NCBI RefSeq assembly: GCF_036556685.1
Contig: NZ_CP140614.1
Span: 1,798,001 to 1,862,000, forward strand
Direction: 5' to 3'
Length of the DNA: 64,000 bases
Source: Sulfurospirillum sp. 1612
GTDB lineage: Bacteria > Campylobacterota > Campylobacteria > Campylobacterales > Sulfurospirillaceae
This document shows, in pieces, positions 1 through 64,000 of this stretch. Position 1 is the stretch's first letter, and every line of letters begins with the position of its first letter. The notes beneath the pieces are model-generated. The model ran no database searches. It was given only the letters and a program-made list of their open reading frames with translations, and was not told the origin of the DNA. The translations under genes were made by a program, and so were the position numbers.

Positions 1-356
1 TTTGCATAATCAAGCAAAATATTTTCGGCTTCAAGTTTACTTTTCCCATAATCATTATTTAATTCTGCTTGAATGGAAGAGGATAATAGTATGGGGGTAT
101 TTTTATTGGCTTCTTTTAAAATTTCTACAATCATCTTAGTAAGATTACTATTGCCTTCATAAAACTCACTTGCATCTTTTGGTCTATTGACACCTGCGAG
201 ATGAAATATAAAATCAACCTCTTTTACATAGGCTTCAAGTAGATTTATAGAATCTTTTTTACTGTATAAATAAAGCTCTATACTTTCATCTCTTTTGAGA
301 TGCTCTATCATATTTTTAGCCAAAAAACCATTTGAACCCGTGATGAGAACTTTCAT
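1..356 (-). CDS. fnlB: FnlB/CapF-like NAD-dependent sugar epimerase/reductase, 3' part beyond window
   Basis: Partial gene; only the first ~118 codons are in the window. Translation begins MKVLITGSNGFLAKNMI, an N-terminal Rossmann NAD(P)-binding glycine motif (GSNGFLAKN) of the extended short-chain dehydrogenase family, followed by DFIFHLAGVNRP, a signature I recall for WbjC/CapF/FnlB. That enzyme reduces the 4-keto sugar made by FnlA/CapE on the way to UDP-L-FucNAc. The ATG at 356 directly follows the fnlA stop codon (TAG then ATG), so the two are translationally coupled. The partner step, a C2 epimerase (fnlC/capG), would be expected just outside the window. Family call is firm; exact substrate is inferred from the neighbour. 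Confidence 0.82.
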   Translation of the reverse strand, partial: MKVLITGSNGFLAKNMIEHLKRDESIELYLYSKKDSINLLEAYVKEVDFIFHLAGVNRPKDASEFYEGNSNLTKMIVEILKEANKNTPILLSSSIQAELNNDYGKSKLEAENILLDYA

Positions 357-1382
357 CTAAATCACTCCAAATTCTTTCAGATCATCTTGGATCTCATATA
401 AATCTATTAGCATTTTTCTTAGTTCTGTTTCGTCAAGTCTATGCGTATTGTGAGAATGATACTCTCCAGCTTGTGTTACCACTTCTTCTCCATCTTCTAC
501 AAACTTAGTATAGTTCAAATCACGATTATCAGAAGGGATTCTATAGTAATCACCCATGTCTAAAGCTTTTACCATCTCCTCTTTTGTAAGAAGTGTTTCG
601 TAAAGCTTCTCTCCGTGGCGTGTGCCTATGATCTTTACTTCATGTTCTGGTCTGTTTAGCATGTTTTTGAGAGTTTTTGTCAAAAGCTCTATAGTAGCTG
701 CTGGAGCTTTTTGTACGAAAATATCTCCATTTTTACCATTTTTAAATGCAAAAAGCACTAAATCAACAGCTTGATCTAAACTCATCATAAACCTTGTCAT
801 AGCAGGGTCGGTAATCGTAATCGTTTTGCCAGCCCTAATCTGGTCGATGAAAAGTGGTATAACCGAACCACGAGATGCCATGACATTGCCATATCTCGTA
901 CATGCTATCATCGTGTCGTTATCATCAAGGTTTCTACTCTTTGCGACTGCTACTCGCTCCATCATAGCCTTGCTTATGCCCATCGCATTGATAGGATAGA
1001 CTGCTTTGTCTGTACTCAGGACTATCACCTTTTTCACTTTAGCATTTATCGCGGCATTTAGAACATTTTCAGTACCGATGACATTTGTCTGAACTGCTTG
1101 CATCGGGTAAAATTCACAAGATGGCACTTGTTTTAGAGCTGCCGCATGAAATATAAAATCAACACCACGAACTGCATCGATGACAGAATTGATATCTCTA
1201 ACATCGCCAAGATAAAATTTAAGCTTGTCGTTGTTATATACTTTCCTCATATCATCCTGTTTTTTCTCATCACGCGAAAAGATTCTGATCTCTTTTATAT
1301 CTGTATCTAAAAAACCTCTTAGCACTGCATTCCCGAAAGAACCTGTTCCTCCCGTGATTAATAAGACTTTATTTTTAAACAT
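357..1382 (-). CDS. fnlA: UDP-GlcNAc 4,6-dehydratase/5-epimerase (FnlA/CapE/WbjB type)
   Basis: 341 aa, full family length. Rossmann motif TGGTGSFG at residues 10-17 and an active-site segment STDKAVYPINAMGISK in which the usual YxxxK is MxxxK (M134, K138). This is the known hallmark of the CapE/FnlA branch that converts UDP-GlcNAc to a 4-keto-6-deoxy sugar for L-FucNAc. The later RFMMSLDQAVDLV segment also fits. It is cytosolic, providing precursor for capsule or O-antigen. It lies directly between a glycosyltransferase gene (no gap) and fnlB (no gap), so it is part of the polysaccharide operon. PseB and WbpM relatives are less likely because of the Met and the downstream CapF-like gene. Confidence 0.9.
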   Translation of the reverse strand: MFKNKVLLITGGTGSFGNAVLRGFLDTDIKEIRIFSRDEKKQDDMRKVYNNDKLKFYLGDVRDINSVIDAVRGVDFIFHAAALKQVPSCEFYPMQAVQTNVIGTENVLNAAINAKVKKVIVLSTDKAVYPINAMGISKAMMERVAVAKSRNLDDNDTMIACTRYGNVMASRGSVIPLFIDQIRAGKTITITDPAMTRFMMSLDQAVDLVLFAFKNGKNGDIFVQKAPAATIELLTKTLKNMLNRPEHEVKIIGTRHGEKLYETLLTKEEMVKALDMGDYYRIPSDNRDLNYTKFVEDGEEVVTQAGEYHSHNTHRLDETELRKMLIDLYEIQDDLKEFGVI

Positions 1383-2312
1383 TTACTCGTCCTCTTTTTT
1401 TCTTTGTAAAACATCAATATTATATTTATCTTTTATAAACTTCAAAATAGCATTTTTATCTTTACCAGCATTATGATAAATCTCATATATTTTTGCATCT
1501 ATATAAAAACGATACCAAAATCCTTGCAAAAAATGCCAAATAAATCCTTGTTTGCCATCTAAAAACCCTAACTTAAAAAAATAACGATAGTGAAAATAGA
1601 TAATTGGTCTCACAAACAATGGTAAACTATCATACTTTTGTCTAAGCCATCTTTTTCTTTCTATCTTTGTACCAAACAACTTCCCCTCTTCTATATCAGC
1701 ATCAACAAAGTTATAAATTTTATTTAGTCCATCAATTGCTTCTTTTGTTGCATAGCTATTATGTTTCTCTGTCCAGGCCGTTAGTCCATTTTTATTATCA
1801 TCTACTAAATCATTTTCAAATTCAACTGTATTTCCAGAAGTTAGTTTTATATGTTCATCCATCCAGCGCTGTTCCATCTGTCCATGACCAGATCTCCAAA
1901 TACGCAACAGCCACACAGGATAATATCCACCGTTTTTTATCCATCTATCCAAAAAATATAATCGGCGTTTTATATATATTCCAGATATATCATTATCAAG
2001 TGTATTGAGTTTACTGTTAATTTCACTTGCAAGTTCAGGAAGTACATATTCATCAGCATCTATCTTCATAATCCACTTAGTTTTTATAAGACAATTATCT
2101 AGTCCCCATTGAAACTGTTTGGCATGATTCCCTGGCCATTTATTTTTATAAACTTTAGCACCTAATGATTCAGCAATTTCAACAGTTTTATCAGTCGAGT
2201 TACTGTCTACTATAAAAATTTCTTTTGTAAAAGGCAACAATGATTTTATGCATCGTTCTATATGTTTTTCTTCATTGAAGGTTAATATTATTACTGATAT
2301 GTCTTGTGTCAT
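1383..2312 (-). CDS. Family 2 glycosyltransferase (WaaE-like)
   Basis: 309 aa. The N-terminus SVIILTFNEEKHIERCI followed by IVDSNSTDKT is the classic GT-A nucleotide-sugar binding fold. IDADEYV around residue 83 supplies the DxD-type metal motif, and a WxxxQRWMDEHI-type segment is typical of WaaE/KdtX-like LPS glycosyltransferases. No signal peptide is seen, so it is cytosolic or membrane-associated. It abuts fnlA with no gap and is 2 nt from the next glycosyltransferase, so it is probably one transcript. The sugar donor and acceptor cannot be told from sequence. Confidence 0.85.
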   Translation of the reverse strand: MTQDISVIILTFNEEKHIERCIKSLLPFTKEIFIVDSNSTDKTVEIAESLGAKVYKNKWPGNHAKQFQWGLDNCLIKTKWIMKIDADEYVLPELASEINSKLNTLDNDISGIYIKRRLYFLDRWIKNGGYYPVWLLRIWRSGHGQMEQRWMDEHIKLTSGNTVEFENDLVDDNKNGLTAWTEKHNSYATKEAIDGLNKIYNFVDADIEEGKLFGTKIERKRWLRQKYDSLPLFVRPIIYFHYRYFFKLGFLDGKQGFIWHFLQGFWYRFYIDAKIYEIYHNAGKDKNAILKFIKDKYNIDVLQRKKEDE

Positions 2313-2314
2313 TT

Positions 2315-3478
2315 TTACTTCACCATTTTTTCAAAGACTTCTTTAAATTGTACCGCAATATTTTCCCAATCATATTTTTTTGCTAATTTTTTTGCATTCA
2401 CTCGCATTACTTCCCTATCTTGTTTTAACATTTCCAATATTGCTATAGAAGTTTCGTTTACACTATTGTGAACCCATTTTCCACAATTTTCTTTTTCCAC
2501 CTCTTGCCAAGGTGTACCAGTACTTGCAACAATAGGTGTTCCAGAAGCCAAGCTTTCTACATACACATTTCCAAAGTTTTCATTATGAGATGGCAATGCA
2601 AACACATCAGCATTTGCTAAAAAGTCGATTTTATCTTGATTGCTAATCGAACCCACTAAATATATTTGATTTTCTAGTTTCAAATCTTTTATTAAATTTT
2701 CTAAATTTTTTTGTTCACCTTCATCTGGACCTGCAATCAAAAGTACTGAGTCAGGAAATTTTTCCAAAACAAAAACAAAAGATTTGATTAAAATATCAAA
2801 TCCTTTTTTAGCATGTAGCCTACTCATAGAAACTATGATATGAGATGGAGTGACATCTTTATCTATGTACTTTTTCATATACTCATTTTTACTCAGGAAA
2901 TTATATACATCATATGATTTTACATCAACTCCGTTTGGGATAATTACAATCTTTGCTTCAGGAAATATATTTAAAATATCTTTTTTTTCAGCCTCACATG
3001 TAGCATGCCAATAAACATTTTTTATAAATGGTTTTATAAAAAAATTTAGCCATATTTGTTTAAAGCTATTTCCTTGCCCTATGCACCATTTACACAATGC
3101 ACCTCTCGTAGATATTAGAATTGGTTTTTGAAACAATTTTGCATACAATAAAGATATAGGTACGGGTGTGTTAAATATAGCTTGAATATTTACAACATCA
3201 GATTGTTTTATATCTTTATAGATATTTAAAAATAGTGCTAAAGAAAATTTTCCTACAATAGTTTCATTGTAATATTTTACATATAAGTCATTTTCAAGTT
3301 CTATATATTTATTGGTCTCTACATCAAGTTTAGAAGTCATATTCGTGTTTGTTGTAGATACAAATACTTCCACATTATCTAATGCAGCTAACTCCTTAGA
3401 TGTATTTAATGAGGAAAATATTGGTCCACCATAGACTACTGCTGGATAGAATGATGGGATTATTATATTAATTTTCAT
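2315..3478 (-). CDS. Family 4 glycosyltransferase
   Basis: 387 aa GT-B enzyme. The N-terminal acceptor half starts MKINIIIPSFYPAVVYGGP. The C-terminal donor half has SMSRLHAKKGFDILI, LLIAGPDEGEQ and a PSHNENFGNVYVESLASGTPIVAS segment, where the E-x7-E type motif of GT4 enzymes sits. It overlaps the upstream polymerase gene by 4 nt (ATGA), showing translational coupling. It probably adds one sugar of the lipid-linked repeat unit. Specificity unknown. Confidence 0.88.
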   Translation of the reverse strand: MKINIIIPSFYPAVVYGGPIFSSLNTSKELAALDNVEVFVSTTNTNMTSKLDVETNKYIELENDLYVKYYNETIVGKFSLALFLNIYKDIKQSDVVNIQAIFNTPVPISLLYAKLFQKPILISTRGALCKWCIGQGNSFKQIWLNFFIKPFIKNVYWHATCEAEKKDILNIFPEAKIVIIPNGVDVKSYDVYNFLSKNEYMKKYIDKDVTPSHIIVSMSRLHAKKGFDILIKSFVFVLEKFPDSVLLIAGPDEGEQKNLENLIKDLKLENQIYLVGSISNQDKIDFLANADVFALPSHNENFGNVYVESLASGTPIVASTGTPWQEVEKENCGKWVHNSVNETSIAILEMLKQDREVMRVNAKKLAKKYDWENIAVQFKEVFEKMVK

Positions 3479-4782
3479 TTTTGTTTTCTCTTTATCTTGA
3501 TAATTAAGTATATATTTGACAGACTTTTGTATAATATGCTTAATAATATTATATTTCTTATATTTATAATCATTCCAGTAATACTTCCTTCAATATTAAA
3601 TAATGTATATATCGAATATGTTACTATGATAAGATATAGTAAATTTTTATTTTTATTTATCTTTAATAAAAATAAAATAAAAACAATATATAAAATCATA
3701 AATAAGGGATATAAAACAACGGCGAATATACCAAAATCAACTAAAAAACTTGCTAAAATATTAGTTGGATAATCAGTGCTTCTTATATGCATAAATTGTG
3801 CAATCATTTCATCTGAAGATAAGACTTTTTTATTTGTATATAATATAGAAGGTATAGTGTTTAAAATATTTTGATTTAATATAGCTCCATATGTGGGAGA
3901 AATATTTTTATTAATTAGTTGGTTCATCAATAAAGATGTAAAATCAAAAATTGCCATCCTATCTTGCACATTCGCTTCACTTGCTTCAGAATCAAAAGCT
4001 AATTCTAAAATATTCTTGTTTAATTCAAAACTTGTGCCTGCCATAATAGACTCCGCAATGTCAAGTCTTATATTTTCGTAAATATTATTTGCTATGAAAA
4101 CAAATAATAAAAACACTAGCATAATGGGAATCTTATATACACTAAAAATATTCTTCTTTTTTTTATACATCAGAATAAATACGATTAATAGTAATGCAAG
4201 TAGTAACTCTCGTCTACTGTAAAATAAAAAATATACCAAAATTAATCCAAAAATTACTGTGTATAGATAATAGGGAAGACGTGTTCTATGCTTACTAGAC
4301 AATATAATAATCAATAATAAGTAAAAAATAGGTATAACAAATGATGAGATAACTATACCATATGTATTTACTGCATTGAGATCAGATAATTCTGGAAGGC
4401 GGAAAATAAACCCATATGTTTTAAAAAAATATAAAACTGTTCCAAACGAAAATGCCGATAAAATTATTACTATAGGTACCGATACACAAGAAGCTCGTTG
4501 TATAATAAAATCAAATAACATAAGATTAGTATAATGTTTAGGTATAAAAAATTTAATTAACAAAATTAAAATTACTGTTGTTAAAAATATATATCCAATA
4601 GTCAATATCTGTGCTTGAATGTCAATATCTGAATGTTGTTTTATCTTATAGACAAGAGTCAAAAGAATAAATGAAAGAAATATACCAACTACATACATAC
4701 TAAAGATATTTATTCTTTTAAAATCCTTATACATATAAAACCAGGTACACATAATAATTATTATTAAAACAGACATCACCAT
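3475..4782 (-). CDS. Oligosaccharide repeat-unit polymerase (Wzy-like), multi-pass membrane protein
   Basis: 435 aa, very hydrophobic, with roughly ten or more membrane segments and a central hydrophilic loop (about residues 225-320) as in O-antigen polymerases. Its place between glycosyltransferases and a Wzx-like flippase fits Wzy, which joins undecaprenyl-linked repeat units at the periplasmic face. Wzy proteins are too divergent for a motif-based call, so topology and context carry the argument. The DNA is among the most AT-rich in the window. It starts 1 nt after the stop of a small membrane ORF; the first residues MVMSVLIIII leave some doubt about the exact start. Confidence 0.65.
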   Translation of the reverse strand: MVMSVLIIIIMCTWFYMYKDFKRINIFSMYVVGIFLSFILLTLVYKIKQHSDIDIQAQILTIGYIFLTTVILILLIKFFIPKHYTNLMLFDFIIQRASCVSVPIVIILSAFSFGTVLYFFKTYGFIFRLPELSDLNAVNTYGIVISSFVIPIFYLLLIIILSSKHRTRLPYYLYTVIFGLILVYFLFYSRRELLLALLLIVFILMYKKKKNIFSVYKIPIMLVFLLFVFIANNIYENIRLDIAESIMAGTSFELNKNILELAFDSEASEANVQDRMAIFDFTSLLMNQLINKNISPTYGAILNQNILNTIPSILYTNKKVLSSDEMIAQFMHIRSTDYPTNILASFLVDFGIFAVVLYPLFMILYIVFILFLLKINKNKNLLYLIIVTYSIYTLFNIEGSITGMIINIRNIILLSILYKSLSNIYLIIKIKRKQK

Positions 4783-4783
4783 T

Positions 4784-4996
4784 TCAGAACCAATCTACAA
4801 GCATATTAAGTACATATGATTTTCTATAAAAAATGGCTTGATTCAAATTAAGCTCAGCAAAATAAGACTTATGAAAAGAATAAATTATTATAAACATTCT
4901 CATGATAGCACCGATAAAAAACAATATAAGCAAAAGTATTCCAAAACCTTTTGCTTGGTCAATTACCTTTCCCTCAACTCGCTTTACACTTTTCAT
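4784..4996 (-). CDS. Small membrane protein of unknown function in polysaccharide cluster
   Basis: 70 aa with a basic N-terminus (MKSVKRVEGK) and one strongly hydrophobic stretch (about residues 18-40), then a polar tail ending in W-F. A purine-rich AAAAGGGAAT precedes the ATG, so translation is plausible. It sits 1 nt upstream of the polymerase gene. I recognise no family. It could be a real coupled small protein or the N-terminal remnant of a longer membrane enzyme that has decayed. Confidence 0.4.
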   Translation of the reverse strand: MKSVKRVEGKVIDQAKGFGILLLILFFIGAIMRMFIIIYSFHKSYFAELNLNQAIFYRKSYVLNMLVDWF

Positions 4997-5118
4997 TTAT
5001 TATTCCCTTTTGACTTTAAATTAATAGAATCTGAAGACAAATATTGTTCACTTTTTATCATGATACTTTCTTATTCCTTTCTAAAAAATCTATTTTCAAT
5101 AAATAAGACAAGTACCAA

Positions 5119-5424
5119 TTAATTAATTCTACACTGAAAAATATTAACAAAATAATCTATTGTCTTAAAGCTAAATTTTTCTATTATTAAAATATAAAAT
5201 ATTGTTATTAACATTACGATTGACAATGAAAAAGGAATTATCTGAAAATCATTTATCCTTAAATAATAATTTTTATCTATTAGTATATTAAGTGGAGTAA
5301 GCGAAATTGAAAAAATAAATAATATATACATATAAAAATGAATCAAATAAATATTTTTTTTAATCAATAATGGCATAATAATTAATGAAATTATATAATA
5401 AATAGATAAATAAATATCAATCAT
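5119..5424 (-). CDS. Small multi-pass membrane protein, unknown
   Basis: 101 aa, made almost entirely of hydrophobic residues, with about three predicted membrane segments. It begins immediately after the acyltransferase stop (no gap). No family is recognised. With the 70-aa neighbour and the 120-nt AT-rich stretch between them (4997-5118, which holds only a 22-codon reading frame), it may be the remains of a decayed membrane gene. It could also be a genuine small protein. Confidence 0.4.
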   Translation of the reverse strand: MIDIYLSIYYIISLIIMPLLIKKNIYLIHFYMYILFIFSISLTPLNILIDKNYYLRINDFQIIPFSLSIVMLITIFYILIIEKFSFKTIDYFVNIFQCRIN

Positions 5425-6507
5425 CTAATTACTTTTCTTTTTTATTAAATATTTCTGAATATTTATAGTATTCTTTTCAAATACGAAAAATAATAAATAC
5501 ACATACAAATATATAAGCAGCATAAAAGAAAAATAATACAATAAATTAGTTATTGTTGGTTGCATAAGTATTGAATTTACACCATAAATATAAAAAACTG
5601 ATATCAAGAAAACAAAAAAAGGAAAATGAAACAGATATAAACTATAAGAAAAGTCAGCCATTTTATGATTTAGATTTTTAAAATACACCCTACTAGAGAT
5701 ATCATTTTTCAATGAATTAATTAATAAAGATATTGATAAAGCTAAAGCTAAATCAATATAAAATTCATTATATTTTCTTGATAAAATTAAAATAATAAAT
5801 AAAATTGTTACTGCTAAATATCTATGAATTAATCGTTTTTTTACTAATACAATATAACTACCCATGAACCAAATAGATGAATAAATAAGAATATCAATAT
5901 TTTTAAAAACCAATAACACAACTATTCCTAGAAATAATATACGAGTCCAATTGTTGATAAATAGTAAGATAAATAGTATATAATAACTCCACTCATTTGC
6001 TAACGACCATAAAGGACCATTTGTACCCAAAGTTGATACAAATATAGTTTGTAAATTTAACATATTACCAACTAAAGTCAACAAACTTAAGTGTTCACTT
6101 ACATTACTATTCATACTACTTATATGAAAAACATTTGTATATAAATCAGAAAAATTTATATTTCCATAGTAATCCAAGATATAACCTATTATAAGTGCAG
6201 GAATCAATACTATATAAATCCTTGTAAATCTTTTTATAAAATATGATTTTATATATTCATTATTTAGTTTATTTTCTTTATACTTTTTTAACACTGCCCC
6301 CCCTACTAAATATCCAGATATTACAAAAAACACGATAACTGCCTGATGCCCAAATCCGGTAATAAAATAAAATAATTTTATAAAAATAGTTTTATTTTCA
6401 ACTAGATTATATTCTACAAAAAGAAAAGACCTTAAATGACCAACTACGACCATGAGTGCAGCAAACCATCGTAAAAAGTTTAAAGTATTACTTAATTGAT
6501 TATTCAT
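5425..6507 (-). CDS. Acyltransferase family 3 (OafA/YrhL-like) O-acyltransferase
   Basis: 360 aa integral membrane protein. It starts LNFLRWFAALMVVVGHLRSF, carrying the R...H pair of acyltransferase-3 enzymes, and later has VIVFFVISGYLVGGAVLKKY and LWSLANEWSYYILF, all signature segments of this family. It likely transfers an acetyl or other acyl group onto the surface polysaccharide at the membrane. It overlaps the flippase gene by 8 nt. Acceptor sugar unknown. Confidence 0.88.
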   Translation of the reverse strand: MNNQLSNTLNFLRWFAALMVVVGHLRSFLFVEYNLVENKTIFIKLFYFITGFGHQAVIVFFVISGYLVGGAVLKKYKENKLNNEYIKSYFIKRFTRIYIVLIPALIIGYILDYYGNINFSDLYTNVFHISSMNSNVSEHLSLLTLVGNMLNLQTIFVSTLGTNGPLWSLANEWSYYILFILLFINNWTRILFLGIVVLLVFKNIDILIYSSIWFMGSYIVLVKKRLIHRYLAVTILFIILILSRKYNEFYIDLALALSISLLINSLKNDISSRVYFKNLNHKMADFSYSLYLFHFPFFVFLISVFYIYGVNSILMQPTITNLLYYFSFMLLIYLYVYLLFFVFEKNTINIQKYLIKKKSN

Positions 6508-7714
6508 CTCTATACTTCCTAATATATATTAACTGTAATAACAAAATAACTAAATATGCTAAAAAAGTAGAAATAGAAGCGGCTATTATTCCATACTCTT
6601 GTATAAAAAAGTTACCAATAATATTTACAATAAAGGCAGCTACATAAATATATGCTAAAACATTCAACTTTTTAAATAATGTCAAATACATACTCAGTGC
6701 TGTTTGAATTAATGTAAAAAATATAGCAAAAACTAAAATAATAAAAGCATTAAAATAATAACTATTATTGATTACCTCTGGTTCTAATAATAGTTCATAT
6801 ATAGATGTTGGCAATAGATATGCAACTAAACCTAAAAATGCAAAAATAATAGATAAAATAATAATTGATTTTTTCAAATAATTTAAAGCTATAGTTTTAT
6901 CTTCTTCATAATACTTCAATACTTTTGGATTTACATACATACTATATACTTGGCCTATGACCTGACCCATACCCGCTACTTGTGCAAGTATTGCATAAAG
7001 TGCGACATCTTTACTAGTCATATAATAATCTATAAAATATCTATCTGAAAATGAAATCCCCCAACTAAATATCGCTACAAATACAATGGGGTAAGCAAAT
7101 ATAAAATACTTCTTTAAATTTTCAAGATTGATAATAAAACTAAATTTATAATCTTTTAAATATCTTTGTATAAACATAAATGAAAATATATAGCCACAGA
7201 CTATTCCATATAGAAATGATTCAAGAGATTGAAACGAGATATAAAATAGTATTGGCAATAAAAACTTTGATGAGGCTTCCAGTGTTTTTAAAATAAAATA
7301 TTTTTTTCTTTCTAAATTCAATAAGAATATTTGTTGATTAAATGTATAGTTATTTAAAATCAAGAAATATATAAATATAAGAGTTAGTATTTCATAAGAA
7401 AATCGCTCCATAAATAAACCATAAATATATATAATAAAAATACTTATAATATTAATAAAAATCAATAATGTTCTAAATTCATTGACAAATTCTACTTTAT
7501 CTGTGGCACTATTATAAAATCTATTATATGCCTGTGATGGGATTTGTAAAAAGATATAAGACAATGCTACTATTAAAGTTTGCAATAATATAAAATTACC
7601 ATATATATCTTTATCTACATTGTATGAAACATATCTTATAAAGAATAATTGCATCAACAATGGAACACCTACAGTGAACATTGTTATTAAAAAAGATTTA
7701 TTTATTTTTGGCAA
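6500..7714 (-). CDS. Wzx-like polysaccharide flippase (MOP superfamily)
   Basis: 404 aa with about 12 hydrophobic segments. It begins at a TTG (PKINKSFLITMFTVGVPLL) after a purine-rich GAGAGAATTTTAG, and overlaps the upstream glycosyltransferase gene by 17 nt. The N-terminal layout and the central WGISFSDRYFIDYYM segment are typical of polysaccharide biosynthesis/export proteins of the MATE-like fold. It would flip the lipid-linked oligosaccharide to the periplasm for the nearby polymerase. AT-rich coding sequence like its neighbours. Confidence 0.8.
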   Translation of the reverse strand: MPKINKSFLITMFTVGVPLLMQLFFIRYVSYNVDKDIYGNFILLQTLIVALSYIFLQIPSQAYNRFYNSATDKVEFVNEFRTLLIFINIISIFIIYIYGLFMERFSYEILTLIFIYFLILNNYTFNQQIFLLNLERKKYFILKTLEASSKFLLPILFYISFQSLESFLYGIVCGYIFSFMFIQRYLKDYKFSFIINLENLKKYFIFAYPIVFVAIFSWGISFSDRYFIDYYMTSKDVALYAILAQVAGMGQVIGQVYSMYVNPKVLKYYEEDKTIALNYLKKSIIILSIIFAFLGLVAYLLPTSIYELLLEPEVINNSYYFNAFIILVFAIFFTLIQTALSMYLTLFKKLNVLAYIYVAAFIVNIIGNFFIQEYGIIAASISTFLAYLVILLLQLIYIRKYRDE

Positions 7715-8855
7715 CTAAAATTCTCTCTAAATTTTTTATATATCTATCTCCATAATCATCCCAAGTAAATCCACTAGAAACTCTTGCTTTCGCTTTCTTA
7801 CCCATCTCTTTAGCAATATCTTGATTTTCATACAAAAAAAGTATTTTTTCTTTTATAGCTTCAACATTACGAATTGGGATAACAAAACCTTCTTCTCCAT
7901 CTTTAGTAATTAAATCATCACCACCTGTATTTGTAGTACAAACTAAAGGTAATCCACAAGCCATTGCTTGTAACTGAACCATTGCCATACCTTCTTGAAT
8001 AGAAGGCATTATGAATACACTTCCTTGAGAATAATACTTGTACAATTCGTTTTGTGGTTTATGTCCCAAAAACTTTATATTCTCATTTTTATACTTTTCA
8101 ATATATGGTCTCATCTCTTCGTTTATAGAGCCTAAATGCCATAACTCACAATTTTCTAACGAAAGCTCATTAAAAGCTTGTAATAAATAATGACTACCCT
8201 TTTGAAATGTCAATCCTCCTGCATATATAATCCTAAAAATTTTATCAGTTTTAGGAATCTGTTTAAATTTACTTAAATCAACACCATAAGGATTGACAAG
8301 AAGTTTTTCTTCTGGTATTCCATGTTCTAAAAAACTTCGTTTTACAAACGAAGATGGTATCGATATATAATCAGCAAGCTCATATTCCAAAAGTTCTCTT
8401 TGCCAACAAGGATAATCAGGATTATATTTTAATCCTTGCAATGAAAATTCTTCAGTTAAAATATTCTGTTGATAATTATAATGAGAACATCCTCTCTCTA
8501 TAATAGTTACTATACCTTCTTCTTTTGCCTTTATTAATGTCTCTAAACTCGATCCACTCGATCCAATGAAGACATCATTTTTTTTTAATTCTTTAGATAC
8601 TTTATTAGAAAATAAAGTTTTTAGAAAACTATTAAACCAATAATTTTTAATTCCAGTTTTATATGTCAATCTCATTATTATTTCATATATGACTTTACTT
8701 ACTATTTTCTCTTTTGTTAGTCCCCATTCCTTGACCTTATACTTTGGGTATGTTGTAAAGAGTTTATTCATCACTCCTGATTTATTTAGTTGTTTAGCTA
8801 AATCAAATAAGTGAAATCTTCCAAATACTAATATATCAACCTTAAAATTTCTCAT
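7698..8855 (-). CDS. Family 4 glycosyltransferase
   Basis: 385 aa from the ATG at 8855, chosen because GGAG lies 7 nt upstream; an in-frame TTG 6 nt earlier overlaps the previous stop. GT-B fold: IIYAGGLTFQKGSHYLL opens the donor domain, followed by FLGHKPQNELYKYY and PSIQEGMAMVQLQAMACGLP, the E-containing GT4 nucleotide-sugar site. It lies between the heptosyltransferase and flippase genes. Substrate unknown. Confidence 0.87.
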   Translation of the reverse strand: MRNFKVDILVFGRFHLFDLAKQLNKSGVMNKLFTTYPKYKVKEWGLTKEKIVSKVIYEIIMRLTYKTGIKNYWFNSFLKTLFSNKVSKELKKNDVFIGSSGSSLETLIKAKEEGIVTIIERGCSHYNYQQNILTEEFSLQGLKYNPDYPCWQRELLEYELADYISIPSSFVKRSFLEHGIPEEKLLVNPYGVDLSKFKQIPKTDKIFRIIYAGGLTFQKGSHYLLQAFNELSLENCELWHLGSINEEMRPYIEKYKNENIKFLGHKPQNELYKYYSQGSVFIMPSIQEGMAMVQLQAMACGLPLVCTTNTGGDDLITKDGEEGFVIPIRNVEAIKEKILFLYENQDIAKEMGKKAKARVSSGFTWDDYGDRYIKNLERILVAKNK

Positions 8856-8857
8856 TT

Positions 8858-9946
8858 TCAATCTCCAATTATATCTATTATTTTATTTGATGTTATATTT
8901 TTCAAGCAGCTTAAATGCTCACAAGTTTCTTTGTAACATAAATTACACTCAATATTATTATCTCTTAAAACTATTCCTAAGTCCTTTGGTGGATACCACT
9001 TACCTCTAAAACCTCTAGCACTAAAAATACCTATTACTTTTGTTCCTACAGCATAAGATAGATGCATTGGACCTGTGTCATTTGATATTGTAAATTCTAC
9101 CCTTTTTAAAAACTCAGCACTCTCAAGAGGAGTTAACTTGCCACATAAATTAACTACTCTTTCTTTTAGTAGTTCTACTAAAATATTATCTTCATTCCCA
9201 CCAATTATTACAGGAATATAGTTAGTATTTGTATTTATATACTTAATAACTTCATTAAAATATTCTATTGGCCATCTAGTTGTTATTCTTTTAGAACCAA
9301 CCACAATTGCTATAATTTTTTTGTCTTTTAAATCTTTTTCGTCTATTAACAAATCTATTTTTTCTATCTCATTTTTTGTGATATTTAGTATAAACTCTCT
9401 ATCAATGCTTATTTTGTATTTTTTTATCAAATTCAAATATCTTTCTAATTCAGAACCTACTAAATTATATTTATCTTGAAATTTTCGCAAAAAAGAAAGT
9501 TCTGAGATTTCCCAACCTATTGCTTTATTGATACCCAGATATCTAAATACTATCATATTTCTTACAGTCCTAAAAAGACTTGAAGGTTGAGTCAAGTCTA
9601 TAACTAAATCAAATTTCTTATCTTGTAAAAGGCGTACAAATTCTTTTTTACTCTTTCCTGTGTAATTTATAAATTCTTCTACATACGACTTATCTATCAA
9701 GTTTTCTATTGAAACAGGACTTTTACCGCTATTTGTCAAAATTGTGATTTTGATATTAGGATATTGTTTTTTTATAGAAGCTATTGTAGGAAGAGTAATA
9801 ATATTATCTCCCATAGAGCCAACTTTAAAAAATAAGATATTTTCTATATTATTAAAATCAATAACTTTCTTATATCCCAATAGAACATAAAATATATTTA
9901 TCACTTTATTTAGTATTTTTTTTAAAGTATTTAAAAAAAATTTCAT
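8858..9946 (-). CDS. Family 9 glycosyltransferase (heptosyltransferase-like)
   Basis: 362 aa. An N-terminal amphipathic stretch precedes the Rossmann start NILFFKVGSMGDNIITLPT, and the C-terminal half has VIGGNED and ISNDTGPMHLSYAVGTKVIGIF, the donor-site signature of ADP-heptose:LPS heptosyltransferases. The C-terminal tail is cysteine-rich (NIECNLCYKETCEHLSC). It follows gmhA directly (stop then ATG), which supports heptose as donor. Whether it works on LPS core or on this cluster's polysaccharide is open. Confidence 0.85.
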   Translation of the reverse strand: MKFFLNTLKKILNKVINIFYVLLGYKKVIDFNNIENILFFKVGSMGDNIITLPTIASIKKQYPNIKITILTNSGKSPVSIENLIDKSYVEEFINYTGKSKKEFVRLLQDKKFDLVIDLTQPSSLFRTVRNMIVFRYLGINKAIGWEISELSFLRKFQDKYNLVGSELERYLNLIKKYKISIDREFILNITKNEIEKIDLLIDEKDLKDKKIIAIVVGSKRITTRWPIEYFNEVIKYINTNTNYIPVIIGGNEDNILVELLKERVVNLCGKLTPLESAEFLKRVEFTISNDTGPMHLSYAVGTKVIGIFSARGFRGKWYPPKDLGIVLRDNNIECNLCYKETCEHLSCLKNITSNKIIDIIGD

Positions 9947-10514
9947 TTAAGACAACTCATTATCAATTATTTGACAGATTATATGACCAAATCGTATATG
10001 TATCTCTTGGATTCTGGGTGTATCATCTGATGGTACTACTAAGTTTATGTCAAAATACTCATTCATATCTCCGCCATCACGACCTGATAAGCCTATAATT
10101 TTACATCCAAGTTTTTGTCCTGTTCTAAAAGTATTTATTACATTTTCTGAATTTTCTGAAGTTGATATTTTAATTAAAACATCTCCTTTATTTGCCAATG
10201 ATTCTACTTGTTTATCAAATACTCTATCATAACCGTAGTCATTTCCAATAGCTGTAAGAGCAGAAGTATCAGTTGTAAGTGCAATACCAGGTAATCCTCT
10301 TCCTTCAGTTTTATAACGTTCTGTTAATTCTGCAGCTATATGTTGAGCATCAGCAGCACTTCCCCCATTTCCAAAAAGAAGAATTTTATTTCCTTTTTTT
10401 AAAGCTTCAACCGCAATTAATGAAACTTTTTCAAGTGGTTTCTGCATAGTCTCAATTACTTTTTTGTATCATTTCTATATGACCTAAAAACTCTTTTTCA
10501 ATTACATTCTTCAC
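9947..10514 (-). CDS. gmhA: Phosphoheptose isomerase GmhA, frameshifted near its 5' end
   Basis: SIS-domain isomerase converting sedoheptulose 7-phosphate to D-glycero-D-manno-heptose 7-phosphate. [45 protein letters not shown] and PRIQEIHI are all GmhA signatures. The undisturbed frame starts only at ATG 10447 (166 aa, about 20 residues short). Upstream, a GTG at 10514 with AAGGA 8 nt before it opens a frame encoding [17 protein letters not shown], the expected first helix, which hits a stop after an A6 run (10460-10465). Removing one A would join it to [14 protein letters not shown]. So the gene is intact except for a one-base shift: mutation, slippage switch or sequencing error. Confidence 0.85.
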
Positions 10515-10587
10515 TATAATTTTCCTTTTGTATTTTTTCAATAGTTTGAGTAGTACTTTTACCATCTACAAACTGAACTAGTTTAAG
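10498..10587 (-). pseudogene. 3' stub of an hldE/rfaE-like heptose kinase/adenylyltransferase gene
   Basis: About 29 codons reading LKLVQFVDGKSTTQTIEKIQ and ending at a TGA that overlaps the gmhA GTG start region by 17 nt. The FVDG-STT-IIEKI pattern is, from memory, the extreme C-terminus of HldE/RfaE nucleotidyltransferases. In many Campylobacterota hldE lies directly before gmhA, so position and overlap fit as well. The frame is closed by stops just upstream, so the rest of the gene has been lost. A functional hldE must lie elsewhere if heptose is made. Confidence 0.55.
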
Positions 10588-10634
10588 CTAAAGTTACATA
10601 TCTGAGGAGTATCTCTCCGACATATAAGCCTTAG

Positions 10635-10801
10635 TCATACCTCTTTGATGTTGTAAGGATTAGTTCCTCTATACTGCCATTTTGAAGGGGTCACATTTTG
10701 TGACACCATAAGCTCAAGTTCTTCATCCAAAATTTTATAAACATAATTTTTTAGAAATTTATAAGTTTATTCTCTAATGTTTCAAATTTAACTATACTCA
10801 T
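10635..10801 (-). pseudogene. Remnant of an ORF6N-domain (phage/mobile-element type) gene
   Basis: Starting from ATG 10801 the sequence reads MSIVKFETLENKLINF then a stop. In a shifted frame it continues KILDEELELMVSQNVTPSKW and on to YRGTNPYNI before another stop. The segment EELELMVSQNV-PSK is one I know from ORF6N DNA-binding domain proteins (KilA-N-like, common on phages and islands), where it is followed by a G-x-x-PY-F-TE segment. The N-terminal and middle pieces are present but the intervening part and the C-terminus are missing. It is a decayed copy and cannot be functional. Confidence 0.55.
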
Positions 10802-10808
10802 AAATCAC

Positions 10809-12008
10809 CTAACTATCGCAATTAAATATATCACGAGAATAGACTTTTTCTTTTACATCATCGAGCATGTTTTCAAGTCTATTGGCTACTATGACATCAC
10901 TTATATTTTTAAACTCATCTATATCTTTTATGACTTTAGAGTTAAAGAACTCATTTTCTTGCATCACAGGTTCATAGATGACTACTTCTACACCCTTTGC
11001 TTTTATGCGTTTCATGATGCCTTGGATAGCAGAACTTCTGAAGTTGTCACTACCTGATTTCATCACGAGTCTGTAGATGCCTACAGTTTTTTTAGAAGTA
11101 TGTGGATTTGTAAGTGAGTTATTGAGTTGTTTAATAATACTATCTGCTATAAAATCTTTTCTTGTAGAGTTAGCACTGACTATTGCCTCTATCAAGTTAC
11201 TTGGTACATCCTTGTAGTTTGCTAGAAGTTGTTTCGTGTCTTTTGGCAAGCAGTAGCCACCATACCCAAAGCTTGGGTTATTGTAATGTGTCCCGATGCG
11301 GGGGTCAAGTCCTACACCTTCTATGATCTGTCTCGTATCAAGTCCATGTGCTTCTGCATACGAGTCAAGTTCGTTGAAGTAGGCTACTCTCATAGCAAGA
11401 TAAGTGTTGGCAAAGAGTTTTATCGCTTCTGCTTCTGTCGAGTCTGTAAAGAGAATATCTATGTTCTCTTTTTTTGCACCCTCTGCCAAAAGATTTGCAA
11501 ATGTTGTCGCTCTTTGGCTCTTCTCACCGACTATGATTCTTGATGGGTAGAGGTTATCAAAAAGAGCTTTTCCCTCGCGTAAAAACTCAGGAGAGAAGAT
11601 GATGTTTGTAGTGTGAAACTGCTCACGCAACATTTTAGTGTAGCCCACGGGTATGGTAGACTTTATGACCATAGTAGCGTTTGGATTTATGCTAAGAACA
11701 TCAGCTATGACATACTCTATAGACTTCGTGTTGAAGTAGTTTGTCTCAGGATCATAGTCTGTCGGTGTCGCTATGATGACATACTCTGCATCTATGTAAG
11801 CCTCTTCTTTATCAAGTGTCGCTGTGAAGTTTAAATCATCACGAAGCAGATACTCTTCTATCTCTTTATCTTCAATGGGAGATTTTTTAGCTTGAAGCAT
11901 CGCTACTTTTTCAGGGATGATGTCAAGTGCTACCACTTCGTTGTGTTGTGAGAGTAAGATTCCATTAGAGAGTCCTACGTATCCTGTCCCAGCTATTGCT
12001 ATCTTCAT
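10809..12008 (-). CDS. ugd: UDP-glucose 6-dehydrogenase
   Basis: 399 aa. N-terminal NAD-binding [13 protein letters not shown], central KSTIPVGYT and [20 protein letters not shown], and the [12 protein letters not shown] active-site segment with the catalytic Cys are all textbook UDP-glucose/GDP-mannose dehydrogenase motifs. It oxidises UDP-glucose to UDP-glucuronate for capsule or O-antigen. Its ATG overlaps the stop of the rfbB-like remnant by 4 nt (ATGA), so it once formed part of a longer sugar-nucleotide operon and may still be transcribed from galE. Confidence 0.93.
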
Positions 12009-12148
12009 TCATTATTGCCTTGATTATACTTCCCCAAATACCACTCCACCGTCTTTACGATACCCGTATCAAAGGTCTCATAATAGCTTCGCACAATCAT
12101 ATCGCTACTGGCTTTGCTCGCCTCATCAAATGACGCGACACCATTGAG
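12005..12148 (-). pseudogene. 3' stub of an rfbB-like dTDP-glucose 4,6-dehydratase gene
   Basis: In the frame +1 to the truncated rfbA, the sequence reads [19 protein letters not shown] and then YYETFDTGIVKTVEWYLGKY before TGA at 12005-12007. The ETF-(D/E)-(T/S)-G-I-KTVEWYL segment is the characteristic C-terminal tail of RfbB. The stop overlaps the ugd start by 4 nt, as expected for a true gene end. The boundary with rfbA at about 12147 is a deletion junction. The first ~15 residues are not recognisable. Confidence 0.5.
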
Positions 12149-12405
12149 GGTTGTACGATATACGAAAATGCCATACCCAAATCACTACCATCACCTAAGA
12201 GATCTCGAAATCGCGGCAAATCTTTTTCGGTAGAGATAATCAAAATCTCTCTCATTCCCGCCAACATCAAGATAGAAAGCGGATAATAAATCATCGGTTT
12301 ATCATAAATAGGTACCAATTGCTTGCTCACCCCTTTGGTGATAGGATAGAGCCTCGTACCGCTCCCTCCCGCTAAGATGATGCCTTTCACAGCTTCTTTT
12401 CCCAC
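12097..12405 (-). pseudogene. rfbA: Truncated glucose-1-phosphate thymidylyltransferase
   Basis: The reading frame gives the RfbA N-terminus: [34 protein letters not shown] and FSYIVQPS at about residues 80-87. Homology then stops abruptly and the frame runs 15 unrelated codons to a stop. Full RfbA is about 290 aa, so two thirds are missing, including the rest of the sugar-binding domain. The start overlaps the end of galE by 19 nt. It cannot be active; it is the 5' half of a deletion scar joined to an rfbB-like tail. Confidence 0.75.
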
Positions 12406-13415
12406 TCATACGCACTGTGGCAGATGAGTGCGAGGTCCTTGTATTTTGGAATCCATTGCATTTTGGATTTTATCTTAGTGTTATCAGAGATGAGTGCCGC
12501 AGGATCACCAGCACGTCTTGGGGCATGTTCCACTGGAAAATCCGTCTCTGTGACCTCTTTCATCGCTTCGATGACTTGTCTCACGCTAAAACCTTGTCCA
12601 TAGCCCACATTGAAGATATCACTAGGATTTTCATCTAGATAATGTATCGCTTTGATATGTGCATCGGCGAGGTCATCCACATGGATATAATCCCGCACAC
12701 CCGTACCATCAATCGTATAAAAATCATCGCCAAATATCGCCATCTTTTCGCGTTTGCCCACCGCACATTCACTCGCTATTTTGATAAGATGGGTAGCATT
12801 GGGAAAGCTTTGACCGATACGGGGGTTGAGCTGTGTGTGTGCACTATCATCATAGTAGATATCTGCCCCTGCGACATTGAAATAGCGAAAAATCACATAT
12901 TTAAAATCAGCATTAGCCTTGGCGGCATCTTGGATCACTTGCTCACTCATGAGCTTGCTCATCCCATAAGGATTAATCGGTTTGGTAGGAAAATTTTCAT
13001 CGATACCATTAATCGGCAAGCTATCAGGCTCGCCATAAGTCGCCGCTGTTGAGCTAAAGACAAACTTACCCACGCCATTTTCTAAGGCGCATTTGATGAG
13101 ATTGGTGGTATTGACTGTGTTATTCATATAATATTTCAGTGGATTTTCGACCGATTCGGGGACGACGATACTCGCCGCAAAGTGGATAATCGTATCGATT
13201 TGGTGTTTTTGGAGTACCTCTGGGATTTTATCAAACGCTTTTAGATCCAGTTTTACAAACTCAAAATCCCGTATTGTTTTGAGCGTTTCTAGTGTTTTAG
13301 GACTTCCCGTACTGAGATTATCCAGTATGGTGATCGTATGATCTGTCGTTTCAAGCAACTGTTTTGCAACATGACTTCCAATGTATCCAGCTCCGCCGGT
13401 GATGAGTATATTCAC
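12387..13415 (-). CDS. galE: UDP-glucose 4-epimerase
   Basis: 342 aa from the GTG at 13415, preferred over an upstream ATG at 13436 because AAAGGAG sits 5 nt before the GTG and the protein then begins [15 protein letters not shown]. Rossmann [19 protein letters not shown] with the catalytic Ser/Thr, and [11 protein letters not shown] (YxxxK-type Y with K) identify Gal[15 protein letters not shown] and RRAGDPA confirm it. It interconverts UDP-Glc and UDP-Gal for surface sugars. It is the first gene of the minus-strand run that continues through ugd, so its upstream region (13416-13533) is the likely promoter zone. Confidence 0.93.
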
Positions 13416-13533
13416 GACTGCTCCTTTGTCATTCAAAGATTGAATCTTATCACTACTTCACTTAAATAAATGTAAATGAAATGTAAACAAAATATACTTT
13501 TGTGTGATAAAAAAGAGCCTATTATAGCTATTT

Positions 13534-14487
13534 TTAATAATTCTCTATCAGACTTTTCGTCACTTCATCCAAGATAACAAAGGAGTACTTGCCTGAGATA
13601 TTTTGCTTATCAAGTATCGGATTGATTTCTGCACTCTCCCAACAGCAAACTTTTGGGTTTTTTATCAATTCCATATTTAACTGCAAGGCTTGCTCAAAGC
13701 TGATACCCCCATCTGATGGAGTGCCCGTACCGGGGATATAAAGCGGGTCGATACTATCAACATCAAAAGAGACATAGATATGATCACAATGCGCTAAATC
13801 TTCAAAAATATTCTCGACGACTTTTTTGACGCCTTCATAAGTGATTTTGGAAGTGGAGTAGTTTTTGATGCCGTATTGTTCCAAGAGATGTGCCTCTGCG
13901 GGCTCATAATCTCGAAGGGCACAAAAGACGATATCTCGTGGGTCTATCGCCCGCGTTCCCGCCAAGGATTTCAACGCATCCCAATGTGCACGCTCCGCAA
14001 CACTTGGCGTTTGGATGGCGACTTCTTGATTGTCCAAATCCGTCGCAATCGCCAAAGGCATCCCGTGCATATTGCCAGAGGGTGAGGTAAAAGGCGTGTG
14101 AAAGTCCGCATGCGCATCGATATAGACCACCCCAATCCTATCATGAGGATAGGCCATCTTCAAGCCCAACATCGTCCCCGCACAAGTAGAGTGATCTCCT
14201 GCCATCACGATAGGAAACAGCGCCTGCTCTTTGGTTTTTTTGACCTCTTCTGCGACACGCTCAATCACAAGAGCGACTTTATCGATGTACTTTGCGCACG
14301 TATGTGGCGTGCCATCATAGACCGCGCGATTTTCATCTTGGATGACAACAGAAGGGAAATCCTCAAAATACTTGGAGCCATCATGAAGACTGGAGAGTTT
14401 CAGTGCATTGATTCCCATACTCGCACCGCTTTTTGCTCCGGCTAAATCTGAAGGCACTTCGATGAGTTTGATTTTGGCTTTTGACAT
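13534..14487 (-). CDS. rocF: Arginase/agmatinase-family ureohydrolase, probably arginase
   Basis: 317 aa from the ATG at 14487, one base past the ocd stop. The Mn-binding motifs GDHSTCAG, IDAHADFH and SFDVDSIDP are all present, with a C-terminal GGISFEQA segment. Arginase hydrolyses arginine to ornithine and urea; the adjoining ornithine cyclodeaminase uses that product, which favours arginase over agmatinase. A further 13 in-frame codons upstream lie inside ocd and are probably not translated. Cytosolic. Urease or urea export genes are not in the window. Confidence 0.85.
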   Translation of the reverse strand: MSKAKIKLIEVPSDLAGAKSGASMGINALKLSSLHDGSKYFEDFPSVVIQDENRAVYDGTPHTCAKYIDKVALVIERVAEEVKKTKEQALFPIVMAGDHSTCAGTMLGLKMAYPHDRIGVVYIDAHADFHTPFTSPSGNMHGMPLAIATDLDNQEVAIQTPSVAERAHWDALKSLAGTRAIDPRDIVFCALRDYEPAEAHLLEQYGIKNYSTSKITYEGVKKVVENIFEDLAHCDHIYVSFDVDSIDPLYIPGTGTPSDGGISFEQALQLNMELIKNPKVCCWESAEINPILDKQNISGKYSFVILDEVTKSLIENY

Positions 14488-14488
14488 C

Positions 14489-15499
14489 TTATTTGGTAAA
14501 CGATTCAAATAGATTTTTAGGATCACGCATCACGGGAATCATATCCATCTTCTTGCCGATATTATACTCTTTGGCCAGTTTATAGACCAACTTCAACACC
14601 GAAAAATCCTCAATAGCAAATCCCACCGAATCAAAAAGCGTCACTTCAGTGGCATCTTTTCTGCCGTCTCTCTCGCCTTTGATGACTTCATGCAATGCAG
14701 TAGTCGGAAAATCATCAGGCATTTGTTGGATTTCCCCTTCGATTTTTGTCTGTGGAAGGTACTCGATAAACACAGAGGCATGGTTCAAGACTTCTTTATC
14801 CATCTCAGTTTTACCCGGACAATCACCACCGACTCCATTGATAAACATCCCCTTTTCTATCATATCTTGGGTGAGGATGGTCTGGTTTTTCTTATCCGCC
14901 GTAATCGTCGTGACGATATCCGCACCCTTTAGGGCTTCTTTGGCATCATGACATCGTGTGAGTTTGAAACCAAAAGAGGCAATGTTTTTTTCAAACTTAT
15001 CCATCGCTTTGGGGTCAATATCAAAATAGCGTATCTCTTGTATATCAAATTGTGTCTTAAAGGCTAACGATTGGAACTCACTCTGAGCACCGGTACCTAT
15101 CAAGCACAAGACTTTTGAGTCTTTTCTGGCTAGATATTTACCTGCCATCGCAGAAGTGGCTCCCGTACGCAGTGCGGTGAGGAGTGTCATCTCTGAAATC
15201 ATCACAGGCTCTCCCGTATCGATGGTAGAGAGTTGTCCGGTTGCCATGACGGTAGTCTTGTTAAAGGTTGGATTTTGTGGATGTCCGGTGACATATTTAT
15301 AACCATAATACTCTTCATCACTCGTGGGCATCAATTCCAATACCCCATAAGAAAAATGCGTCGCAATGCGTGGCATCTTGTCGAAATGGTCCCAATTTTT
15401 ATAATCATGTTCCAAAGTAGTGATGAGTTTAAGAAAAAAATCTTGAAACCCGACTTTATCTAAAATCGCTCTAATATCATAAACATCTAAAACAAGCAT
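14489..15499 (-). CDS. ocd: Ornithine cyclodeaminase
   Basis: 336 aa of the OCD/mu-crystallin family. The Rossmann segment LCLIGTGAQSEFQSLAF is followed by ALKGADIVTTITADK and the INGVGGDCPGKTE motif, which holds the catalytic Asp of bacterial ornithine cyclodeaminases. The enzyme turns ornithine into proline plus ammonia with bound NAD. It is coupled to the arginase gene (stop, one base, start), so together they form an arginine-to-proline route. Substrate call rests on motif plus context. Confidence 0.85.
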   Translation of the reverse strand: MLVLDVYDIRAILDKVGFQDFFLKLITTLEHDYKNWDHFDKMPRIATHFSYGVLELMPTSDEEYYGYKYVTGHPQNPTFNKTTVMATGQLSTIDTGEPVMISEMTLLTALRTGATSAMAGKYLARKDSKVLCLIGTGAQSEFQSLAFKTQFDIQEIRYFDIDPKAMDKFEKNIASFGFKLTRCHDAKEALKGADIVTTITADKKNQTILTQDMIEKGMFINGVGGDCPGKTEMDKEVLNHASVFIEYLPQTKIEGEIQQMPDDFPTTALHEVIKGERDGRKDATEVTLFDSVGFAIEDFSVLKLVYKLAKEYNIGKKMDMIPVMRDPKNLFESFTK

Positions 15500-15547
15500 A
15501 TCTTTCCTTTTTGTTCGCTTTTAAGCTATGGTTTTAAGTTCGAGGAG

Positions 15548-15566
15548 AAGGAGCGTATGGCTCCTT
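15548..15566 (-). terminator. Hairpin at end of phosphoribosyltransferase gene
   Basis: A 7-bp inverted repeat AAGGAGC/GCTCCTT with a 5-nt loop lies directly after the phosphoribosyltransferase stop codon. On the minus strand it is not followed by a clear T run, so termination there is uncertain; on the plus strand four Ts follow. Confidence 0.35.
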
Positions 15567-16016
15567 TTATTTGTAATTGTCGATCGAGAAATCCCAAAAA
15601 AATTCAATCCACTCTGTCGCCTCACGCGCCGTGAAATCTGGTCGCATCAGTGCTTTTTCTTTATAAAATACTGAGGCGACTTTGATAGTGACATCAGGAA
15701 AGCGTTGGTTGAGTACTTTGATGACTTCCACCATCGTCTCCCCACTATCGATGATGTCATCGACGATAACGACACGCTTTGTTTTTGAGAGATCAGGGAT
15801 ATTAAAAATCTCAAAAGTATCGAGTTTGCGTGTCTCTTCATAGTGTATCGAGTTAATCGAGTACAAATCTCGCATCTCTAATGCTTCTGCGAGAAAATGC
15901 CCCAAAGTCATCCCCCCGCGTGCGATTGCTAAAATCGCATCGGGGTCAAATGACCGGATTTCTTTAGCCAACATATTGACATCGACTTTAAATTCTTCAT
16001 AACTGTAAAACTTCAA
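15567..16016 (-). CDS. Purine phosphoribosyltransferase (Gpt/Hpt-like)
   Basis: 149 aa. AILAIARGGMTLGHFLAE matches the pyrophosphate loop, and RVVIVDDIIDSGETM is the PRPP-binding signature of type I phosphoribosyltransferases. It would convert a free base plus PRPP to the nucleotide. It lies 8 nt downstream of an NCS2 purine permease gene, so import and salvage of hypoxanthine, guanine or xanthine are paired. The exact base cannot be set from the sequence. Confidence 0.85.
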   Translation of the reverse strand: MKFYSYEEFKVDVNMLAKEIRSFDPDAILAIARGGMTLGHFLAEALEMRDLYSINSIHYEETRKLDTFEIFNIPDLSKTKRVVIVDDIIDSGETMVEVIKVLNQRFPDVTIKVASVFYKEKALMRPDFTAREATEWIEFFWDFSIDNYK

Positions 16017-16024
16017 TACCTCTC

Positions 16025-17305
16025 CTAATGCACGATAAAGACGATCAAGCTGATCAATCCCAAAAAGACAATACCGGTATTGATATCATCAAACTCTTTT
16101 TTTAATAATTTGATTAACAAATAAGCCAAAAATCCAAATGCCAAACCATTAGTAATCGAATAGGTCAATGGCATCATGATAACAATCAAAAAGGTCGCTA
16201 CCGAAATCGCAGGGTCTTTAAAATTGATATTGGCAAGTTCTGAAAACATCAAAACCCCAACCATCACCAAAACCGGATAGATAGCATTTTCAGGAATCGC
16301 TTGAAATAGTGGCATCATAAACAGTGTCAAGATGAAAAACATCCCGGTAAACACCGCAGTCAAACCCGTACGTCCGCCTTCTTCAACCCCACTGGCACTC
16401 TCTACGAAACTGGTCGTAGTAGAAACCCCGATAAGTGAGCCCACAACCGTAGCAGCGGCATCCACTTCGAGTGTTTTTTGAAGCTCTTTACTGTCATCTT
16501 TGAAAAGTCCTGCACGAAATCCAACACCTGAGAGTGTCCCAAGAGAGTCAAACATATCCGTAATCAAAAAGGTGATGATGACAGGCAATAGTGAGAGTTT
16601 CAGTGCAGACATCACATCCAAATGCATCACAATCCCTGACATGGAAGCGGGCATGGAGACAAATTCTGTCGGATACGCAGCCAAACCACTCACCCAAGCG
16701 ATCACAGAAGTCGCAAGAATCGCGAGGATAAAGGCGCCTTTGAGTTTCCAAGCATTGAAGGCAAACACAAAAACCAGTCCTAAAACGCCAAGCAAAAGAT
16801 TAGCATCATCAAAATTACCCAATCCTACCAAAACCGCAGGATTTGCCACGACAATTCCCATCTGTTTGAGCCCGATAAAAGCGATAAATGCCCCGATACC
16901 CGCACTAATAGCACGCCTTAAATCATACGGAACACTTTGCAACACCCAAACGCGAAACTTCGTAAAAGATAGCACCAAAAACAAAAGTCCTGAGAGAAAG
17001 ACGACACCCAAAGCACTTTGCCACGGTATCTTCATCCCTAGTACTAAACCAAACGTAAAATACGCATTCAATCCCATGCCCACACTCATCGCGATTGGTG
17101 TGTTTGCCCACAAACCATTAAGCACTGTCGAAAAAATCGTAATCAGTGCAGTGGCTGTGATTAATGCGCCCATTGGCATCCCTGTCTTACTCATGATAAT
17201 CGCATTGACAGGGACGATATACATCATCGTCAAAAATGTCGTAAACCCAGCCCGAAGTTCGGTTTTGACATTCGTGTTATGCGCTTCAAGTTTAAAAAAA
17301 CTCAA
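16025..17305 (-). CDS. NCS2-family purine permease (AzgA/PbuG-like)
   Basis: 426 aa from a TTG at 17305, chosen because GAAGGAG stands 5 nt upstream and the protein then starts SFFKLEAHNTNVKTELRAG, the usual AzgA N-terminus; an earlier in-frame ATG at 17350 has no good ribosome site. About 12-14 membrane segments, with VGMGLNAYFTFG and SGVEEGGRTGLTA typical of AzgA-type adenine/guanine/hypoxanthine transporters. Inner membrane symporter. It forms a pair with the downstream phosphoribosyltransferase. Confidence 0.88.
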   Translation of the reverse strand: MSFFKLEAHNTNVKTELRAGFTTFLTMMYIVPVNAIIMSKTGMPMGALITATALITIFSTVLNGLWANTPIAMSVGMGLNAYFTFGLVLGMKIPWQSALGVVFLSGLLFLVLSFTKFRVWVLQSVPYDLRRAISAGIGAFIAFIGLKQMGIVVANPAVLVGLGNFDDANLLLGVLGLVFVFAFNAWKLKGAFILAILATSVIAWVSGLAAYPTEFVSMPASMSGIVMHLDVMSALKLSLLPVIITFLITDMFDSLGTLSGVGFRAGLFKDDSKELQKTLEVDAAATVVGSLIGVSTTTSFVESASGVEEGGRTGLTAVFTGMFFILTLFMMPLFQAIPENAIYPVLVMVGVLMFSELANINFKDPAISVATFLIVIMMPLTYSITNGLAFGFLAYLLIKLLKKEFDDINTGIVFLGLISLIVFIVH

Positions 17306-17409
17306 TTGCTCTCCTTCATAGTTAATATATTTTTCACGTCTCTTTTGCAAGACTTCACATTTAGAATTTTAGCTAAATCTTTCGTCGTTATTTCAAATTT
17401 TGTGCTTAT

Positions 17410-18477
17410 TTATTGGTCGTATACTTTTAGTTCATGATACAAACTATCACGCTCCACAGGAATAAACCCACTGGTTTGGATGAGTTCCAAGAACGTATTA
17501 AGATCCAAGCCATGAGAACTAGCGGCTCCGGCAGCTGATTGGATGGACTCTTTTTCGATGGTACCGTCTAAATCATCGGCTCCAAATTCTTGTGCGATCA
17601 GTGCGAGATTGATGGTAGACGTCGCCCAATATGCTTTGATATGTGGGATATTATCCAACATCAATCGGCTAATCGCATAGGTTTTGAGGATTTCTATCGG
17701 ACTCAAAAATTTCTCAACCCTCAAGTAATTGTTATCTCGTTGGTACACCAATGGAATAAAAGCATTAAATCCCCCACTCTCATCTTGTAAATCTCTCAAC
17801 CGCAACATATGATCAATCCGATGACCGCGGTCTTCTACATGACCGAACAACATCGTCGCATTGGATTGTTTGCCACGTGAATGCCATATCTTGTGAATTT
17901 CAAGCCACTCTTTGGAGTTTACTTTGCCTTTGCAGATATATTCACGGACTTTTTCATCAAAAATCTCAGCACCACCACCAGGGAGTGAGTCCACGCCCGC
18001 TTCAATCATACGATCAATCATCGTTTCGAAACTCATATTATAAGTGGTCGCCAAAAAGTTGATTTCAGCTGCGGTGAGTGCCTTGATATGAAGATTGGGA
18101 TACTTGGCTCTGATTTTAGAGAACATCCCCAAATACCACTCCAACCCAGCATCAGGATTGTGGGCTGAGACGATATGTACTTCGGTGATATTGTGGGTGA
18201 TAGAGGTATCTAATACTTCGATGATTTCCTCATGTGAGAGGGTGTAAGGGTTGGGGTTTTTACGATTTGCGCTAAAAGCACAAAATTTGCAGATGTCTTT
18301 ACAAATATTGGTCGGATTGATATGACGGTTGATATTGAAGAAGGCCTTCTTCCCGTACAAGGCCTTTCTTCTCTCATTGGCATATTTTCCTAGAGTAAAA
18401 AGATCAAGCTCATAAAGTGCCAATCCATCCTCATAACTCAAACGCTCTTTGGATTCTAATTTGTCTATTAGGTTCAT
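17410..18477 (-). CDS. mqnE: Aminodeoxyfutalosine synthase MqnE
   Basis: 355 aa radical SAM enzyme of the futalosine menaquinone pathway. The cluster motif CKDICKFC (C59, C63, C66) binds the 4Fe-4S centre. EVHIVSAHNPD, KALTAAEINFLA and DSLPGGGAEIF are MqnE features that separate it from MqnC. It joins chorismate-derived 3-(1-carboxyvinyloxy)benzoate with SAM to give aminofutalosine. A TATAAT hexamer at 18525-18530 on the minus strand lies 48 nt before the ATG and may be its promoter. The pathway is standard in Campylobacterota and supports the taxonomic call. Confidence 0.9.
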   Translation of the reverse strand: MNLIDKLESKERLSYEDGLALYELDLFTLGKYANERRKALYGKKAFFNINRHINPTNICKDICKFCAFSANRKNPNPYTLSHEEIIEVLDTSITHNITEVHIVSAHNPDAGLEWYLGMFSKIRAKYPNLHIKALTAAEINFLATTYNMSFETMIDRMIEAGVDSLPGGGAEIFDEKVREYICKGKVNSKEWLEIHKIWHSRGKQSNATMLFGHVEDRGHRIDHMLRLRDLQDESGGFNAFIPLVYQRDNNYLRVEKFLSPIEILKTYAISRLMLDNIPHIKAYWATSTINLALIAQEFGADDLDGTIEKESIQSAAGAASSHGLDLNTFLELIQTSGFIPVERDSLYHELKVYDQ

Positions 18478-18524
18478 AAAAAACTTTCAGTAATAAATTT
18501 AAAAGCATATTTTATCCAAAAAAG

Positions 18525-18530
18525 ATTATA
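18525..18530 (-). promoter_or_regulatory. Possible -10 element for mqnE
   Basis: TATAAT on the minus strand, 48 nt before the mqnE start, in the AT-rich gap after trpB. No convincing -35 hexamer is visible, which is common in Campylobacterota sigma-70 promoters. Confidence 0.35.
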
Positions 18531-18547
18531 GGTATATAAAAAAATCT

Positions 18548-19759
18548 TTATAGATATTTTTCAGGCGGATAGTGCGCTTCTACAAAGTCAATATCCTTGT
18601 CCCCTCTTCCGCTTAGATTCACCAAAATTGACTCGTATTTTTTCTCTTTGGCAAGTTTCATCGCATACGCCACAGCATGCGCACTCTCTAATGCAGGGAT
18701 GATACCTTCAAATTTACACAAATCATAAAAGGCTTGTATCGCCTCTTCATCATCAATCGCTACCGCATGGGTTCTGTTTTCACTAAAGAGATAAGCATGC
18801 TCTGGTCCAACAGAAGGATAATCAAGTCCACTAGCAATCGAATAAACCGGTGCAGGAGTGCCATCAGTATTTTGTAACATGATAGAATTAAATCCATGCA
18901 ACACACCCTCGCTTCCATAATTCAAACTCGCCGCATGTTCTCCTAATTTCGTACCCCGTCCGAGTGGTTCGACGCCATAAATTTCACAAGGGTCTTCGAT
19001 AAAGGCAGAAAAGAGTCCCATCGCATTGCTACCGCCACCCACACAAGCGACTAGATTGTCAGGCAAGTTTCCCGTCATCTCAAAAAATTGCTCTTTGGCT
19101 TCGATTCCCACGATACTTTGAAAATCGCGCACCATTTTTGGAAACGGATGCGGACCCACGACGGAGCCAATCGCATAAATCGCACGGTCTGATTCTTTTA
19201 GGTACGCATCAAATGCTGAATCGACCGCTTCTTTGAGTGTTTTGGCACCAAAACTCACCGGTACCACTTTGGCCCCTAACATCTTCATACGAATCACATT
19301 GGGATGCTCTTTTTCGATATCCACCTCACCCATATGAATCTCACACTCTAGACCAAAATACGCAGCCGCAGTAGCCAGTGCCACACCATGTTGTCCTGCA
19401 CCGGTTTCTGCTATGAGTTTCTCTTTGCCCAAATATTTTGCCAGCAAGGCCTCACCCATACAGTGATTGAGCTTGTGCGCTCCGGTGTGATTTAAATCTT
19501 CTCTTTTGAGATAAATTCGTCCACCGCCGACATATTCGGTCAATCGTTTGGCATAATACACCGGCGTCGGTCTGCCTTGGTAATGTTTGCGAATATCTCG
19601 CAACTCTTGTATAAAATTGTGAGAATTTCCAATCGTCAAATAGGCTTTTTCGATTTGTTTAAATTGCTCGATGAGCTGGGGTGGCAAAAAGGCACCTCCA
19701 AATTTACCAAAATACCCCTCAGCATTTGGGAACGCTTGCAAATACGGCTTTTGTTTCAT
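18548..19759 (-). CDS. trpB: Tryptophan synthase beta chain, stand-alone copy
   Basis: 403 aa from ATG 19759, with AAGGAG 7 nt upstream; an in-frame ATG 27 nt earlier lacks a ribosome site. PLP lysine K96 in [12 protein letters not shown] and catalytic E118 in [11 protein letters not shown] have the same 22-residue spacing as in characterised TrpB. GGGSNAMG binds the cofactor phosphate and [11 protein letters not shown] is also canonical. It condenses indole and serine. No trpA lies next to it; the flanks are mqnE and divergent glnD, so this is an orphan gene and could be a TrpB paralogue used on free indole. Confidence 0.88.
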
Positions 19760-19835
19760 CTTCTGACTCCTTTTTGGATCTATCATGATCGCTTATAAAT
19801 ATTTTGCATATTGTAAGCAAATTTGGCTTAAAGGG

Positions 19836-19841
19836 TATAAT
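19836..19841 (+). promoter_or_regulatory. Possible -10 element for glnD
   Basis: TATAAT 50 nt before the glnD ATG in the divergent trpB-glnD gap. A second TATAAT-like stretch lies too close to the start (about 10 nt) to serve. No clear -35. Confidence 0.35.
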
Positions 19842-19891
19842 ATATACATTCAAAATCAGAAAAAAAAGTCATTTTTCAGTATAATAAGGTT

Positions 19892-22417
19892 ATGAATTTA
19901 GAAGAAAAAATAGAAGAGCTTTTCAATGCAAAAGCCGATGACTTTAAAATATCTAAGGTGATCAAAGAGCATATCGGTGATTATCTAAACTCGTTAGATA
20001 AAATTTTTATAGAAAATCAAGGAAAAGATTTTTTAGTCAAGCACACCCGAAGAATCGATAATTTCATCAAGATTATCTACAAATATGCACTCAGAAAGTA
20101 CTTTGGAAATTATATGCCTTTTTCCAACTCCATCCCGCTGGTTTTGGTCGGTATGGGCAGTTATGGCAGGGAAGAGTTGTGTGTCTATTCGGATGTCGAT
20201 TTGATGATTGTTTACAAAAAAATCAAAGGCTACAATATCGAGCCTATCATCAAAGATATCCTCACCCTTGCATGGGATGCGGGGATGAAACTCGGACACA
20301 GAACGCATCTAGTAGAGGAGCTTTTAGAAGCGAGCAATACTGACCTTTCAATCAAAACGGCCATGCTCGAATCACGATTTTTGTGCGGTTCTAAAATCCT
20401 CTGGATAGAGACGCAACGGGAATTAGAATCCATACGAAATTACAACAAAAAAGAGACCATCAAAGCACTCTTAGAGGCTTATCACAAACGTATTGCAGAA
20501 AATCCTATCAAGATGGAACCCAATATCAAAGAAAACGAAGGGGGACTCAGAGATGCCAATACGCTTTTTTGGCTGTGTAAAATCATATACGGTATCGAAA
20601 AGCTCAAAGACCTCTCTGATTTTATCTTGGACGAAGAAGAGTTCAAAGAGTTTCGCCATGCTCTTGAATTTTTATACCGCACGCGCTCAGCGACACATCT
20701 GAGTGCCAAACGGAAACAGGACGTCTTGAATCTTGAGTATATTCCCGATGTCGCCAAAAAGCTGGGCTTTCAAGATAAAGTACTCAAAAGTGCGCAAATG
20801 CAACTCTCTCACAGAATCTTGCAATCGATGAATACGCTCAAAATCACCAGTCATATCTTTATCAACAAAGTCACCGCTCCTTTGATGGCGGATCTCTCCC
20901 AATATCCCGCACTCAAAAAAGCGCGCATCGAGCCGCAACTCTATGTCTATCATGATACACTCTATGCAACCTATCGTAAAAAAGATATGACGCTTTTGGA
21001 GGTCTTAAAGCAGTTAAACCAACACTACTACGATCACATCAAATTTGACATAAGCTATGTCAATCTAATCCGCAGATGCGACATCCCCGCACACAACAAC
21101 AAACAAATCTATGACGCGTTCAAAGCGCTCTTGTATAAAGAACATATTTATGAAATCTTCAAAGCGCTCGATGATGCCTCACTCTTGCATCACATCGCCA
21201 AACCCTTTGCCAAAGTGAAGTTTCTCGCGCAATTTGATGGCTATCATAAATATCCTGTCGATAAGCATACGATTCAATCATTGTATCATTTAGAACACAT
21301 CGCAGACCCTTTTATCGCCTCTCTACAAGCGGCACTTGAGGAAGAACAAAAAGCGATGATGCGCTTGGTGATATTTTTTCATGATATCGGCAAAGGTCGT
21401 CGGGGCAATCACAGTGACATTGGCGCTAAGATTTTCAAAGCGTATGCGATGAAGTTGGGATTTTCAACCCAAGCCATCCAAGATGGATACGTCTTAATCA
21501 AGCACCACACGTTGATGAGCAACATCGCTAATCGTGAGAATATCTACAATGACAAAGTCGTCCTCGCTTTTGTCTCAAAATTGCACAGTATTAAAATTCT
21601 CAATATGCTCTATATCCTCACCTATGCTGATATTAATGGTGTTGGAGAGAAGACCTATACGAACTTTACGGCAAAATTGCTCAAAGATTTATACGATGTC
21701 TCTATCAAATCTTTTGAAAATCCCGAACTCATCGGTGAGGCAGGCAAACGGATACGACGTGAGAATATACTCAAAAAAAGCGAAGCATTCCAAAAGCTCA
21801 AACCCATCATGCAACGCAAAATTCTCAATATCAATTCAAACTTTTTCTTTTTGAAACACAGCTCTGTTGAAATCATGGAAATTGCAGAGCGCACCGATAA
21901 GATGCAACGATTTGAATATCGTATCACTACATCACCCTACCTCAGCATCGAGGTCATTCGATTTGATGATTTTAATATCGGGTACCTTTTGGGAAAACTC
22001 GGGTTTTTAGACCTTGTCAATATGGAAATCTATAAACTTTTTGATGGGAAAAAGTATTTTAAACTCGAATTTAACGAAGAGTTGGGCCATGATGATGCGA
22101 TGAGTCTCAACTATCTCATCGAGGATTCGTTTGACATGAGCAAAACAACCACCCTCACCAAACCCAACATTCTCAAAAATGAGATTCGTCTCGATTGCGA
22201 ACACTCACTCTGCTCTGCGGGGATGAGTATCAACACGAAAAACCAAAAAGGATTGATGGCGTATGTGATGTCACGTTTTGATGAAGAAAAAATCGACATC
22301 TCCATGGCAAAAATCCAAACCATCAAAGGCAAAACTCGAAATCTTTTCTTAATCGAAAAGACACTATACTTATGCGAGAACAAAGACAAAATACTAAATT
22401 TATTTATCACGGAGTAA
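19892..22417 (+). CDS. glnD: PII uridylyltransferase/uridylyl-removing enzyme
   Basis: 841 aa bifunctional nitrogen sensor. The nucleotidyltransferase site is GMGSYGREELCVYSD at about residues 87-101 with the catalytic D101-x-D103 pair. An HD domain carries FFHDIGKGRRGNHSD near residue 494, removing UMP from PII. The C-terminus contains ACT-type repeats (about 690-840, ending around KIQTIKGKTRNLFLIE) that sense glutamine. It is four bases upstream of glmS, so the glutamine sensor and a glutamine-using enzyme are co-transcribed. Length and domain order match the family. Confidence 0.93.
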   Translation: MNLEEKIEELFNAKADDFKISKVIKEHIGDYLNSLDKIFIENQGKDFLVKHTRRIDNFIKIIYKYALRKYFGNYMPFSNSIPLVLVGMGSYGREELCVYSDVDLMIVYKKIKGYNIEPIIKDILTLAWDAGMKLGHRTHLVEELLEASNTDLSIKTAMLESRFLCGSKILWIETQRELESIRNYNKKETIKALLEAYHKRIAENPIKMEPNIKENEGGLRDANTLFWLCKIIYGIEKLKDLSDFILDEEEFKEFRHALEFLYRTRSATHLSAKRKQDVLNLEYIPDVAKKLGFQDKVLKSAQMQLSHRILQSMNTLKITSHIFINKVTAPLMADLSQYPALKKARIEPQLYVYHDTLYATYRKKDMTLLEVLKQLNQHYYDHIKFDISYVNLIRRCDIPAHNNKQIYDAFKALLYKEHIYEIFKALDDASLLHHIAKPFAKVKFLAQFDGYHKYPVDKHTIQSLYHLEHIADPFIASLQAALEEEQKAMMRLVIFFHDIGKGRRGNHSDIGAKIFKAYAMKLGFSTQAIQDGYVLIKHHTLMSNIANRENIYNDKVVLAFVSKLHSIKILNMLYILTYADINGVGEKTYTNFTAKLLKDLYDVSIKSFENPELIGEAGKRIRRENILKKSEAFQKLKPIMQRKILNINSNFFFLKHSSVEIMEIAERTDKMQRFEYRITTSPYLSIEVIRFDDFNIGYLLGKLGFLDLVNMEIYKLFDGKKYFKLEFNEELGHDDAMSLNYLIEDSFDMSKTTTLTKPNILKNEIRLDCEHSLCSAGMSINTKNQKGLMAYVMSRFDEEKIDISMAKIQTIKGKTRNLFLIEKTLYLCENKDKILNLFITE

Positions 22418-22421
22418 TTAT

Positions 22422-24233
22422 ATGTGCGGTATTGTAGGCTATATAGGCAAAAAAGAGAAAAAAACATTTTTATTAAACGGATTAAAAGAATTAGAATACA
22501 GAGGGTATGACAGTGCCGGTATTGCGGTACTTCATCAAAATGAAATCAACTACTTTAAAGCAGCGGGAAAACTGGAGAATTTAGTCAATAAAACCAAAGA
22601 TTTCAGCTCCAATGGATTTGGTTTGGGCATCGCGCACACCAGATGGGCAACGCACGGCAAGCCCACAGAAATCAATGCACATCCGCATTGGGGTGCCTTC
22701 TCTTTAGTCATTCACAATGGTATTATCGAAAATTATATGGAAATCAAAAAAGAGCTCCAAGAAGACGGCGTCGAATTTGTGAGCCAAACCGACACGGAAA
22801 TCATCGTGCATCTTTTTGAGAAATTTATCGCTTTGGATTTTGAACCGCATGTCGCATTTGAAAAGACCATCCAATCCTTGCATGGTGCTTATGCGATACT
22901 TTTGATTTCCAAAGTCGCACCCGATACGATATTTTTCGCTAAAAATGCCGTGCCGTTGATTCTTGGACGCAACAGCGAATCAGAACTCTTTTTTGGCTCT
23001 TCTGATGCGCCTTTGATTGGATTTGCACAAGAGGTCTCCTATCTTGAAGATGGCACTTATGGATGGGCCAGTGAAAAAGAGATCGCACTCTTTCATCATG
23101 ATGAAAAAATCAAACCAAATTTTAAACCCCTTAATTCCAGTAAAATCTACGCACAAAAAGATGGCTACCGATTTTTCATGGAAAAAGAGATTTACGAACA
23201 ATCCAGTGTTGTGAGTGAAACTTTGATGGGACGTATCAAAGATGATGTTGTGTTTTTGGAAGAATTAAAAGATTATGACTTTAACACAATCGATGAAATC
23301 AAAATCTGCGCTTGCGGTACGAGCTACCACGCCGCACTCACAGCAAGCTACTTGATAGAACGCTTAGCAAAAATTCGATGCTCTGTTGAAATCGCCAGTG
23401 AATTTCGATACAAAGAGCCGCTCTTAGATACCAAAACCCTCTTTTTGGTCATCAGTCAAAGCGGAGAAACGGCCGATACCCTTGAAGCACTCAAGATGGC
23501 CAAAAAAGCTGGCCTCAAAACCCTCTCTGTGTGTAATGTAGACAACTCCTCGATTGTCAGAGTCAGTGATGCTACCATCCTCACCCGAGCGGGAATCGAA
23601 AAAGGGGTGGCAAGTACCAAAGCTTTTGCAACACAAGTGTTGACCTTGTGGCTCTTAGCGCTCTATGTCGCCAAAGCTAAAAACACGCTAGAAGAGGCCC
23701 ACTATGAGGCAGAAATCAAAGCATTACGCGCGATTCCTACGGTGTTAAAAGTCGATGAGCGTGTTCATGAAAAACTCCACCGACTCTCCAAACGCTACTT
23801 GCACGGACACGGATTTTTCTTTATTGGAAGAGATATCTTTTTTCCGCTCGCACTTGAGGGAGCACTCAAACTCAAAGAGATCAGCTATCTGCATGCAGAG
23901 GGATATCCATCCGGTGAGATGAAACACGGCCCTATCGCACTGGCTGATAGTAATCTTTTTACTATTGCGTTGATGCCACGCACCTTATTGTATGAAAAAA
24001 CAAAAAGCAATGTCGAAGAATTAAGCGCACGTGATGCTACGATTTTAGCCATCAGTCCACAAGAGTTCGAGCTTGCTGATGATTTTATCAAAACCAAAGT
24101 CTATACGCATCCAATGTGTGAATTTTTCGAGATGATGGTCATCACACAACTGTTGGCACTTGAAGTATCGATTCGATTGGGTAATGATGTCGATATGCCA
24201 AGAAACCTCGCCAAAAGCGTCACTGTAGAATAG
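22422..24233 (+). CDS. glmS: Glutamine--fructose-6-phosphate aminotransferase (isomerizing)
   Basis: 603 aa. N-terminal class II glutamine amidotransferase with Cys2 as nucleophile (MCGIVGYIG), then GIAHTRWATHG and the QTDTE motif. The C-terminal half has two SIS domains (CGTSYHAAL, SQSGETADT, EGYPSGEMKHGPIAL) and the conserved end PRNLAKSVTVE. It makes glucosamine 6-phosphate, the entry to UDP-GlcNAc, which feeds peptidoglycan and the fnlA pathway at the start of the window. Ribosome site GGAG sits 7 nt before the ATG. Confidence 0.95.
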   Translation: MCGIVGYIGKKEKKTFLLNGLKELEYRGYDSAGIAVLHQNEINYFKAAGKLENLVNKTKDFSSNGFGLGIAHTRWATHGKPTEINAHPHWGAFSLVIHNGIIENYMEIKKELQEDGVEFVSQTDTEIIVHLFEKFIALDFEPHVAFEKTIQSLHGAYAILLISKVAPDTIFFAKNAVPLILGRNSESELFFGSSDAPLIGFAQEVSYLEDGTYGWASEKEIALFHHDEKIKPNFKPLNSSKIYAQKDGYRFFMEKEIYEQSSVVSETLMGRIKDDVVFLEELKDYDFNTIDEIKICACGTSYHAALTASYLIERLAKIRCSVEIASEFRYKEPLLDTKTLFLVISQSGETADTLEALKMAKKAGLKTLSVCNVDNSSIVRVSDATILTRAGIEKGVASTKAFATQVLTLWLLALYVAKAKNTLEEAHYEAEIKALRAIPTVLKVDERVHEKLHRLSKRYLHGHGFFFIGRDIFFPLALEGALKLKEISYLHAEGYPSGEMKHGPIALADSNLFTIALMPRTLLYEKTKSNVEELSARDATILAISPQEFELADDFIKTKVYTHPMCEFFEMMVITQLLALEVSIRLGNDVDMPRNLAKSVTVE

Positions 24234-24269
24234 TCATAAAGAGCTAAAGCATATAGAAAAAGGGATAAA

Positions 24270-24833
24270 ATGAAATATTTCAAAGCGTTTATAATGGCTG
24301 TAGTGGTAATAGTTTTTTTCTCTGGCTTTTGGTCTGGAAAAAGTAATATCACCATAAAAGCAGAGCGTGTCAAAACCAGTCAAAAGACATTACAAACACT
24401 CTATAAATATGCTCCAAAAGCAAGGAGGATGATCGCGGATGCTTACGGCTATGCGACCTTTTCAAATCTCGGTGTCAATCTTGTACTCTTCTCAGCAGAA
24501 GGGGGCAAGGGCTTGGCACACAACAACAAAACCGGCAAAAATATCTATATGAATATGGCATCAGGTGGTGTCGGTTTTGGGTTGGGCGTCAAAGATTTTA
24601 GGATTATCTTTATTTTTGAAAATAAAAAAGTATTTGAAAATTTTGTCAATCACGGTTGGGAAGCCAATGCCCAAGCTGACGCCGCGGCAAAAGTGGGCAA
24701 AGATGGGGGAGCTCTCAATGCCGCTATTACAGTAGAACCAGGGATTCGCATCTATAAACTCACACAAAATGGTCTGGCACTACAAGCAACCATACAAGGC
24801 ACAAAATACTGGAAAGATGGGGATTTGAATTAA
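24270..24833 (+). CDS. SYLF/YSC84-domain lipid-binding protein, exported
   Basis: 187 aa. It has an N-terminal hydrophobic signal or anchor (about residues 6-22) and then the SYLF domain: ARRMIADAYGYATFSNLGVN, EGGKGLAHNN, MASGGVGFGLGVK and IFIFENKKVFENFV. This domain binds phosphoinositide-type lipids in eukaryotes; in bacteria it is an envelope protein of poorly known role. It follows glmS by 36 nt and may be read through from it, or be separate. Confidence 0.82.
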   Translation: MKYFKAFIMAVVVIVFFSGFWSGKSNITIKAERVKTSQKTLQTLYKYAPKARRMIADAYGYATFSNLGVNLVLFSAEGGKGLAHNNKTGKNIYMNMASGGVGFGLGVKDFRIIFIFENKKVFENFVNHGWEANAQADAAAKVGKDGGALNAAITVEPGIRIYKLTQNGLALQATIQGTKYWKDGDLN

Positions 24834-25281
24834 AAAAGTCCAATCCCTTTATGCTCACCCACAAAGAGATTTATGACACAATTCTCAAGCAAGCGCGATA
24901 GACGCAATCGCAAAAGACGCTGAGATTGTGATATTTACCCCTCAAAAGAGCACCTTCATCTCATCCAACACCTGATAAAAAAGGTAAAAAGCTAATAAAA
25001 AAATTTAACTTATACAACAATAATATAACAAACATCAATTTGTTTAATACAAAATTAACATATGTGCCGTATAATTCTTTAAATTGTTGCTAATTTATTT
25101 TTTAAAAGGAGGATTTTAGACACGATTACTCAAGCATAACAGTGAATAAATCAAAGATTAAGTCGCTTACCTGTCCAAAATTTGGCGATCGCGAACAGAT
25201 AAGCTTACTACCTAAGTAGACTCTAATTATATCATATAAAAATAGAGACTACTACTATTATCTATTTAGTAGGAGAAACAA
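24834..25281 (+). promoter_or_regulatory. 448-nt non-coding stretch with promoter and structured leader of the oxidase genes
   Basis: The first ~190 nt hold only short broken frames (for example MLTHKEIYDTILKQAR then stop), perhaps a decayed gene. A TATAAT at about 25070 marks a probable promoter. Downstream, an AAGGAGG (about 25107) has no ATG after it. An imperfect stem pairs GCTTA-C-CTGT (25165-25174) with ACAG-A-TAAGC (25195-25204) and encloses two small hairpins (CCAA..TTGG and CGATCG). CTACTA (25249-25254) can pair with TAGTAG (25267-25272), covering part of the Shine-Dalgarno of the oxidase gene. No known riboswitch consensus was recognised. Confidence 0.4.
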
Positions 25282-26622
25282 ATGGAATACATAGGGATGT
25301 TTCCGCTATTTTATTTTCCAAATATTGGTTCGGCTTGGATTATGGGCATCACAGGCACCATCCATATCTTGGCATCTCACACCTCTGTGGGAGCGGCAAT
25401 ACTTTTTGCCTATCTCGCACACAAAGCATACAAAGAAAACAGACCAGAACTCTACACCTACATGAAAAAATATGGGATGTTTTTACTCATCTTTTCTTAT
25501 GTCATCGGCTCAATTACGGGTCCTGGTATTTGGTACACCGCAACGGCTGCGAGCCCTCGAGGTATTAGCGCCTTGATACACAATTTTGTCTGGGTTTGGG
25601 CCACCGAGTGGGTCTTTTTCGTTTTTGAAGTCTTAGGTGTTTTCGCTTTGGTCTATTTTATCGATAAAATTGACAGAAAAACACACTTGAAACTCACCTA
25701 CTCATTTGCACTGGCTTCATTAGGAACCCTCTTTTTGATTATCGGAATCATCAGCTTCATGATGTGGCCAGGCGACAATGCCTTTTATCTCACAGGCTCT
25801 GCAAGTGATGCATTTTTTGGTACCAACACATTTCCACATATGTTTTTGAGAATTGGATTTATGATCATGATGTCTGGCGTCATCGGATTGATAATCTCCA
25901 GTGCCATGAAGAAAGAAAACCTTCCATTAGCCAATGAATTGACAAAGACAATGGGTGTCGTGAGTCTCATCGGTGGCTTTTTGGTGATGATTTCTTTCAT
26001 GTGGTATGTCAATACTTTGCCATCTAATGCGGAAGCTTTATTGCCAATCTATCTACCGGGTATCATTCAAACGCGTATCATACTCATCGTTGCATTTACA
26101 CTCTACTTTTTACTGGCCATTTTCAAGCCGCAATACATCGGGAAGACCATCGCTATTACGATGCTATTTGTCATTGCAATCTTGGGCGTTTGGCCGGGTG
26201 AAAAACTACGGGAGAGTTTGAGGAAACCTTATATTGCAGGACAATACATCTACAGCAATCAAATCATATCACGAGATGTTCCTGGCAAAAAAATCAAAAA
26301 TGAAGTACCAATCGTAGCACAATACGGTCTTCTCAAAGTCAATCCTTGGATTCCAAAAAGGCTTCGAACAATCACCAATGAAAACAAACTAGAAGTGGGA
26401 CAACTTTTGACAAAAATCGCTTGTTCAAATTGTCACTCCTTGGATAAAGGGGCGCTTTTTAGGCCTTTGATGGTACGGTTTAAGGGATTTGATGCTCCGG
26501 GAATCAAAACTTTTTTGAAAGATGCACTGGGGACTGGCTCCATCCCATATATGCCAAAAATAGCATTACCGGATGAAGAGTATGACGCGATGGCAGCATG
26601 GATTGCCACACAAAATAAATAA
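25282..26622 (+). CDS. Cytochrome bd-superfamily-like oxidase subunit I with C-terminal cytochrome c domain
   Basis: 446 aa. The N-terminal ~325 residues carry eight or so membrane segments. H28/H33 in the first segment, the pair E109 and E116 in ATEWVFFVFE, and H186 in TFPHMFLRIGF resemble the haem b/d ligands and proton-path glutamates of CydA. After a periplasmic linker comes a class I cytochrome c domain: CSNCH at 381-385 and the probable distal ligand M424 in IPYMPKI. This layout fits the OR-C/OR-N branches described for the bd superfamily rather than classical CydAB. The electron donor could be quinol or cytochrome c. Good AGGAG 6 nt before the ATG. Confidence 0.7.
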   Translation: MEYIGMFPLFYFPNIGSAWIMGITGTIHILASHTSVGAAILFAYLAHKAYKENRPELYTYMKKYGMFLLIFSYVIGSITGPGIWYTATAASPRGISALIHNFVWVWATEWVFFVFEVLGVFALVYFIDKIDRKTHLKLTYSFALASLGTLFLIIGIISFMMWPGDNAFYLTGSASDAFFGTNTFPHMFLRIGFMIMMSGVIGLIISSAMKKENLPLANELTKTMGVVSLIGGFLVMISFMWYVNTLPSNAEALLPIYLPGIIQTRIILIVAFTLYFLLAIFKPQYIGKTIAITMLFVIAILGVWPGEKLRESLRKPYIAGQYIYSNQIISRDVPGKKIKNEVPIVAQYGLLKVNPWIPKRLRTITNENKLEVGQLLTKIACSNCHSLDKGALFRPLMVRFKGFDAPGIKTFLKDALGTGSIPYMPKIALPDEEYDAMAAWIATQNK

Positions 26623-26631
26623 GGAATAACA

Positions 26632-27825
26632 ATGGATGCAACTATATTAAATACACTCAGAGATCCTGCGGGTGTCCCTTTTTATCCCGTAGTATTTCAA
26701 GCACTTTATATCTTGACATGGGCGCTTCATATCGCTTTTGTATTGCTGGCTATGGGCTCCATGGGACTCTCTTTGTTTGGAAGAGTGAAACAAAAAACAG
26801 ATACTAATTGGAAAATTTTGACACCCCACTTGATACAAACGGGGAAATTAAGCGTCTCCATACTGATAGTCTTAGGGGTCGCTCCGCTTTTATTTACGCA
26901 AGTGATTTATGATCCAAACTGGTACGTCACCAACGCACTCTCTGGGGTTTGGGTTTTTTCATTTATCTATATCATGATAGTCGCTTATGCAATGTATTAT
27001 TGGTATTATTATGCTAATAAAAAAGACTCAAGCAAAAGCACACTAATTGGTAGCGTATCCTTTCTACTCTTCTTATGTGCGGGGGTCTTGATGCATGTTT
27101 TTTCAGTAGAGGCAATACAACCGGACAAATGGATGCAATGGTATGCGCCACAAGGGAGGGTTGATACCTCAGGATTGAGTTTTCATCTAGATTTTATTCG
27201 CCTTGCTTTTATGGTGTCATTGTCTCTGCCAGTGGTTGGGATTTTCTTGAAAAATTACAGCAATTTCTTGAGCACTAGAGCAGACTTTAGCGCGACATAT
27301 ATTGATTTTTGTAATAAACTCGGCACCAAATTGTCAAGTATCGGCTTAGTCATTAGTGCGGTTTTATTTGTCTTGTGGATGTTGCAAATCAACTTGTTAT
27401 TCTCACCATTGTCACTTGCTATCATCATCTCGGTATTGCTACTTCTTTTTATGGTGATGCGGGTCAAAAAAAGTTACTATACGACAGGATTCTTAGTCAT
27501 TGTCGCTCTTTTGATTTCAGGTATGCGTGAATTTATAAAATACACCATTATGGTCAATCATGGCTATGATATTTACAATTATCCTATGAATATCGACTGG
27601 CCTTCTGTCATCATGTTTTTATTGACTTTTGTATTCCTTGGATTTACAGGGGTTGGTTTTATCACAACTATGGCATGGAAAGTAGGCAAAACTCAGGGTA
27701 TCTTTGATGCGAGTAAGGATGTCGTCGTGACAAAACTGGCCAATGCCACCCTCATAATCGTATCGGTTTGGTGTGTGATTTATTTTGGATGGGGAATGTT
27801 TGCGCTCTTTAAAAATACACTATAA
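26632..27825 (+). CDS. Second membrane subunit of the bd-like oxidase (CydA-like paralogue)
   Basis: 397 aa with about nine membrane segments and no haem c motif. It starts 9 nt after subunit I. H33 in LTWALHIAFVLLAMGSMG and the segment SFHLDFIRLAFM parallel the first and middle histidine segments of subunit I (for example PHMFLRIGFM), suggesting both subunits derive from one CydA-like ancestor. It does not look like CydB. Inner membrane; it probably forms a heterodimer with subunit I. Haem content cannot be assigned from sequence alone. Confidence 0.62.
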   Translation: MDATILNTLRDPAGVPFYPVVFQALYILTWALHIAFVLLAMGSMGLSLFGRVKQKTDTNWKILTPHLIQTGKLSVSILIVLGVAPLLFTQVIYDPNWYVTNALSGVWVFSFIYIMIVAYAMYYWYYYANKKDSSKSTLIGSVSFLLFLCAGVLMHVFSVEAIQPDKWMQWYAPQGRVDTSGLSFHLDFIRLAFMVSLSLPVVGIFLKNYSNFLSTRADFSATYIDFCNKLGTKLSSIGLVISAVLFVLWMLQINLLFSPLSLAIIISVLLLLFMVMRVKKSYYTTGFLVIVALLISGMREFIKYTIMVNHGYDIYNYPMNIDWPSVIMFLLTFVFLGFTGVGFITTMAWKVGKTQGIFDASKDVVVTKLANATLIIVSVWCVIYFGWGMFALFKNTL

Positions 27826-27838
27826 CAAGCTATAAAAA

Positions 27839-27861
27839 AGGCCGGGAAAAGCGCCCGGCCT
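27839..27861 (-). terminator. Intrinsic terminator for the thioredoxin-like gene
   Basis: 8-bp GC-rich stem AGGCCGGG/CCCGGCCT with a 7-nt loop, followed on the minus strand by six Ts (27834-27839 complement). It lies 7 nt past the stop of the minus-strand gene and 14 nt past the end of the convergent oxidase operon, so it may also block plus-strand transcription, although no T run follows on that side. Confidence 0.8.
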
Positions 27862-27867
27862 AGCCAT

Positions 27868-28875
27868 TTAGTTGGCGAGATTAATAGTCGCCCCTTCTTT
27901 GAGAAGTTGTGCTTTTCGCATTTGTGAATATTCATGATACGTCTTGTATTTTTTATAATACTCACCACTCACATATCGCAATCTTTCTTTGAAATGGAAA
28001 CTATACAAAAGAGCATCAATCGTCAATCGAAGTTTCTTTTGATTGTACAACAAAATGGTCGGTCTGTAATTGAGATTCATCTTCAAAGCCATCTCTTTTG
28101 GCGTCGTTTTGTGCCCAGATACATCGATAATCGGTTTATTTGATGAGGCATCAAGTCGCACAATGGTGTATTTTTTCAATTGTTTTGCCACATCTTTATT
28201 TTTAAACGTCACATTGTGCAGATAATCACATTGTGTACAACTGCCATCTTCAAGAATGACAGCCAATGGTGTCGAGACTTTGGAGAGGTCTGTGATATTT
28301 GAAAAGAGTTTGTTAGGTTTTAATTTATAAAGATTTTTATTTTTGACTTTGTTCAAAAAGACATCTAGTTTCATCTTTTTATAATATTTACCATTGACGT
28401 ATTTGAGGATATTCAGAAAATTTTCAGGAGAACGGTACCCATCAACTCGGGCGACAATATTTTTATTTCCATCCAAGAATAGCATCGTCGGAGTAAAATA
28501 GACTTTCATCTTCTTGGCAAAGGCTTTCTCACTCATCGTCGTATCATCATCCCATGTCACATCGCGATCTCCTGTGATGCGAATCTGTACGACATCAAAA
28601 TGTGCTTTGATGAAATCACTCGTTTTATTTTTTGGAAAAAAACTATCATGAAGCATTTTCGCACAATAAGGGCAGCCATCCAAATCCAAAAATAACATCA
28701 AATGCTTGTTGTTTTCAGCCGCTTCTTGCGCATCATCACTAATATCAAGAAAACTCAGTTTGAACCAACTTGGCATATCATGTGCGGCCCCACCTACTAC
28801 TTTGCCCGTAGCTGCATTTAAAAAAGTAACCGAAAGCAACAGGGTTGCAAACGTCATCAAAATCTTTTTAATCAT
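27868..28875 (-). CDS. Exported protein with two thioredoxin-like folds
   Basis: 335 aa from ATG 28875, chosen for AAGGAG 6 nt upstream. It has a cleavable-looking signal (MIKKILMTFATLLLSVTFLNA). The first thioredoxin-like domain (about 45-155) has LDLDGCPYCAKML and the cis-Pro segment YFTPTMLF. The second (about 180-300) has DGSCTQCDYLH and NYRPTILLY. The SoxW/DsbD-gamma type of fold suggests periplasmic disulfide or cytochrome c maturation chemistry. It is convergent with the oxidase that carries a c-type haem, which makes a role in haem c thiol reduction possible but unproven. Confidence 0.75.
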   Translation of the reverse strand: MIKKILMTFATLLLSVTFLNAATGKVVGGAAHDMPSWFKLSFLDISDDAQEAAENNKHLMLFLDLDGCPYCAKMLHDSFFPKNKTSDFIKAHFDVVQIRITGDRDVTWDDDTTMSEKAFAKKMKVYFTPTMLFLDGNKNIVARVDGYRSPENFLNILKYVNGKYYKKMKLDVFLNKVKNKNLYKLKPNKLFSNITDLSKVSTPLAVILEDGSCTQCDYLHNVTFKNKDVAKQLKKYTIVRLDASSNKPIIDVSGHKTTPKEMALKMNLNYRPTILLYNQKKLRLTIDALLYSFHFKERLRYVSGEYYKKYKTYHEYSQMRKAQLLKEGATINLAN

Positions 28876-28953
28876 AAATCTCTCCTTAAAAGATAACATT
28901 ATTATTACATTATATTATCTCAAATTTGCTTATGCTCGCCTTTTGAAACGATA

Positions 28954-30615
28954 TCAGTTGTTTTTATTAGCTTCTGCTAATTTATCTGAGATCTGTCTTA
29001 GCATCGGTGGATAGTCATGTTTATCAAAAAATACCTCTACCATTTTAGCACCATCTTTTTTGATGGCATCCAATTGTTCAAAAAACTCTTTGAATGTTTT
29101 GACACTAATAGTCTCCTTGATACCCAACGATTTTGCAAAATCCAAATAATGCCACACTGCGATGTCATTGTAGGATTGATTGGGCCCATGGATGGCGCGT
29201 TCTATCGTATAGCCATCATTATTGATTAAAAAGATTGTAATATCAAGTTGGTATCGGGTGATGAGACTGATCTCTTGTGCGGTCAACTGAAATGAACCAT
29301 CTCCAATAAAGAGCAACACACGGCGATGTGGGGATGCGATGGCTGAGCCAATAGCCGCAGGCAAGGTATAACCGATTGATGCCCAGAGTATTTGTGAGAC
29401 AAAATCAATCCCCGCGGGCAAGTTTTCTTGTACCAAACCAAACAGTGACGAACCTGCCTCTGCGACGACGATATCGCCCTCTTTGATGATATGATGACGC
29501 ACCAATGGCCAAAAATCTTTGTGATTGAGTTTTGTCCCTTTTGGATCCTCATTTAAAGGCGGTTTGGTACTCAAAAGATCCGCCGTCACCCAAGGCTCTT
29601 TTTTCTCTGAAAGTTGGGCGATGAGATAGTCCAACAACATCATCACGCTGACACCAGAATATATCTTTTTGCCGATTTTTATCGTATCCGGACGGATAGT
29701 CATCACGCGCGACAAATCGATACCATCTTCGCTAAATCCCCCCGTATTAAGATCGGTATCGACCGTACCGATGGAGATGATACAATCTGATTCTTGCATC
29801 ACTTTTTCGATACCTGGCGTGCTATAATCCCCCGCATAAATACCGATATAATTGGGCTGTGCGACATTGGTCTCATTGATGATGGATTTGCCCATCAGTG
29901 TTGTTGTAAATTTTGATTGTGTTTTTTTCAACAATGTCGTCATCTGTTCACGCCACCCAAATCTCGCGATATTGACCCCTAACAAAAACATCGGTTTTTT
30001 GGCCTGATTGTATCGCTCGATGATAAGATCACCCACTGCTTCGACTCGGTACGTATCATGATTTTGATAATTAAATGAAATGTCATCAAGCGTTTCTGAG
30101 ATATCCATATCCACAAGATTGGTCGGTATGCCCAAATAACAAGGTTTTTTGGTGCGTAACATATCTAATACCACCCGTTGAATCTCCGTGAGATAATTCT
30201 CAGCTGTCAAAATCGTAGCGGCTCCTGTAATCGAATTAAATGACTCTAAAAAGCTATTTTTCTTATAATTGGCCAAGGTATGATGCACAGGAATATCATG
30301 ATCTAAAATCACACTATTGGGATAGCCGACAATATGAAGAATCGGGATATTGTGAGCATAACTACCAGCAATACCATTGGCCGCACTCAACTCTCCTACA
30401 CCATGAGTCGTAACCAAAACACCGATACCATTTTCTCTCGCATACCCATCTGCGGCATAAGACGCATTGAGTTCGTTGCAATTACCAATCCACTGAACCT
30501 CATCATTTTCTACTACATAATCCAAAAATCTCAGATTATAATCTCCCGGTACGCCAAAAATATGCTTGACGCCTAATTGTTTTACGACTTCGACTACCAA
30601 ATCTCCTAATGTCAT
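28954..30615 (-). CDS. Thiamine-pyrophosphate 2-oxoacid decarboxylase (pyruvate/indolepyruvate decarboxylase family)
   Basis: 553 aa from ATG 30615 with AAGGAG 7 nt upstream. Catalytic E48 in NCNELNASYAADGYAR, the HH pair (H111-H112 in PVHHTLAN) that marks 2-oxoacid decarboxylases, and the TPP-Mg motif GDGSFQL to NNDGYTIE are all present. It would convert pyruvate, indolepyruvate or a related acid to the aldehyde plus CO2. It is the last gene after lpd (17 nt gap) in the lipoylation/glycine cleavage run. Substrate not determinable from sequence; a pyruvate oxidase or acetolactate synthase is excluded by the HH pair. Confidence 0.82.
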   Translation of the reverse strand: MTLGDLVVEVVKQLGVKHIFGVPGDYNLRFLDYVVENDEVQWIGNCNELNASYAADGYARENGIGVLVTTHGVGELSAANGIAGSYAHNIPILHIVGYPNSVILDHDIPVHHTLANYKKNSFLESFNSITGAATILTAENYLTEIQRVVLDMLRTKKPCYLGIPTNLVDMDISETLDDISFNYQNHDTYRVEAVGDLIIERYNQAKKPMFLLGVNIARFGWREQMTTLLKKTQSKFTTTLMGKSIINETNVAQPNYIGIYAGDYSTPGIEKVMQESDCIISIGTVDTDLNTGGFSEDGIDLSRVMTIRPDTIKIGKKIYSGVSVMMLLDYLIAQLSEKKEPWVTADLLSTKPPLNEDPKGTKLNHKDFWPLVRHHIIKEGDIVVAEAGSSLFGLVQENLPAGIDFVSQILWASIGYTLPAAIGSAIASPHRRVLLFIGDGSFQLTAQEISLITRYQLDITIFLINNDGYTIERAIHGPNQSYNDIAVWHYLDFAKSLGIKETISVKTFKEFFEQLDAIKKDGAKMVEVFFDKHDYPPMLRQISDKLAEANKNN

Positions 30616-30632
30616 TGATTGACTCCTTTTAT

Positions 30633-31982
30633 TTATTGTAACATGCTCCAAAGTGATTCTGAAAGTGTCGGATGGGCAAACACCATATCTTTCAAATCCT
30701 CTTTGGTTGCTTTTTTATTGATAGCGACAAGCACTTCATGAATCAGCTCAGTCGCATCATGACCGACAATCGACCCGCCTAAAATCAAACCATTTTCTTT
30801 GTCACACAAGAGTTTGATAAAGCCACTATCATCTCCATTAATCTTGGCTTTGGCACTGGATTTAAAAAACGATTTGATGACATCAAATTCTATATTTTCT
30901 TCCTTTAGCTCTCGTTCATGCCATCCCACGCTGGCCACTTGAGGCTGACAAAATGTCACAAATGGAATCACCGATGAGGGAGTTTTTTGACGTTCATGAC
31001 ACAAATTGTGTGCGACGACTTTAGCCTCGTCATAAGCAACATGTGCCAAAGCAGGAGTCGGGACCACATCCCCGAGCGCATAGATGTTTGGGTTACTTGT
31101 TTGCAAGTATTCATCCACATGGACAAAGCCGCGTTCGGTTGTGACTTTTGCCTTTTCGAGTTGCAAGTCTGCAATATTTGGTATCCTGCCGATAGAGACC
31201 AACACCAGTGCTGCCTCTTCGGTAACATCACCTCGAGACGTTTTCAAAGTCAAGGCAACACTATTCTCTTTTTTTTCATAGGCTGTAACATTAGTACTCA
31301 GTGAGATTTTGATACCCTTTCGCTCCAACTCACGCTTGAGTGCGGAGGCGACATCGGCATCTTCTGCGGGGACGAGATGGGAGGTAAATTCTACAATATG
31401 AACCCGACTCCCAAGGGCATGGAAAAAGGTCGCAAATTCACAACCAATCGCGCCCCCTCCGACGATGACAATTGATTTGGGTATGGTCTCTAAGCCAAAC
31501 ACATCATCACTGCAAAGAATCTGTTGGTGGTCGATTTTTAAAAGCGGATGTTTTCGGTACGTAGACCCTGTTGCAATCGCGAAGGAATCCGCTTCGATGA
31601 TTTGATTATTGACCTGTACTGCATCCTCATTGACAAAGGATGCCGTCCCAAAAATCATATCGATACTCGTCTTTTTTACACTTGCCATCGCGCCGGTACG
31701 CAGTTGATTTAACAGCATCTCTTTTTGAGCTAAAAGTGTCGGCATCTCAAATGAGACCGACGCGACGTTAAGGCCACAACGCTCCAAATAAGCCTTTTTA
31801 TCCAAAAAGCTCACACTCTCTAAAAAAAGTTTGGTTGGGATACACCCCTCATTGAGACATGTGCCTCCGATATGGTTTGCATCTTTTTCGATTAAACAAA
31901 CCCGTTTTCCCTCTTTTTCCAAGTGCATCGCCGTGCTTTTACCGCCCGGTCCTGCACCGATTACAACGACATCATACTGCAT
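30633..31982 (-). CDS. lpdA: Dihydrolipoyl dehydrogenase (glycine cleavage L-protein)
   Basis: 449 aa from ATG 31982 (AAGGG upstream), overlapping the end of lipA by 11 nt. FAD-binding VVVIGAGPGGKSTA, redox disulfide GGTCLNEGCIPTK (C42, C47), NAD site IVIVGGGAIGCEFA and C-terminal HAHPTLSE-type segment (AHPTLSESL) with the catalytic His. It re-oxidises the dihydrolipoyl arm of GcvH. No 2-oxoacid dehydrogenase E1/E2 genes are nearby, so the glycine cleavage system is its evident partner. Confidence 0.93.
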   Translation of the reverse strand: MQYDVVVIGAGPGGKSTAMHLEKEGKRVCLIEKDANHIGGTCLNEGCIPTKLFLESVSFLDKKAYLERCGLNVASVSFEMPTLLAQKEMLLNQLRTGAMASVKKTSIDMIFGTASFVNEDAVQVNNQIIEADSFAIATGSTYRKHPLLKIDHQQILCSDDVFGLETIPKSIVIVGGGAIGCEFATFFHALGSRVHIVEFTSHLVPAEDADVASALKRELERKGIKISLSTNVTAYEKKENSVALTLKTSRGDVTEEAALVLVSIGRIPNIADLQLEKAKVTTERGFVHVDEYLQTSNPNIYALGDVVPTPALAHVAYDEAKVVAHNLCHERQKTPSSVIPFVTFCQPQVASVGWHERELKEENIEFDVIKSFFKSSAKAKINGDDSGFIKLLCDKENGLILGGSIVGHDATELIHEVLVAINKKATKEDLKDMVFAHPTLSESLWSMLQ

Positions 31983-32832
31983 CTTTTTTCCCTTCAAAAT
32001 ATTCATGTGCCATATAAGAACTCCTCGTATATGGCGAACTTTTTACAAATTCAAATCCCATCTCTTGTGCCATTTTTCCATATTCTTCAAATTTTTCTGG
32101 TCGTATATACTCTTTGACGCGCACATGTCCTTTGCTAGGAGCGAGATATTGCCCCATCGTCAAAAGCGTACAATCCACAGCAAGCAAATCACGCCAAACC
32201 GCTTTTAGCTCCTCTTCTCTCTCACCCAGACCTAACATCAAAGCACTTTTGGTTTTTATCTTTGGATTGAGATCTTTAAGCGTTTTTAAAACTTCCAAAG
32301 AACGCCCATAATGCGCCCCTCTTCTCACCGCATAGAGTCTCGGAACGGTTTCCATATTATGACCTATAATCTCAGCGCCGCAGTGTGCAACGACCTCAAG
32401 TGCCTTTGTATTGTTTTTTAAATCCGGTATCAAAAGCTCAACTGTAATCGTCGCATCTATGGCTTTGATTGCCGCGACACAACGCCTAAATATCTCAGCG
32501 CCACCATCACTCAAATCATCTCGTGTTACGCTTGTAATCACCACATGTCGTAGCCCCAAAGCTCTCACCGCTTCGGCCACTTTTTGCGGTTCTTCCCAGT
32601 CAAGCTCGTGTGGCTTGCCTTTGTTGACATTGCAAAAAGTGCATGTTCTTGTGCAGGTATCACCCAAAATCATAAAAGTCGCATTTTTTTTAGAAAAACA
32701 CTCCGAGATATTAGGACACATGGCCTCTTGACATACGGTATGAATTCCGATGCTTTTTAGTTTCTGTTCTACTTCTTTTTTTTGGGAGAAAAATAGTTTT
32801 TTATGAAGCCACTCGGGTTTTCTTTCGGTCAC
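31972..32832 (-). CDS. lipA: Lipoyl synthase
   Basis: 286 aa. It has two cysteine triads: C34-x4-C39-x5-C45 (CQEAMCPNISEC) for the auxiliary cluster and C60-x3-C64-x2-C67 (CTRTCTFC) for the radical SAM cluster. It inserts two sulfurs into the octanoyl chain on GcvH. The start is GTG at 32832 with AAAGGA 6 nt upstream; an ATG 5 nt earlier is out of frame and hits a stop. Overlaps lpdA. Separated from the lipM/lplA-like gene by 119 nt in which I see no gene. Confidence 0.94.
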   Translation of the reverse strand: MTERKPEWLHKKLFFSQKKEVEQKLKSIGIHTVCQEAMCPNISECFSKKNATFMILGDTCTRTCTFCNVNKGKPHELDWEEPQKVAEAVRALGLRHVVITSVTRDDLSDGGAEIFRRCVAAIKAIDATITVELLIPDLKNNTKALEVVAHCGAEIIGHNMETVPRLYAVRRGAHYGRSLEVLKTLKDLNPKIKTKSALMLGLGEREEELKAVWRDLLAVDCTLLTMGQYLAPSKGHVRVKEYIRPEKFEEYGKMAQEMGFEFVKSSPYTRSSYMAHEYFEGKKDAV

Positions 32833-32951
32833 GTCATATCCTTTATTAGACCTTTATTCTATAAAGATTGTAGCACGTTTTCTTTTAGAATTGCTTTATC
32901 AAATGTTCATATTCTAACCACCCTATAATCAGGATAGCACCTTGTGTTTTA

Positions 32952-33608
32952 TCAGCTTTTGCTTCGTATATCATAGGTATCACAAAAACTTTTTTTTAAT
33001 AACGCTTTGGTCTTTTTTATATCAAGTGAAATACCAAAAGCCTCCAATGAATATCCTGCCTGTGCTCTTGGGTCATTTTGTATTGGAATTGAGCCGTGTT
33101 GAAGTATGACATCTTTGGTTCTCTTTTGCGCATTGCCCCCTATCTTTTTCCCCTCAATGATAATATCATAAGGCTCAAAACCTTCTTGACAAAAAGAGCT
33201 ATGAGAGAGTGAATCGGGTAAAATATCTTTTGCCCAATGGGGATGTAAACCCAAATTTTTATAAAAATTTAGGAGAAATTCACAGATATATTCATAGCTT
33301 TGTTTGACGCTTCTTTTTCCCAGCATGGCTATGGGCATCACAACAGTATAAGAGACATCAAATCCATGCAATAACAATCCCCCGCCGGTGATTCTTTGCG
33401 CCCACTTCTTGCCATATATATGCCAATCTTTTATCTCTTCTATCTTTTGAAATCTACCGATACTAAAACAGTTTGGCTCCCACGAATAGAGCCTAAAGAC
33501 GGGCAAATTAGCACCGGTAAGCAACGATGCATCGATTGACATATTTTCCTGGGCGCTTAGGCTGGGCGAATCGATAAATCTCCACTCTGTATTCAACGCT
33601 CTTGCCAT
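32952..33608 (-). CDS. Lipoate-protein ligase/octanoyltransferase family protein, LipM-like
   Basis: 218 aa of the BPL/LplA/LipB superfamily. AQRITGGGLLLHG forms the acyl-binding loop and EGKKIGGNAQKR carries the conserved Lys (K155). C140 in HSSFCQEGFEPYDI aligns by eye with the acyl-thioester Cys of LipM octanoyltransferases, and VILQHGSIP is also LipM-like. It lacks the C-terminal domain of LplA ligases. With lipA next door it more likely transfers octanoate from ACP to GcvH than salvages free lipoate. It overlaps gcvPB by 16 nt. Confidence 0.75.
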   Translation of the reverse strand: MARALNTEWRFIDSPSLSAQENMSIDASLLTGANLPVFRLYSWEPNCFSIGRFQKIEEIKDWHIYGKKWAQRITGGGLLLHGFDVSYTVVMPIAMLGKRSVKQSYEYICEFLLNFYKNLGLHPHWAKDILPDSLSHSSFCQEGFEPYDIIIEGKKIGGNAQKRTKDVILQHGSIPIQNDPRAQAGYSLEAFGISLDIKKTKALLKKSFCDTYDIRSKS

Positions 33609-35047
33609 CTGATATTGAGACTCCTTGCCGCTTTGGTCTCATCGGCTCTACAAATCGGCAAAGTTTTAGGATAGTCCTCAAAAGCTTTGGGATTCGTTTT
33701 GGCCAATGCAATCGCCTCGATGATAGTATCGCAAAATTCATCAATCGTATCGATATTTTCACTCTCTGTTGGTTCTATCATGATAGCTTCTTTGACAATC
33801 AGCGGGAAATAAATCGTCGGAGCATGAAAACCAAAATCAAGCAGATATTTGGCAATATCTAGTGCTCTTACATGATACTCTTTGGCAAGAGTGGCCGCAC
33901 TAAGGACGCATTCATGCATACAAAAAGTATCAAAAGGAGCATCCAGATGCTCTTTGAGACGTGCCAGGATATAGTTGGCATTGAGTACTGCTTTTTTGCT
34001 GACATTAATCATCCCCTCTTTTCCTAAAGTCTGCATATAAACCAAAGCGCGAAGAAGCACCATAAAGTTACCAAAAAAAGGCGCAACCTTACCGATACTC
34101 ACAGGGCTTTGAGGCAAGAGACAATAGCCTTTTTCTTTCTCATAGCCGACGCGAAGATCGGGTAAGAATGCTATCAATTCTTTTTTGACACCCACCGGCC
34201 CCGCACCCGGTCCACCGCCACCATGAGGGGTGGCAAACGTTTTATGCAAATTGAGATGTACCACATCAAAGCCGATATCTCCGGGTCTAATGAAACCTAA
34301 AATCGCATTGAGATTCGCACCATCATAATACATCAGAGCATCATGAGCATGGGCAATATCACAAATTTCTTTGATTTTAGGATTAAAGAGTCCCAGCGTA
34401 TTGGGCACGGTCATCATGACAGCAGCCACTTCATCACTCATCACCGCTTTAAAGGCATCAATATCCATATCACCGTTTGCTCCAGATTTCACGGTGATGA
34501 CTTCATAATCCACCATCGCCGCACTGGCTGGATTGGTACCATGGGAGGAGTCTGGTACAATGACGTAGCGTTTTTTATTGCCTTTTTTCTTGTGGTAAGC
34601 TCCAATGATCATGATACCACTCATCTCACCATGAGCACCTGCCTCAGGCGTCAAGGTAAAGGCATCCATTCCCGTGATTTCAACCAAATCATCTTCGAGA
34701 ATTTTGAGCATTTCAAGCGCACCTTGCATGGCATCAGTATCCTCATTCGTGATGTGATGGGGATGAAGATTGGCAAACCCATCCAATCCTGCGGCGCGTT
34801 CTTGTACTTTGGGATTGTACTTCATCGTACAACTACCTAGCGGATAAAAATTGGCATCGATAGAAAAATTTTTCTTTGATAGATTGGTAAAGTGTCGTAC
34901 GACGTCAAATTCACTCAACTGCGGCAAACCAAGATCACTATGCCTGAGTAGGGAATCATCCAAAGCCTTGGCATGTTTGATTTCAGATTTTGGTAATTTT
35001 ACCCCACATCGTCCGATATGAGATTTTTCAAATACGGTCGCACTCAT
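33593..35047 (-). CDS. gcvPB: Glycine dehydrogenase (decarboxylating) subunit 2
   Basis: 484 aa, the C-terminal half of P-protein as a separate subunit. PLP lysine K269 in LNLHKTFATPHGGGGPGAGP, with YPLGSCTMKYNP and TLTPEAGAHGEMSG as further signatures. With GcvPA it decarboxylates glycine and loads the aminomethyl group on GcvH lipoate. It overlaps gcvPA by 4 nt (ATGA), giving equimolar synthesis. Confidence 0.94.
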   Translation of the reverse strand: MSATVFEKSHIGRCGVKLPKSEIKHAKALDDSLLRHSDLGLPQLSEFDVVRHFTNLSKKNFSIDANFYPLGSCTMKYNPKVQERAAGLDGFANLHPHHITNEDTDAMQGALEMLKILEDDLVEITGMDAFTLTPEAGAHGEMSGIMIIGAYHKKKGNKKRYVIVPDSSHGTNPASAAMVDYEVITVKSGANGDMDIDAFKAVMSDEVAAVMMTVPNTLGLFNPKIKEICDIAHAHDALMYYDGANLNAILGFIRPGDIGFDVVHLNLHKTFATPHGGGGPGAGPVGVKKELIAFLPDLRVGYEKEKGYCLLPQSPVSIGKVAPFFGNFMVLLRALVYMQTLGKEGMINVSKKAVLNANYILARLKEHLDAPFDTFCMHECVLSAATLAKEYHVRALDIAKYLLDFGFHAPTIYFPLIVKEAIMIEPTESENIDTIDEFCDTIIEAIALAKTNPKAFEDYPKTLPICRADETKAARSLNIRWQER

Positions 35048-36369
35048 ACTAGCTCCTTAACGCTTGCGACAAAAGCATCAAGTTGCGCTTTTGTTCTCTT
35101 TTCGGTGACACTGATTAGCACTCTATTGTCAAAATTTTCATATAAAGCATCAAGTTTCAATCCTGCAAAAAATCCCTTCTCTCTCATCTGTGACAAAAAC
35201 TGCTCTGAGGTCATCGGCACGTCAATCACAAATTCATTGAAGGTAGGATTTTGATTGTAGATTTTTATCTTTTCAATTTTTGCCAATTCCTCTTTGAGGT
35301 AGTTTGCTTTATGGTAATTTTGCTCAGCAAGTGCTTTGAATCCCTCTTTGCCCAAAAGCGACAAAAATATCGTAGCTCTTAGTGCCATAAGATTTTGATT
35401 GCTGCAGATATTGGAGGTGGCTTTATTCCGTCTGATGTGTTGTTCTCGGGCTTGAAGTGTCAATACATAAGCACGTTTCCCCGCTTTGTCATCGGTCATC
35501 CCCACAATGCGACCGGGTAGATTTCGGATATACTTCTCTTTGGTCGCTAATATCCCAAATGAAGGGCCGCCAAATCCAAGATAATTTCCCAAACTCTGTC
35601 CATCCCCACAATAGATATCGACATCCATTTCACCGGGAGTTTTTATAAGTCCCAAGGCAATCGGATACGCACTCATAATCGCAAGGGCTTTGGCCTCATG
35701 TAGCGCATCGACAATCGCGCTATAATCTTCAAGAGACCCAAAAAAGTTCGGATTTTGAAAGATATAACCTGCCACACTTTCATCAATCAAAGCAACATCC
35801 ATCGAGGATTGATCACCTGTAACATCCAAACAGATGACTTCAAGATCATGATAGGCCAAATACGTTTTGACAATTTTGGAATAAATCGGATTTACCCCAC
35901 TGTCAATGAGGATTTTCTTCTTGCGCGTAATGCGTACGGCCATCAAAGCCGCTTCTGCCATCGCCGTACCACCATCGTACATCGAGGCATTGGTCGCTTC
36001 CATGCCACTCAGATTGCAAATCATACTTTGATATTCATACAGTGCTTGCAAAGTGCCTTGTGATGCTTCGGCTTGGTAGGGTGTATATGCGGTATAAAAT
36101 TCGGAGCGCATGGAGAGGGCATCCACCGCCGCGGGGATAATATGGTCATAATAGCCGCCACCGATAAAACAGGTCTTGGCTGTATCATTTTTCGCTGCGA
36201 GTGCTTTGAAGGTTTCAAAGACTTCAAATTCGCTTTGACCCTCTGCTAGGTTGAAACTTTTTGCGCGCAATGCTTCAGGAACAGCAGCAAAAAGTTCTGA
36301 CTCATCTTCGATGCCTATTTGTGCCAACATTGTCTGCACATCTTCTTGGGTATGAGGAGTATATGGCAT
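35044..36369 (-). CDS. gcvPA: Glycine dehydrogenase (decarboxylating) subunit 1
   Basis: 441 aa, the N-terminal half of P-protein. FIGGGYYDHIIPAAVD, AYTPYQAEASQGTLQALYEYQ, GMEATNASMYDGGTA and LPGRIVGMT are characteristic. It has a PLP-enzyme fold but no Schiff-base lysine of its own; it pairs with GcvPB. Starts 8 nt after gcvH. Confidence 0.94.
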   Translation of the reverse strand: MPYTPHTQEDVQTMLAQIGIEDESELFAAVPEALRAKSFNLAEGQSEFEVFETFKALAAKNDTAKTCFIGGGYYDHIIPAAVDALSMRSEFYTAYTPYQAEASQGTLQALYEYQSMICNLSGMEATNASMYDGGTAMAEAALMAVRITRKKKILIDSGVNPIYSKIVKTYLAYHDLEVICLDVTGDQSSMDVALIDESVAGYIFQNPNFFGSLEDYSAIVDALHEAKALAIMSAYPIALGLIKTPGEMDVDIYCGDGQSLGNYLGFGGPSFGILATKEKYIRNLPGRIVGMTDDKAGKRAYVLTLQAREQHIRRNKATSNICSNQNLMALRATIFLSLLGKEGFKALAEQNYHKANYLKEELAKIEKIKIYNQNPTFNEFVIDVPMTSEQFLSQMREKGFFAGLKLDALYENFDNRVLISVTEKRTKAQLDAFVASVKELV

Positions 36370-36377
36370 GAAAAACT

Positions 36378-36743
36378 CTAAAGGGTTTCGATATAAGATA
36401 GATACGCCGCTTCATCCATCAAAGTCTCAAATTCAGACGCATCATCTACGGTAATTTTCATCACCCAAGTCCCCTCAGCATCGTCATTCAAAAGTTCCGG
36501 CGCACTCTCAAGCGACTCATTGACAGCGATCACTTCGCCCCCTAATGGCAAATAAATATCGCTAGCGGCTTTCACCGATTCAATAAAGGCAATGCTCTCA
36601 TCTTTGGCTGCTCGTTGCGTGATTTGTGGTAACTCAACAAAAGTAATATCTCCGAGTTGTTCTACGGCGTATTTAGAGAGTCCGATGGTCGCCGTATCTC
36701 CTTCTAATATTGCCCATTCGTGTTCAAGACTGTATCGTTTCAT
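36378..36743 (-). CDS. gcvH: Glycine cleavage system H protein
   Basis: 121 aa lipoyl carrier. It begins KRYSLEHEWAILEGDTATIG and has the lipoylation site K58 in FIESVKAASDIYLP, then GGEVIAVNE and the NPAELLND-like SAPELLNDD. It shuttles the aminomethyl group between P, T and L proteins and is the scaffold on which LipM/LipA build lipoate. Normal length; it is not one of the LbpA-type carriers of the sulfur-oxidising sHdr system, since P and T genes flank it. Confidence 0.94.
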   Translation of the reverse strand: MKRYSLEHEWAILEGDTATIGLSKYAVEQLGDITFVELPQITQRAAKDESIAFIESVKAASDIYLPLGGEVIAVNESLESAPELLNDDAEGTWVMKITVDDASEFETLMDEAAYLSYIETL

Positions 36744-36765
36744 ATAGTATCATCTCCCGTTTATG

Positions 36766-37839
36766 TTATGATTTTTTATAAAAAGGAAGTGTGGTTTCAT
36801 AGATGGCTACCGCACCTCTTTCATTTTTGATTTCTAAAGGTTCACCCTGTTGGTATTGTGCACATGTCACCAGTCCTAAACCAATGCCCTCTCCTACAGA
36901 GGGAGAAAAAGTTCCACTGGTTACCATACCAATCTTTTGACCGTTTTGAAAGATTTCAAAACCATGTCGAGGGGCGCGTTTTGTACGAGTGCTAAAGGCG
37001 ATTATTTTGCGAGGGATACCCTCTTTTTTTTGTATCTCTAGTGCCTCTTTACCAATATAAGGTCGGTTGAATTTGACAAAAAATCCTAAACTGGCCTCCA
37101 ATGGCGTAATGGTCTCATCCAATTCATGACCATACAAGCTGTATCCCATCTCCATCCTCAGAACATCTCTAGCTCCCAATCCAGCAGGGGTAGCGCCAAG
37201 CGCGATGAGTTGGTCCCACAATTTGGGAGCCGTTTCATTGTCGATGTACAATTCATAGCCCAATTCTCCCGTATAGCCCGTACGACTGACGATAGCAGGG
37301 GCATCTAAGAGCGTGGTTTCTGTGAAGCCAAAGTATTGGAGTTCATCAAGATCAAAAGAGCACAGTGTTTGTAGTAGTGCTTTTGATTTGGGGCCTTGGA
37401 TATCGATTTTAGCCGTCACATTAGATTTATCTTCAAATATACCACTTTTAATGTGAGATTTTATCTGTTGAAAATCCGCATCAATCCTCGCCGCATTAAC
37501 GACAAACATGAGACGGTTTGGACTGAGTTTATAGACAATCAAATCATCTATGACACCGCCTTTTTCATTGAGCAAAAAGCCATATTTGCATTTGCCCACC
37601 GGCAAAGCGACAAAATCCGTCGTCGAAACTTCATTGACCCCGCTCTCTTCAAGGTTTCCCTCATAAAAAAACTCTCCCATATGTGAGATATCAAACAGTG
37701 CCGCATCCTGGCGACACGCTTGGTGCTCTTTGATGATTCCCTCATATTGTACGGGCATCTCCCAACCCCCAAACCCTATGCTTTTGGCTTGTAATTGTTG
37801 ATGCTTTTCAAACAAAACGGTTCTTTTTAGTTGATCCAT
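36766..37839 (-). CDS. gcvT: Aminomethyltransferase (glycine cleavage T protein)
   Basis: 357 aa. FGGWEMPVQYEGIIKEHQACR, ALFDISHMGEF, SRTGYTGELGYELY and LGARDVLRMEMGYSLYGHEL are T-protein signatures. It passes the methylene group to tetrahydrofolate, giving 5,10-methylene-THF and ammonia. First gene of the gcvT-H-PA-PB run; a TATAAT-like stretch about 40 nt upstream on the minus strand may be the promoter. I found no glycine riboswitch in the 137 nt before it. Confidence 0.94.
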   Translation of the reverse strand: MDQLKRTVLFEKHQQLQAKSIGFGGWEMPVQYEGIIKEHQACRQDAALFDISHMGEFFYEGNLEESGVNEVSTTDFVALPVGKCKYGFLLNEKGGVIDDLIVYKLSPNRLMFVVNAARIDADFQQIKSHIKSGIFEDKSNVTAKIDIQGPKSKALLQTLCSFDLDELQYFGFTETTLLDAPAIVSRTGYTGELGYELYIDNETAPKLWDQLIALGATPAGLGARDVLRMEMGYSLYGHELDETITPLEASLGFFVKFNRPYIGKEALEIQKKEGIPRKIIAFSTRTKRAPRHGFEIFQNGQKIGMVTSGTFSPSVGEGIGLGLVTCAQYQQGEPLEIKNERGAVAIYETTLPFYKKS

Positions 37840-37976
37840 GGCAACCCTTTTTTGTAAATTTTGTTCTACTTTTCTTGTCTAAAATTATATTTGAATATTT
37901 TCAAAGTGGCAGCAAAAATGTGTTTATAATTTACACAATTATAAAAATATGATGCCACTTCGCTTCCCGCGTGCTA

Positions 37977-39086
37977 CTACAATGCACTGAGTGCTTCAGA
38001 GAGTTCTTTCGCTATGGTTTTATAGTTTCTCACTTCTAGCAATCGCTCCTGTCCCAATTCGCCCATCTTTTGAATCTTATCTTTTGGAAGATCGATAATA
38101 TGCTCAAGATGAGTGCCAATCGAGTCCACTTCAAAATCACAAAGCCATCCATGAGTGCCATCTTCAAAGATAGAACGGTTGAGTTCATTATTGGACATTA
38201 AAGCCGGAATACCACTGGTATAATAATCCATGATTTTAAGATGTACCGATGTATTGAAGATGCTAAGGTCTGGCAATAAAGATAAGCCCACATCACATTG
38301 TGACATAAAATCCAAAAGTTCTTCTTTGGTTTTGACTTTAAGAATCGACACTTTATCTGCAATCTGGCTACACGTTTGCAAGCACGCCGTCGCATATTCG
38401 ACATCATTGGTAGAAATTTTTAATTCCCAATTCTCTTTTTTCAGCGCACAAAATGCTTCTAAAACCCGTTCAAAATTTCGCAGTTTTGTGATGGTACCAA
38501 TATAAGAAAATACGGTTTTTCCATCCTCTCGTGTCTCTTTCTTTTGAATTCTTTCGGGATCAATGGCAGATGGCAAAGTGAACATTTTAACCGATACATC
38601 AGGATAATAAACCGCTTGCATCTGTTTTGAGGTAGGGATAAAAATATCACATTGATTGATTAATTTGGATTTGATATACGTTTTGATTTTGTGGTCGACA
38701 ACTTGAATCAAACTGGACCGATTCTCCGCCTTAGCGCGCTCTAATGAGGCAGAGACCTTTGGAAAAGAGAGGCGGTACCCGACTTTAATATTGTATTTTT
38801 CTTTTCTATCTAGAACATATTCTAAAACATCATGCATATTACGTACGATGACAACATCGTATTGGGCGACATCAACACCACTATCTTCTAAGCATGGAAA
38901 TAGATTTTTCTTTTCAAATTCCGGGATGATGAGATGGTTTCCCTTGCGTCCCATAGTACTTTTGTATTTTGAAAAATAGATGATATCAATAGCAACATGA
39001 AGCGGTAGATATTTTTCAAAGAGTGGTCCTATAAAATTGTGTTCTGAATACTCTTCCCGGTCTGTAATATATAATATTTTTTTCAT
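37977..39086 (-). CDS. Glycosyltransferase, GT-B fold (family 4-like), orphan
   Basis: 369 aa. It starts KKILYITDREEYSEHNFIGP, and the donor half begins FSYIGTITKLRNFERVLEAF, followed by MSQCDVGLSLLP and KIMDYYTSGIPALMSN, which resemble GT4 enzymes. AGAGGAG lies before the ATG. It is not in a polysaccharide cluster: gcvT is downstream and the HIT gene is divergent. Acceptor unknown; flagellin or surface glycosylation are possible but unsupported. Confidence 0.75.
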   Translation of the reverse strand: MKKILYITDREEYSEHNFIGPLFEKYLPLHVAIDIIYFSKYKSTMGRKGNHLIIPEFEKKNLFPCLEDSGVDVAQYDVVIVRNMHDVLEYVLDRKEKYNIKVGYRLSFPKVSASLERAKAENRSSLIQVVDHKIKTYIKSKLINQCDIFIPTSKQMQAVYYPDVSVKMFTLPSAIDPERIQKKETREDGKTVFSYIGTITKLRNFERVLEAFCALKKENWELKISTNDVEYATACLQTCSQIADKVSILKVKTKEELLDFMSQCDVGLSLLPDLSIFNTSVHLKIMDYYTSGIPALMSNNELNRSIFEDGTHGWLCDFEVDSIGTHLEHIIDLPKDKIQKMGELGQERLLEVRNYKTIAKELSEALSAL

Positions 39087-39267
39087 ATATTCTCCTCTTA
39101 AAAGTTATTAAAGGCCTAGCAAGTAGCCTCATACATTGTAACAAAAAAAATCTTTTTTCTATGCTTTTATAAAGGATTTTTGCAAAAACAGAAATCACGT
39201 TCTACATTTCTACACAATCGGCATAAAAATAGTACAATACGAATTCAAATCATCTTGGGAGACTACC

Positions 39268-39636
39268 ATGTCAAATAAAATTTATGAAGAACCTCTTTTG
39301 TATATCGAAGTTGAAAAATCCGAAATCCCCTGGCTCAAAATCTTCCCCAATGCCACAGTAAAAGAGTGGAGTGATTGTGACACATCTACGCGTGAACGAC
39401 TCTTTGAGGTCATGCTCATTGTAGAAAAACAGATGCGCGCTTATTATCAACCCGAAAAAATCAATATCGCCTCATTCGGTAACTATGTGCCACAATTGCA
39501 CATCCATGTGATGGCACGATTTCAGGAGGATTCTTATTATCCAGAGTCAATGTGGGGTGTGAAACAACGTGATGCCAAGCTCACGCTTCCTTCTTTTGAG
39601 GGATTTCTTAGCGCTTTACACAAGGCTTTGTCATAA
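39268..39636 (+). CDS. HIT-family protein
   Basis: 122 aa. The C-terminal active site reads PQLHIHVMARF, giving two of the three histidines of the histidine triad; the third is replaced (A or R), as in several HIT subfamilies. The rest (IASFGNYVP upstream of it) fits the fold. Probable nucleotide-binding or hydrolysing enzyme, small for the family, cytosolic. Substrate unknown. Confidence 0.8.
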   Translation: MSNKIYEEPLLYIEVEKSEIPWLKIFPNATVKEWSDCDTSTRERLFEVMLIVEKQMRAYYQPEKINIASFGNYVPQLHIHVMARFQEDSYYPESMWGVKQRDAKLTLPSFEGFLSALHKALS

Positions 39637-39716
39637 CCATCTTCTTGTGTGGTAGAATTTTTGTTTATCTTTGAGGGATATAATTCTCTTCAGAGCAACG
39701 CAAAAAGGAATGTATC

Positions 39717-41015
39717 GTGCAACACAATGAAAACAAAGCCTTTGGGCTATGGAGTAGTGTTTTTTTAGGAATCGGTTCTATGGTCGGTGCGGGAATTTTC
39801 ATCGTGGTAGGACAAGCCGGCGCCATTGCTGGCAACTTGCTCACGCTCTCTTTTGTACTGGCCGGCATTATCGCACTCTTGTGTGGTTATTCTCTGAGTA
39901 AATTAGCGACGACCTACCCCAGTCGTGGCGGTATTATCGAGTATTTAGTCCATGCTTACGCTGAGGGAGCATTCTCTGGAGCCTTAGGGATTTTATTTTA
40001 TTTATCCCAGCTCATCACAACGGCTGCGGTAGCAAAATCTTTTGGCACGTATGCGGCAACCTATCTGCACGGTGGGGTCACTCCATTTCACACCAATAGC
40101 TTTGCCCTGTTGATTTTAGGAGTTTTTGTACTCATCAATCTTATTGGCGCTTCGTTTGTCGCAAAAGCAGAATCCACGATTGTCATCATTAAACTTACCG
40201 CACTTTCAGCATTCACCATCGCCGCGATGTTTTTCATCAAGACAAGCCATCTCAATCCCACCAATGCCCCTAGTATGAATCATGTATTTTTTGCACTTGG
40301 CTTGACATTTTTTGCTTTTCAGGGTTTTAGCGTGATTACTAATAGTGTCGAGGATATGGAAAATCCCAAAAAAATCATGCTCAAGTCGATGATACTCTCT
40401 GTAGTGTTGGTAGGAATTTTGTATCTTGCTGTTAGTGTGGCTGTTTTTGGTACGCTTTCGTTGCCAGAGATTATACAAAGCAAAGATTTTGCACTCGCCA
40501 AAGCGGCACAACCGATTTTTGGAGCTATTGGATTCAAAATCATCGCCGCAACCGCACTGCTCGCCACTGCTTCTGCCATCAATGCGACCTTGTATGCCAT
40601 CACCCAAATCAGCTACACTTTGGCCAAAGAGGGAACCCTTCCAGATGTTTATGAGCGCCATATCTTCCACAATACAGAGGGATTAATCATCTCGGCTCTT
40701 TTGATTGTACCGATGATTCTTTTTTTGGATTTGAGCCAAATCGCTTCAATCGCAGCGATTATCGTCTTGCTAATACAGGGATTTACACATATTGGACATC
40801 TTTTGAAAATCAAAGAGACTCACGCCAATATTTATCTTGTTAGTTTAGCCGTATTGGGCACACTGGGTGCTTCAGGATTTGCTATTTATTATACATCCCA
40901 ATCAATCCCACACTTTACACTTTATATACTCTTGAGCTTTGTGATTGCTTTTGTGCTTGAAATGGTTCTTAGAGTCATGAAAAAACGAACCATCAAACAA
41001 CAAGTTCATCGCTAA
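39717..41015 (+). CDS. APC-family amino acid permease
   Basis: 432 aa with 12 membrane segments. It starts at GTG 39717 with AAAGGAA upstream. LGIGSMVGAGIFIVVGQAGAIAG is the substrate-binding first helix of the APC superfamily. FFAFQGFSVITNSVEDMENPKK (helix 6 and following loop) strongly fits this family. Inner membrane symporter or exchanger. It could serve the arginase/ornithine or glycine routes seen elsewhere, but nothing in the sequence fixes the substrate. Confidence 0.87.
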   Translation: MQHNENKAFGLWSSVFLGIGSMVGAGIFIVVGQAGAIAGNLLTLSFVLAGIIALLCGYSLSKLATTYPSRGGIIEYLVHAYAEGAFSGALGILFYLSQLITTAAVAKSFGTYAATYLHGGVTPFHTNSFALLILGVFVLINLIGASFVAKAESTIVIIKLTALSAFTIAAMFFIKTSHLNPTNAPSMNHVFFALGLTFFAFQGFSVITNSVEDMENPKKIMLKSMILSVVLVGILYLAVSVAVFGTLSLPEIIQSKDFALAKAAQPIFGAIGFKIIAATALLATASAINATLYAITQISYTLAKEGTLPDVYERHIFHNTEGLIISALLIVPMILFLDLSQIASIAAIIVLLIQGFTHIGHLLKIKETHANIYLVSLAVLGTLGASGFAIYYTSQSIPHFTLYILLSFVIAFVLEMVLRVMKKRTIKQQVHR

Positions 41016-41017
41016 GA

Positions 41018-41473
41018 TTACATTGAGATTTTATACGCGACAGAACCTCTTGTGATGACACCGCCTTTGATGATTTTGCAGTACAATCCCCGATGATTTT
41101 TGATGAGTTTGGGTAGTTTGGCGCCAAAAACGCTAAGATGATTGCAGAGTGTGCATTTTTGGGTTATTTCGATAATAGCATCGCCGACTTTGAGTCGATT
41201 GGTAACATCAAGTTCATGAGGGTCAAAATCAAACAAGATATTTTCACCATAACTTCCCGGTTTCAAATCCATACCGTGCGCTTTGGCCATATCATAAGAA
41301 TGTGTCCCAATAATCATCACGGTTTTTTCTAAATCACCGCCAGCAAACTTATCCTGCTCAATTCCATACCCTTCTTTTAAGATTAATGTTTCGACAAGAG
41401 GTCGTGGCAACCCGCTTGAACTTTTATCCGCACTGCATACTTCTTTGACGATACCCAATTGTATTTTTTCCAA
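41018..41473 (-). CDS. MOSC-domain protein
   Basis: 151 aa. VETLILKEGYGIEQDKFAGG, GSYGENILF and ITQKCTLCNHLS match the MOSC (Mo cofactor sulfurase C-terminal) fold; the Cys in KCTLC is the presumed sulfur-carrier position. Stand-alone MOSC proteins are thought to handle sulfur for molybdenum-cofactor chemistry. Convergent with the permease (2 nt apart) and divergent from the peptide transporter. Confidence 0.83.
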   Translation of the reverse strand: MEKIQLGIVKEVCSADKSSSGLPRPLVETLILKEGYGIEQDKFAGGDLEKTVMIIGTHSYDMAKAHGMDLKPGSYGENILFDFDPHELDVTNRLKVGDAIIEITQKCTLCNHLSVFGAKLPKLIKNHRGLYCKIIKGGVITRGSVAYKISM

Positions 41474-41630
41474 GACTCTACCCTTAAAATATTACTTTAT
41501 TGACATTATATAATATTTTGTTTTAATAGAGATAAATTTATCTTTGGTTATATTTACTTCAATTTTTTAAGCACCATACCATGAAACTTTGCTACAATAA
41601 TGCTGAAAAAAAATTACTGGGAGGTAATTC

Positions 41631-43223
41631 ATGAAGAAAATTTTAATAATGGCGTTGTTATTTGTGACAACAATCGCTTTTGCAGCGCCAAAATACGGTG
41701 GCGTATTGGTATTTGGTAGAGGTGGGGATTCTTCTACTATTGACCCAGGACATGCAACTGATGGTGAGAGTTTTTATGCTTCCACTCAGGTTTATGACAA
41801 TCTTGTCCAATTTAAATACGGCACAACGCAACTCGAACCTGGACTGGCTAAGTCTTGGGATATTTCAAAAGACGGTTTATCCTATACGTTTCACTTAAGA
41901 AAAGGTGTTTATTTCCATCCGACAAAATTCTTCAAGAAAAAAGTCGAATTTACAGCAGATGATGTTGTTTTTTCTTTGAAGCGACAATTTGATAAAACCA
42001 ATCCATATTATAAAGTCGGCGGTGCTTATGAGTACTGGTCTGCTATGGATATGGATAATATCGTCAAAGATGTTATTAAAGTCGATAAATATACCGTAAA
42101 AATCTTACTAAAAAAACGTGAAGCTCCTTTTATGGCGAACATGGCAATGGACTTTGCTTCAATTCTCTCTAAATCTTTTGCCGATCAACTCCTAAAAGAG
42201 GGAAGAGCTGATGATCTCAACCGTTTGGCAGTTGGAACAGGCCCTTTTTATCTTATCAAATGGATCAAAGATGATCGTATGATATTTGGTGCTAATGAAG
42301 ATTACTGGGGTGGCAAACCTTATGTCAAAAAATTGATTTTTAAAGTCATTCCAAACAACTCAGTACGTGCAGCTGAACTCAAAACGGGCTCCATCCAAAT
42401 CATGGACTTCCCAAATCCTGAAGAAGTCAATGCTTTGAGAAATAATCCAAAACTCAAACTGATTGAGCAAGAGGGTTTAAATGTTGGATATTTGGCCTTT
42501 AACACACAAAAGAAACCTTTTACTGATGTCAAAGTCAGACAAGCTATCAACTATGCTATTGACAAAGCCGCCATCGTAAAAGCAATCTATGCAGGACTTG
42601 GTAAAGTAGCTATCAATCCAATTCCACCGACAATGTGGGGCTACAATAAAAAGATCAAAGATTATCCTTATGATCCAGCAAAAGCCAAAGAATTACTCAA
42701 AGAAGCGGGTTATCCAAATGGTTTTGAAACCACACTTTGGGCAATGCCAGTACCACGACCGTACAATCCAAACGGAAGAAAAGTAGCTGAAGCAATGCAA
42801 GCAGACCTTGCCAAAGTTGGTATCAAAGCAAAAATAGTCAGTTATGATTGGGGTACCTATCTTCAAAAAACCAAAATGGGTGAACATGATATGGCGCTCC
42901 TTGGTTGGACCGGTGATAATGGTGATCCAGATAACTTCCTCTATACATTGTTAAGCAAAGCTGCGGCCAATCTACCCGCATCAAACATCGCACTTTGGAA
43001 AGACAATGCCTTTGACAAACTGGTCACAGAAGCTAAAGAGACACCTGATGTCGCTAAAAGAACTGAATTATACAAAAAAGCGCAAGTCGTGTTTCATGAG
43101 CAAGCACCATGGGTCACACTCGCCAATTCAATCGTTGTAGAACCGATGGCCAAAAATGTCCACGGATTCAAACTAGACCCTGTTGGAAAAAGACGATTCA
43201 ACACCGTTTGGTTATCAAAATAA
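41631..43223 (+). CDS. Peptide ABC transporter substrate-binding protein (family 5)
   Basis: 530 aa periplasmic binding protein. The signal peptide is MKKILIMALLFVTTIAFA with cleavage before APKYG. LEPGLAKSWDISKDGLSYTF, FHLRKGVYFHP and DVKVRQAINYAIDK are hallmarks of DppA/OppA/NikA solute-binding proteins; the overall length and GVPVP-free pocket fit dipeptides best. GGGAGG lies 7 nt before the ATG. A hairpin separates it from the permease genes, as often seen for highly expressed binding proteins. Confidence 0.9.
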   Translation: MKKILIMALLFVTTIAFAAPKYGGVLVFGRGGDSSTIDPGHATDGESFYASTQVYDNLVQFKYGTTQLEPGLAKSWDISKDGLSYTFHLRKGVYFHPTKFFKKKVEFTADDVVFSLKRQFDKTNPYYKVGGAYEYWSAMDMDNIVKDVIKVDKYTVKILLKKREAPFMANMAMDFASILSKSFADQLLKEGRADDLNRLAVGTGPFYLIKWIKDDRMIFGANEDYWGGKPYVKKLIFKVIPNNSVRAAELKTGSIQIMDFPNPEEVNALRNNPKLKLIEQEGLNVGYLAFNTQKKPFTDVKVRQAINYAIDKAAIVKAIYAGLGKVAINPIPPTMWGYNKKIKDYPYDPAKAKELLKEAGYPNGFETTLWAMPVPRPYNPNGRKVAEAMQADLAKVGIKAKIVSYDWGTYLQKTKMGEHDMALLGWTGDNGDPDNFLYTLLSKAAANLPASNIALWKDNAFDKLVTEAKETPDVAKRTELYKKAQVVFHEQAPWVTLANSIVVEPMAKNVHGFKLDPVGKRRFNTVWLSK

Positions 43224-43237
43224 AAATATCTTTCAAC

Positions 43238-43260
43238 GCCGACACACTGTATGTGTCGGC
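43238..43260 (+). promoter_or_regulatory. Intercistronic hairpin between binding-protein and permease genes
   Basis: Perfect 9-bp inverted repeat GCCGACACA/TGTGTCGGC with a 5-nt loop, 15 nt after the binding-protein stop. No T run follows (AAAAATC), so it is more likely a 3'-end stabiliser or partial attenuator that keeps the binding protein in excess over the membrane subunits than a full terminator. Confidence 0.65.
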
Positions 43261-43282
43261 AAAAATCAATTGAGGAGTCTAT

Positions 43283-44287
43283 TTGTTCAGTTATATTATC
43301 AAGCGCTTACTGTGGTCCATTCCGACACTTTTTGGCGTTTCGCTACTTGTATTTTTTATGATTCATCTAAGCCCTGGGGATCCTGCTATTATGCTACTTG
43401 GCGATCATGCCAACAAAACATCGGTAGAAAAAGTCCGCAAAGAGATGGGTTTTGATAAGCCATTATATGTACAATATTTAATATTTGCCAACAGAGCATT
43501 GCATGGAGATTTTGGAAAATCACTCAAAAGTAAACAACCCGTGATTCAAGAGTTTAAAGACCGTTTCCCTGCAACCGTAGAGTTGGCCGGTGTGGCCATG
43601 ATATTGGCCATCATATTCGGCATTGGTGCCGGTGTCGTTTCTGCGATTAAGCGCTATTCTATTTTTGATTATAGCAGTATGTTTGTCGCTCTTGCGGGTG
43701 TATCGATGCCGGTCTTTTGGCTGGGGTTAGTGATGATTTACTTTTTCTCAGTCAAACTCGGTTGGCTTCCCGTATCCGGACGACTGAGTTATGAATTTGA
43801 TATCGACCATATCACAGGATTTTATTTGATCGATTCTTTGTTGACCAATAATTATGAAGCCTTTTGGGACGCGCTCAAACATCTCATTTTGCCCGCCATT
43901 GCGCTTGGGACTATCCCGATGGCCATCATCGCGAGGATGACGCGTTCTGCGATGATTGAAGTCATGAAAGAGGACTATATCCGAACCGCAAAAGCCAAAG
44001 GATGCTCTACTTTTTCAGTCATCTTTATCCATGCGCTGAAAAATGCCATGATGCCGGTCATCACGGTCATCGGCTTGATGTTGGGAACTTTGTTTGCAGG
44101 AGCTATCCTTACTGAGACGACATTTTCATGGCCGGGTATCGGTAAGTGGATTGTCAATGCGGTGTATCAGAGAGATTTTCCGATTATTCAATCGGCGACA
44201 CTGATTATCGCGACGATGTTTATTATCGTGAATCTTTTAGTCGATCTCATGTATGCCCTCATCAATCCAAAGATAAGGTTGAGCTAA
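43283..44287 (+). CDS. Peptide ABC transporter permease, DppB-like
   Basis: 334 aa, six membrane segments. It starts at TTG 43283 with GAGGAG 5 nt upstream (FSYIIKRLLWSIPTLFGVS, the usual DppB start). The EAA-loop DYIRTAKAKGCSTFSVIFIHALKN contacts the ATPases. Inner membrane. It overlaps the next gene by 1 nt (TAATG). Confidence 0.92.
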   Translation: MFSYIIKRLLWSIPTLFGVSLLVFFMIHLSPGDPAIMLLGDHANKTSVEKVRKEMGFDKPLYVQYLIFANRALHGDFGKSLKSKQPVIQEFKDRFPATVELAGVAMILAIIFGIGAGVVSAIKRYSIFDYSSMFVALAGVSMPVFWLGLVMIYFFSVKLGWLPVSGRLSYEFDIDHITGFYLIDSLLTNNYEAFWDALKHLILPAIALGTIPMAIIARMTRSAMIEVMKEDYIRTAKAKGCSTFSVIFIHALKNAMMPVITVIGLMLGTLFAGAILTETTFSWPGIGKWIVNAVYQRDFPIIQSATLIIATMFIIVNLLVDLMYALINPKIRLS

Positions 44288-45156
44288 TGAATAATATTAC
44301 GAGAATTTTAGAATTTATCAAACAATTCAAAAAAAATAAATCCGCCGTATTTGGATTTTTTATCATCTTGATTTTAATCATCTTCGCCATCTTCGCGCCG
44401 TGGATTGCACCTCATGGTCCCATTGATCAAGACCTTGCTAAGAGACTGATTCCACCGGTTTGGGATGAAGGCGGTCATATCTCTCATATCTTGGGAACGG
44501 ATGATTTTGGACGTGACCTCTTCTCACGAATCGTCTATGGAGCGAGAATCTCTATCATGATCGGTGCTATTTCTGTGGGAATTTCACTCTTTTTTGGTCT
44601 TATTATGGGACTGTTTGCTGGATATTTTGGAAAAAAAGTCGACGCGATTATCATGCGTATTGTTGATATTATGCTCTCCATTCCTGCCATTTTGCTCGCG
44701 ATTGTCATCGTTTCCATCTTAGGACCGAGCCTTTTCAATGCCATGATTGCCATCGGGATTGTGGGGATTCCAACATATGCGAGAATCGTCAGAGCTTCGG
44801 TTTTGGGCGAAAAAGAGAAAGAGTATGTCGTCGCAAGTCGTGTCAATGGCTCTAGCAATAGCCGCTTGATGTTCAAAGTCATCTTGCCAAATTGTACCAC
44901 ACCCATCATCGTACAAGCCACGATGGGTTTTGCCTCTGCGGTACTTGAAGCAGCGGGGCTAAGTTTCTTGGGTCTTGGTGCACAACCGCCAACGCCAGAA
45001 TGGGGCGCCATGCTAGCAGATTCACTCCAATACATCACTACGGCCTCTTGGATGATTTTCTATCCGGGTCTTGCCATCTTTCTCACCGTGCTTGGTTTTA
45101 ACCTCGTGGGTGATGGATTGATGGATGTTTTAGATCCAAAGTTAAAGGAGAAGTGA
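44287..45156 (+). CDS. Peptide ABC transporter permease, DppC-like
   Basis: 289 aa from the ATG at 44287 that overlaps the dppB stop; the frame is open further upstream but that part lies inside dppB. It starts NNITRILEFIKQFKKNKSAV, then LGTDDFGRDLFSRIVYGARIS, the DppC/OppC signature. EAA-loop EYVVASRVNGSSNSRLMFKV. Partner of DppB in the membrane. Confidence 0.92.
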   Translation: MNNITRILEFIKQFKKNKSAVFGFFIILILIIFAIFAPWIAPHGPIDQDLAKRLIPPVWDEGGHISHILGTDDFGRDLFSRIVYGARISIMIGAISVGISLFFGLIMGLFAGYFGKKVDAIIMRIVDIMLSIPAILLAIVIVSILGPSLFNAMIAIGIVGIPTYARIVRASVLGEKEKEYVVASRVNGSSNSRLMFKVILPNCTTPIIVQATMGFASAVLEAAGLSFLGLGAQPPTPEWGAMLADSLQYITTASWMIFYPGLAIFLTVLGFNLVGDGLMDVLDPKLKEK

Positions 45157-46016
45157 TGTTATTAGAAGTCAAAAACTTAATCACCCGATTTTATGCGGAT
45201 GAACATGTCAATACTGCTGTTAATGATGTCTCTTTTTCTATTCCTAAGGGCAAAACTGTTTGTATTGTAGGAGAAAGTGGTAGCGGTAAGAGTATTACCT
45301 CCTTATCAATATTGAGATTAATCGATAAGCCCGGTCGTATTGATGGGGGAGAGATTATCTTCAAAGGGGAGGATTTACTGCAACAAAATATCAAAGAGAT
45401 GCGCAAGATTAGAGGGAAAGAGATTGCGATGATTTTCCAAGAACCCATGACCTCTTTGAATCCCTCATATACGATAGGATTCCAAATCGATGAATCTTTG
45501 AAATTGCATCAAAAACATCTGAACAAAAAAGAGCGTTATAACAAGGTCATCGAAGCCTTGGAACTAGTGAGTATGCCAAATCCAAAAGATAAATATCATG
45601 AGTATCCTTTCAAACTCAGTGGAGGACAGAGACAACGTGTCATGATTGCCATGGCGATGGCATGTGAGCCTAGTCTTTTGATTGCAGATGAACCGACCAC
45701 GGCATTGGATGTCACCATCCAAGCGCAAGTGTTGGACTTGATGCGCGAATTGCAAGAGAAAAAAGGCACCTCCATCCTCTTTATCACCCATGATTTGGGT
45801 GTCGTGTACCAAATCGCTGATGAAGTCGTGGTCATGTATAAAGGACATATCGTAGAGAAGGCCTCAGCCAAAGAGCTTTTTGCCGACCCAAGACACCCTT
45901 ATACAAAAGCGCTTTTAAATTCCATACCGATACCGGGTAAAGTGGCACGAAAGGCTCATCTTGATACGGTTGATGATCACATTGATTATCTACAATTTCC
46001 AAAGGAGATTCGATGA
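45156..46016 (+). CDS. Peptide ABC transporter ATP-binding protein, DppD-like
   Basis: 286 aa from ATG 45156 (AAAGGAG 5 nt upstream, 1-nt overlap with dppC). Walker A GESGSGKS, Q-loop IFQEPMTSLNP, signature LSGGQRQRV, Walker B LLIADEPTTALD and switch His (FITHDLG). Shorter at the C-terminus than the ~330-aa E. coli DppD and lacking an obvious cysteine-rich Fe-S tail. Confidence 0.93.
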   Translation: MLLEVKNLITRFYADEHVNTAVNDVSFSIPKGKTVCIVGESGSGKSITSLSILRLIDKPGRIDGGEIIFKGEDLLQQNIKEMRKIRGKEIAMIFQEPMTSLNPSYTIGFQIDESLKLHQKHLNKKERYNKVIEALELVSMPNPKDKYHEYPFKLSGGQRQRVMIAMAMACEPSLLIADEPTTALDVTIQAQVLDLMRELQEKKGTSILFITHDLGVVYQIADEVVVMYKGHIVEKASAKELFADPRHPYTKALLNSIPIPGKVARKAHLDTVDDHIDYLQFPKEIR

Positions 46017-46804
46017 GTGATATACTATTTGAAGTTAAAAATCTCAAAAAACATTATGAAATCTCTCAAGGGCTCTTCAAAGCGCCCAATATCGTCAAAG
46101 CGGTCAATAATATCTCCTTTAATGTAAAAAAAGGTGAAATCCTCAGTATTGTGGGTGAGAGTGGCTGTGGAAAATCTACCACAGCAAAAATGCTCATGAC
46201 CATCGAAAAACCAACAGAAGGCGCCATCATCTTCCAAGGTCAGGATATCACCAAATTTACACCGCATGAGTTGAAAGAGTATCGAAAAAAGGTGCAAATC
46301 ATCTTTCAAGACCCCTACTCTTCGCTTAATCCGAGATGGAAAGTCGGCAAGATTATCGCAGAACCTTTGAAACTCAACACCGATTTGAGTGATCAAGAAA
46401 TCGAGAAAAAAGTATATGAGATTATGGATAAAGTGGGACTTCAAAAAGATTGGTTTCACCGCTATCCGCATCAATTTTCTGGGGGTCAAAGACAACGAAT
46501 CGGCATCGCTAGAGCGCTCATACTCAACCCTGAGATTATCATCTGTGATGAACCCGTCAGTGCGCTTGATGTCTCAATACAAGCACAAGTACTCAATCTC
46601 TTGCTTGATTTGCAAGAAGAGTTTAATCTCACTTATGTTTTTATCTCACATGATTTAAGTGTCGTTGAGCATATTTCAGATAGAATAGTAGTGATGTATT
46701 TTGGTGATATTGTCGAAGAGAAAAACGTCGAAGATCTTTTTGCCAATCCAGAAGCAGCTTACACAAAAAAACTCTTGGGAGCAATCCCTAAAATAGACAT
46801 ATAA
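46013..46804 (+). CDS. Peptide ABC transporter ATP-binding protein, DppF-like
   Basis: 263 aa. Walker A GESGCGKST, Q-loop IFQDPYSSLNPRW (typical of DppF/OppF), signature FSGGQRQRIGIARAL, Walker B IIICDEPVSALD, switch FISHDLS. Overlaps dppD by 4 nt. It lacks most of the C-terminal oligopeptide-transporter extension, so it is short for the family but complete in catalytic motifs. Confidence 0.93.
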   Translation: MSDILFEVKNLKKHYEISQGLFKAPNIVKAVNNISFNVKKGEILSIVGESGCGKSTTAKMLMTIEKPTEGAIIFQGQDITKFTPHELKEYRKKVQIIFQDPYSSLNPRWKVGKIIAEPLKLNTDLSDQEIEKKVYEIMDKVGLQKDWFHRYPHQFSGGQRQRIGIARALILNPEIIICDEPVSALDVSIQAQVLNLLLDLQEEFNLTYVFISHDLSVVEHISDRIVVMYFGDIVEEKNVEDLFANPEAAYTKKLLGAIPKIDI

Positions 46805-46816
46805 ACGGGAGGGAAG

Positions 46817-47749
46817 ATGGAAAAATCCAATATAAAAGACCGATTCATAGCATATTTGTTCAATATTAAAGAGTGGGGAATCTTCTTGAAGCGATTCTTG
46901 GCTCTTTTTGTCGTAGCAGCCTTATCGTTACTTTTGTGGTATTTTCCCATCAGCCTCTTTGTAGCGCCGTTTTATTCAATCACGACCGATCGGGTGCCTG
47001 TGGTTAAAGAATACAAAGACCTAGTAGGCAAAAGTACGACCGTCGCACTCCGAGATGGTCTTCAAAATCTCATTAATGAGGGATTGGTGACCAATTTCAT
47101 CGGGGTGAGAACGTGGATTGATAATAAATACTACCAACAAGTCGGAGAGATTGAGATGTTTCGTATCGGCGTTAATATACTCGAAAACAACCTAGCGAGA
47201 AATCGCGGTACGGGTGGGGCTAATCGGTACATTGTCCAAGCACGATCGGATATCTACTCTGATTTTAGAATACCAATTTTTACGAGCTATACAACAAGAG
47301 TGAAACAAGCCATCTCAAATATTGATCGTTATTTGGTGCAACTCAAAGCCGACCAAAACAAGGAAATGAGCCAAAAAAGAGCCGTTTTTATCGTTAATTC
47401 TGATAATCTAGCGACTGCTCTTGATAAGCTCAAACAACAACTCCAAACCAACCTCATGACACAAACGACCTGGAGGACACAAGATGACAAGTTTTATCGT
47501 ATTAAGGGCAATTTAATTGCAATGTATGATATACTTAAGGGAATTGATTATGATTTCAAAGACAAGATGATTGATAAATCTTCTTATAATGAAAACTTTA
47601 TCCCCATTATGGAACTTTTGAAACAAGCCATAGCACAAAATCATCTTGTGATATTAGAGTCAATGGGCCATCTCTCAAAGTTAGAGAAAGATGCCAATTT
47701 AATCGCACAAAAGCTTTCAGAGCTGAGAGATAAACTCAACAACGGCTAA
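46817..47749 (+). CDS. Membrane-anchored DUF2333-like protein
   Basis: 310 aa. One N-terminal membrane segment (about residues 25-50, FLALFVVAALSLLLWYFP) and a long, mostly helical periplasmic part. The region with TWIDNKYYQQVGEIEMFRIG, followed by LARNRG and DIYSDFRIPIF, recalls DUF2333 proteins, from memory and not certain. It follows the peptide transporter by 12 nt with a GGGAGG ribosome site and precedes the selenoprotein gene by 9 nt, so it may share their transcript. Function unknown. Confidence 0.6.
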   Translation: MEKSNIKDRFIAYLFNIKEWGIFLKRFLALFVVAALSLLLWYFPISLFVAPFYSITTDRVPVVKEYKDLVGKSTTVALRDGLQNLINEGLVTNFIGVRTWIDNKYYQQVGEIEMFRIGVNILENNLARNRGTGGANRYIVQARSDIYSDFRIPIFTSYTTRVKQAISNIDRYLVQLKADQNKEMSQKRAVFIVNSDNLATALDKLKQQLQTNLMTQTTWRTQDDKFYRIKGNLIAMYDILKGIDYDFKDKMIDKSSYNENFIPIMELLKQAIAQNHLVILESMGHLSKLEKDANLIAQKLSELRDKLNNG

Positions 47750-47758
47750 GGAGATACC

Positions 47759-48001
47759 ATGCAAGTCATCATAGCATACTGCACCGTTTGAAACTATTTG
47801 CCACGAGCTTCCCGGGTGGAAGATGAAATAAAAGCAGCCTTTAGCGATGCAATCGTTAAAAAAATACCAGGTGAACGTGGTCAATTTGATATTAGTGTCG
47901 ATGGTAACGTTATCTTTTCAAAACTTAACAAAATCGGTACCTATATTGAGCGATTTCCCGACCCGGGAGAGATTGTCACCTTATTGAAAAAAGCGTTATA
48001 A
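47759..48001 (+). CDS. SelW/Rdx-family selenoprotein with in-frame UGA (CxxU)
   Basis: 80 aa if TGA at 47789-47791 is read as selenocysteine. The ATG at 47759 has AAGGAG 5 nt upstream. The N-terminus is MQVIIAYCTV, then TGA, then NYLPRASRVEDEI, so the redox motif is C8-T-V-U11. The rest (GERGQFDISVDGNVIFSKLN and FPDPGEIVTLLKKAL) matches the thioredoxin-like Rdx/SelW fold with its G-FEI-VDG and FP-P-E motifs. Automatic callers would start late (about 47798) or miss it. A candidate SECIS hairpin follows the UGA. Homologues with Cys in place of Sec are common, which supports the reading. Confidence 0.85.
47796..47825 (+). promoter_or_regulatory. Candidate bacterial SECIS element
   Basis: Starting 9 nt after the UGA, CCAC (47801-47804) pairs with GTGG (47816-47819) around an 11-nt loop that begins with GAGC. 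A weaker outer helix (TT with AA, bulged G) can extend it. In E. coli fdhF the minimal SECIS stem begins about 11 nt after UGA, so the spacing agrees. Folding was done by eye only. Confidence 0.45.
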
Positions 48002-48040
48002 TTAACCTTTTTTCAAAAGATACTCATATGAAAGTCTAAA

Positions 48041-49558
48041 ATGTCAACGCATACAGATGTAGAGAAACTAAAAAAAGTCCTGAATAATTTCACGGTTCTT
48101 TACATAGAAAAAAATGAAAATTTAAAAACCAAAGTCGGTTCGTTTCTTTCTAAAATCTTTTCGAAAACCTATATAACATCTCATGCGCAAGAGGGTTTGG
48201 AACTTTTTGAACAACACCACCCTGCATTTGTCATATCATGTATTCAACTCGAAGATATGGATGGCTTGAAACTTGCAAAAAAATTACGAAATATCTGTCC
48301 AAAAGTCAGGATTATCATCACCTCATCAAAAGATGACAAAGACCATCTACTTGAAGCGATTAATCTACATGTTGATGGTTATTTGATGAAGCCTTTTCGT
48401 ATCAGCAGTCTAGCCAAGCTTTTGCATTCGCACTCAGAAAAGATGCTAGAGGAACTCAATCATGTACAATTCAATCAATACATGTACAAAATATTTAACA
48501 AGCAACAAAATCTCATTGCCCTCATCCGAGACGATCATCTTGTCCTCACCAATGAAACCTTTTTAAACTTTTTTGGTCTTAAAACGCAGTTAGAGTTGAG
48601 AGAAAGAGCGATGAAATTAGATGAAATTTTGTTGCCACATCCAAATTTTTTGTATCGTAAAGAAGATGATACAAAGAGTTGCCTGGAAAAAATCAAACAA
48701 AATATCGACCGATTGTACAATATCAAGATCCATGATACAGAGAACGTAGAACACCATTTTATCTTGAAACTAGCGAGTATTAACGAAAACAATGATGCTT
48801 ATATTTTGTCATTGACCGATATCACACCGCTCAATCTCCTTGGTCTTTATGCTAAAAAAAGAATAGAAGATGATACGATTCTCTCTAACAAAGAGACGAT
48901 TTTGCATCTTTTTAATGCCGCCAAAGAAGCCGATGCGACGATTAAATTGTATAATTTCTATAAAGGCCTCATGATATCGAGTGATGGCAAGATTATCGAG
49001 ACTTCGCTCAATCATTATACCTTTAAGACATCAATAAATCAGCTGAAATCTGTGAGATTTGAACAAAAAACCGTCATACATTGTGATCTGTTTCCGTTTG
49101 ATATAGAATCAAGCGACATCAAAGATATTAACTTTGCAAAGCAGACGATAGAAGCCGAAAATTGCTCGATGTTAAAAACAACACCGAGTGAGAGAAAATC
49201 ACTGATTTTGGAACCTGATGAACACCATAGTGTTTCATTGGTATTTCGAGAAAAGATTTATGACCAAGAGATGTACATCAAAGATATGTCTAAAGAAGCC
49301 GTTAAAATCTCTCTACCAAGTATTCCAGAAGGCATGGCTGAGGAAGATGAAATCTATATCAGCCTCTCTTTTAAAGACCAACCAAAGCCCACTATCATCC
49401 GCACCAAAGCCCGCGTTTTTAAAATATTACCACATAAAGAAGCATTTTATATCATTGCTGATTTTGTCCCAACAGCACCCTCACATAAGGCTATTGTCAA
49501 TTATCTAATATCTCGACAGATGACGCTTGTACGGGAATTTAAAGGCCTCAGTATCTAG
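48041..49558 (+). CDS. Degenerate receiver domain protein with PilZ-like C-terminus
   Basis: 505 aa, no signal peptide. Residues 15-130 have a response-regulator fold (VLYIEKNEN, ITSSKDD, GYLMKPF with K117), but the phosphoacceptor position in VISCIQLEDMDG is C67, not Asp, and the acidic pair is E23-K24. The middle (about 150-350) resembles a PAS-like region (LIRDDHLVLTNETFLNFFGL). The C-terminus (about 385-500) has ERKSLIL then IKDMSKEAVKISLP, close to PilZ RxxxR and D-x-S-x-x-G but with substitutions. A phosphorylation-independent regulator possibly related to c-di-GMP; function uncertain. Confidence 0.65.
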   Translation: MSTHTDVEKLKKVLNNFTVLYIEKNENLKTKVGSFLSKIFSKTYITSHAQEGLELFEQHHPAFVISCIQLEDMDGLKLAKKLRNICPKVRIIITSSKDDKDHLLEAINLHVDGYLMKPFRISSLAKLLHSHSEKMLEELNHVQFNQYMYKIFNKQQNLIALIRDDHLVLTNETFLNFFGLKTQLELRERAMKLDEILLPHPNFLYRKEDDTKSCLEKIKQNIDRLYNIKIHDTENVEHHFILKLASINENNDAYILSLTDITPLNLLGLYAKKRIEDDTILSNKETILHLFNAAKEADATIKLYNFYKGLMISSDGKIIETSLNHYTFKTSINQLKSVRFEQKTVIHCDLFPFDIESSDIKDINFAKQTIEAENCSMLKTTPSERKSLILEPDEHHSVSLVFREKIYDQEMYIKDMSKEAVKISLPSIPEGMAEEDEIYISLSFKDQPKPTIIRTKARVFKILPHKEAFYIIADFVPTAPSHKAIVNYLISRQMTLVREFKGLSI

Positions 49559-49574
49559 CTTGAGACCCTTTCAT

Positions 49575-51515
49575 TCATTTGATCTTCACTTCTACGACAT
49601 CACTTTCTCTGATATTACCCATCATATCATACGCTTTGAGCTTGTAAAAGTAAGTTCTCTTACCCAATAAATGTTTATCGGTGAAACTGTTCCCTTTTTG
49701 AAAATTAGAAATATTATAGTAGCGCTTGTCGCTACCACTGCTTCTGAATACTTCAAATCCCTTGTAGTCTTTATCCTTGCAACTAAAAGATATCTTCGTA
49801 CCCTCTTTGATCTTTTTCACAGTGACGTTTGTTATCGTGACCGGTTTTAAGTCTAAAGCGTTAATCTTTTGTGATTGATTTTTGGCAGATTCATTGCCAC
49901 TTTTATCCACTGCTGTGATGATATACTCATTGATACCTTTTTGAGGTTTGGTATCTATAAAGTGGTTACGAATCAGTGGCTTTGTATTGAGTTTGATGAT
50001 ATTCTTGCCTTTTTTTCTATAAAGATTGTAGTGATCAAAATCATACACGATGATTCGGTTCCAATCGAGAACAATCTTGTTTGGATATACGATGAACTTT
50101 GTCACTATCGGTTGGGACGGTGGAGTGACATCGGGAAGTTTTATCATGACACTATTTGAAGGGGCACTTTCATTGAAATTTTTATCCACAGCACTCACAC
50201 GATAATAATAAACATGGCGACTCAAGGTTTTTGGGCGTTTGTGCACAAAAGTCGTCTTAGATATCGCTTCTTTAGTGACCATCGCCCACTGTTTTGCCGT
50301 TTTATCCATAGACATATATATTTTGTAACCCAATAAATCTTTCGCTTTCACACCACGCCATGAAAGCGTCACCAAGCCTGCCTTTACGCTTGCTTTGAGA
50401 TTCAAAGGAAATGGCGGTGGCGTTGCATCTTTGGCATATGCGAGCATCTTCTTTGATGCTTTGGATTCTCCTTGCATATTGATAGTAGTAATGTAGTAGT
50501 AATAATTTTGTCCCAACTTAAAATTTCTATCAAAGAAGACCGCTTTTTTGATGGGTTTTTGATTGAGCTTGATAAAACCTCCACCGTAATTGGTGCTTCT
50601 ATAAACATTGTAGCCCAAAATTTTGTCGATTTTCCCCCAGCGAAGGATAATCTGTCTGTCGCTGTTTTTGAGAAAAATATCTTTCACTATCTTGGGTTGG
50701 GTATTGATGCTTTTTTTCACATTGATATGATAGGTCGGTTTTCCTTTTTTGCCAAATATATCGATCTTTTGAACATAATAACTCGCTTCTTCTTTTGGGG
50801 TAAGATGCAAATCACGAAAGAGTGTTTTATGCTTTAGTGCAAAAGATTTATCTATAAATATTGGATTTTGATTGAGTTTCTGGAATCTATTTTGCGTCTT
50901 TTTCTTCCTATAAATATCATAAAAAGCACTCGAATTAGCAATATCCCAATTGAGCAAAACGCCATGATTCGTTCTGGTACCTTGAAGCCACTTGATGCTA
51001 TTGTTTCTCTTATAATACGCGGTATCAACTAAAATGATTTTTTGCAGTATCTTTTTCCCATTGTTTTCTAGTATAATTTTATAACGATATTTTGTATCTT
51101 TTTTGATATTAGGATCACTAAAATATTGTCCAAGATTTTTAGCAAACTGCAAATTTTTTGCCAATTGTATGATTCTAAAGACATTAATCTTTTCATCTAT
51201 CTGACGAATTCGTATCCTATCATCGAGCGTCTTGGCCCCTTTATAAGGATAAAATTGAAAGATATAATCCTCAGAATACCCATCTCTTTTAAGCTTTTCA
51301 TAGGATATCGGCTTAACAATGCCTATAAGCTTTTCAGGCTCACCTTTGGCACTTCTATATATCTTATAAACATTGGCACTAGAGTAGTTTTTGACAATCC
51401 ACTTGAGTTCGATTTTATTTTTTTGTACATCAGCATAAATTCCAATATCATTTTTGATCATTTCAGCTTGAATACTCATCGCCAATAACACCAATATTAG
51501 TATAAATTTCTTCAT
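49575..51515 (-). CDS. Secreted fibronectin type III repeat protein
   Basis: 646 aa from ATG 51515 (AGGAA upstream; an in-frame GTG at 51521 overlaps the previous stop). Signal peptide MKKFILILVLLAMSIQAE. About six FN3-like modules: repeated LSWRGVKAKDLLGYKIYMS, LDWNRIIVYDFDHYNLYRK, then ITAVDKSGNESA-type ends. No anchor or catalytic domain is seen. Last gene of the surface locus, coupled to the giant repeat protein (stop and start 3 nt apart), so probably acts with it outside the inner membrane. Confidence 0.8.
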   Translation of the reverse strand: MKKFILILVLLAMSIQAEMIKNDIGIYADVQKNKIELKWIVKNYSSANVYKIYRSAKGEPEKLIGIVKPISYEKLKRDGYSEDYIFQFYPYKGAKTLDDRIRIRQIDEKINVFRIIQLAKNLQFAKNLGQYFSDPNIKKDTKYRYKIILENNGKKILQKIILVDTAYYKRNNSIKWLQGTRTNHGVLLNWDIANSSAFYDIYRKKKTQNRFQKLNQNPIFIDKSFALKHKTLFRDLHLTPKEEASYYVQKIDIFGKKGKPTYHINVKKSINTQPKIVKDIFLKNSDRQIILRWGKIDKILGYNVYRSTNYGGGFIKLNQKPIKKAVFFDRNFKLGQNYYYYITTINMQGESKASKKMLAYAKDATPPPFPLNLKASVKAGLVTLSWRGVKAKDLLGYKIYMSMDKTAKQWAMVTKEAISKTTFVHKRPKTLSRHVYYYRVSAVDKNFNESAPSNSVMIKLPDVTPPSQPIVTKFIVYPNKIVLDWNRIIVYDFDHYNLYRKKGKNIIKLNTKPLIRNHFIDTKPQKGINEYIITAVDKSGNESAKNQSQKINALDLKPVTITNVTVKKIKEGTKISFSCKDKDYKGFEVFRSSGSDKRYYNISNFQKGNSFTDKHLLGKRTYFYKLKAYDMMGNIRESDVVEVKIK

Positions 51516-51517
51516 GA

Positions 51518-54500
51518 TCACATTCCTAACTTAAAATTTTGTATCACTCCGCCGTCAAAACCACCAGGGATTGCGCCGCCAGGGATTCCACCAGGGATGC
51601 CTCCACCAGGGACTAAACCTCCTCCTGGTGTTGAACTTCCCGGATTATCAAAAATATTCTCTTGCAATGATGCTTTATCTACCATATCATTGACTTGGGC
51701 TTCCCTTTCTTCTGCTTCTGCTGTGGAGTAGGCATCCCCATTAACAAAACCAATATTCTCAATCGTAAATAGGTCTCGTTTCGTTCCACCTTCATCTACA
51801 TAATAGGTAATATTAGCACGTCTTAATGCCATTATATCGTGCCCTTCAAAACGCACTTCAGGAAGTCTTCCATATTTACCTTTGTCATTCCAATCATTTT
51901 CTTTTATCACCGTTCCTAAACCTTCTACCTCCCATGTTGTCGTGATTTTATATAAAATACTATGATGGGTAATGCCAATATTATCTAAATCTGAATAAAT
52001 TTCAATCCTCGCTTCATCACCACGTGCTGGATTGACGTTATAACTTATACTTAGGCTTGGATGCAATTGGTCTTTCATCTCATCAAACCGTCTTTCTTCT
52101 TCTTTAAGGATGTTGTTCCCACTGACAGAAAACGTTGAGTAATAGACAATTTGATTTTTACTTTTATCCGTCACGGTAATATTGTAGGCATTGTTGGTAT
52201 AATAAGAATAACTCTCATCATCGCCCCCCTCACGTGAACCAGAGCCTCGTGAACTCCCATCATAATATTTCCCTAGATTGACATTCTCAAGCTTCGTTTT
52301 GCTGATTCTTGAGGGAACGGTAACGGGGGATGCATCATTTCCCACCGCTCCATCTACTTTATACCCATTGAAAGGATTCAAATACTCTCCTTGTGCAGTT
52401 TTAAAAGTCTCCATCACACTCCCATCACTATTTCTGACACAATAATGATAAATCCTAAGAGGGGTTGCGGGCACAAAATAAGCCCTCAAATGCTCACTAT
52501 TGTAGCTATAAGTTCCACTAATCGCTTCATTTTTAGAATTTGCAACCTGTACTTCATAGTTACTAAAAAGCTCATTGTCCTCTTTTAAATATTTCATAAT
52601 TTCTTTGTATTGTATGGTCACAGGTTCTTCTTCAAAGACATTCGTTCTACCATTTTCAGGAGTAATACTGGCGACAATCTCGCTAAATTCTAAACGATTT
52701 AATTTTGTCGTCTTGAAATCTTTTTTAAAATTCTCAGTCGTATCTTCTGTATTATCATGATAGTGAAGTGTTCCACTTAGGGTATACTTACTATCAGGAG
52801 CGAGGGGAGATGATGGTATCACAATAATCTCTTTGGGCTCTGTTTTATATGACTTATCGATACCAACAGGCACATCGACTCCGGTACTTTTTTTGGTTAA
52901 TTTGACATCTTCGAAACTCGTGATACTCTTATTGAACATTGAGACAATTTTAAACTCAGGCATCACGCTAATATCAATTTCATTATAAGGCTCTATATGG
53001 TCAAACAATAGTTTAGATTTTTTTTGCCCTCCATCAGGACGACCACTTCCGTAAATGTAACCTGAGAAATGAAAGGTTTCACCCAACGCAGAAATTCCAA
53101 CCTTTCCCCATAGGTATGAGGGGTTTGGTGTGGCAAGTTCCATTTTGACATCAGCACCCAAAGAAGTATCCAAACCGGCATACCCTACAGAAAAGGTCGC
53201 GCCAGCTTCTGCATACATCAGCATAAAGAAAGGGTTATACCGCATCAACGCACCCGCTTCGGCATCAACCTCCGCACTAGCCCAAGGATTTGGACCAGTC
53301 CAATCTAATGACCATTTTTTGTAGAAATGATATCCAAGGCCAAAAGCCAACTGTCTGGTATCAATCATGAAATAACCACTCGCATCGAGCCCAAGAACCG
53401 TTATAGTGATTGGATTGTTTGTAGCATTGGAAAATCCTTCGATGGCTTTTTGGCCCACAAAGATATGTTTCTCTCCTGTGGATAATAAAATATCGACGGC
53501 ATTATTCTCAGCTTTCAGTCCAATGCCAAAAAATGTGATATTTGCCGATGCACTGATATGCAGTGATGCTGGAGAATTTGCATACTCTATGCGTCCTGAC
53601 ACCTTTCTATTTTCAGGTTCACCCTCTTTGGTACTGATGATATAAGTGCGCTCAGCATTGATGGTAAACTGACCTGCTGTATCAATCATCATCTCGACAT
53701 TACCATGCCAAGTATAGCCCATATCTGGGGTTCCAAGAAGTGCTGAAAAGATGATGATGCTATTGTGTTCTCCACTTGGAGCAAAAGTATAACTTTTCCC
53801 CACCTTCGTATAGCTCATGTTGTAAACAACACCACCTCCGAGTCCATAGATGCTCAAAGGTCCCAAAGGAATCCCACTGCCACCAATACTTCCAGCTGCT
53901 TTTGCCATCCAATAAAAGCCTTTTTCTGGATGTTCTCCTATCTTAAATTCACCCTCAACACTAAAAACATTGGCAAGTTTTAACTGCAGTGGTGACAAAG
54001 TCCCAAAGCCATTACCATAAATCGGATCGTTTTTATACCAAGCAATCTCTCCATTAAAGGTAACACCGGGATTGGATACTTTTATCTTGATACTATCCAC
54101 ATCAACATCGCCATCACTATAAAGTTTTAGCCCCGCTCCCGCTTCTGCAACACTTGCAAGTGAGAGCACCCCTTTGGTGCTAACAAAAAGTTTATTGCTT
54201 GAAAAACCAAGACCCAATTTTTCAATTGAAAGCGAAAATCCGCCAAGGCTTCCACTCGCCCCACTGACATCAAATTCCATACCGGCACTCTCAATACTAA
54301 TACCCTCTTTTGAAATCTTCAATCCTTGATACTCAAGTTCGCTGGCCACCGAAAAGATAGCATTGGTCGGTTTAATCGTACCATTAAAGCTCATCCAAAA
54401 ATCATCAAATGATGGAGCCACACGCACAGATGGAAAGGTCATCTTTGCAAAATCTGGTATTTCAATCGCTTCTAATGCATTGGTATTGACTGTAAAATTT

Positions 54501-57500
54501 TTAATACCATTTCTATCAATTACCGAGCTTAGCCCGACATGTAAATTTTTACTAGAGCCTAAAAAGTCACTCTTATCGTATGTTAATCCCGCACTTCCCT
54601 CGATATTTGCAGGAGTAAATGTCGCGCTTAATGCACTCAATTTCAATCCATCGACCCCAGGGATAGCAACCGTTGTTCCATCGGCTAACTTGATGGTTCC
54701 ACTTAAACCACTACTTGAGATTTTGAAACTGTTGAGCTCTAAAGCAAGATTATCGATGCCTTTGTAGCTAAAAATTCCATTGAGTCCAATCTTGATATCT
54801 TCAAGAGAACTCTCAAGATCAAAAGAGCCACTGAGATTTTTAAAGATAAAATTATCATTATTTATATGTAGATCATGAGGCATGCTCCATCTGACATCAG
54901 AGTCAACCAAACTCAATAATGCTTTGGCTTGAGCACTTGATTCTGTAAAGATCGGACTCAAATCCAAAAATCCATCAAACGCATTAATCGCAAGCGGAAT
55001 ATTTTTGGTCGAGTCAATATGTACCCCCACTTTGCTTAGGACAAGTGAGGCATGTCCGGCCACAAGGGTCATCACTTTAGCCGGTGCGAACGCTGCTGAT
55101 ATATCACCGGCAAAACCACTACTGCTCACTTCCAAATTTCCAATCGTAAGATTTCCGACATTAAACTGTGACAGCAATGCTGCATGCACTACTGAATTGC
55201 CTTGGAGCGACACTTTATATTTACTTCCTACTTTTTTTACGATGCCACTCACTCCGCTTAAGACCACAGAGTTATCCCCTTTTTTATAAGTAAAGACTTG
55301 ATTTGTTGAAAAAGAGTAGGTTCCCGAACTTTGATATGTAAGCGCAATGGGTTCCACATTACCATCAAAAAGTTTACCAAAATAGAGTCTGCCATCAGCT
55401 TGATCAATGCCGCCACTGCCACTGCTGCTCGCATGACCGTCTATATTTGAAAGCTCAATTCTGACATCTTCACTTCTCGTTCCCAAATCAAGAATTGTAA
55501 GTTCAACTGCTGCCCCTTCAAATGCCATATTCCAATAGATACCTTCTCGTGATATAGTAGCATCATCAAGCGTGACGTGTCCAAGTGTCGCGGTACCAAT
55601 CTGATAATGCGTAAAATCTGCTGCCGCATCAAAGGTTATGATTGGATTCAATAGATTATTGAGATCAATCGTGCCACTGATACTCGTCACACTGACATAT
55701 TTATTCGCATTGTTTTCATCTTGTAATAAAGTATGAGAGCTTTGCAATGACCATTTATAAATGCCTTTTTGCGTTTGTGTATCGCTGATATTTTGCCCTA
55801 TTTTTTTGAAATCACTGGGACTTCTTCGACCTCTAGTGGGCATGGTTCTACCCTTTGTTGCTTGTTGCAATGCATCGTCTACTGTCGTGCTAGAGAGTGG
55901 AGATAATGCAATAATCTCGCCATCTAATAAAGAGCCAAAATTAATATTGGCATTGATATCAGATAATCCTATCTTAAAATCATCTCGCGTCAAAGTGAGA
56001 CTTACAGTAGGAGTCGTACCGCTTGGAAATTCTACTTTTACATTTTTTTCCGGCCAAACATCAAAACCATTGAGACCGATACTCAAATCTCCTTTGAATC
56101 CCTCTTTTGAAATCGTCGAGTTCTCCAAAGAGACCGCTGTAATATTTTCTAAAATTCCACCATTGGCACTCAGATCAACCGAACCATTCACATTCAAAGT
56201 CGGATTTTTTAAATCGGATAAATCAATAGTTCCTAACATCTCTTTGATTTTAAGGGAAGTCCCTTGTATGTCATGAATCCCGCTTAAATTCCAGCTATAA
56301 ATATCACCACTTAAACTCGATAGGGTCGCTTTAGCATTATCGAGCAAATCTCCGAAGAATACATCAGCACTGAAGTCTTTGAATCCGATTTTCAACCCAC
56401 TGGTAGTAACACTGAGTTTGATCATTGGTGGTTTATCCTGATTAAAGAGAAGTTTGACATTCTTATCCTTCCAGATATCGACATCACTCAGTGTAGCAAA
56501 TAGTGTGGCTTCAAAACCACTTTTTGAAAGCATCGCATTTTCGACTCCTGCATTCGTAACATACTCAAATACAGTACCATAATTATGTAAATCTGCCAGG
56601 GCATTAAACGCAATGGAAGGATTGCTGAAATCACTCAAATCGATACTACCACTGAGATTTTTAAGTAACACACTACTACCTGCTAGCAAATGCTCTCCTG
56701 TGATGCTCCAAGTGTAGTTTTGTGCCGTATTGCTTAACTCTTGGACTTTATCTACAGCGGAGTTAACACCATCGAGATTGGGGGCACTACTTTGTATCTC
56801 AGCGGTTGCATCAGCGAGTAATGTACCAAAATTTAGATTTGCATGCAGATTAGAGAGCCCCATTTTAAAGTCATTTTTACTAATAGCGATATTGAAAGTC
56901 GGATCTTGCGTAAAGTTAAGCTTCACGCCTTTTTCTGACCAAATATCAACACTGGTAAGATGCGGGCTTAAACTCGCGCTAAAACCCTCTTTTGAGATAT
57001 CTGCGTTCATATTGATGGCATCTACAGAGGTTAATAACCCACCATATTCATGTAAGTCTGCCGTCGAGGTAAAGTGTATTTGAGGGTTTTCCAATTTGGA
57101 AATATCCAGCGTACCACTCAAAGACGTCAATAACACTTTCGAATCATTGATAAGTTTTTTTGAACCGCTGATTGCCCAATCGTACTGACCATTGATAGAA
57201 GCCCCCAGATTATCGGTAATGGCATTAAGTTGTGCCTCTGCTCCTTGCAGTAAATCTCCAAAATACAATTTGGCCGCACCACCACTCAATCCAAGAGACA
57301 CTTCATCTGCCGCTAATGCCAACTTAATAGTCGGTGGCGTGATAAACTTCATCCTCACGCTGTTTTCAACGCTTCCTCGATCCAATATCGTAATAGGGTC
57401 CGATTCCCCACTGGCACTAATACTACCCACAAAACCTGATGGCGACACATCGAGATGCACAGAAGCTTCTTTAATCGCTTGCAAAAGAGGATTGCTTATG

Positions 57501-59581
57501 ATAGTGAGATCAAGGGTACTGTCCAAATGTACGGATCGGTTTGTTAAATCAAAACTTGCATTGATTCCCTTGAGTGAAAAATTACTTCCTAATAGATAGA
57601 CTTTTGTAGACGTTGGAAAACTCAAAGTATATTTTTTGGCATTGTCGATACTATTACCGAGTGTGGCAACAACATGTGAAATCATGCCGCCTGTGCTGTT
57701 TTGGGCACCTTGTAAGAGATCTCCGAAATCCACCTTAGCGTTTAATTCTCCAAAATCAAAATCAATGCCATTTTGGCTAATATTAACCCCAACCGAAGGA
57801 GTGCCCGTCACTTTTAAAATGACATCTTTACCCGGACCTCCTCTATCTAAAAGCGTGATATCATCAATTCCGGCATCTGCTTGCAAATGGGCACTAAATC
57901 CTTGTGAAGAAATCGTCGCACTGATGGTTGAACCACTGAGTTTTTTCAAAATCGGATCGCTATAATCATCTAAATTAACACTAATATTGCCAAGGGAGAT
58001 GATTTTGGTATCATAATTAAATTTAAAGTTTCCATCCAATCCCTCTAGAGCAAAATTGCTCCCTAACAGATAGGCTTTGGAAATATTACTAAAATTGAGA
58101 GAAAATTCTTTTGTTTCATCTAATGTGAGATCAATATCTGCTTTGAGAGAGCTAATTGCTCCCCCTGCTTCGCTTTTTGCGCTTTGAATAATATCACCAA
58201 AGTCAAGCGTGGCGCTGACACCTGAGAGATCAAATGAAGGCATACTCTGGGTATCTGCTATATTGATAGAAAAACTCGGAAGAGTCTGTGATGAAAAATC
58301 TAGTTTGACATCTTTTCCGACACCGCCCCGATCCAAAATCGTCATTGATGGCAATGCAGCAGCTAGCGTAATCGAGGCACTCATACCATTTTTTGAAATA
58401 TTCGCACTCAAAGTTGCATCGCGCATCTGTTTCAAGATAAGATTATCATACGCGCTAAAATCAACCTTGGATACCAATGATAGTTTCGGAAGCAGATAAT
58501 TAGAGATATCTAAGCCCAGATTAAAATCACTCAATTTTATCTTTTTACCCAACAGATAAGCTTCAGCATTATTCATGGTTAGCGCATAGCTATCGGTTGC
58601 ATTTTCATCTAAGTTTTCAAGGGTTGCTGTGATTGCGTTTGCAGTATCTGAGACATCTGTCAAAAGGGTACCAAACGCTAAAGTAGCATTGAGACCACTC
58701 ATATCTATCTGAGGAAGGTTGTCTCCTATATGATAACTGACATTGACATTTCCAGAATTTATTGCCAATTTAACATTTTTTGAAGGCCATATTGTGATAT
58801 CTTTCTGACTGACAGGGATATCGAGACTAAAAGTATTAGGCAATAATTTACTCGTATCAGAGAGATCAATACTAGACAATGTACTCAAAAATCCCTTTAA
58901 AGTAATCTTCCCTTCTACTTTATTATTAGCAGGAGTCGCTGAGATGACTATTTTGCTAATTGCAATATCGGCAATATCAGAATTCAAAGCCAATGGCGTA
59001 TTGTAGGTAATATCGCCCATGGTAATATTGTGATCTCTCACGTGGAGATTGCTAAAGTCAACCGGTATGGTGTTATCAATATTAAAGTGATCCAGGTAGG
59101 GAATCGTAATCGTACCACTTCCTGAAATCTTGCCATCTGCAATCGCAACACTTGCATCAAGTGTTAATTTAAAACCTGCGATATAATATATCCCCTCCAC
59201 GCCGATAGTATCTGTTTTTTCTTCGCTACTTTCTTTCACAACTCTCAATGAAAATTCATAGGATTGTTCCAATTGTGGGGTGAAACTCCATGTCCAAATA
59301 CCCGTTCCTTTTGCCCGACTCCACGTCGCTCCTCCATCGGTTGTGATTTCAACATGCAATTTTTCTACAGGGGTATTTTTATCATCACTCTCCAAAAGCC
59401 CTCTTACAATGACTCTACCATTTTTTAAATCCTCTTGATAAAATTCAATCTCATGAGGTAAGGAATCAAATTCTCTACCATTGATTGTAATTTCATCTAC
59501 AAAACCTATATCATCGGCATTTACATAAGTATTGGCCCAGGAAAAAACTGTAAAAATCAGTAATAATAAAAAAGCTTTCAA
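51518..59581 (-). CDS. Giant secreted repeat protein (2687 aa), unknown function
   Basis: Signal peptide MKAFLLLLIFTVFSWA. Residues ~25-130 hold an Ig-like module (EITTDGGATWSRAKGTGIWTW). From ~180 to ~1560 runs a beta-rich array with a recurring F-G-(D/T/S)-L-L block at about 304, 462, 618, 776, 918, 1076, 1217, 1403 and a weaker one near 1538. Each unit also has SKEGF-type and DLS-NP-type strands. Region ~1900-2200 (SIYGLGGGVVYN, ASGYFMIDTRQLAFGLGYHF) recalls the beta-rich DUF6603 style, weakly. Two SbsA-like Ig modules lie at ~2225-2400, and the tail is Pro/Gly-rich (PGGGIPGGIPGGAIPGG). Cell-surface or secreted; role unknown. Confidence 0.75.
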   Translation of the reverse strand: MKAFLLLLIFTVFSWANTYVNADDIGFVDEITINGREFDSLPHEIEFYQEDLKNGRVIVRGLLESDDKNTPVEKLHVEITTDGGATWSRAKGTGIWTWSFTPQLEQSYEFSLRVVKESSEEKTDTIGVEGIYYIAGFKLTLDASVAIADGKISGSGTITIPYLDHFNIDNTIPVDFSNLHVRDHNITMGDITYNTPLALNSDIADIAISKIVISATPANNKVEGKITLKGFLSTLSSIDLSDTSKLLPNTFSLDIPVSQKDITIWPSKNVKLAINSGNVNVSYHIGDNLPQIDMSGLNATLAFGTLLTDVSDTANAITATLENLDENATDSYALTMNNAEAYLLGKKIKLSDFNLGLDISNYLLPKLSLVSKVDFSAYDNLILKQMRDATLSANISKNGMSASITLAAALPSMTILDRGGVGKDVKLDFSSQTLPSFSINIADTQSMPSFDLSGVSATLDFGDIIQSAKSEAGGAISSLKADIDLTLDETKEFSLNFSNISKAYLLGSNFALEGLDGNFKFNYDTKIISLGNISVNLDDYSDPILKKLSGSTISATISSQGFSAHLQADAGIDDITLLDRGGPGKDVILKVTGTPSVGVNISQNGIDFDFGELNAKVDFGDLLQGAQNSTGGMISHVVATLGNSIDNAKKYTLSFPTSTKVYLLGSNFSLKGINASFDLTNRSVHLDSTLDLTIISNPLLQAIKEASVHLDVSPSGFVGSISASGESDPITILDRGSVENSVRMKFITPPTIKLALAADEVSLGLSGGAAKLYFGDLLQGAEAQLNAITDNLGASINGQYDWAISGSKKLINDSKVLLTSLSGTLDISKLENPQIHFTSTADLHEYGGLLTSVDAINMNADISKEGFSASLSPHLTSVDIWSEKGVKLNFTQDPTFNIAISKNDFKMGLSNLHANLNFGTLLADATAEIQSSAPNLDGVNSAVDKVQELSNTAQNYTWSITGEHLLAGSSVLLKNLSGSIDLSDFSNPSIAFNALADLHNYGTVFEYVTNAGVENAMLSKSGFEATLFATLSDVDIWKDKNVKLLFNQDKPPMIKLSVTTSGLKIGFKDFSADVFFGDLLDNAKATLSSLSGDIYSWNLSGIHDIQGTSLKIKEMLGTIDLSDLKNPTLNVNGSVDLSANGGILENITAVSLENSTISKEGFKGDLSIGLNGFDVWPEKNVKVEFPSGTTPTVSLTLTRDDFKIGLSDINANINFGSLLDGEIIALSPLSSTTVDDALQQATKGRTMPTRGRRSPSDFKKIGQNISDTQTQKGIYKWSLQSSHTLLQDENNANKYVSVTSISGTIDLNNLLNPIITFDAAADFTHYQIGTATLGHVTLDDATISREGIYWNMAFEGAAVELTILDLGTRSEDVRIELSNIDGHASSSGSGGIDQADGRLYFGKLFDGNVEPIALTYQSSGTYSFSTNQVFTYKKGDNSVVLSGVSGIVKKVGSKYKVSLQGNSVVHAALLSQFNVGNLTIGNLEVSSSGFAGDISAAFAPAKVMTLVAGHASLVLSKVGVHIDSTKNIPLAINAFDGFLDLSPIFTESSAQAKALLSLVDSDVRWSMPHDLHINNDNFIFKNLSGSFDLESSLEDIKIGLNGIFSYKGIDNLALELNSFKISSSGLSGTIKLADGTTVAIPGVDGLKLSALSATFTPANIEGSAGLTYDKSDFLGSSKNLHVGLSSVIDRNGIKNFTVNTNALEAIEIPDFAKMTFPSVRVAPSFDDFWMSFNGTIKPTNAIFSVASELEYQGLKISKEGISIESAGMEFDVSGASGSLGGFSLSIEKLGLGFSSNKLFVSTKGVLSLASVAEAGAGLKLYSDGDVDVDSIKIKVSNPGVTFNGEIAWYKNDPIYGNGFGTLSPLQLKLANVFSVEGEFKIGEHPEKGFYWMAKAAGSIGGSGIPLGPLSIYGLGGGVVYNMSYTKVGKSYTFAPSGEHNSIIIFSALLGTPDMGYTWHGNVEMMIDTAGQFTINAERTYIISTKEGEPENRKVSGRIEYANSPASLHISASANITFFGIGLKAENNAVDILLSTGEKHIFVGQKAIEGFSNATNNPITITVLGLDASGYFMIDTRQLAFGLGYHFYKKWSLDWTGPNPWASAEVDAEAGALMRYNPFFMLMYAEAGATFSVGYAGLDTSLGADVKMELATPNPSYLWGKVGISALGETFHFSGYIYGSGRPDGGQKKSKLLFDHIEPYNEIDISVMPEFKIVSMFNKSITSFEDVKLTKKSTGVDVPVGIDKSYKTEPKEIIVIPSSPLAPDSKYTLSGTLHYHDNTEDTTENFKKDFKTTKLNRLEFSEIVASITPENGRTNVFEEEPVTIQYKEIMKYLKEDNELFSNYEVQVANSKNEAISGTYSYNSEHLRAYFVPATPLRIYHYCVRNSDGSVMETFKTAQGEYLNPFNGYKVDGAVGNDASPVTVPSRISKTKLENVNLGKYYDGSSRGSGSREGGDDESYSYYTNNAYNITVTDKSKNQIVYYSTFSVSGNNILKEEERRFDEMKDQLHPSLSISYNVNPARGDEARIEIYSDLDNIGITHHSILYKITTTWEVEGLGTVIKENDWNDKGKYGRLPEVRFEGHDIMALRRANITYYVDEGGTKRDLFTIENIGFVNGDAYSTAEAEEREAQVNDMVDKASLQENIFDNPGSSTPGGGLVPGGGIPGGIPGGAIPGGFDGGVIQNFKLGM

Positions 59582-59605
59582 AGCGGCTCCTTCTCAGAGA
59601 TAGAA

Positions 59606-59642
59606 TTTTATAAGCATCATGATAAACATCATGCTTATAAAA
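59606..59642 (-). promoter_or_regulatory. Intercistronic hairpin between beta-barrel and giant-protein genes
   Basis: 12-bp perfect inverted repeat TTTTATAAGCAT/ATGCTTATAAAA with a 13-nt loop that can add three more pairs. It lies 9 nt after the barrel stop and 24 nt before the giant-protein ATG. On the minus strand no T run follows, so it may act as mRNA stabiliser or partial attenuator. Confidence 0.5.
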
Positions 59643-59651
59643 TCTGTTAAT

Positions 59652-61229
59652 CTAGAAATTTAGAGAGTAAGAGAGTTTCCCTCTAAATTGGTTGTAACTA
59701 TTAGTCGCATCATCTTCGACATCATAATGAATCTGTTCTAGCAGCAATCTGATGATTTGTCGTCCTTTTGGGTCCAATCGATAGGTCACTCTAAACTGAT
59801 AGGTACTGTTTTGAGTATCATTGCTGATATCTTGATAGGCATAGCGACTCAGGTAATAAAAATCCAATGCCAATCTTCGACTGTAGTCATATCCCATGTC
59901 CAGCTTGATGCCATAATTATTGTTGACATTACTGGATTTGACTCTTTGATAATTCAATCCCACGGTCACACGATATGATTTTTCTTTATCGATTCTCTTT
60001 TTATATCCGATTGTTGTGCGAATTGAATTTGTGGTCGAAGTATTGAGCGAAGAGTTGTGGTCGGTCAATTTATTGTATTCATACCCCACACCATATCTCC
60101 AGCCATCTTTTCGTCTCACATTCATATCAATACCTGCGGTTTGAGAACCGGTATCGGTACCTCTTCCTTTGGTATCACGATTGGAAAATCGTACATTGAT
60201 ATCCGATCTTTTGATAAAATCGGGACGATATGAAAAAGAGAGATTTTCATAATAGACTCGCTGCGTACCCCCCAGACTTCCATCCAGATTATCGCGTCTT
60301 GCACGCAATCCTAATCTCGCACTTAATTTTTGATTGATTCTCCACGTATTTGAATTTTCAAATTGTTCGGTATCTTGTGGTGCACTGCCAGAGAGCGAAA
60401 TAAAATCTGTGCCAACTCGTGTATAGGTAAAATTACTTCGAATAGATCGCAAATTTGGTTTTGTGAGGACTTTCAATAACAAAGCATTACTCGAAGACGT
60501 GGGTTTGCCATGGGATAAATCATCGGTAGCATCTACGATGGCAAATTGCCCTTTTAGGGTAACATATCTGTTAAATCGCCATCGTCCATCTACGCCGATA
60601 CTCACACCTTTTTTACCCAAATTGGTGCTATTGGTATCGCCAGTGGAGAGATCATCCTGATAAGACGCTGCGCTGATGGCAATCTCTTTGGAACGCTCAT
60701 GAATATATTTTGCTTCAAACGCGCCAGAATATCCCGTCGGTACCTCATATTGGTCTTTCGTATACACTTCTCTCCACAGGCTCTTTTTATACCCTGCAAT
60801 CATCGAATAGTTCCACGTGTGATCTTTCTTGGGCGAAGTATAAACAGCCTTGATACCCTTGACACTACCACCATAAACATAGGGATTATAAGAAGCAGCA
60901 ACATCACCGACTTCTAAACGCCAGATTTTAGTGATGAAATACGCGTGTAAGTACAATAATTCAAATCCATCTTTTTGTATTCTACTATCATTGGTACCCC
61001 GCGCTCTGATATCCACTCCAGCTTGTCCCCCCTGTAGAGGGCCTGCAAATCGCAAGGACAACTCTTCATCATGAGTCGTTCCCTCTTTATCACTCGTACT
61101 AGAGCCACCACTCACATCGATATTTTCAATATAAGCATTCAACCGACCACTCGCTCTCCATTCATCTGCAATATCTGCTGCATAAACTCCTGAGGTTAGG
61201 AGTGATGCAATAATAAGTAAATTTTTCAT
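59652..61229 (-). CDS. Outer-membrane beta-barrel protein
   Basis: 525 aa. Signal peptide MKNLLIIASLLTSGVYAAD. The mature chain is a series of amphipathic strands with alternating aromatic/hydrophobic residues (FYYLSRYAYQDISN, YQFRVTYRLDP, YGVGYEYNKLTD) and ends KLSYSLNF, a C-terminal Phe as used by the BAM insertion signal. No plug or TonB box was seen. Possible export pore or anchor for the giant protein encoded next. Its start overlaps the CARDB protein stop by 4 nt. Confidence 0.78.
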   Translation of the reverse strand: MKNLLIIASLLTSGVYAADIADEWRASGRLNAYIENIDVSGGSSTSDKEGTTHDEELSLRFAGPLQGGQAGVDIRARGTNDSRIQKDGFELLYLHAYFITKIWRLEVGDVAASYNPYVYGGSVKGIKAVYTSPKKDHTWNYSMIAGYKKSLWREVYTKDQYEVPTGYSGAFEAKYIHERSKEIAISAASYQDDLSTGDTNSTNLGKKGVSIGVDGRWRFNRYVTLKGQFAIVDATDDLSHGKPTSSSNALLLKVLTKPNLRSIRSNFTYTRVGTDFISLSGSAPQDTEQFENSNTWRINQKLSARLGLRARRDNLDGSLGGTQRVYYENLSFSYRPDFIKRSDINVRFSNRDTKGRGTDTGSQTAGIDMNVRRKDGWRYGVGYEYNKLTDHNSSLNTSTTNSIRTTIGYKKRIDKEKSYRVTVGLNYQRVKSSNVNNNYGIKLDMGYDYSRRLALDFYYLSRYAYQDISNDTQNSTYQFRVTYRLDPKGRQIIRLLLEQIHYDVEDDATNSYNQFRGKLSYSLNF

Positions 61230-62071
61230 AGAGTAGCACTCTCTTCATTATTGAATTCATCAGATTCAATAATATTATCACTAGGGTCAATCGTAATAGT
61301 AATGGGGCTACTAGAAGGACAAACATAAGCAGGCATGGGTTTTGAAAGAGTTTGAGTTTCCCCTGGCGCGAGATTACCATCATAATTATAGGTAGCATTG
61401 TTGCCACAATAACTAATCCTATACGTAATCGGAGCGATGGCTGTACCTGCTCCAATATTCATAATTTTAAAATATACTTCAGAAACGGATGCATCTATAA
61501 TCGTTACTGTGAGATCTGGCAATGCACCACCTGCGGCAGCAGGAGCACCACTTGCGGTCTGATAGACTTCTTGACCGGCAATTTTTGGAACATCGCGTGT
61601 CCACTCACCCAAACTCTCACCCCAGAGATTATTGCCCGCTAATTCAATCAACTTGTATTGACCATTAATCTCATCAAACAAAAATCTAGAATACCCTACT
61701 TTTTTGATTTGTGTTGTACCATTGGTTACTTCGTAGCGTTTATCCCATTTGACATAAAGATAACGTTTGATGCCATCACTAGTAATTTTATCGACCCAAT
61801 AATCAAAGCTTAGGATATCGTAAGTTCTAAAGTCTTTTTCAATAGCTTCACTAAAAATCATATAGTCTTGAATAAACCGATCCTCTGAGACTAAAGAGAA
61901 AAATCCTTGTGAATCTTGTTCTTCATAATATCCCATGAGTTGCTTAAAGACCTCTTTGACTTTATCATCTCGACTTTGATCCAAAACCACGATGTCTTTA
62001 TCATACTGAGAATCTGCAAAACTCGGCATAACAAACAGTAACAACATCATGAAGACAATATTTTTCATCAT
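61226..62071 (-). CDS. Exported protein with N-terminal conserved domain and C-terminal CARDB domain
   Basis: 281 aa from ATG 62071 (GGAGGG 7 nt upstream). Signal peptide MMKNIVFMMLLLFVMPSFA. Residues ~25-165 form a domain (YWVDKITSDGIKRYLYVKWD) shared with the broken lipoprotein gene upstream. Residues ~185-281 are CARDB-like: PDLTVTIIDASVSEVYFKI, NIGAGTA, LAPGETQTL and SDEFNNEE. CARDB is a cell-adhesion-type Ig module. Translationally coupled to the beta-barrel gene. Confidence 0.72.
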   Translation of the reverse strand: MMKNIVFMMLLLFVMPSFADSQYDKDIVVLDQSRDDKVKEVFKQLMGYYEEQDSQGFFSLVSEDRFIQDYMIFSEAIEKDFRTYDILSFDYWVDKITSDGIKRYLYVKWDKRYEVTNGTTQIKKVGYSRFLFDEINGQYKLIELAGNNLWGESLGEWTRDVPKIAGQEVYQTASGAPAAAGGALPDLTVTIIDASVSEVYFKIMNIGAGTAIAPITYRISYCGNNATYNYDGNLAPGETQTLSKPMPAYVCPSSSPITITIDPSDNIIESDEFNNEESATL

Positions 62072-62105
62072 TTTCTTGCCCTCCCCTTTAATATTTTTAT
62101 CCTTA

Positions 62106-62138
62106 ATATTACTACGAAGGCATTGCAAAAGCATTGCA
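62106..62138 (-). promoter_or_regulatory. Tandem-repeat operator and -10 element upstream of CARDB-protein gene
   Basis: Two copies of CATTGCA (62121-62127, 62132-62138) separated by 4 nt give an 11-bp period, as bound by OmpR/PhoB-type regulators. On the minus strand the TGCAATG repeat is followed after 9 nt by TAATAT (62106-62111), a -10-like hexamer, so the repeats cover the -35 region as a Pho box does. Confidence 0.6.
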
Positions 62139-62232
62139 AAATGAACAAATTGTTAATAAATTGTTAATAAAATGTTAATCTGTGATTATGTGTGTCATTT
62201 TAGAGAAAGTTTTAAAGAAGCGGTTATCATAC

Positions 62233-62269
62233 AATCGGAAACAAAATCATATGTTTTTTGTTTCCGATT
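62233..62269. terminator. Perfect 14-bp hairpin after the broken lipoprotein gene
   Basis: AATCGGAAACAAAA (62233-62246) and its exact complement (62256-62269) flank a 9-nt loop. It lies 20 nt past the lipoprotein-gene stop on the minus strand. The arm itself contains a T-rich stretch but no run follows the stem on that side, so efficiency is uncertain. It would insulate the lipoprotein transcript from the next promoter at 62106-62138. Confidence 0.5.
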
Positions 62270-62289
62270 TTCAATTGATACACTAGAGG

Positions 62290-62772
62290 TTATTGCCAGC
62301 CAGGCAAGCTCTCACCCCACAGTATATCACCTGATAATCCAATCAGTTTATATTTACCTTTGATAGTTTCAAATAATAATCGTGTTGTCCCTGTTTGTCG
62401 ATGCTCTTTCGTATTATTAATGATAGTGTAACGTTTATCCCATCTGACATAAAGATAACGCTTGGTACCATCACTGGTGATTTTATCGACCCAATACTGA
62501 AACCCAAGAATATGATACGTATTAAAATCTTGTTCTATTGCTTCTTGAAAGGCCATATAATCTTGATGAAATCCACGCCGTGAGACAAAGGTAAAGAATT
62601 TTTGTATATTTTGTGCTTGATACTGATTCATCAGTCGTTTAAATGTTTATTCGACTTTGACATAGCTGATGTCTTCTCCTGCAACGATGTTGTTATTTTG
62701 TTGTGGTGTTTTCATGCAACCCCATGAAAAAAATAACAAAAACACAATCATCAATATTTTTTTTATCATCAT
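62290..62772 (-). pseudogene. Lipoprotein paralogue interrupted by one in-frame stop codon
   Basis: From ATG 62772 (AAGGAG 5 nt upstream) the frame reads a lipoprotein signal MMIKKILMIVFLLFFSWGC with lipobox Cys, and continues to KVE. It then meets TAA at 62647-62649 (codon 42). The same frame goes on for 118 codons with TFKRLMNQYQAQNIQKFF and YWVDKITSDGTKRYLYVRWD, closely matching the N-terminal domain of the CARDB protein downstream. A single GAA-to-TAA change explains the break (the paralogue has KVKEVFKQL here). Otherwise intact, so the loss looks recent, unless the stop is read through or is a sequencing error. Confidence 0.75.
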
Positions 62773-62798
62773 TTTATCTCCTTTTTATGAATCATTCC

Positions 62799-62831
62799 AT
62801 CATACTCAATAGACATTGCAAATTCATTGCA
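62799..62831 (-). promoter_or_regulatory. Tandem-repeat operator and -10 element upstream of lipoprotein gene
   Basis: CATTGCA at 62814-62820 and 62825-62831, again 4 nt apart. On the minus strand the repeat is followed by exactly 9 nt and then TATGAT (62799-62804), the same geometry as the second site. It lies 2 nt past the response-regulator stop and 42 nt before the lipoprotein ATG. Confidence 0.62.
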
Positions 62832-62833
62832 TT

Positions 62834-63505
62834 TTAATCCACAAGTACAATGCGGTAGCCAATCGCAGGCAAAGTTTCTATAAATTTGTATTTTAGTTTT
62901 GCTCGCAACCTACTCACAAGTGCCCGAAGCGTATTGACATTATAATCTTTTTCTGGCCAAATATGATTTTCAATATCGTAAAGAGAGACCACCTGATTGG
63001 CCGATTCCATGAGCAATACCAACAGTTCGCTCTCTTTTTTTGTCAATTTTACAAATCCACCCCTATAATAGAGTTGATGCAATTTAGAATCAAAGCGAAA
63101 CTCGTGATCCAATCCAATATCACCTTTTTGTTCCTCTGTATGAGCATTCAAAAACGCGATTTCTATCGCTGCTTTTAGCGCACCAATATCAAAAGGCTTC
63201 ACCAAATAAGCAGATGGGTTTGTCATGATGGCTCTATTGATATCTTCCTCACTATTCAGTGCCGTAATATAAATAATCGGCACATCATGATGCGATTTTA
63301 TCTGTGTTGCCACAGAAATACCATCTTTGGAATCTTTGAGATAGATGTCCATCAATACCAAGTCCGGTTTTGTTTGCGCCTCCAAAGCAATCGCATCATC
63401 AAAATTTGACGCAATGCCAGCAACCGCATAACCTGATGATGTCAGTATCGCAGATAAATCCATCGCCACCAAACTTTCATCTTCCACAATCAAAATCTTT
63501 TTCAT
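62834..63505 (-). CDS. OmpR/PhoB-family response regulator
   Basis: 223 aa. The receiver domain (1-120) has E8/D9, phosphoacceptor D53 in LVLMDIYLKD, T81 and K103 in AYLVKPFD. The C-terminal winged helix (about 135-220) has LTKKESELLVLLME, LYDIENHIWP and NVNTLRALVSRLRAKL, the OmpR/PhoB trans_reg signature. It follows the kinase gene by 11 nt. The CATTGCA tandem repeats next to it are its most likely targets. Confidence 0.9.
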   Translation of the reverse strand: MKKILIVEDESLVAMDLSAILTSSGYAVAGIASNFDDAIALEAQTKPDLVLMDIYLKDSKDGISVATQIKSHHDVPIIYITALNSEEDINRAIMTNPSAYLVKPFDIGALKAAIEIAFLNAHTEEQKGDIGLDHEFRFDSKLHQLYYRGGFVKLTKKESELLVLLMESANQVVSLYDIENHIWPEKDYNVNTLRALVSRLRAKLKYKFIETLPAIGYRIVLVD

Positions 63506-63516
63506 ATCTCAATGAC

Positions 63517-64000
63517 TCATCGAGGAAAACAGATGGTATAGTGGGTATGGTTTTGGCTCACGACATCAATCGTCCCATGAAGTTGGCGCACCACCAAAGA
63601 ATCAACCAATTTCAATCCCAATGTTTTGTCTTCTGTCATACTATTATCGAATCCTTTCCCATTATCAAAAATTTTCAACATATACTGATCTCCCTTTTCT
63701 TCTAAACTGATTTCTATCTCGCCTTTATTGTCATCAAAGGCATATTTCAGAGAATTTAGAACCAATTCGTTGATGACCAAACCAACATAAACAGCCTTAT
63801 TTATCGGTAATCTAGTATCAATATGATAGGAAATCTTGATACTTTGAGTCATAAAACTCTCTTTAATCTCTTCGCACAACTCCCTCATGTAAGAATTCAT
63901 ATCAATGTACTCCATCTCATCTGTTGAGCAGAGCATCTCATGACTTCTTGCAATCGAACTCACCCGTGCTTCCAATTTACAAAACTGCTCGATTGCCGGT
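63517..64000 (-). CDS. Sensor histidine kinase, C-terminal part (5' end beyond window)
   Basis: The frame is open to the window edge; 161 codons are visible (PAIEQFCKLEARVSSIARSHEML at the start, to ICFPR). ARVSSIARSHEMLC resembles the end of the dimerisation region of HisKA_2-type kinases. The ATPase domain has the N box GLVINELVLNSLKYAF and G1 box IFDNGKGFDNS. Sensor domain not visible. Cognate of the downstream regulator by position. Confidence 0.85.
   Translation of the reverse strand, partial: PAIEQFCKLEARVSSIARSHEMLCSTDEMEYIDMNSYMRELCEEIKESFMTQSIKISYHIDTRLPINKAVYVGLVINELVLNSLKYAFDDNKGEIEISLEEKGDQYMLKIFDNGKGFDNSMTEDKTLGLKLVDSLVVRQLHGTIDVVSQNHTHYTICFPR

Follow-up and report, generated by a model that had tools for sequence, protein, structure and literature searches.

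The minus strand at the end of the window, by which we mean the whole 64-kb stretch of DNA analysed here, raises the question of whether the genes lying there form a real unit, and what such a unit might do in the cell envelope. The host genome is one complete contig of 2.38 Mb, assigned through the relatives of its barrel to the Sulfurospirillum family of Campylobacterota. The original prediction placed genes for a kinase, a regulator, a broken lipoprotein, a CARDB protein, a barrel, a giant protein and an FN3 protein head to tail on this strand, and all of them were found. The tight spacing claimed for the last four is also correct: the CARDB and barrel genes overlap by 4 nt, a 70-nt gap separates the barrel from the giant, and the giant and FN3 genes again overlap by 4 nt. 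Sec signal peptides on the downstream products were read by eye from the N-termini. The first of the four genes (61226..62071, minus strand) encodes a secreted protein with an unnamed N-terminal domain, here called X, and a CARDB domain that is present in 10/10 homologues; its likely start is the ATG at 62071, where a ribosome-binding site is visible, giving a product of 281 aa (X-CARDB). Convergent with the FN3 gene is a plus-strand gene (48041-49558) whose 505-aa product has a receiver domain at its N-terminus and an unnamed C-terminal part.

With the barrel as bait, relatives were recovered from the same family, from another family of Campylobacterota (G1009) and from the Desulfuromonadales. 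All 7 uninterrupted loci from Campylobacterota and Desulfuromonadales (this genome, G000, and G305, G1009, G314, G365, G352 and G350) carry X-CARDB, barrel, giant and FN3 protein head to tail in this order, with giants of 2.6-3.6 kaa. The contig-cut loci (G289, G367, G374, G370, G347, G315 and G316) are consistent with the same order as far as it is visible. In G299 the contig ends after X-CARDB, the barrel, a 347-aa FecR-Ig protein replacing the giant and a CHASE2 gene; since the giant is reduced to this short protein, its repeats are dispensable for association with the barrel. The barrel of such loci (type A) was found in 10 of 136 Desulfuromonadales genomes and 5 of 47 Campylobacterota genomes, and exactly these genomes have a strong X-CARDB match. 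Over the total of 183 genomes, a strong X-CARDB match is therefore found in exactly the 15/15 genomes with a type-A barrel and in 0/168 others, the 15 carriers being partly related and not 15 independent events. Because gene order is conserved in other genomes, chance neighbours can be ruled out, and the predicted coherent, undescribed locus is borne out by co-occurrence and constant order. Neither outcome named in advance as counting against it, genes that do not co-occur or a giant that matches a known secretion family, was found when looked for. The literature yielded no system of such composition, and the cassette fits no system tested. We are highly confident that it is both conserved and undescribed. 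Its spread over two phyla and its patchy distribution argue for a unit that was transferred or repeatedly retained. A tblastn search against plasmids gave no match.

No Pfam family matches domain X above threshold, and the profile of X found no relative among PDB sequences. Sub-threshold matches were seen only in proteins of related loci, to SnoaL_2 (0.11) and NTF2_YvbJ (0.88), without a PDB match, and an NTF2-like fold for X is only a reading. The next gene (59652..61229, minus strand) encodes a 525-aa outer-membrane beta-barrel with a C-terminal Phe, whose strands start directly after the signal peptide. Its structure model gives ~26 strands, but with a pLDDT of 57 this model is weak, and both the count of strands and the pore are approximations. 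The barrel profile found no relative among PDB sequences, and Foldseek with the model returned generic barrels only (TM <= 0.37). The Deinococcus S-layer barrel SlpA was among the best of these (TM 0.36-0.37), and a SlpA_C match was seen in one distant homologue; however, this match lies below the Pfam cut-off and no common gene context was seen. The 26-strand barrels LptD and MtrB resemble the cassette barrel in predicted strand number but show no sequence match to it. Both LptD and MtrB depend on a partner protein that sits within the barrel.

The giant (51518..59581, minus strand) has 2687 aa and comprises a signal peptide, an Ig domain, repeats and a beta-rich C-terminal part. Its Ig-like domain (aa 20-118; 59228..59524, minus strand) is of a family also found in the gene beside almost every barrel. 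The repeat array (aa ~383-1342; 55556..58435, minus strand) has a period of ~155 aa, disjoint repeat pairs being used for its alignment, and a Big_5 Ig-like domain follows at aa 2303-2375 (52457..52675, minus strand; E 6e-4, under the Big_5 cut-off). A two-repeat stretch is predicted to be almost all beta (pLDDT 86), and Foldseek with this model matched nothing in PDB or among viral models at E <= 0.001. A confident model without PDB or viral match means that the repeat may be a new fold. As sole query against genome contigs the giant gave no match, and an order-wide scan with it found one close relative only. It has no barrel family match of its own, the barrel being a separate gene, and thus differs from autotransporters in lacking a C-terminal barrel; nor was a C-terminal sorting domain of Type 9 secretion found at the cassette (Pfam, NCBIfam). 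The 648-aa FN3 repeat protein (49575..51521, minus strand) has an fn3 match, and the complete loci encode full-length homologues of it. The barrel, the giant and domain X, three of the four core families, are without a named family above threshold. An assignment to DUF6603 at the locus was rejected, the match being below cut-off.

The regular ~155-aa repeats, predicted all-beta, could also form a long TamB/AsmA-like beta groove, by which the giant would span the periplasm and bring lipid or another ligand to the barrel. Among the matches listed (PDB), a TamB structure had the top query-normalised TM-score (0.19), which is not significant (E = 0.84), and FecR at the N-terminus of relatives would suit such a bridge. 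However, AsmA, TamB or DUF748 family matches occur in 0/7 giants, which sets them, together with the lack of a significant fold match, apart from the known bridge proteins. Moreover, the giant has no inner-membrane anchor, and FN3 and CARDB modules are atypical of such bridges. We consider this explanation improbable.

How the cassette might be controlled is indicated by the genes 5′ of it. The window holds the C-terminal part of the histidine kinase (63517..64000, minus strand; truncated by the window end), whose whole gene encodes 609 aa, extends 1346 nt past the window (L003:3517-5346) and contains 7TMR-DISMED2, 7TMR-DISM_7TM, HisKA_2 and HATPase_c domains. The OmpR/PhoB-type response regulator (223 aa; 62834..63505, minus strand) consists of a receiver and an OmpR-type winged-helix domain (Response_reg 2e-22, Trans_reg_C 7e-16). 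The broken lipoprotein (62290..62772, minus strand), a paralogue of domain X of the CARDB protein, starts its frame at 62772, has the lipobox SWGC and is interrupted by an in-frame TAA at 62649-62647, with the remainder reaching 62290. Between this remnant and the CARDB gene lies a ~220-nt gap with a strong 14-bp hairpin (62233..62269, minus strand; z -4.76) that is terminator-like without a T tract, so the kinase and regulator genes are probably transcribed separately from the four-gene operon.

A tandem direct repeat, TTTGCAATG-n-TTTTGCAATG, with 11-bp spacing lies 43-50 nt 5′ of the X-CARDB start in Campylobacterota. In the window this candidate operator reads TTTGCAATGCTTTTGCAATG (62121..62140, minus strand), 49 nt before the X-CARDB ATG; it recurs exactly in G305 (~44 nt before X-CARDB) and with 2 mismatches in G1009 (~43 nt). 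A second, weaker copy, GCAATG-N5-GCAATG, is found 5′ of the broken lipoprotein (62814..62832, minus strand). These are 2 matches in 64 kb where 0.01 would be expected, and 0/4000 Markov shuffles reached <=2 mismatches for either intergenic stretch tested. No further sites with <=2 mismatches were found in the ~310 kb scanned, and the visible upstream region of G299, whose regulator is not visible, has no operator. By eye, a -10-like hexamer can be read 7-9 nt after the repeat, placing the repeat in the -35 region. Such a layout, a tandem repeat in the -35 region with a -10 hexamer, is known for PhoB-type activators, and the 11-bp-spaced repeat thus has the form of OmpR/PhoB-type operon control, with candidate binding read from the sequence. 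The recognition helix RALVSRLRxKxKYKxIET is near-identical in the three regulators (G000, G305 and G1009). Since the conserved repeat lies 5′ of X-CARDB beside regulators with near-identical recognition helices, the regulator probably activates the X-CARDB operon directly. Adjacent two-component control, as originally proposed, is thus supported by a conserved candidate operator, but the pair itself falls outside the conserved core: a two-component system stands beside the cassette in Campylobacterota only and at none of the 4 complete Desulfuromonadales loci.

The sensors come in two versions. In G305 a FecR domain stands at the start of the giant and the kinase is a CHASE2 sensor; the 347-aa version in G299 likewise has FecR at its start, next to a kinase gene for a CHASE2 sensor. 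The giants of G000 and G1009 begin directly with the Ig domain, without FecR, and the kinase is 7TMR-DISM; neither FecR nor CHASE2 was found in the complete G000 genome. Their joint absence from the DISM-kinase versions suggests, over these four loci, that the two work together. Moreover, FecR on the G305 giant and the G299 FecR-Ig protein adjoins a periplasm-facing CHASE2 kinase, suggesting that the giant's N-terminus, where FecR is present, stays periplasmic. The G289 giant (L009:1-5215) has kept the ends of FecR and lost its core in frame, and its kinase is not visible. CHASE2 fragments in G289 were left out as evidence for or against this pattern, being part of a separate FecR-OmpA-CHASE2 locus type. 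Separate FecR loci (with an OmpA-like or TPR protein) and CHASE2 loci were seen in L042, L043, L045, L046 and L070; in the last of these (G365) the barrel cassette is flanked immediately upstream by a FecR gene and its OmpA-like companion, in divergent orientation.

The closest described system is the BiofilmReg operon of Burkholderiales, which comprises a response regulator, a LysM-FecR protein, a CHASE2 histidine kinase and a DUF4136 lipoprotein; the ligands of CHASE2 domains are described as unknown (PMC5192318). The common ground is the regulatory layer only. An OmpR-type regulator accompanies a FecR protein and a CHASE2 kinase in G305, and G299 is alike apart from its regulator, which is not visible; BiofilmReg too implies joint action of FecR and CHASE2. 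However, it has no barrel, X-CARDB, giant or FN3 protein, and the window genome shares with it the OmpR-type regulator but has a 7TMR-DISM kinase in place of FecR and CHASE2. Such operons control biofilm in Burkholderia (PMC5192318), and FN3, CARDB and Ig modules are frequent in surface adhesins, so that the locus might be read as an ordinary two-component-controlled adhesin locus, with a giant adhesin and a porin-like barrel linked by chance. Given that barrel and X-CARDB occur together in every carrier genome, that X-CARDB is absent from all others and that the genes stand in the same order in both phyla, the barrel is no incidental neighbour, and this explanation is very improbable.

Distant barrels stand in loci of a second type (type B), with the barrel, an Ig-X protein and then at least one 900-1400-aa protein ending in an X-related domain. 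Over the loci with a readable downstream neighbour, the next gene after the barrel encodes an Ig-domain protein in 33/36 and an X-domain protein in 3/36. Type-B loci L019, L020, L078-L082, L084, L085, L111 and L113-L116 have one to four long secreted proteins, and in many of the Ig-X proteins the signal peptide is followed by a KWWIFG motif. Near 5 distant barrel loci there is an ECF sigma factor-like gene (Pfam-confirmed in 4/4 examined, with a subtilase in 2/2 examined); genes for an ECF sigma factor, a putative anti-sigma factor and a subtilase were seen near the distant barrel-X loci L119, L120, L122, L123 and L125. The sister species G299 (L018, type A) and G303 (L020, type B) have their barrel locus in the same dapD/ABC-F neighbourhood, and the G000 locus lies ~6 kb from the corresponding ABC-F gene. 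The G303 barrel (L020:10585-12173) is split into ORFs of 213 and 314 aa, possibly by a frameshift or assembly error. Between mrp and dapD, L018:1832-6712 encodes a 1626-aa multi-domain sensor with, by eye, a solute-binding-like domain and a phosphatase-like end.

These wider relatives bear on the idea of a new outer-membrane secretion route, in which the barrel is the exporter, X and Ig are recognition tags, and the giant or the long type-B proteins are cargo released or displayed outside. Several 900-1400-aa X-ended secreted proteins per barrel in the type-B loci of G516, G751, G601 and G303 would agree with it, as would Sec signals on all products. The Type 11 secretion system (Slam, DUF560; PMC12282271), in which a single outer-membrane barrel likewise stands beside surface proteins, offers a works-like analogy. 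However, the cassette barrel has no DUF560 (Pfam, NCBIfam), ~26 predicted strands and other cargo. Moreover, no POTRA, Omp85 or other recognised periplasmic domain was found in it, which separates it from two-partner secretion and Omp85, and no known exporter family matched (Pfam, NCBIfam). FecR on the G305 giant places its N-terminus in the periplasm, and the type-A X domain sits on a separate protein. A surface location of the giant and its export through the barrel are what we infer at most, and the secretion route is rather unlikely. Slightly less doubtful, and still tentative, is a new pathway of outer-membrane assembly or secretion, with a ~26-strand barrel serving X/Ig-docked proteins under varied regulators, type A having one new-fold giant with an X-CARDB adaptor and type B several X-ended proteins.

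We favour regulated envelope assembly with X-CARDB and the Ig domain as partners of the barrel, to which we give a probability of roughly 0.55; these domain types adjoin the barrel in nearly every version. The 7TMR-DISM kinase would sense an envelope signal and phosphorylate the OmpR-type regulator, as their domains suggest. The regulator would then bind the tandem 11-bp direct repeat PhoB-style and activate the X-CARDB-barrel-giant-FN3 operon. The barrel would be embedded in the outer membrane, and X-CARDB and the Ig domain of the giant may dock on or plug its periplasmic side. The giant's repeats would build an extended beta structure that the barrel holds, with the FN3 protein decorating or stabilising this structure. 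In the FecR relatives only, FecR may report the assembly state to the CHASE2 kinase as a feedback loop; in G000 and G1009, without this sensor pair, the DISM kinase would substitute.

With three of its four core families unnamed, a repeat that has no solved relative and a gene order shared by two phyla, the cassette is a compact unknown of the Gram-negative envelope that lends itself to testing. Its conserved operator opens a direct way to learn when it is produced, and the DISM-kinase versions, which lack both FecR and CHASE2, are natural evidence for a FecR-CHASE2 pair. If the wider pathway is real, the same core would stand under a DISM or a FecR-CHASE2 two-component system in Campylobacterota and perhaps under an ECF sigma/anti-sigma system with a subtilase in other Desulfobacterota-type genomes.
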